NCBI RefSeq assembly: GCF_024684275.1
Contig: NZ_JAIKXF010000122.1
Coordinates: forward strand, 1 to 10,324
Reading direction: 5' to 3'
DNA from: Ruminococcus sp.
GTDB lineage: Bacteria; Bacillota_A; Clostridia; Oscillospirales; Ruminococcaceae
Length of the DNA: 10,324 nt
The notes beneath the pieces are model-generated. The model was not told where the DNA came from. It made no database searches and saw only the letters and a program-made list of their open reading frames with translations. Numbering within the stretch: position 1 is the stretch's first letter; every line of letters begins with the position of its first letter. Below, one piece after another: positions 1 to 10,324 of the stretch. The position numbers and the translations under genes were made by a program.

Positions 1-90
1 GCGGAGAAGTCCGCTGAATTTTGCAGAAGTATCGACCATCATCTGCTGGTCGCCGTCCATGTGGGTAATAAATTCTTTTTTCAGTTTCAT
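1..90 (-). CDS. PqqD-family peptide-binding protein, N-terminal 30 residues (runs off window)
   Basis: The first 30 codons of a gene that continues beyond coordinate 1. The visible protein starts MKLKKEFITHMDGDQQMMV and goes on to a FSGLLR motif. Basic start, short beta strands around a DGDQ turn, then F-(S/N)-G-L-(V/L)-R is the pattern I know from clostridial PqqD-family proteins. PqqD domains are small winged-helix-like folds that bind the leader of a ribosomally made peptide and present it to a maturase such as a radical SAM enzyme, lasso enzyme or kinase. The start is well supported: GGAGG lies 7 nt upstream, inside the end of the preceding gene. Its ATG overlaps that gene's TGA as ATGA, so the two are probably translationally coupled. 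The conserved C-terminal half (usually N-K-T-A and a helix) is outside the window, so the family call rests on the N-terminus and the neighbour. Confidence 0.7.
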   Translation of the reverse strand, partial: MKLKKEFITHMDGDQQMMVDTSAKFSGLLR

Positions 91-830
91 TTTGATTCCT
101 CCGTATTCATTCCCTGATAGGCGATGATCGCCGCATCGGGATCCATATTACAATCTAAATGGTATATTTTCAGATGCTCACACATTTTATCCAAAAGCGT
201 GAACACCGTCTGCATTTTTGCTCCGTTCATCGGTCTGTGTGTCTGCTGTAAGAGCATAGGGTATGCTTCTGATTTCGTCACTTGCCTGATCTGGTTTTCT
301 TCACCCCGATACAGCATACAGATTGCTTTCAGGGGAGCAGATGTATTGGTACTGATACGGTGCTTTCCGTCATAGGGCGTACCGTAGACAGTCACACCGC
401 TGTCCGCTATTTTCAAAAGCGGCTTATCATCATTTATCATGACAGCACGTTCACCGAAATGCTCACGCCAAAGGCGAGTATGAGTAGATTTTCCTGTGCC
501 AGATTTCGCCGTGAACAGGTAAGCAACGCCGTCTTCAGCAATGACAGAGCCATGAAACAGCAGAATGCCCTTATCAATGAGCCGTTCACATAAATGACGA
601 TAGACCGATAGTGTTTCAAGGTAGGAATCCGGGAAATCCCTGATCGGATGTCCTTCCTTCACATCGGTCTGTGCCGAACGCTGCCGTTCATAATCAATAT
701 CTGATTTCGTTGTTTTTATAGTAAATTCTATCGGTTCGTCACACTGATACTCTTTACAAAGCTCATGTACTTCTTCATATAATGAATCTATTGCAAAGGC
801 TGTATCTGCTATTTTATACGATTTTATCAT
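87..830 (-). CDS. HPr kinase/phosphorylase-like P-loop protein (RiPP-type HprK homologue)
   Basis: A 247-residue cytoplasmic protein. Residues 92-95 are FHGS and residues 108-116 are a Walker A loop, AKSGTGKST. Residues 133-137 are NDDKP, a Walker B-like acidic pair. The order HG, G-x-G-K-S/T, then DD about 20 residues later is that of the HprK catalytic fold, which also resembles PEP carboxykinase. Residues 1-80 lack the classical HprK N-terminal domain, and the protein is shorter than true HPr kinase (about 310 residues). It therefore belongs to the short HprK-like group found in peptide-modification clusters, where some members phosphorylate lasso peptides. A sugar-control role is unlikely here. 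The SD AGGAG abuts the stop of the upstream lipoprotein gene (9-nt gap), and the gene ends in ATGA with the PqqD-like gene. The substrate is not known from sequence; the 40-residue peptide at 3047-3169 is a candidate. Confidence 0.78.
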   Translation of the reverse strand: MIKSYKIADTAFAIDSLYEEVHELCKEYQCDEPIEFTIKTTKSDIDYERQRSAQTDVKEGHPIRDFPDSYLETLSVYRHLCERLIDKGILLFHGSVIAEDGVAYLFTAKSGTGKSTHTRLWREHFGERAVMINDDKPLLKIADSGVTVYGTPYDGKHRISTNTSAPLKAICMLYRGEENQIRQVTKSEAYPMLLQQTHRPMNGAKMQTVFTLLDKMCEHLKIYHLDCNMDPDAAIIAYQGMNTEESK

Positions 831-839
831 GGATTCTCC

Positions 840-1355
840 TTACCCTGCCGGAATAAACGGCAGTTCGATCGGAGCTTCTGTTACAATATGAAATTCTTCA
901 GTGGTATTATCTGTAGCTTCCTGTTCTTCAGATGCTCCCTCCGGCTCATAAATTAAATCACCTTCACTATTAGTTCTATCTCTTTCAGGAATATCTTCCT
1001 GCTCAGAGGAGGAGCCATTATTCTGTGAATGTTTTTCTTCACTTGCATTTTCTTTTTTTGAAGCATCTTCTTCCGATTCTGTATCGTGTTTTGTTTGATC
1101 ATCAGTTTTTGAGGAAGGTGTTTCTGTTTGTTTCACAGCAGTTGTGGTAGTTGTATCTACATCACGCTTTTTTTCATGTGTGCTAACTGAAGTCAATAAT
1201 GTTGTCTCAGTAGTTGCAGAAGTATGGCTGGTAGTCTCAGTACTATACGAAACAGTAGTTTCATGCTCAGTTGCATTTTTGTCATTAGAAGATCCGTTGT
1301 TGCATCCTGTCAGCATTATCGCACATACAGAAAACATCAATAATATTTTTTTCAT
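840..1355 (-). CDS. Lipoprotein with Thr/Ser/Glu-rich low-complexity stalk
   Basis: A 171-residue predicted lipoprotein. Residues 1-14 are a basic, hydrophobic signal. L15-T16-G17-C18 is a lipobox, so cleavage and lipidation at C18 are expected. Residues 19-150 are almost entirely T, S, E, D, K, N and Q with no predicted fold, which suggests an extended stalk crossing the cell wall. The last 20 residues change character and contain TEAPIELPFIPAG, a proline-rich hydrophobic tail. I recognise no catalytic domain. The SD AGAAAGG is about 9 nt upstream of the ATG. The gene follows a hairpin that ends the secreted-protein gene at 1495-2973, and is 9 nt from the HprK-like gene, so it looks co-transcribed with the HprK/PqqD pair. 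A role as anchor or immunity/reception factor is possible, but nothing in the sequence proves it. Confidence 0.8.
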   Translation of the reverse strand: MKKILLMFSVCAIMLTGCNNGSSNDKNATEHETTVSYSTETTSHTSATTETTLLTSVSTHEKKRDVDTTTTTAVKQTETPSSKTDDQTKHDTESEEDASKKENASEEKHSQNNGSSSEQEDIPERDRTNSEGDLIYEPEGASEEQEATDNTTEEFHIVTEAPIELPFIPAG

Positions 1356-1392
1356 CTATATCAACCTTTCTGATTTTCATAGATTCGATAAG

Positions 1393-1412
1393 AAACACAC
1401 TATTATGTGTTT
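1393..1412. repeat. Short inverted repeat in the lipoprotein leader
   Basis: AAACACA and TGTGTTT form a perfect 7-bp inverted repeat around a 6-nt loop, 38 nt upstream of the lipoprotein ATG. The stem is AT-rich and weak. On the plus strand the right arm runs into six to seven T, but no plus-strand gene ends here. It may be an operator or a minor mRNA hairpin. I found no good promoter in the 139-nt gap: the only -10-like hexamer (CATAAT) lies inside this repeat and has no usable -35. Confidence 0.3.
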
Positions 1413-1437
1413 TTTATCCAACCTTTGAAATAGCAGT

Positions 1438-1478
1438 TATACCGGACGGGCGGAAAAATACTCCGCACGTCCAGTATA
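1438..1478 (-). terminator. GC-rich hairpin after the 492-residue secreted protein gene
   Basis: On the minus-strand RNA, UAUACUGGACGUGCGG pairs with CCGCCCGUCCGGUAUA around a U-rich loop. The stem has about 16 positions with one G-U pair and one U-C mismatch. The G-U pair fits transcription in the minus direction. It begins 17 nt past the stop codon at 1495. No run of U follows the 3' arm, so it is either a poor terminator or a 3'-end stabiliser that lets part of the transcription continue into the lipoprotein gene. Confidence 0.6.
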
Positions 1479-1494
1479 GATGCCTTATTTTCAA

Positions 1495-2973
1495 TTAAAC
1501 ATTTTCAGCAGCCTGCCAGTACTTAAAGAGTGCTTTTACAAGATTCTTGCTCTTGCTTTTTACCTTTTCTGCTGATGCTGTTTTATCAGCCTTTACAACA
1601 GCATTGCAGTAATCCAGCGCACTATATTTAAGTGTATATGTTCCATCAACTGTCAAAGCATATTCAGTGTCAAGGTCTTTGGCAGAAATGCCAGTAATAT
1701 CTACATAATATGCATTATTACCAGCATCGAACTTTGGTGTCAATGTGGTATTGCCTATCTTAAATGTGTGATTCTTAATATCACCACTACCCAGCTTGAA
1801 GTAGTGACGCATTGTGATCTCAGAGAGGAATGATAATGTAGTACCGTAATATGACATATCTTTCATATTGCCACTTTCTGAATAAGTGTACTGAGCAAGA
1901 TCAGATGCTTCAACTTCTTCATAAGTATCCATTAAAAGAGGAGAAAGAACATAATTTGCGAGGGTCTCGTCATTGCCATCGTAATTATAGCTGAAGTAAA
2001 CCTGTGCTCTTGAACCGTAGTTCAGAAGTTCCGCTGTCAGAATCTTTGTCTCATACGCTGCATCAGATGCAATTACTTTCTGAGCATAATCCTGAAGATT
2101 TGTTGTAAATGTATCCACTGCATTGCCGTTTCCATCTATCAGTGAGCAAGTCAGGTTTGTAGTCATATCCTTTGCCGGAATTTTAGTTGTAACATAATAC
2201 TGATTTGCATCAGACCCTTTAACAGCTTTGTTGATGGGGAAAGTATCCTTTCTTCCGTCAGGAGTGCTAACCTCGATCTTTGCATTTGTATCTGCGACAA
2301 ATGAATCACTGATATTGAAATAGGTGTTCATTTTAATGCTGCCGTCAAGAACGACCTGACTGCCGGTAAAAAGACCATTCTTTACATCAAGATACGCAAA
2401 CTGCGTGCCTGTTCCAGCAGAAATAGCTTCCATAACAGGTACATATACCTGAACCTTGATACGATCTGTGTCAATACCGATCACATTGCCTGCGTTATCA
2501 TATACAGCATTTACAGGAATTGATACAGTCTTGGGATACCACGCTGTTTTTGTTTTAGAGTTATAGAGCTTCTTATCGAACTTTGCTGATGTCATATCAT
2601 TATAAATGTCAGTAAAGCCTGTGTATTCTTCAAGAACTGTTGCAGGAATTATCTCACCATCAGCATCTACAGACCTGAAAAATCCCATATAGCCTGTCTG
2701 TCCAGAGTAAGTCAAAGACTGAAAAGAAAGCTGAAGGGTTGCTTTACCCTCGCTGTCTACAACAACTTTACCCATCTGAATAAGAGCTGCATTTCCCATT
2801 GATTTGTCGTCAGGATTGTCAAACTTCTGAAGCGTTACAGGAACATAGCATTCCTTTACACTTGCTGCCTCAGCAACAAGGCCTACATTAGCGTGATTCT
2901 GCGGAATGAAACCGGGGAGTGCAGTAACTGTAAGTCCGGCGGCAAGTGCCATTGCCATAATCTTAAGTTTCAT
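1495..2973 (-). CDS. Secreted NEAT-like protein with Ruminococcus-type C-terminal module
   Basis: A 492-residue exported protein. I chose the ATG at 2973 because AAAAGGAG lies 10 nt upstream; the longer reading, 15 codons more, has no SD and starts inside a hairpin. The signal peptide spans residues 1-36, with a hydrophobic core and cleavage near VAEA/A. Residues 42-195 look like a NEAT-type beta sandwich: Y-V-P-V-T-L, then K-S-M-G-N-A-A, an alternating V-D-x-x-G-K-A-T-L strand, and a G-Y-M-G-F-F strand. NEAT domains of surface proteins often bind haem, but I cannot identify an axial tyrosine with confidence. Residues 210-300 are another beta region. Residues 310-492 are a module also present at the end of the 1062-residue protein (NYGSRAQVYF, YYGTTLSF, NHTFKIG, VDGTYTLKYS, LVKALFKY). 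No sortase motif or transmembrane tail is present, so the protein is probably released or held non-covalently. Confidence 0.75.
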   Translation of the reverse strand: MKLKIMAMALAAGLTVTALPGFIPQNHANVGLVAEAASVKECYVPVTLQKFDNPDDKSMGNAALIQMGKVVVDSEGKATLQLSFQSLTYSGQTGYMGFFRSVDADGEIIPATVLEEYTGFTDIYNDMTSAKFDKKLYNSKTKTAWYPKTVSIPVNAVYDNAGNVIGIDTDRIKVQVYVPVMEAISAGTGTQFAYLDVKNGLFTGSQVVLDGSIKMNTYFNISDSFVADTNAKIEVSTPDGRKDTFPINKAVKGSDANQYYVTTKIPAKDMTTNLTCSLIDGNGNAVDTFTTNLQDYAQKVIASDAAYETKILTAELLNYGSRAQVYFSYNYDGNDETLANYVLSPLLMDTYEEVEASDLAQYTYSESGNMKDMSYYGTTLSFLSEITMRHYFKLGSGDIKNHTFKIGNTTLTPKFDAGNNAYYVDITGISAKDLDTEYALTVDGTYTLKYSALDYCNAVVKADKTASAEKVKSKSKNLVKALFKYWQAAENV

Positions 2974-3001
2974 TTTTACATTTCTCCTTTTCATGACGAT
3001 A

Positions 3002-3029
3002 GGGCAGACAAAAGACATTCTGCCTGCCC
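3002..3029 (-). other. Intercistronic hairpin between peptide gene and secreted-protein gene
   Basis: On the minus-strand RNA, GGGCAGGCA pairs with UGUCUGCCC (nine pairs, one G-U) around a 10-nt loop. It sits 17 nt past the stop of the 40-residue peptide gene and 28 nt before the ATG at 2973. No U-tract follows, so full termination is unlikely. A hairpin in this place commonly protects the upstream segment from 3' decay and lowers expression of the downstream gene. Confidence 0.55.
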
Positions 3030-3046
3030 CATCTGATTATTCATAA

Positions 3047-3169
3047 TTAGCCTTTGATGATATCACCGATATTACCATTAGTATCGTCGCCGATACCGCT
3101 GGTTGTGATAACATCCTCGCTCTCGAAACGGATTACCTCAGTTTCAGGTGTGATGTAAACATCCTTCAT
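3047..3169 (-). CDS. 40-residue peptide with VITTSG motif, candidate precursor peptide
   Basis: A complete small gene in the gap between the two large secreted-protein genes. It starts MKDVYITPETEVIRFESED, continues VITTSGIGDD and ends GDIIKG. The ATG has AAGGAGG 8 nt upstream, the best ribosome site of the window, and lies 17 nt after the previous stop. There is no signal peptide, no cysteine and no membrane segment. The layout is Y-x-x-P near the start, an acidic E-V-I-x-F-E-x-E-D block, then T-T-S-G and a Gly/Asn/Asp-rich tail. From memory, similar short proteins (Y-x-x-P, E-V-I, E-D-V-I-T-T-S) are common in gut Firmicutes as unannotated ORFs; I could not search to confirm it. The Y-x-x-P start resembles leaders bound by PqqD-type proteins, and a PqqD/HprK pair lies in the same gene string. 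Function is inferred, not shown. Confidence 0.82.
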   Translation of the reverse strand: MKDVYITPETEVIRFESEDVITTSGIGDDTNGNIGDIIKG

Positions 3170-3186
3170 TCAAAACGCCTCCTTCA

Positions 3187-6100
3187 TTAAGCTGTAGTCT
3201 TAGTAAGCTCTGCGTACTGATACAGCGCCTTTACAAGTGCCTGCAATTCATTGAGCGCTCCACTCTTGACCTCAGTCGCATTCAAAGCAGCGGCAATGTA
3301 ATTGTAAACCCCGTACTGGAAATCTGTACCGTCCACAGTAATCTTAAACGGATTACCAAGCTGATTTGCATAAATGTTCTCGATTGCGATATAGTAGCCA
3401 CCGTCAACAGCAACGGCATCTACAGCCTTATCGTTCACTGCGAAGCTGTGATTCTCAATTGCATCATCTACAGTGAAGTAAAGTCTGATATCGGTAGTAT
3501 AATCAAATACAACTGCAGCACCATAATACTTGATGTTATCGCCAAGCTGAGGTACAGTAAATGTTGTTGCATTATCAGCAGTTTCCGGCAGAGTATTGTC
3601 AACATTTGCATATGCACGTTCTGTGTCAACATAAGCATTAGCTTCTGCATCCTTCTTTACAAAGTATTCCTGTGCATAACCGCCGTAAACAAGCAGGGAC
3701 TTTGCGATTGCAGCGTCCTTATCGGAAACTTCAACGCCTTCGGTCGGATTCTCTGCATACCAGATCAGCTTTTCAAGATACTCCTGAACTGAGTATGTAA
3801 ACTCATAAGAACCGATCTTCACTTTCAGTGTCTGTCCGATCTCCTTCGGAGCAACATTGAACTCGATCTTTCCGTCTTCACCGACTTCGACAGTCTCTGT
3901 TGAGCCGTCAGCCTTTGTGATATTAGCTGTAAGATCTCCGTCCTGTGCTGCTTCAAGGTTGTTCTTATTCATGCTGAGGTAGAAATCGAATGTTACGTCC
4001 TTATCAAGCTGTGCATTGTAACCTGCAACAGTGATGCCGTCAAGAGCCTTGATTGCATTTTCAAGGTTTGTTCCGAGTTCCTCCAGCTTATCAGCAGAGA
4101 TCTCAGCTTTATTCAGCGGATCGTATGTACCGTCGAAAGCATCAAGCACTGCATCATATGCTTTCTGGACTTTTGCAATTGAATCTGTAGAAAAGCTCTT
4201 TTTGCTTGCAATTTTCAGCTTTGCAAGCTCAACCTGTCTTGTGAGGGCACTTATATCATATGAAAATAGAGCTTTCACATCATTTTCATTCATATTCTCT
4301 TTAAGAACAGGATTGAAAAAAATCAATTCTGCTTGTAATTCATCGACACCACAATTTTCAAATTCTGTGCCAGAAATTGCAGCCATCATAGGTGAAGCAA
4401 TTGCAACTATATAAGAATTTGATTCATTAGAATATGATTCATCACGAAGTGAAATAACAGCTCTTTCAACACATCCCCATTCAGAGATTGCATCATAATC
4501 GCAGTTATTAGCAAGGCTTCCGTCATCATTAGTCAGGAATTTCAAATATTTTGTTGAATCTTTATAAACATTATTTTTTTCTGAGATATTATCACAGAAT
4601 ATATCGCCCAAATACAGCCCAACCACATCATCTTTAGCCATATCATGAAAATTCATATATAATGTTTTATTGCCATGTTCATCAACAACAATATATGCAT
4701 CGTGGTCAACCGTTCCATTCGCCATAGACATGTTAGCTGTAGTAAGATATTTTCTAAGATGAACATTTATACTGTAAACGCCTGTTTCCAAATCATTTAC
4801 ATTAGCAGTCTTGTTGTTTTTCATTAGTGCAAACGTATAGCCATTTTTGAACTCTTTAGTGATCGACCATGTTTTATTTTCCAAATCAAATTCATTCGAC
4901 CTTAAATCATGTGCAATAGCACCTGTACCATTTTCAGAATAGTATTCTGTAAAATAATCGTTCATATTAAAATCATCTGGTAACTTAATATTTAAAGTGG
5001 TTGCACCTTTTATTTCAACAGGATTATTATCTTCATCTTCAAAGTAAACGGTATATACTTCTACTGATTCTTTTTTATACGCAAGCGAGTCAGCGAAAGA
5101 AGAATAGTAATTATTATCTTCTCCAGCTACAACCCTTAAATGCACTGATTTATCAGTATAAAAACGAGTTGAATCTGTGTCAATCCAAATTTTATCTTCA
5201 CCATTTACTGTATACTTTAAATTGATGGGGGTTGGTTTTGTAGCGCTTAATACAGGAACAAATGTGCCATCGGTTCCATCGTCTTTACTTTCGTAATCAA
5301 CATATACATATTTTCCGAAAATAAGTTCTTCATCATTTTTATAGTTAATTTCATAATAAACACCATTTTCATCTTCGCCATAATTGAGCGCAGAGAAAGT
5401 TGTATTAACTGGAGTATAAAGCCAATCTACATATGAGCCGCTAAGGTTTTTGAGGTTAGGAGTTGTCATTACATCAGGCTTGGTAATTTCTTCGTTAATA
5501 TAGTATCTTATGTTGTATCCATCGTCGTTTAATGTTCCAAGAGCACAACGTGTCAAATTTCTTATGTTACTATATCCTGTAAAATTAACAATTCTAAGGT
5601 AATTTGCATTCCACTCTTGAACATCTGTTGCTACAAGACCATCTGCATCTACAATTTTCCCCGAAGAAGCATTAGCAACTAATTCGTCTTTTGAAATGTA
5701 ATCGGCTACATCCAGCATAAGATTAATATAGCCAAAATTGGTTTTTTTACCCATCGCACCACTTCTGGTCTGTTGATTATTCCATCTTAAAATACTTACA
5801 GTGTTATTATAATCCTCAATTTCAAAAGTTACATATGCAACATCTAATGTGCTATCATTTTTATCGTTGTCAACATATATGTCAGCATACTTAGTTGCTG
5901 GGTCATTTGTGGAACTCCACATATACGCATCATCAATACCATCAACCCAGTTTGTACACTTGTTAACGTTAGGTAAATCTGAGACTTTTTCTTTTAGTAT
6001 ATTAGGATAAGACTTTAAATCCATTTGCGAGTCAGATAGATATGACTGCTTAACAGGAACAAAAACATCGTAAAGGCTCCAGTTTTCAACCCCAAGGGTC

Positions 6101-6375
6101 AAATACGTTTTATCCTCAGTTATGTTCAATATAGCTCTTGGCGATAAATGTGTATAACATCCATCGTTTCCATTGCTTTGATCGATATTATTAAAAGTAC
6201 TAAGCGATGTATATTTTATCGGAATGATATACTCTCCATCATCTAAACATAACGAATTATCTGCGGCATAGGCAGAAGAAAAGGACATAAATGTTGTTGT
6301 AAGCCCATTAACCGCAGTTAAAGAAGTAATCGTGGTTGCTACGGATAAAACCAATGCAATAAAGCGCTTATGCAT
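3187..6375 (-). CDS. Large secreted multidomain protein with NEAT-like and FIVAR-like regions
   Basis: A 1062-residue exported protein. The start is supported by AAGGAG 6 nt before the ATG. The signal peptide covers residues 1-37, with cleavage at AYA/A. Residues 45-230 begin DGEYIIPIKY and look like a first NEAT-like beta domain. Residues 250-520 hold further beta-rich stretches, including an Ig-like segment near 438-520. Residues 530-690 form a second NEAT-like domain (GVYSINVHLRKY, NMSMANG, KTLYMNFHDM). Residues 705-780 are helical and FIVAR-like (KVQKAYDAVLDAF, LENAIKALDG). Residues 785-1062 are the C-terminal module shared with the 492-residue protein (LVYGGYAQEYF, YYGAAVVF, NHSFAVND, VDGTDFQYG, LVKALYQY). 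There is no LPxTG, dockerin or transmembrane tail. A surface or released binding protein is likely; the ligand is unknown. The first two thirds are clearly richer in AT than the last third. Confidence 0.78.
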   Translation of the reverse strand: MHKRFIALVLSVATTITSLTAVNGLTTTFMSFSSAYAADNSLCLDDGEYIIPIKYTSLSTFNNIDQSNGNDGCYTHLSPRAILNITEDKTYLTLGVENWSLYDVFVPVKQSYLSDSQMDLKSYPNILKEKVSDLPNVNKCTNWVDGIDDAYMWSSTNDPATKYADIYVDNDKNDSTLDVAYVTFEIEDYNNTVSILRWNNQQTRSGAMGKKTNFGYINLMLDVADYISKDELVANASSGKIVDADGLVATDVQEWNANYLRIVNFTGYSNIRNLTRCALGTLNDDGYNIRYYINEEITKPDVMTTPNLKNLSGSYVDWLYTPVNTTFSALNYGEDENGVYYEINYKNDEELIFGKYVYVDYESKDDGTDGTFVPVLSATKPTPINLKYTVNGEDKIWIDTDSTRFYTDKSVHLRVVAGEDNNYYSSFADSLAYKKESVEVYTVYFEDEDNNPVEIKGATTLNIKLPDDFNMNDYFTEYYSENGTGAIAHDLRSNEFDLENKTWSITKEFKNGYTFALMKNNKTANVNDLETGVYSINVHLRKYLTTANMSMANGTVDHDAYIVVDEHGNKTLYMNFHDMAKDDVVGLYLGDIFCDNISEKNNVYKDSTKYLKFLTNDDGSLANNCDYDAISEWGCVERAVISLRDESYSNESNSYIVAIASPMMAAISGTEFENCGVDELQAELIFFNPVLKENMNENDVKALFSYDISALTRQVELAKLKIASKKSFSTDSIAKVQKAYDAVLDAFDGTYDPLNKAEISADKLEELGTNLENAIKALDGITVAGYNAQLDKDVTFDFYLSMNKNNLEAAQDGDLTANITKADGSTETVEVGEDGKIEFNVAPKEIGQTLKVKIGSYEFTYSVQEYLEKLIWYAENPTEGVEVSDKDAAIAKSLLVYGGYAQEYFVKKDAEANAYVDTERAYANVDNTLPETADNATTFTVPQLGDNIKYYGAAVVFDYTTDIRLYFTVDDAIENHSFAVNDKAVDAVAVDGGYYIAIENIYANQLGNPFKITVDGTDFQYGVYNYIAAALNATEVKSGALNELQALVKALYQYAELTKTTA

Positions 6376-6402
6376 AAATATCTCCTTAATTATCTTGTAT
6401 TC

Positions 6403-6479
6403 AAAAAAGCATAAACTCAGCAGATCAAATAAATAACAAAAAACGTAGCTTTGCTAATCATTGATCTGCTGAGCTATGC
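6403..6479 (-). terminator. Strong intrinsic terminator/attenuator between small and large secreted-protein genes
   Basis: A perfect 13-bp inverted repeat, CTCAGCAGATCAA and TTGATCTGCTGAG, is extended by five more pairs (GCATA/TATGC) across a small internal loop. In the minus direction the 3' arm ends in UUUAUGC followed directly by UUUUUU, a classical terminator layout for the gene at 6582-7082. The 32-nt loop holds a second small hairpin, TAGC-AAA-GCTA, followed by CG and six T, so there are two U6 tracts in one nested structure. Only 27 nt separate the outer U-tract from the next ATG. This leaves no room for a promoter between them, so the large gene must be read through this element. Confidence 0.75.
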
Positions 6480-6508
6480 AATCTTAAGTGTGCCTTTGAT
6501 AAAACCAT

Positions 6509-6536
6509 ATTATGAACTTCAAAATCAACTATACAA
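6509..6536 (-). promoter_or_regulatory. Possible weak promoter upstream of the large secreted-protein gene
   Basis: In the minus direction TTGTAT, a 16-nt spacer and CATAAT could form a SigA-type promoter in the 206-nt gap before the gene at 3187-6375. The -10 matches TATAAT at five of six positions but the -35 is poor. Transcripts from it would still have to cross the terminator-like structure at 6403-6479. Expression from the strong upstream promoter with partial read-through is equally possible. Confidence 0.25.
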
Positions 6537-6581
6537 ATTGATTAGAAGTTTCATAGGTTCAATCTAAATGCTGTCTTAATG

Positions 6582-7082
6582 TTAAGTCGTAATTGCGAAT
6601 ACAACTTCAACATTAGGCATTGAAATATTACCGAATAAAGTTGTAACAGTCAAGTTATATGTTTTATTCACATTCAGCACGACACTGCCAGCGTATGTGC
6701 CGTTAGCTGTAGACGAAGAGAAAGAACTTGTGTCCAAATTGGTAATAAGATTTGCAGTAGTACCTGTTTCGACAATCGAGGAAACATAACCCTTTACAGG
6801 AATAAATCCGCCGATTTGATAGGTCTGTACGCAAAGATCAAACTCTACATCGCCAGTACTCTCATCATATGTGACAGGAGTTAAAATACTTCCATCATAC
6901 ATTCCAAACGGAGCCTGATTTCCGGAAGATGCACTGCAAAATCCGCCGTCACCGACATAAGTTGTCACATCTTCAGGATCAGTATACACATCAGCAGCAC
7001 TTGCACTCATAGCAGTACCAGCCATCATTGTTGCGCCCATAACCAGTGCAGAGAGACCTGCAAGAATCTTGTTCTTTTTCAT
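6582..7082 (-). CDS. Small secreted beta-rich protein
   Basis: A 166-residue exported protein, first gene after the strong promoter and long leader. Residues 1-30 are a textbook signal peptide: basic MKKNK start, hydrophobic core, cleavage after SASA/A. The mature part of about 136 residues is Ser/Thr/Gly/Val-rich and reads as alternating beta strands (TPVTYDESTGDVEFDL, IGGFIPVKGYVSSI, GTYAGSVVLNVNKTYNLTV). It has two cysteines, one near the mature N-terminus and one in the LCVQTY strand, which could pair. The strand pattern recalls half of a NEAT-like sandwich, as in the two larger secreted proteins, but the match is too weak to name. The SD AGAAAGGA is about 9-10 nt before the ATG. A terminator-like structure after the gene would make it the most abundant product of the operon. 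Role unknown: scaffold or ligand-binding partner are guesses. Confidence 0.75.
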   Translation of the reverse strand: MKKNKILAGLSALVMGATMMAGTAMSASAADVYTDPEDVTTYVGDGGFCSASSGNQAPFGMYDGSILTPVTYDESTGDVEFDLCVQTYQIGGFIPVKGYVSSIVETGTTANLITNLDTSSFSSSTANGTYAGSVVLNVNKTYNLTVTTLFGNISMPNVEVVFAITT

Positions 7083-7377
7083 GATAATAATTCCTTTCTG
7101 TAATAGATTTGTTTTGTGCTTTTCACATCATCAGACTGCGCGCATCTTCAAATGATTCCAGCACAGTTGGTTCAGAGATTTCACCGTTGATCGGACAGCT
7201 TGACCTCTTTCGACTCACAAAAGCTTTTGTTGCTTTCCGTTACGCTCCGCCAGAGAGCATAGCAGAATTTTCGTTTCGCATCGACTATTGCCGACGCTGG
7301 GTTGTATTAAATGCCCGACAGCGTGTCCCGCCTTCGGACGTTTAACCTTTATTATAAGTTATTGGTTGCTAACTTAT
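7083..7377 (-). ncRNA. Long structured leader RNA of the secreted-protein operon
   Basis: The promoter at 7384-7412 places the RNA start near 7377, so about 295 nt precede the first start codon. Hairpins in RNA order: ATAAGTTA/TAACTTAT (7354-7377), GTCCG/CGGGAC with AAGG loop and one bulge (7325-7339), ACGCTG/CAGCGT (7294-7324), GCTCT/GGAGC (7245-7258), the self-complementary 14-mer ACAAAAGCTTTTGT (7217-7230), and CCG/CGG (7184-7194). This stretch is richer in GC than the flanking intergenic DNA. The only minus-strand reading of note, a GTG-initiated 31-codon frame at 7123-7218, has no SD. I do not recognise a named riboswitch (no cobalamin, TPP, c-di-GMP or T-box hallmarks). It could be a new structured leader, a family-specific intergenic repeat, or an mRNA-stabilising 5' UTR. 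Confidence 0.5.
7354..7377. promoter_or_regulatory. Palindromic operator-like element at the operon transcription start
   Basis: A perfect 8-bp inverted repeat, ATAAGTTA-N8-TAACTTAT, begins six bases after the -10 box and so covers about +1 to +24. Its core, AGTTATTGGTTGCTAAC on the plus strand (7357-7373), matches the element at 8514-8530 at 15 of 17 positions. This is the usual place and size of a winged-helix repressor site. In RNA it could also fold as a 5'-terminal stem-loop that protects the message. Confidence 0.6.
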
Positions 7378-7383
7378 GGCTAT

Positions 7384-7412
7384 ATCATAGCACATCTGTC
7401 GACGTTCGTCAA
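7384..7412 (-). promoter_or_regulatory. Strong SigA-type promoter of the secreted-protein operon
   Basis: In the minus direction TTGACG, exactly 17 nt, then TATGAT preceded by TG at the extended -10 position (TGCTATGAT). Both hexamers match consensus at five of six bases. The spacer holds the small inverted repeat GACG-AA-CGTC beginning inside the -35. The segment AGATGTG before the -10 is identical in the regulator's promoter at 8531-8559. Confidence 0.85.
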
Positions 7413-7423
7413 TCATTTTTTAA

Positions 7424-7521
7424 ATAGCAAAAATGCAATCCGATTTGTGCAATCATTCTATTTTTTAAGGTAATTGTTGGCAGGCTTTGATTTTTGCTAT
7501 ACAAAAAACGCCGATTTTTTG
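7424..7521. repeat. Repeat-rich AT region upstream of the operon promoter
   Basis: Upstream of the -35 lie ATAGCAAAAAT (7424-7434) and its exact reverse complement ATTTTTGCTAT (7490-7500). Two direct TGCAATC copies occur at 7434-7440 and 7448-7454 (14-bp period), with the reverse complement GATTGCA again at 7521-7527. CAAAAAA-N6-TTTTTTG lies at 7502-7521. These could be activator sites, curved or UP-element DNA, or simply AT-rich intergenic sequence. No gene is visible between 7413 and 7605. Confidence 0.4.
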
Positions 7522-7605
7522 ATTGCAAATTTGTAAATTAAATATTCAAAATTATATACAATCAACATAAATCCAGATGTTATTTCACAAATGTTTGTAA
7601 AAGCA

Positions 7606-7634
7606 AACAAGACCGATTTTGTATCGGTCTTGTT
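7606..7634 (-). terminator. Intrinsic terminator of the winged-helix regulator gene
   Basis: A perfect 12-bp stem, AACAAGACCGAT/ATCGGTCTTGTT, with a 5-nt loop starts 3 nt past the regulator's stop codon. In the minus direction it is followed by TGCTTTT, a modest U-tract. It separates the regulator from the secreted-protein operon, whose own promoter lies 194 nt further on. Confidence 0.85.
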
Positions 7635-7637
7635 ATA

Positions 7638-8495
7638 CTAATGCAATATTACAGACAGCATTGCCCGCATGTTTACGGGATTGCCGTCCTTGTCTATCAT
7701 GCCGCTGTTTGAACAGGTAGCACTGATCTCAATGTTGCCCTCCAGCACACGGCTCGCAACCTCATCACCCGTATAGGAAAACTCAAAGCAGTCCATAGGT
7801 ATCTTATAAGCGTCATTTTCTGTCTGCATGGGAACATAGCAGTTGCCGTTCCAATACATAAAATTATCTGGTTTGCCAGTTATGAGCTTCTGATCGCCGG
7901 AGCGCTCAGACGACAATGTCTGTGGAAAGATGACAATATATCCTCTGCCGTTGTGGATACGCATCTCGCAGTTACGCTTGAAGGCACGATTTGCCATAGC
8001 CAGATGGGAATGGGGCGTGTGAGAATTAAATTCCAGCTTATAAAACTTTATCGGCAGAATATAGAAGCCTTCTTTGATACGTCTGCTTAACTGCTGCCCC
8101 GTGAATGTAGTATCGGCTTCAAAAAGGCTTTTTATTTTGTAATGCTGATCTATCCTCTCCATTGCATCGAACAATGTGTTTGGAAACCTGACAGCCATTC
8201 CGAGAGCGATATCCGGAATATCAGGAGCATTTACATTTTCATAATTAAGATGTGCGGTTGCCGTTTCGATTTTTGCAAGTATTTCCTCAGCTTCTTCTAT
8301 TCCGCTTGAGGTAAGTGTTAATTTACGCTGATTTGATCTATCGATCAATCCTATCTCGCTCAATGCCTCACCGATACGACACACCTCATAATTCTTGAGT
8401 TCATTTTCTTTAGCAAAATCAGAATATCGAAGAGAATAATCGGGAGAATGATAGAACGCTATCAGCAGCTTTGCTTGTATTTCGGTAAAAACCAT
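7638..8495 (-). CDS. Winged-helix transcriptional regulator, unknown family
   Basis: A 285-residue soluble protein with no signal or membrane segment. I start it at MVFTEIQAKLL because AGGAG lies 8 nt upstream; a reading 10 codons longer would begin inside the operator-like element. Residues 1-75 read as a winged helix: helices at IQAKLLIAFYHS, YSDFAKENELK and EVCRIGEALSEIGLI, then a wing RSNQRKLTLTSSG, as in MarR-like and similar regulators. Residues 75-95 may be a linker helix. The remaining 190 residues are mixed alpha/beta and match nothing I can name (FYKLEFNSHTPHSHLAMAN, RGYIVIFP, MYWNGNCYVPMQT). They may bind a ligand or form the dimer. Its promoter carries the same element as the secreted-protein promoter, so autoregulation and control of that operon are likely. 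DNA binding is inferred, not shown. Confidence 0.65.
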   Translation of the reverse strand: MVFTEIQAKLLIAFYHSPDYSLRYSDFAKENELKNYEVCRIGEALSEIGLIDRSNQRKLTLTSSGIEEAEEILAKIETATAHLNYENVNAPDIPDIALGMAVRFPNTLFDAMERIDQHYKIKSLFEADTTFTGQQLSRRIKEGFYILPIKFYKLEFNSHTPHSHLAMANRAFKRNCEMRIHNGRGYIVIFPQTLSSERSGDQKLITGKPDNFMYWNGNCYVPMQTENDAYKIPMDCFEFSYTGDEVASRVLEGNIEISATCSNSGMIDKDGNPVNMRAMLSVILH

Positions 8496-8513
8496 GATAT
8501 TTACTCCTATCTC

Positions 8514-8530
8514 GTTAGCAACCACAAACT
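8514..8530 (-). promoter_or_regulatory. Second copy of the operator-like element, at the regulator's own promoter
   Basis: AGTTTGTGGTTGCTAAC in the minus direction directly follows the -10 box and extends past +10. It differs from the copy at 7357-7373 in two of 17 bases. Here the flanks form a shorter inverted repeat, TTAG-N10-CTAA. Binding would block initiation of the regulator gene, which fits autorepression. Confidence 0.6.
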
Positions 8531-8559
8531 AATATATCACATCTTTCGAGAAAAGTCAA
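8531..8559 (-). promoter_or_regulatory. Strong SigA-type promoter of the winged-helix regulator
   Basis: In the minus direction TTGACT, exactly 17 nt, then TATATT with an extended TG (TGATATATT). Both hexamers match five of six consensus bases. It starts 29 nt after the relaxase stop codon, so the regulator has its own promoter and does not depend on the mobile-element remnant. Compared with the promoter at 7384-7412, the segment from TCGA to the -10 is identical at 14 of 16 positions. Confidence 0.85.
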
Positions 8560-8588
8560 TAGATAATTTGAGAATACAATAATCCAGT

Positions 8589-10076
8589 TTAATACTTTTG
8601 CATATTATAATTATCATCTTGCTGCTGTGAACCATCCTCTTTAATTCCAAGTTCCTGTTTCTTGCGTTGGATAAGGTGACGAAGTTTCTTATCAGTGCGT
8701 GATATTCTTCTTCGGCTTCGAGCGTTGTCTTCTTCTATGATCCGCCCGAAGTCAACAAGTAAACTGACAATGGTATTTGATATCATATAGTTGTGACCGT
8801 TATCATAATTAATCAGCCTTTCTGCGTACTCGTTTCCTTCGGAAGCAGACTTCGTAAGCCATTCCAAAGCTTTTTCCCTGTCGGAAGCGATTCCGTCTTT
8901 TCCGAAAAGATATATCTTTCCAAGCCAATATGAAGCCCACGAATTATCATCAGCAATAGATTCAAACAGCTTAACCGCTTTGATAACGTCATATTTTTCT
9001 TGTGTAAGATATAGTTTTGCAAGCTGATATATCGCATGACGGTTATTAGCCGATGATGCTGCCGACAGATATTTTTCAGCTTTGTCATAATCAACGGGAA
9101 TGTATTCACCGTTAAAATACATCTTTCCCAGCATATATTGTGCATATTTGTTATCAGCCACAGCAGGCTTTTCCAGCCACTTGAAAGCTATGTCAGGTGC
9201 TTTTTCAGTACCGCATCCGTAAAGGTACATCTTGCCGATACGGTATTGAAAGTACGAACTCATTTTCTTTGCTTTAGGCTCTATATCAATAAAACCTGCA
9301 AGTGCCTTTGCAAAATACCGCTTAGCTGTTTCATCATCGGTACTGTACCTACCCATGTCATAAATAGCAAGTATATTTCCTTTATCAGCCTCCGACTTCA
9401 TAACAGCGAGCGCCTCCGCTTTTTTATCATCTGTCGGGTACTGTGATTTGAGTATCCTCGACGCTGACTTGTATCCATCTGACCATTTGAAATAATAATT
9501 GCTGCCGCTTTCTTCAGTATCAACATACTCATAGTCATCAGCGAAAGATACATCAGTATCTTCCTCAATATCATCGTGAATATCTTCAAGCTCGCTGTCA
9601 GGAATCTCAATCATATTTACGACTTTTCTTATGATCATATTTTTTACCGAGCGGAACTCCTTGTTCTCAGCAAGCGTTGGAAGTTCCTTGTCTTTTTGCG
9701 TGTACATTTTATACTTAGCCTTTTCAAATTCGCACCACTTATCATACAGCTTTTGAATATCTTCATTCTGTGATAACAGAAAAAATATATCATCTACTGT
9801 CTGCTTGATCTCTTTAGGAAGATATCCATACATCTTCTTTCCGCCGACGCTTTGCAGTTGAGCATTTAATTTTCTGACCTTTGTAACAAGCCTTTCATCA
9901 ACAACTCCGCTTCCGATCCGAGATAATATTTCACTCATCTGATCTTCGGACAGTGCTTTCAGTTCATCACGGGTAAGAGTTTGCTCCTGATAAATACTTT
10001 TCATATCTTCATGAAAAATATCGTTTGCAAAAGCTGAACGTATTGCAGCCATACCTTCTTTTGTAAGGTATCCCAT
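8589..10076 (-). pseudogene. MobP2/MobL-type relaxase, C-terminal SEL1-repeat part without catalytic domain
   Basis: About 495 codons remain open. They match what I know of the C-terminal half of clostridial MobP2/MobL relaxases: an EDMKSIYQEQTLTRDELK helix, GKKMYGYLPKEIKQTVDDI, and LAENKEFRSVKNMIIRK. Four to five SEL1 repeats follow (YRIGKMYLYGCGTEK, YAQYMLGKMYFNGEY, YQLAKLYL, YWLGKIYLFGKDG), then a basic tail with DKKLRHLIQRKKQELG. Full relaxases of this kind carry the DNA-nicking domain with a histidine cluster before this point; nothing of it is present. The longest reading begins 19 codons upstream in sequence that makes better sense in another frame, and none of the possible ATGs has an SD. 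So this is most likely a broken relaxase gene left by a mobilisable or conjugative element, though a free-standing SEL1 protein cannot be fully excluded. Confidence 0.72.
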
Positions 10077-10324
10077 CACCAAAATCAATATCATAGAGGA
10101 GAATACAGTGATACATATTTTCCTCGTCATCATAGTACATGAAATCCTTGTTTCTTTCTAGAAACGCCAAACTCATAAAAGGAAACCGTGAGATATGCTC
10201 GAAGTTTTTATGAGTTACGGCAATTGCCTTTTCGATTACACATTTTTTAACATTAAAAGTGGCAGGTTTCTCCTCAAGATGTGTGTTCAACACCAGCTTA
10301 TCAGAAAACTCCATAAAGTGATCT
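10009..10324 (-). pseudogene. Truncated mobile-element ORF (possibly DUF6329-like), fused out of frame to the relaxase remnant
   Basis: An open frame enters from beyond the right edge and reads MEFSDKLVLNTHLEEKPAT, then CVIEKAIAVTH and MYHCILLYDIDFGDGI. The series C-V-x-E-K-A-I-x-V, F-x-x-x-K-D-x-M-Y and H-C-x-L-x-Y-D-x-x-x-x-D-G-I is what I recall from small proteins on clostridial conjugative elements. The domain name is from memory and needs an HMM check. In those proteins DGI is followed by L/V, an acidic stretch and Y-x-Y-A-R-Y. Here the frame turns basic (PYKRRYG) and stops at 10009, just where the relaxase frame becomes meaningful (near 10070). No SD precedes the ATG at 10314 and the frame is open to the edge, so the true start may be outside. 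I read it as a 5' gene fragment ending at a deletion joint. Confidence 0.5.

Follow-up and report, generated by a model that had tools for sequence, protein, structure and literature searches.

A probable precursor of a linear phosphopeptide is encoded behind an exoprotein gene in Ruminococcus and belongs to a large family of Clostridia

We report that a 40-codon open reading frame of Ruminococcus sp., absent from the annotation, belongs to a large unnamed family of small proteins under purifying selection and is probably the source of a linear phosphopeptide precursor. The window, by which we mean the whole 10,324-nucleotide stretch that was analysed, carries this frame within a same-strand series of genes that runs from a large exoprotein to an HprK-like kinase and the beginning of a PqqD-like gene. 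The closest known counterpart in kind is the linear polyphosphorylated peptides (LPP) of Paenibacillus alginolyticus, the products of lppAKBSDN (Nat Commun, May 2026; PMC13381572). According to that report, the kinase LppK places several phosphates on Ser3 and leaves Thr or Tyr at that position unmodified, the peptidase LppS, aided by LppB, cuts before Ser3, and the peptides are products of single clusters in Bacilli whose function is not known. The features of the small gene are as follows.

3047..3169, minus strand: precursor peptide, 40 aa (single-sequence and profile searches; family alignment A1)
3178..3184, minus strand: AAGGAGG ribosome site, 8 nt spacer to the ATG
3146..3157, minus strand: Y5-x-x-P8, proposed RRE-binding motif (column conservation; role by analogy with PMC13381572)
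3098..3100, minus strand: Ser24, proposed phosphorylation site (invariant column, 88/88)

The translation is MKDVYITPETEVIRFESEDVITTSGIGDDTNGNIGDIIKG, in which the YxxP motif reads Y5-I-T-P8. The preliminary description had credited this frame with the best ribosome site of the window, and rightly so: AAGGAGG occurs there once on both strands counted together, whereas the other genes of the window have weaker sites such as AAGGAG. Among the relatives of the peptide, 75 of 83 have a Shine-Dalgarno-like site against 33 of 830 control ATGs, under a rule that allows each peptide a choice among nearby starts. An inverted repeat (GGGCAG...CTGCCC) with no T run can be seen by eye at about 2990-3025, past the stop of the peptide gene and ahead of the likely start of the next one.

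With the window peptide as a single query we found seven homologues other than itself that reach E ≤ 1.4e-6, plus a further one with E 0.22. A search of genome contigs with the kinase gave 80 loci, and an iterated profile, run on the 12,526 small ORFs taken from 81 records, gave 29 peptides at E < 0.01 in 26 records, namely 25 of the kinase loci and the window; reversed ORFs, carried through the same five rounds as a control, gave best E-values of 0.29, 1.6, 0.82, 0.82 and 0.82. Applied to the protein collection, the resulting profile, A1, matched 2082 proteins with E ≤ 0.01, and the few names given by the source among the 120 matches listed are all "hypothetical" or "uncharacterized". The profile derives mainly from kinase-adjacent peptides and is thus biased toward them; the genome searches made with it then ignored position.

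Over 91 distinct peptides the leader consensus is YxxPxxExxxFxxEDVITTS. Tyr5 is Y in 80, F in 8 and M in 1 of 89 rows, Pro8 is P in 67/89, Asp19 is conserved in 86/89, and the Ser24 column holds Ser in all 88 rows that have a residue there; choosing peptides by profile inflates conservation in every column, and Ser24 still exceeds its neighbours. Past Ser24 the tails are variable: their median length is 15 residues, in a range of 4 to 44 (n=89), and their net charge averages -2.8. In the leader, for the 84 of 91 peptides that were usable, pN/pS is 0.27 among the 580 pairs of at least 65% identity, 0.37 among the 1973 pairs of at least 50%, and 0.44 over all 3485 pairs. These data redraw two points of the preliminary description. 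The I-T-T-S stretch is present as it had claimed and forms the end of a conserved leader; the Gly/Asn/Asp tail is the variable core. Of the three residues it had offered as phosphorylation sites, Ser24 is the likely one on the strength of its column, whereas Thr22 (72/89) and Thr23 (55/89) vary; the choice of Ser24 fits the behaviour of LppK, whose target is Ser3 and which leaves an S3T variant unmodified (PMC13381572).

The neighbouring genes of the window, in the order of transcription, are these.

3187..6375, minus strand: large exoprotein, 1062 aa, directly upstream of the peptide; its last ~220 residues are a shared C-terminal domain
1495..3018, minus strand: another exoprotein, NEAT-like in its N part and ending in that same shared domain; start probably at 2973
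840..1355, minus strand: Ser/Thr-rich lipoprotein with the end IELPFIPAG (from the translation; similar tails in relatives)
87..830, minus strand: HprK-like kinase, LppK-like (weak profile matches and a P-loop)
1..90, minus strand: start of a PqqD-like (LppB-like) RRE gene, truncated where the window ends

The peptide gene follows the 1062-residue exoprotein by 17 nt, and the start of the second exoprotein gene is likelier at 2973, where an ATG has AAGGAG ahead of it. Both flanking products have hydrophobic, signal-like N-termini when judged by eye, which agrees with the earlier placement of the gene between two secreted-protein genes. The kinase and the PqqD-like gene, also named in the preliminary description, were likewise found, the latter within the window as its first 30 codons only; their translation is identical to residues 1-30 of a PqqD-like protein from Ruminococcus flavefaciens ND2009 that is 85 residues long. 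The kinase had zero matches to Pfam profiles, and its NCBIfam matches are weak and below the curated cut-offs, the best being to ScmC of the SynChlorMet cassette (TIGR04249, E 1.7e-6, at 27.6 bits against an equivalog cut-off of 125) and another to HprK-related A (E 0.0027). The SynChlorMet cassette has two radical SAM proteins, of which the window has none. Its SGxGKST P-loop is invariant and shared with 14 relatives.

The preliminary description had proposed a precursor of a modified peptide, whose homologues should then be tied to PqqD/HprK-like genes and not occur at random. Among 247 genomes of the family to which the nearest genome belongs, 25 have the peptide, 38 have the kinase when that of locus L071 is the query, and 24 have both, so that the kinase is present in 24/25 genomes with the peptide and 14/222 without it (Fisher 1.7e-22). 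In a sample of 291 genomes across the class the corresponding figures are 38, 84 and 37, the kinase being present in 37/38 genomes with the peptide and 47/253 without (Fisher 3.0e-22). A SipW-like peptidase was found in all 25 peptide-bearing genomes of the family sample and in 15 of the 222 others. Two genomes, G178 and G505, have peptides and no credible kinase match; the peptidase is present in G178. From the side of the kinase the tie is looser, a recognisable peptide lying in only 25 of the 80 kinase loci; some loci are cut by contig ends. Because kinase and peptidase co-occur with the peptide in this way, and because its relatives adjoin LPP-type genes, the idea of a modified-peptide precursor is well supported. 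Distant kinase-PqqD pairs in many of the loci L051-L079 have no recognisable peptide, and the genes beside them are ApbE-like (by eye), of 495 residues, or GroEL-like.

The peptide genes are scattered, and most of them directly follow a secreted-protein gene. In the family sample we counted 59 peptide places, with more than one place in 16 of 25 genomes and a maximum of six; 19 of the 59 have a kinase match no more than 10 kb away, and the other 40, including the five of G178, lie elsewhere or on another contig. One genome of the class sample, G462, has 24 peptide matches and two kinases. An upstream gene was scored as an exoprotein gene if it shared the strand, lay no more than 130 bp away, encoded at least 200 residues and was signal-peptide-like. 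Among the 72 distinct peptides of the fetched loci, 12 without a complete upstream gene were excluded; the remaining 60 had such a gene in 42 cases and lacked it in 18, against 57 of 589 control genes from the same loci (Fisher 1.1e-24), the signal-peptide rule being crude, the controls being longest-ORF calls with spurious ORFs among them, and 40 of the loci having been picked around the better peptide places. Without the signal-peptide criterion the counts are 50/60 and 151/589. In seven genomes of other taxonomic families, 20 loci gave 22 peptides. For 18 of these the adjacent upstream gene is complete, and in 18/18 it shares the strand of the peptide and stops no more than 50 nt from the peptide start.

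Many of these upstream proteins have a C-terminal domain in common, detected by BLAST in 24 of the 37 large upstream proteins of the first set. The domain is found in 18/25 peptide-bearing genomes and 5/222 others, and lies directly upstream of 20 of the 59 peptide places. Of the 52 places where it occurs, 19 are followed by a peptide, so that the majority of its copies are without a recognised one. Its AlphaFold model (mean pLDDT 81) is an Ig-like sandwich with helices, for which no clear relative was found. Together, these gene positions suggest that each peptide partners its exoprotein. Since most precursors are encoded directly behind a gene for a secreted protein, the likeliest place of action is outside the cell, on the adjacent exoprotein or together with it. 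As far as our literature searches reach, this pairing is new.

The same arrangement invites another reading, in which the peptide stays unmodified and acts on the exoprotein encoded upstream as a chaperone-like helper or a regulator, and its tie to the kinase genes is historical. The close spacing behind exoprotein genes, often an overlap or at most 20 nt, would fit. We consider this unlikely, however, because the peptide depends, at the level of genomes, on the kinase and the SipW-like peptidase, and because a protein of this sort would have no need of a YxxP leader with RRE-type motifs and an invariant Ser.

The modified-peptide precursor is instead what the operons of relatives point to. 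Loci L003, L033 and L071 have the order exoprotein, peptide, lipoprotein, kinase, PqqD, S26, ABC exporter and NTP_transf_5, and L001 has the same order with two additions, namely one more exoprotein and, placed between kinase and PqqD, one more peptide; the S26, ABC and NTP_transf_5 genes, which lie beyond the window end inside the RRE gene, are known from these loci. The PqqD, ABC and NTP_transf_5 proteins were confirmed with Pfam, the full-length PqqD-like relative of L071 matching PF05402. For the S26 protein the nearest profile is that of archaeal-type signal peptidase I, with a match below the cut-off, and Ser30, His70 and Asp85 are invariant across 17 SipW-like relatives. In PMC13381572 the catalytic residues of LppS are S29/H68/D93, and since this His-Asp spacing differs from the clostridial one, the assignment of Asp85 is tentative.

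The LPP system of PMC13381572 shares with these loci a precursor, an HprK-like kinase, a discrete RRE, a SipW-like leader peptidase, an MsbA-like ABC transporter and an NTP transferase; the order lppA-K-B-S-D-N is matched in L003, L033, L071 and L001, and both kinds of leader have YxxP and a conserved Ser some 18-19 residues past the Tyr (19 in 75 of the 88 clostridial peptides measured, 18 in LppA by our count from that source). The two differ in their hosts, Bacilli and Clostridia respectively, and in the leader itself, YxxPxVLxHQxIxFETxxS in LPP as given there against YxxPxxExxxFxxEDVITTS here. Most clostridial precursors, moreover, are encoded at a distance from the kinase and follow exoprotein genes, and a lipoprotein with an ELPF[IV]P tail is present. 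The LPP motif Px9Fx[T/A] was found in 0/91 clostridial peptides; the cut site can therefore not be placed by homology, and the system is LPP-like in working, a Clostridia variant rather than a strict member. Aligning on the Ser would put the leader cut near Ile21-Thr22, which is a guess, as the flanking residues differ.

Phosphorylated lasso peptides of the paeninodin type also combine an HprK-like kinase, an RRE, an NTP transferase, an ABC exporter and a [Y/W]xxP leader, and PMC13381572 and PMC7533575 place the kinase and NTP_transf_5 in lasso clusters too, so that the window peptide might be a lasso precursor on which the kinase and the nucleotidyltransferase carry out secondary tailoring. 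The PqqD-like protein is near lasso RREs as well: its profile matches four solved RREs, including LppB (9x8z, E 0.001), and matches lasso RREs more strongly (TbiB1, E 4.3e-8). We nevertheless give this reading very little credence. The lasso leader peptidase B2 (PF13471) is above cut-off in 0/25 peptide-bearing genomes, with weak matches in 2/25; no cyclase gene was seen in the loci with profiled neighbours; and the variable tails are very short, down to the four residues GIYE in L010 and L013, which could not form a lasso.

A third possibility is that the precursor is mainly a substrate of a radical SAM enzyme, giving a crosslinked peptide to which phosphorylation is accessory. Radical SAM/SPASM maturases do adjoin peptides in L016 and L044, and a related gene does so in L101; these are three places only, and no radical SAM gene is present in the window or labelled in the operons of L001, L003, L033 and L071, which makes this account highly improbable for the family. 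In L016 the maturase gene (930-2342) is placed between peptide and kinase; in L044 two such genes (10009-11367 and 11398-12759, the second assigned by BLAST clustering only) stand just after two peptides, and the related gene of L101, also assigned by BLAST clustering only, is beside two peptides. These neighbours suggest a crosslinked subtype. That the frame is a chance or untranslated one, as its shortness and lack of a name in databases might lead one to think, is scarcely conceivable given the 2082-protein family, the pN/pS of 0.27, the Shine-Dalgarno-like sites and the absence of any reversed-ORF match below E 0.29.

For the phosphopeptide precursor we propose the following pathway, most of it by analogy with PMC13381572. 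The 40-mer would be made, probably together with the exoprotein encoded just upstream; its YxxP leader would be bound by the PqqD-like RRE; Ser24 would be phosphorylated by the HprK-like kinase, perhaps several times; and the leader would be cut off by the SipW-like peptidase at a point some residues ahead of Ser24. From gene content and position, NTP_transf_5 may attach a further group and the ABC exporter may take the product out. A single enzyme set could handle as many as two dozen precursors encoded at scattered places in a genome.

More tentatively, one may picture a surface labelling that acts in trans, in which one phosphopeptide machine serves many peptides, each dedicated to an exoprotein, and the finished peptide is bound or joined to the exoprotein C-terminal domain, with the ELPF[IV]P lipoprotein as its membrane competitor or dock; we regard this as possible and more doubtful than the precursor assignment. 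If it were true, the peptide would control the retention or release of the exoprotein. In ten loci a lipoprotein-like ORF behind the peptide has LPxxP or LPF in its last residues, a rule that 19 of all 2768 ORFs of 90-320 residues satisfy, and some peptides end similarly, with VIELPFIKAGSEE (L001), ELPFVPAEK (L113) and ELPWVPANE (L043). One idea is that this tail, common to lipoproteins and some precursors, is a docking tag.

LPP-like precursors now appear as widespread in Clostridia, multicopy and encoded beside exoproteins, and the neighbouring exoprotein is the first concrete handle on the function of LPP-type peptides. PMC13381572 gives a radius of 5 kb around the cluster for the precursor search, which is here extended past the cluster; the leader motif, the invariant Ser and the unnamed exoprotein domain are directly testable features.

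Two further observations concern neighbouring genes. At 8589-10133 the window encodes a protein with Sel1 repeats; over residues 21-167 it matches the final part of the model for the MobP3 relaxase, with an E-value of 3.2e-34 and a score below the cut-off. The protein of 1495-3018 has 34% identity over 211 residues to a NEAT protein of L001 (R. flavefaciens ND2009), where, at 14356-20159, the LPP-like operon continues directly into iron/heme genes encoding NEAT, Shp heme-binding, Peripla_BP_2 and FecCD proteins, an ABC ATPase and an iron-dependent repressor.
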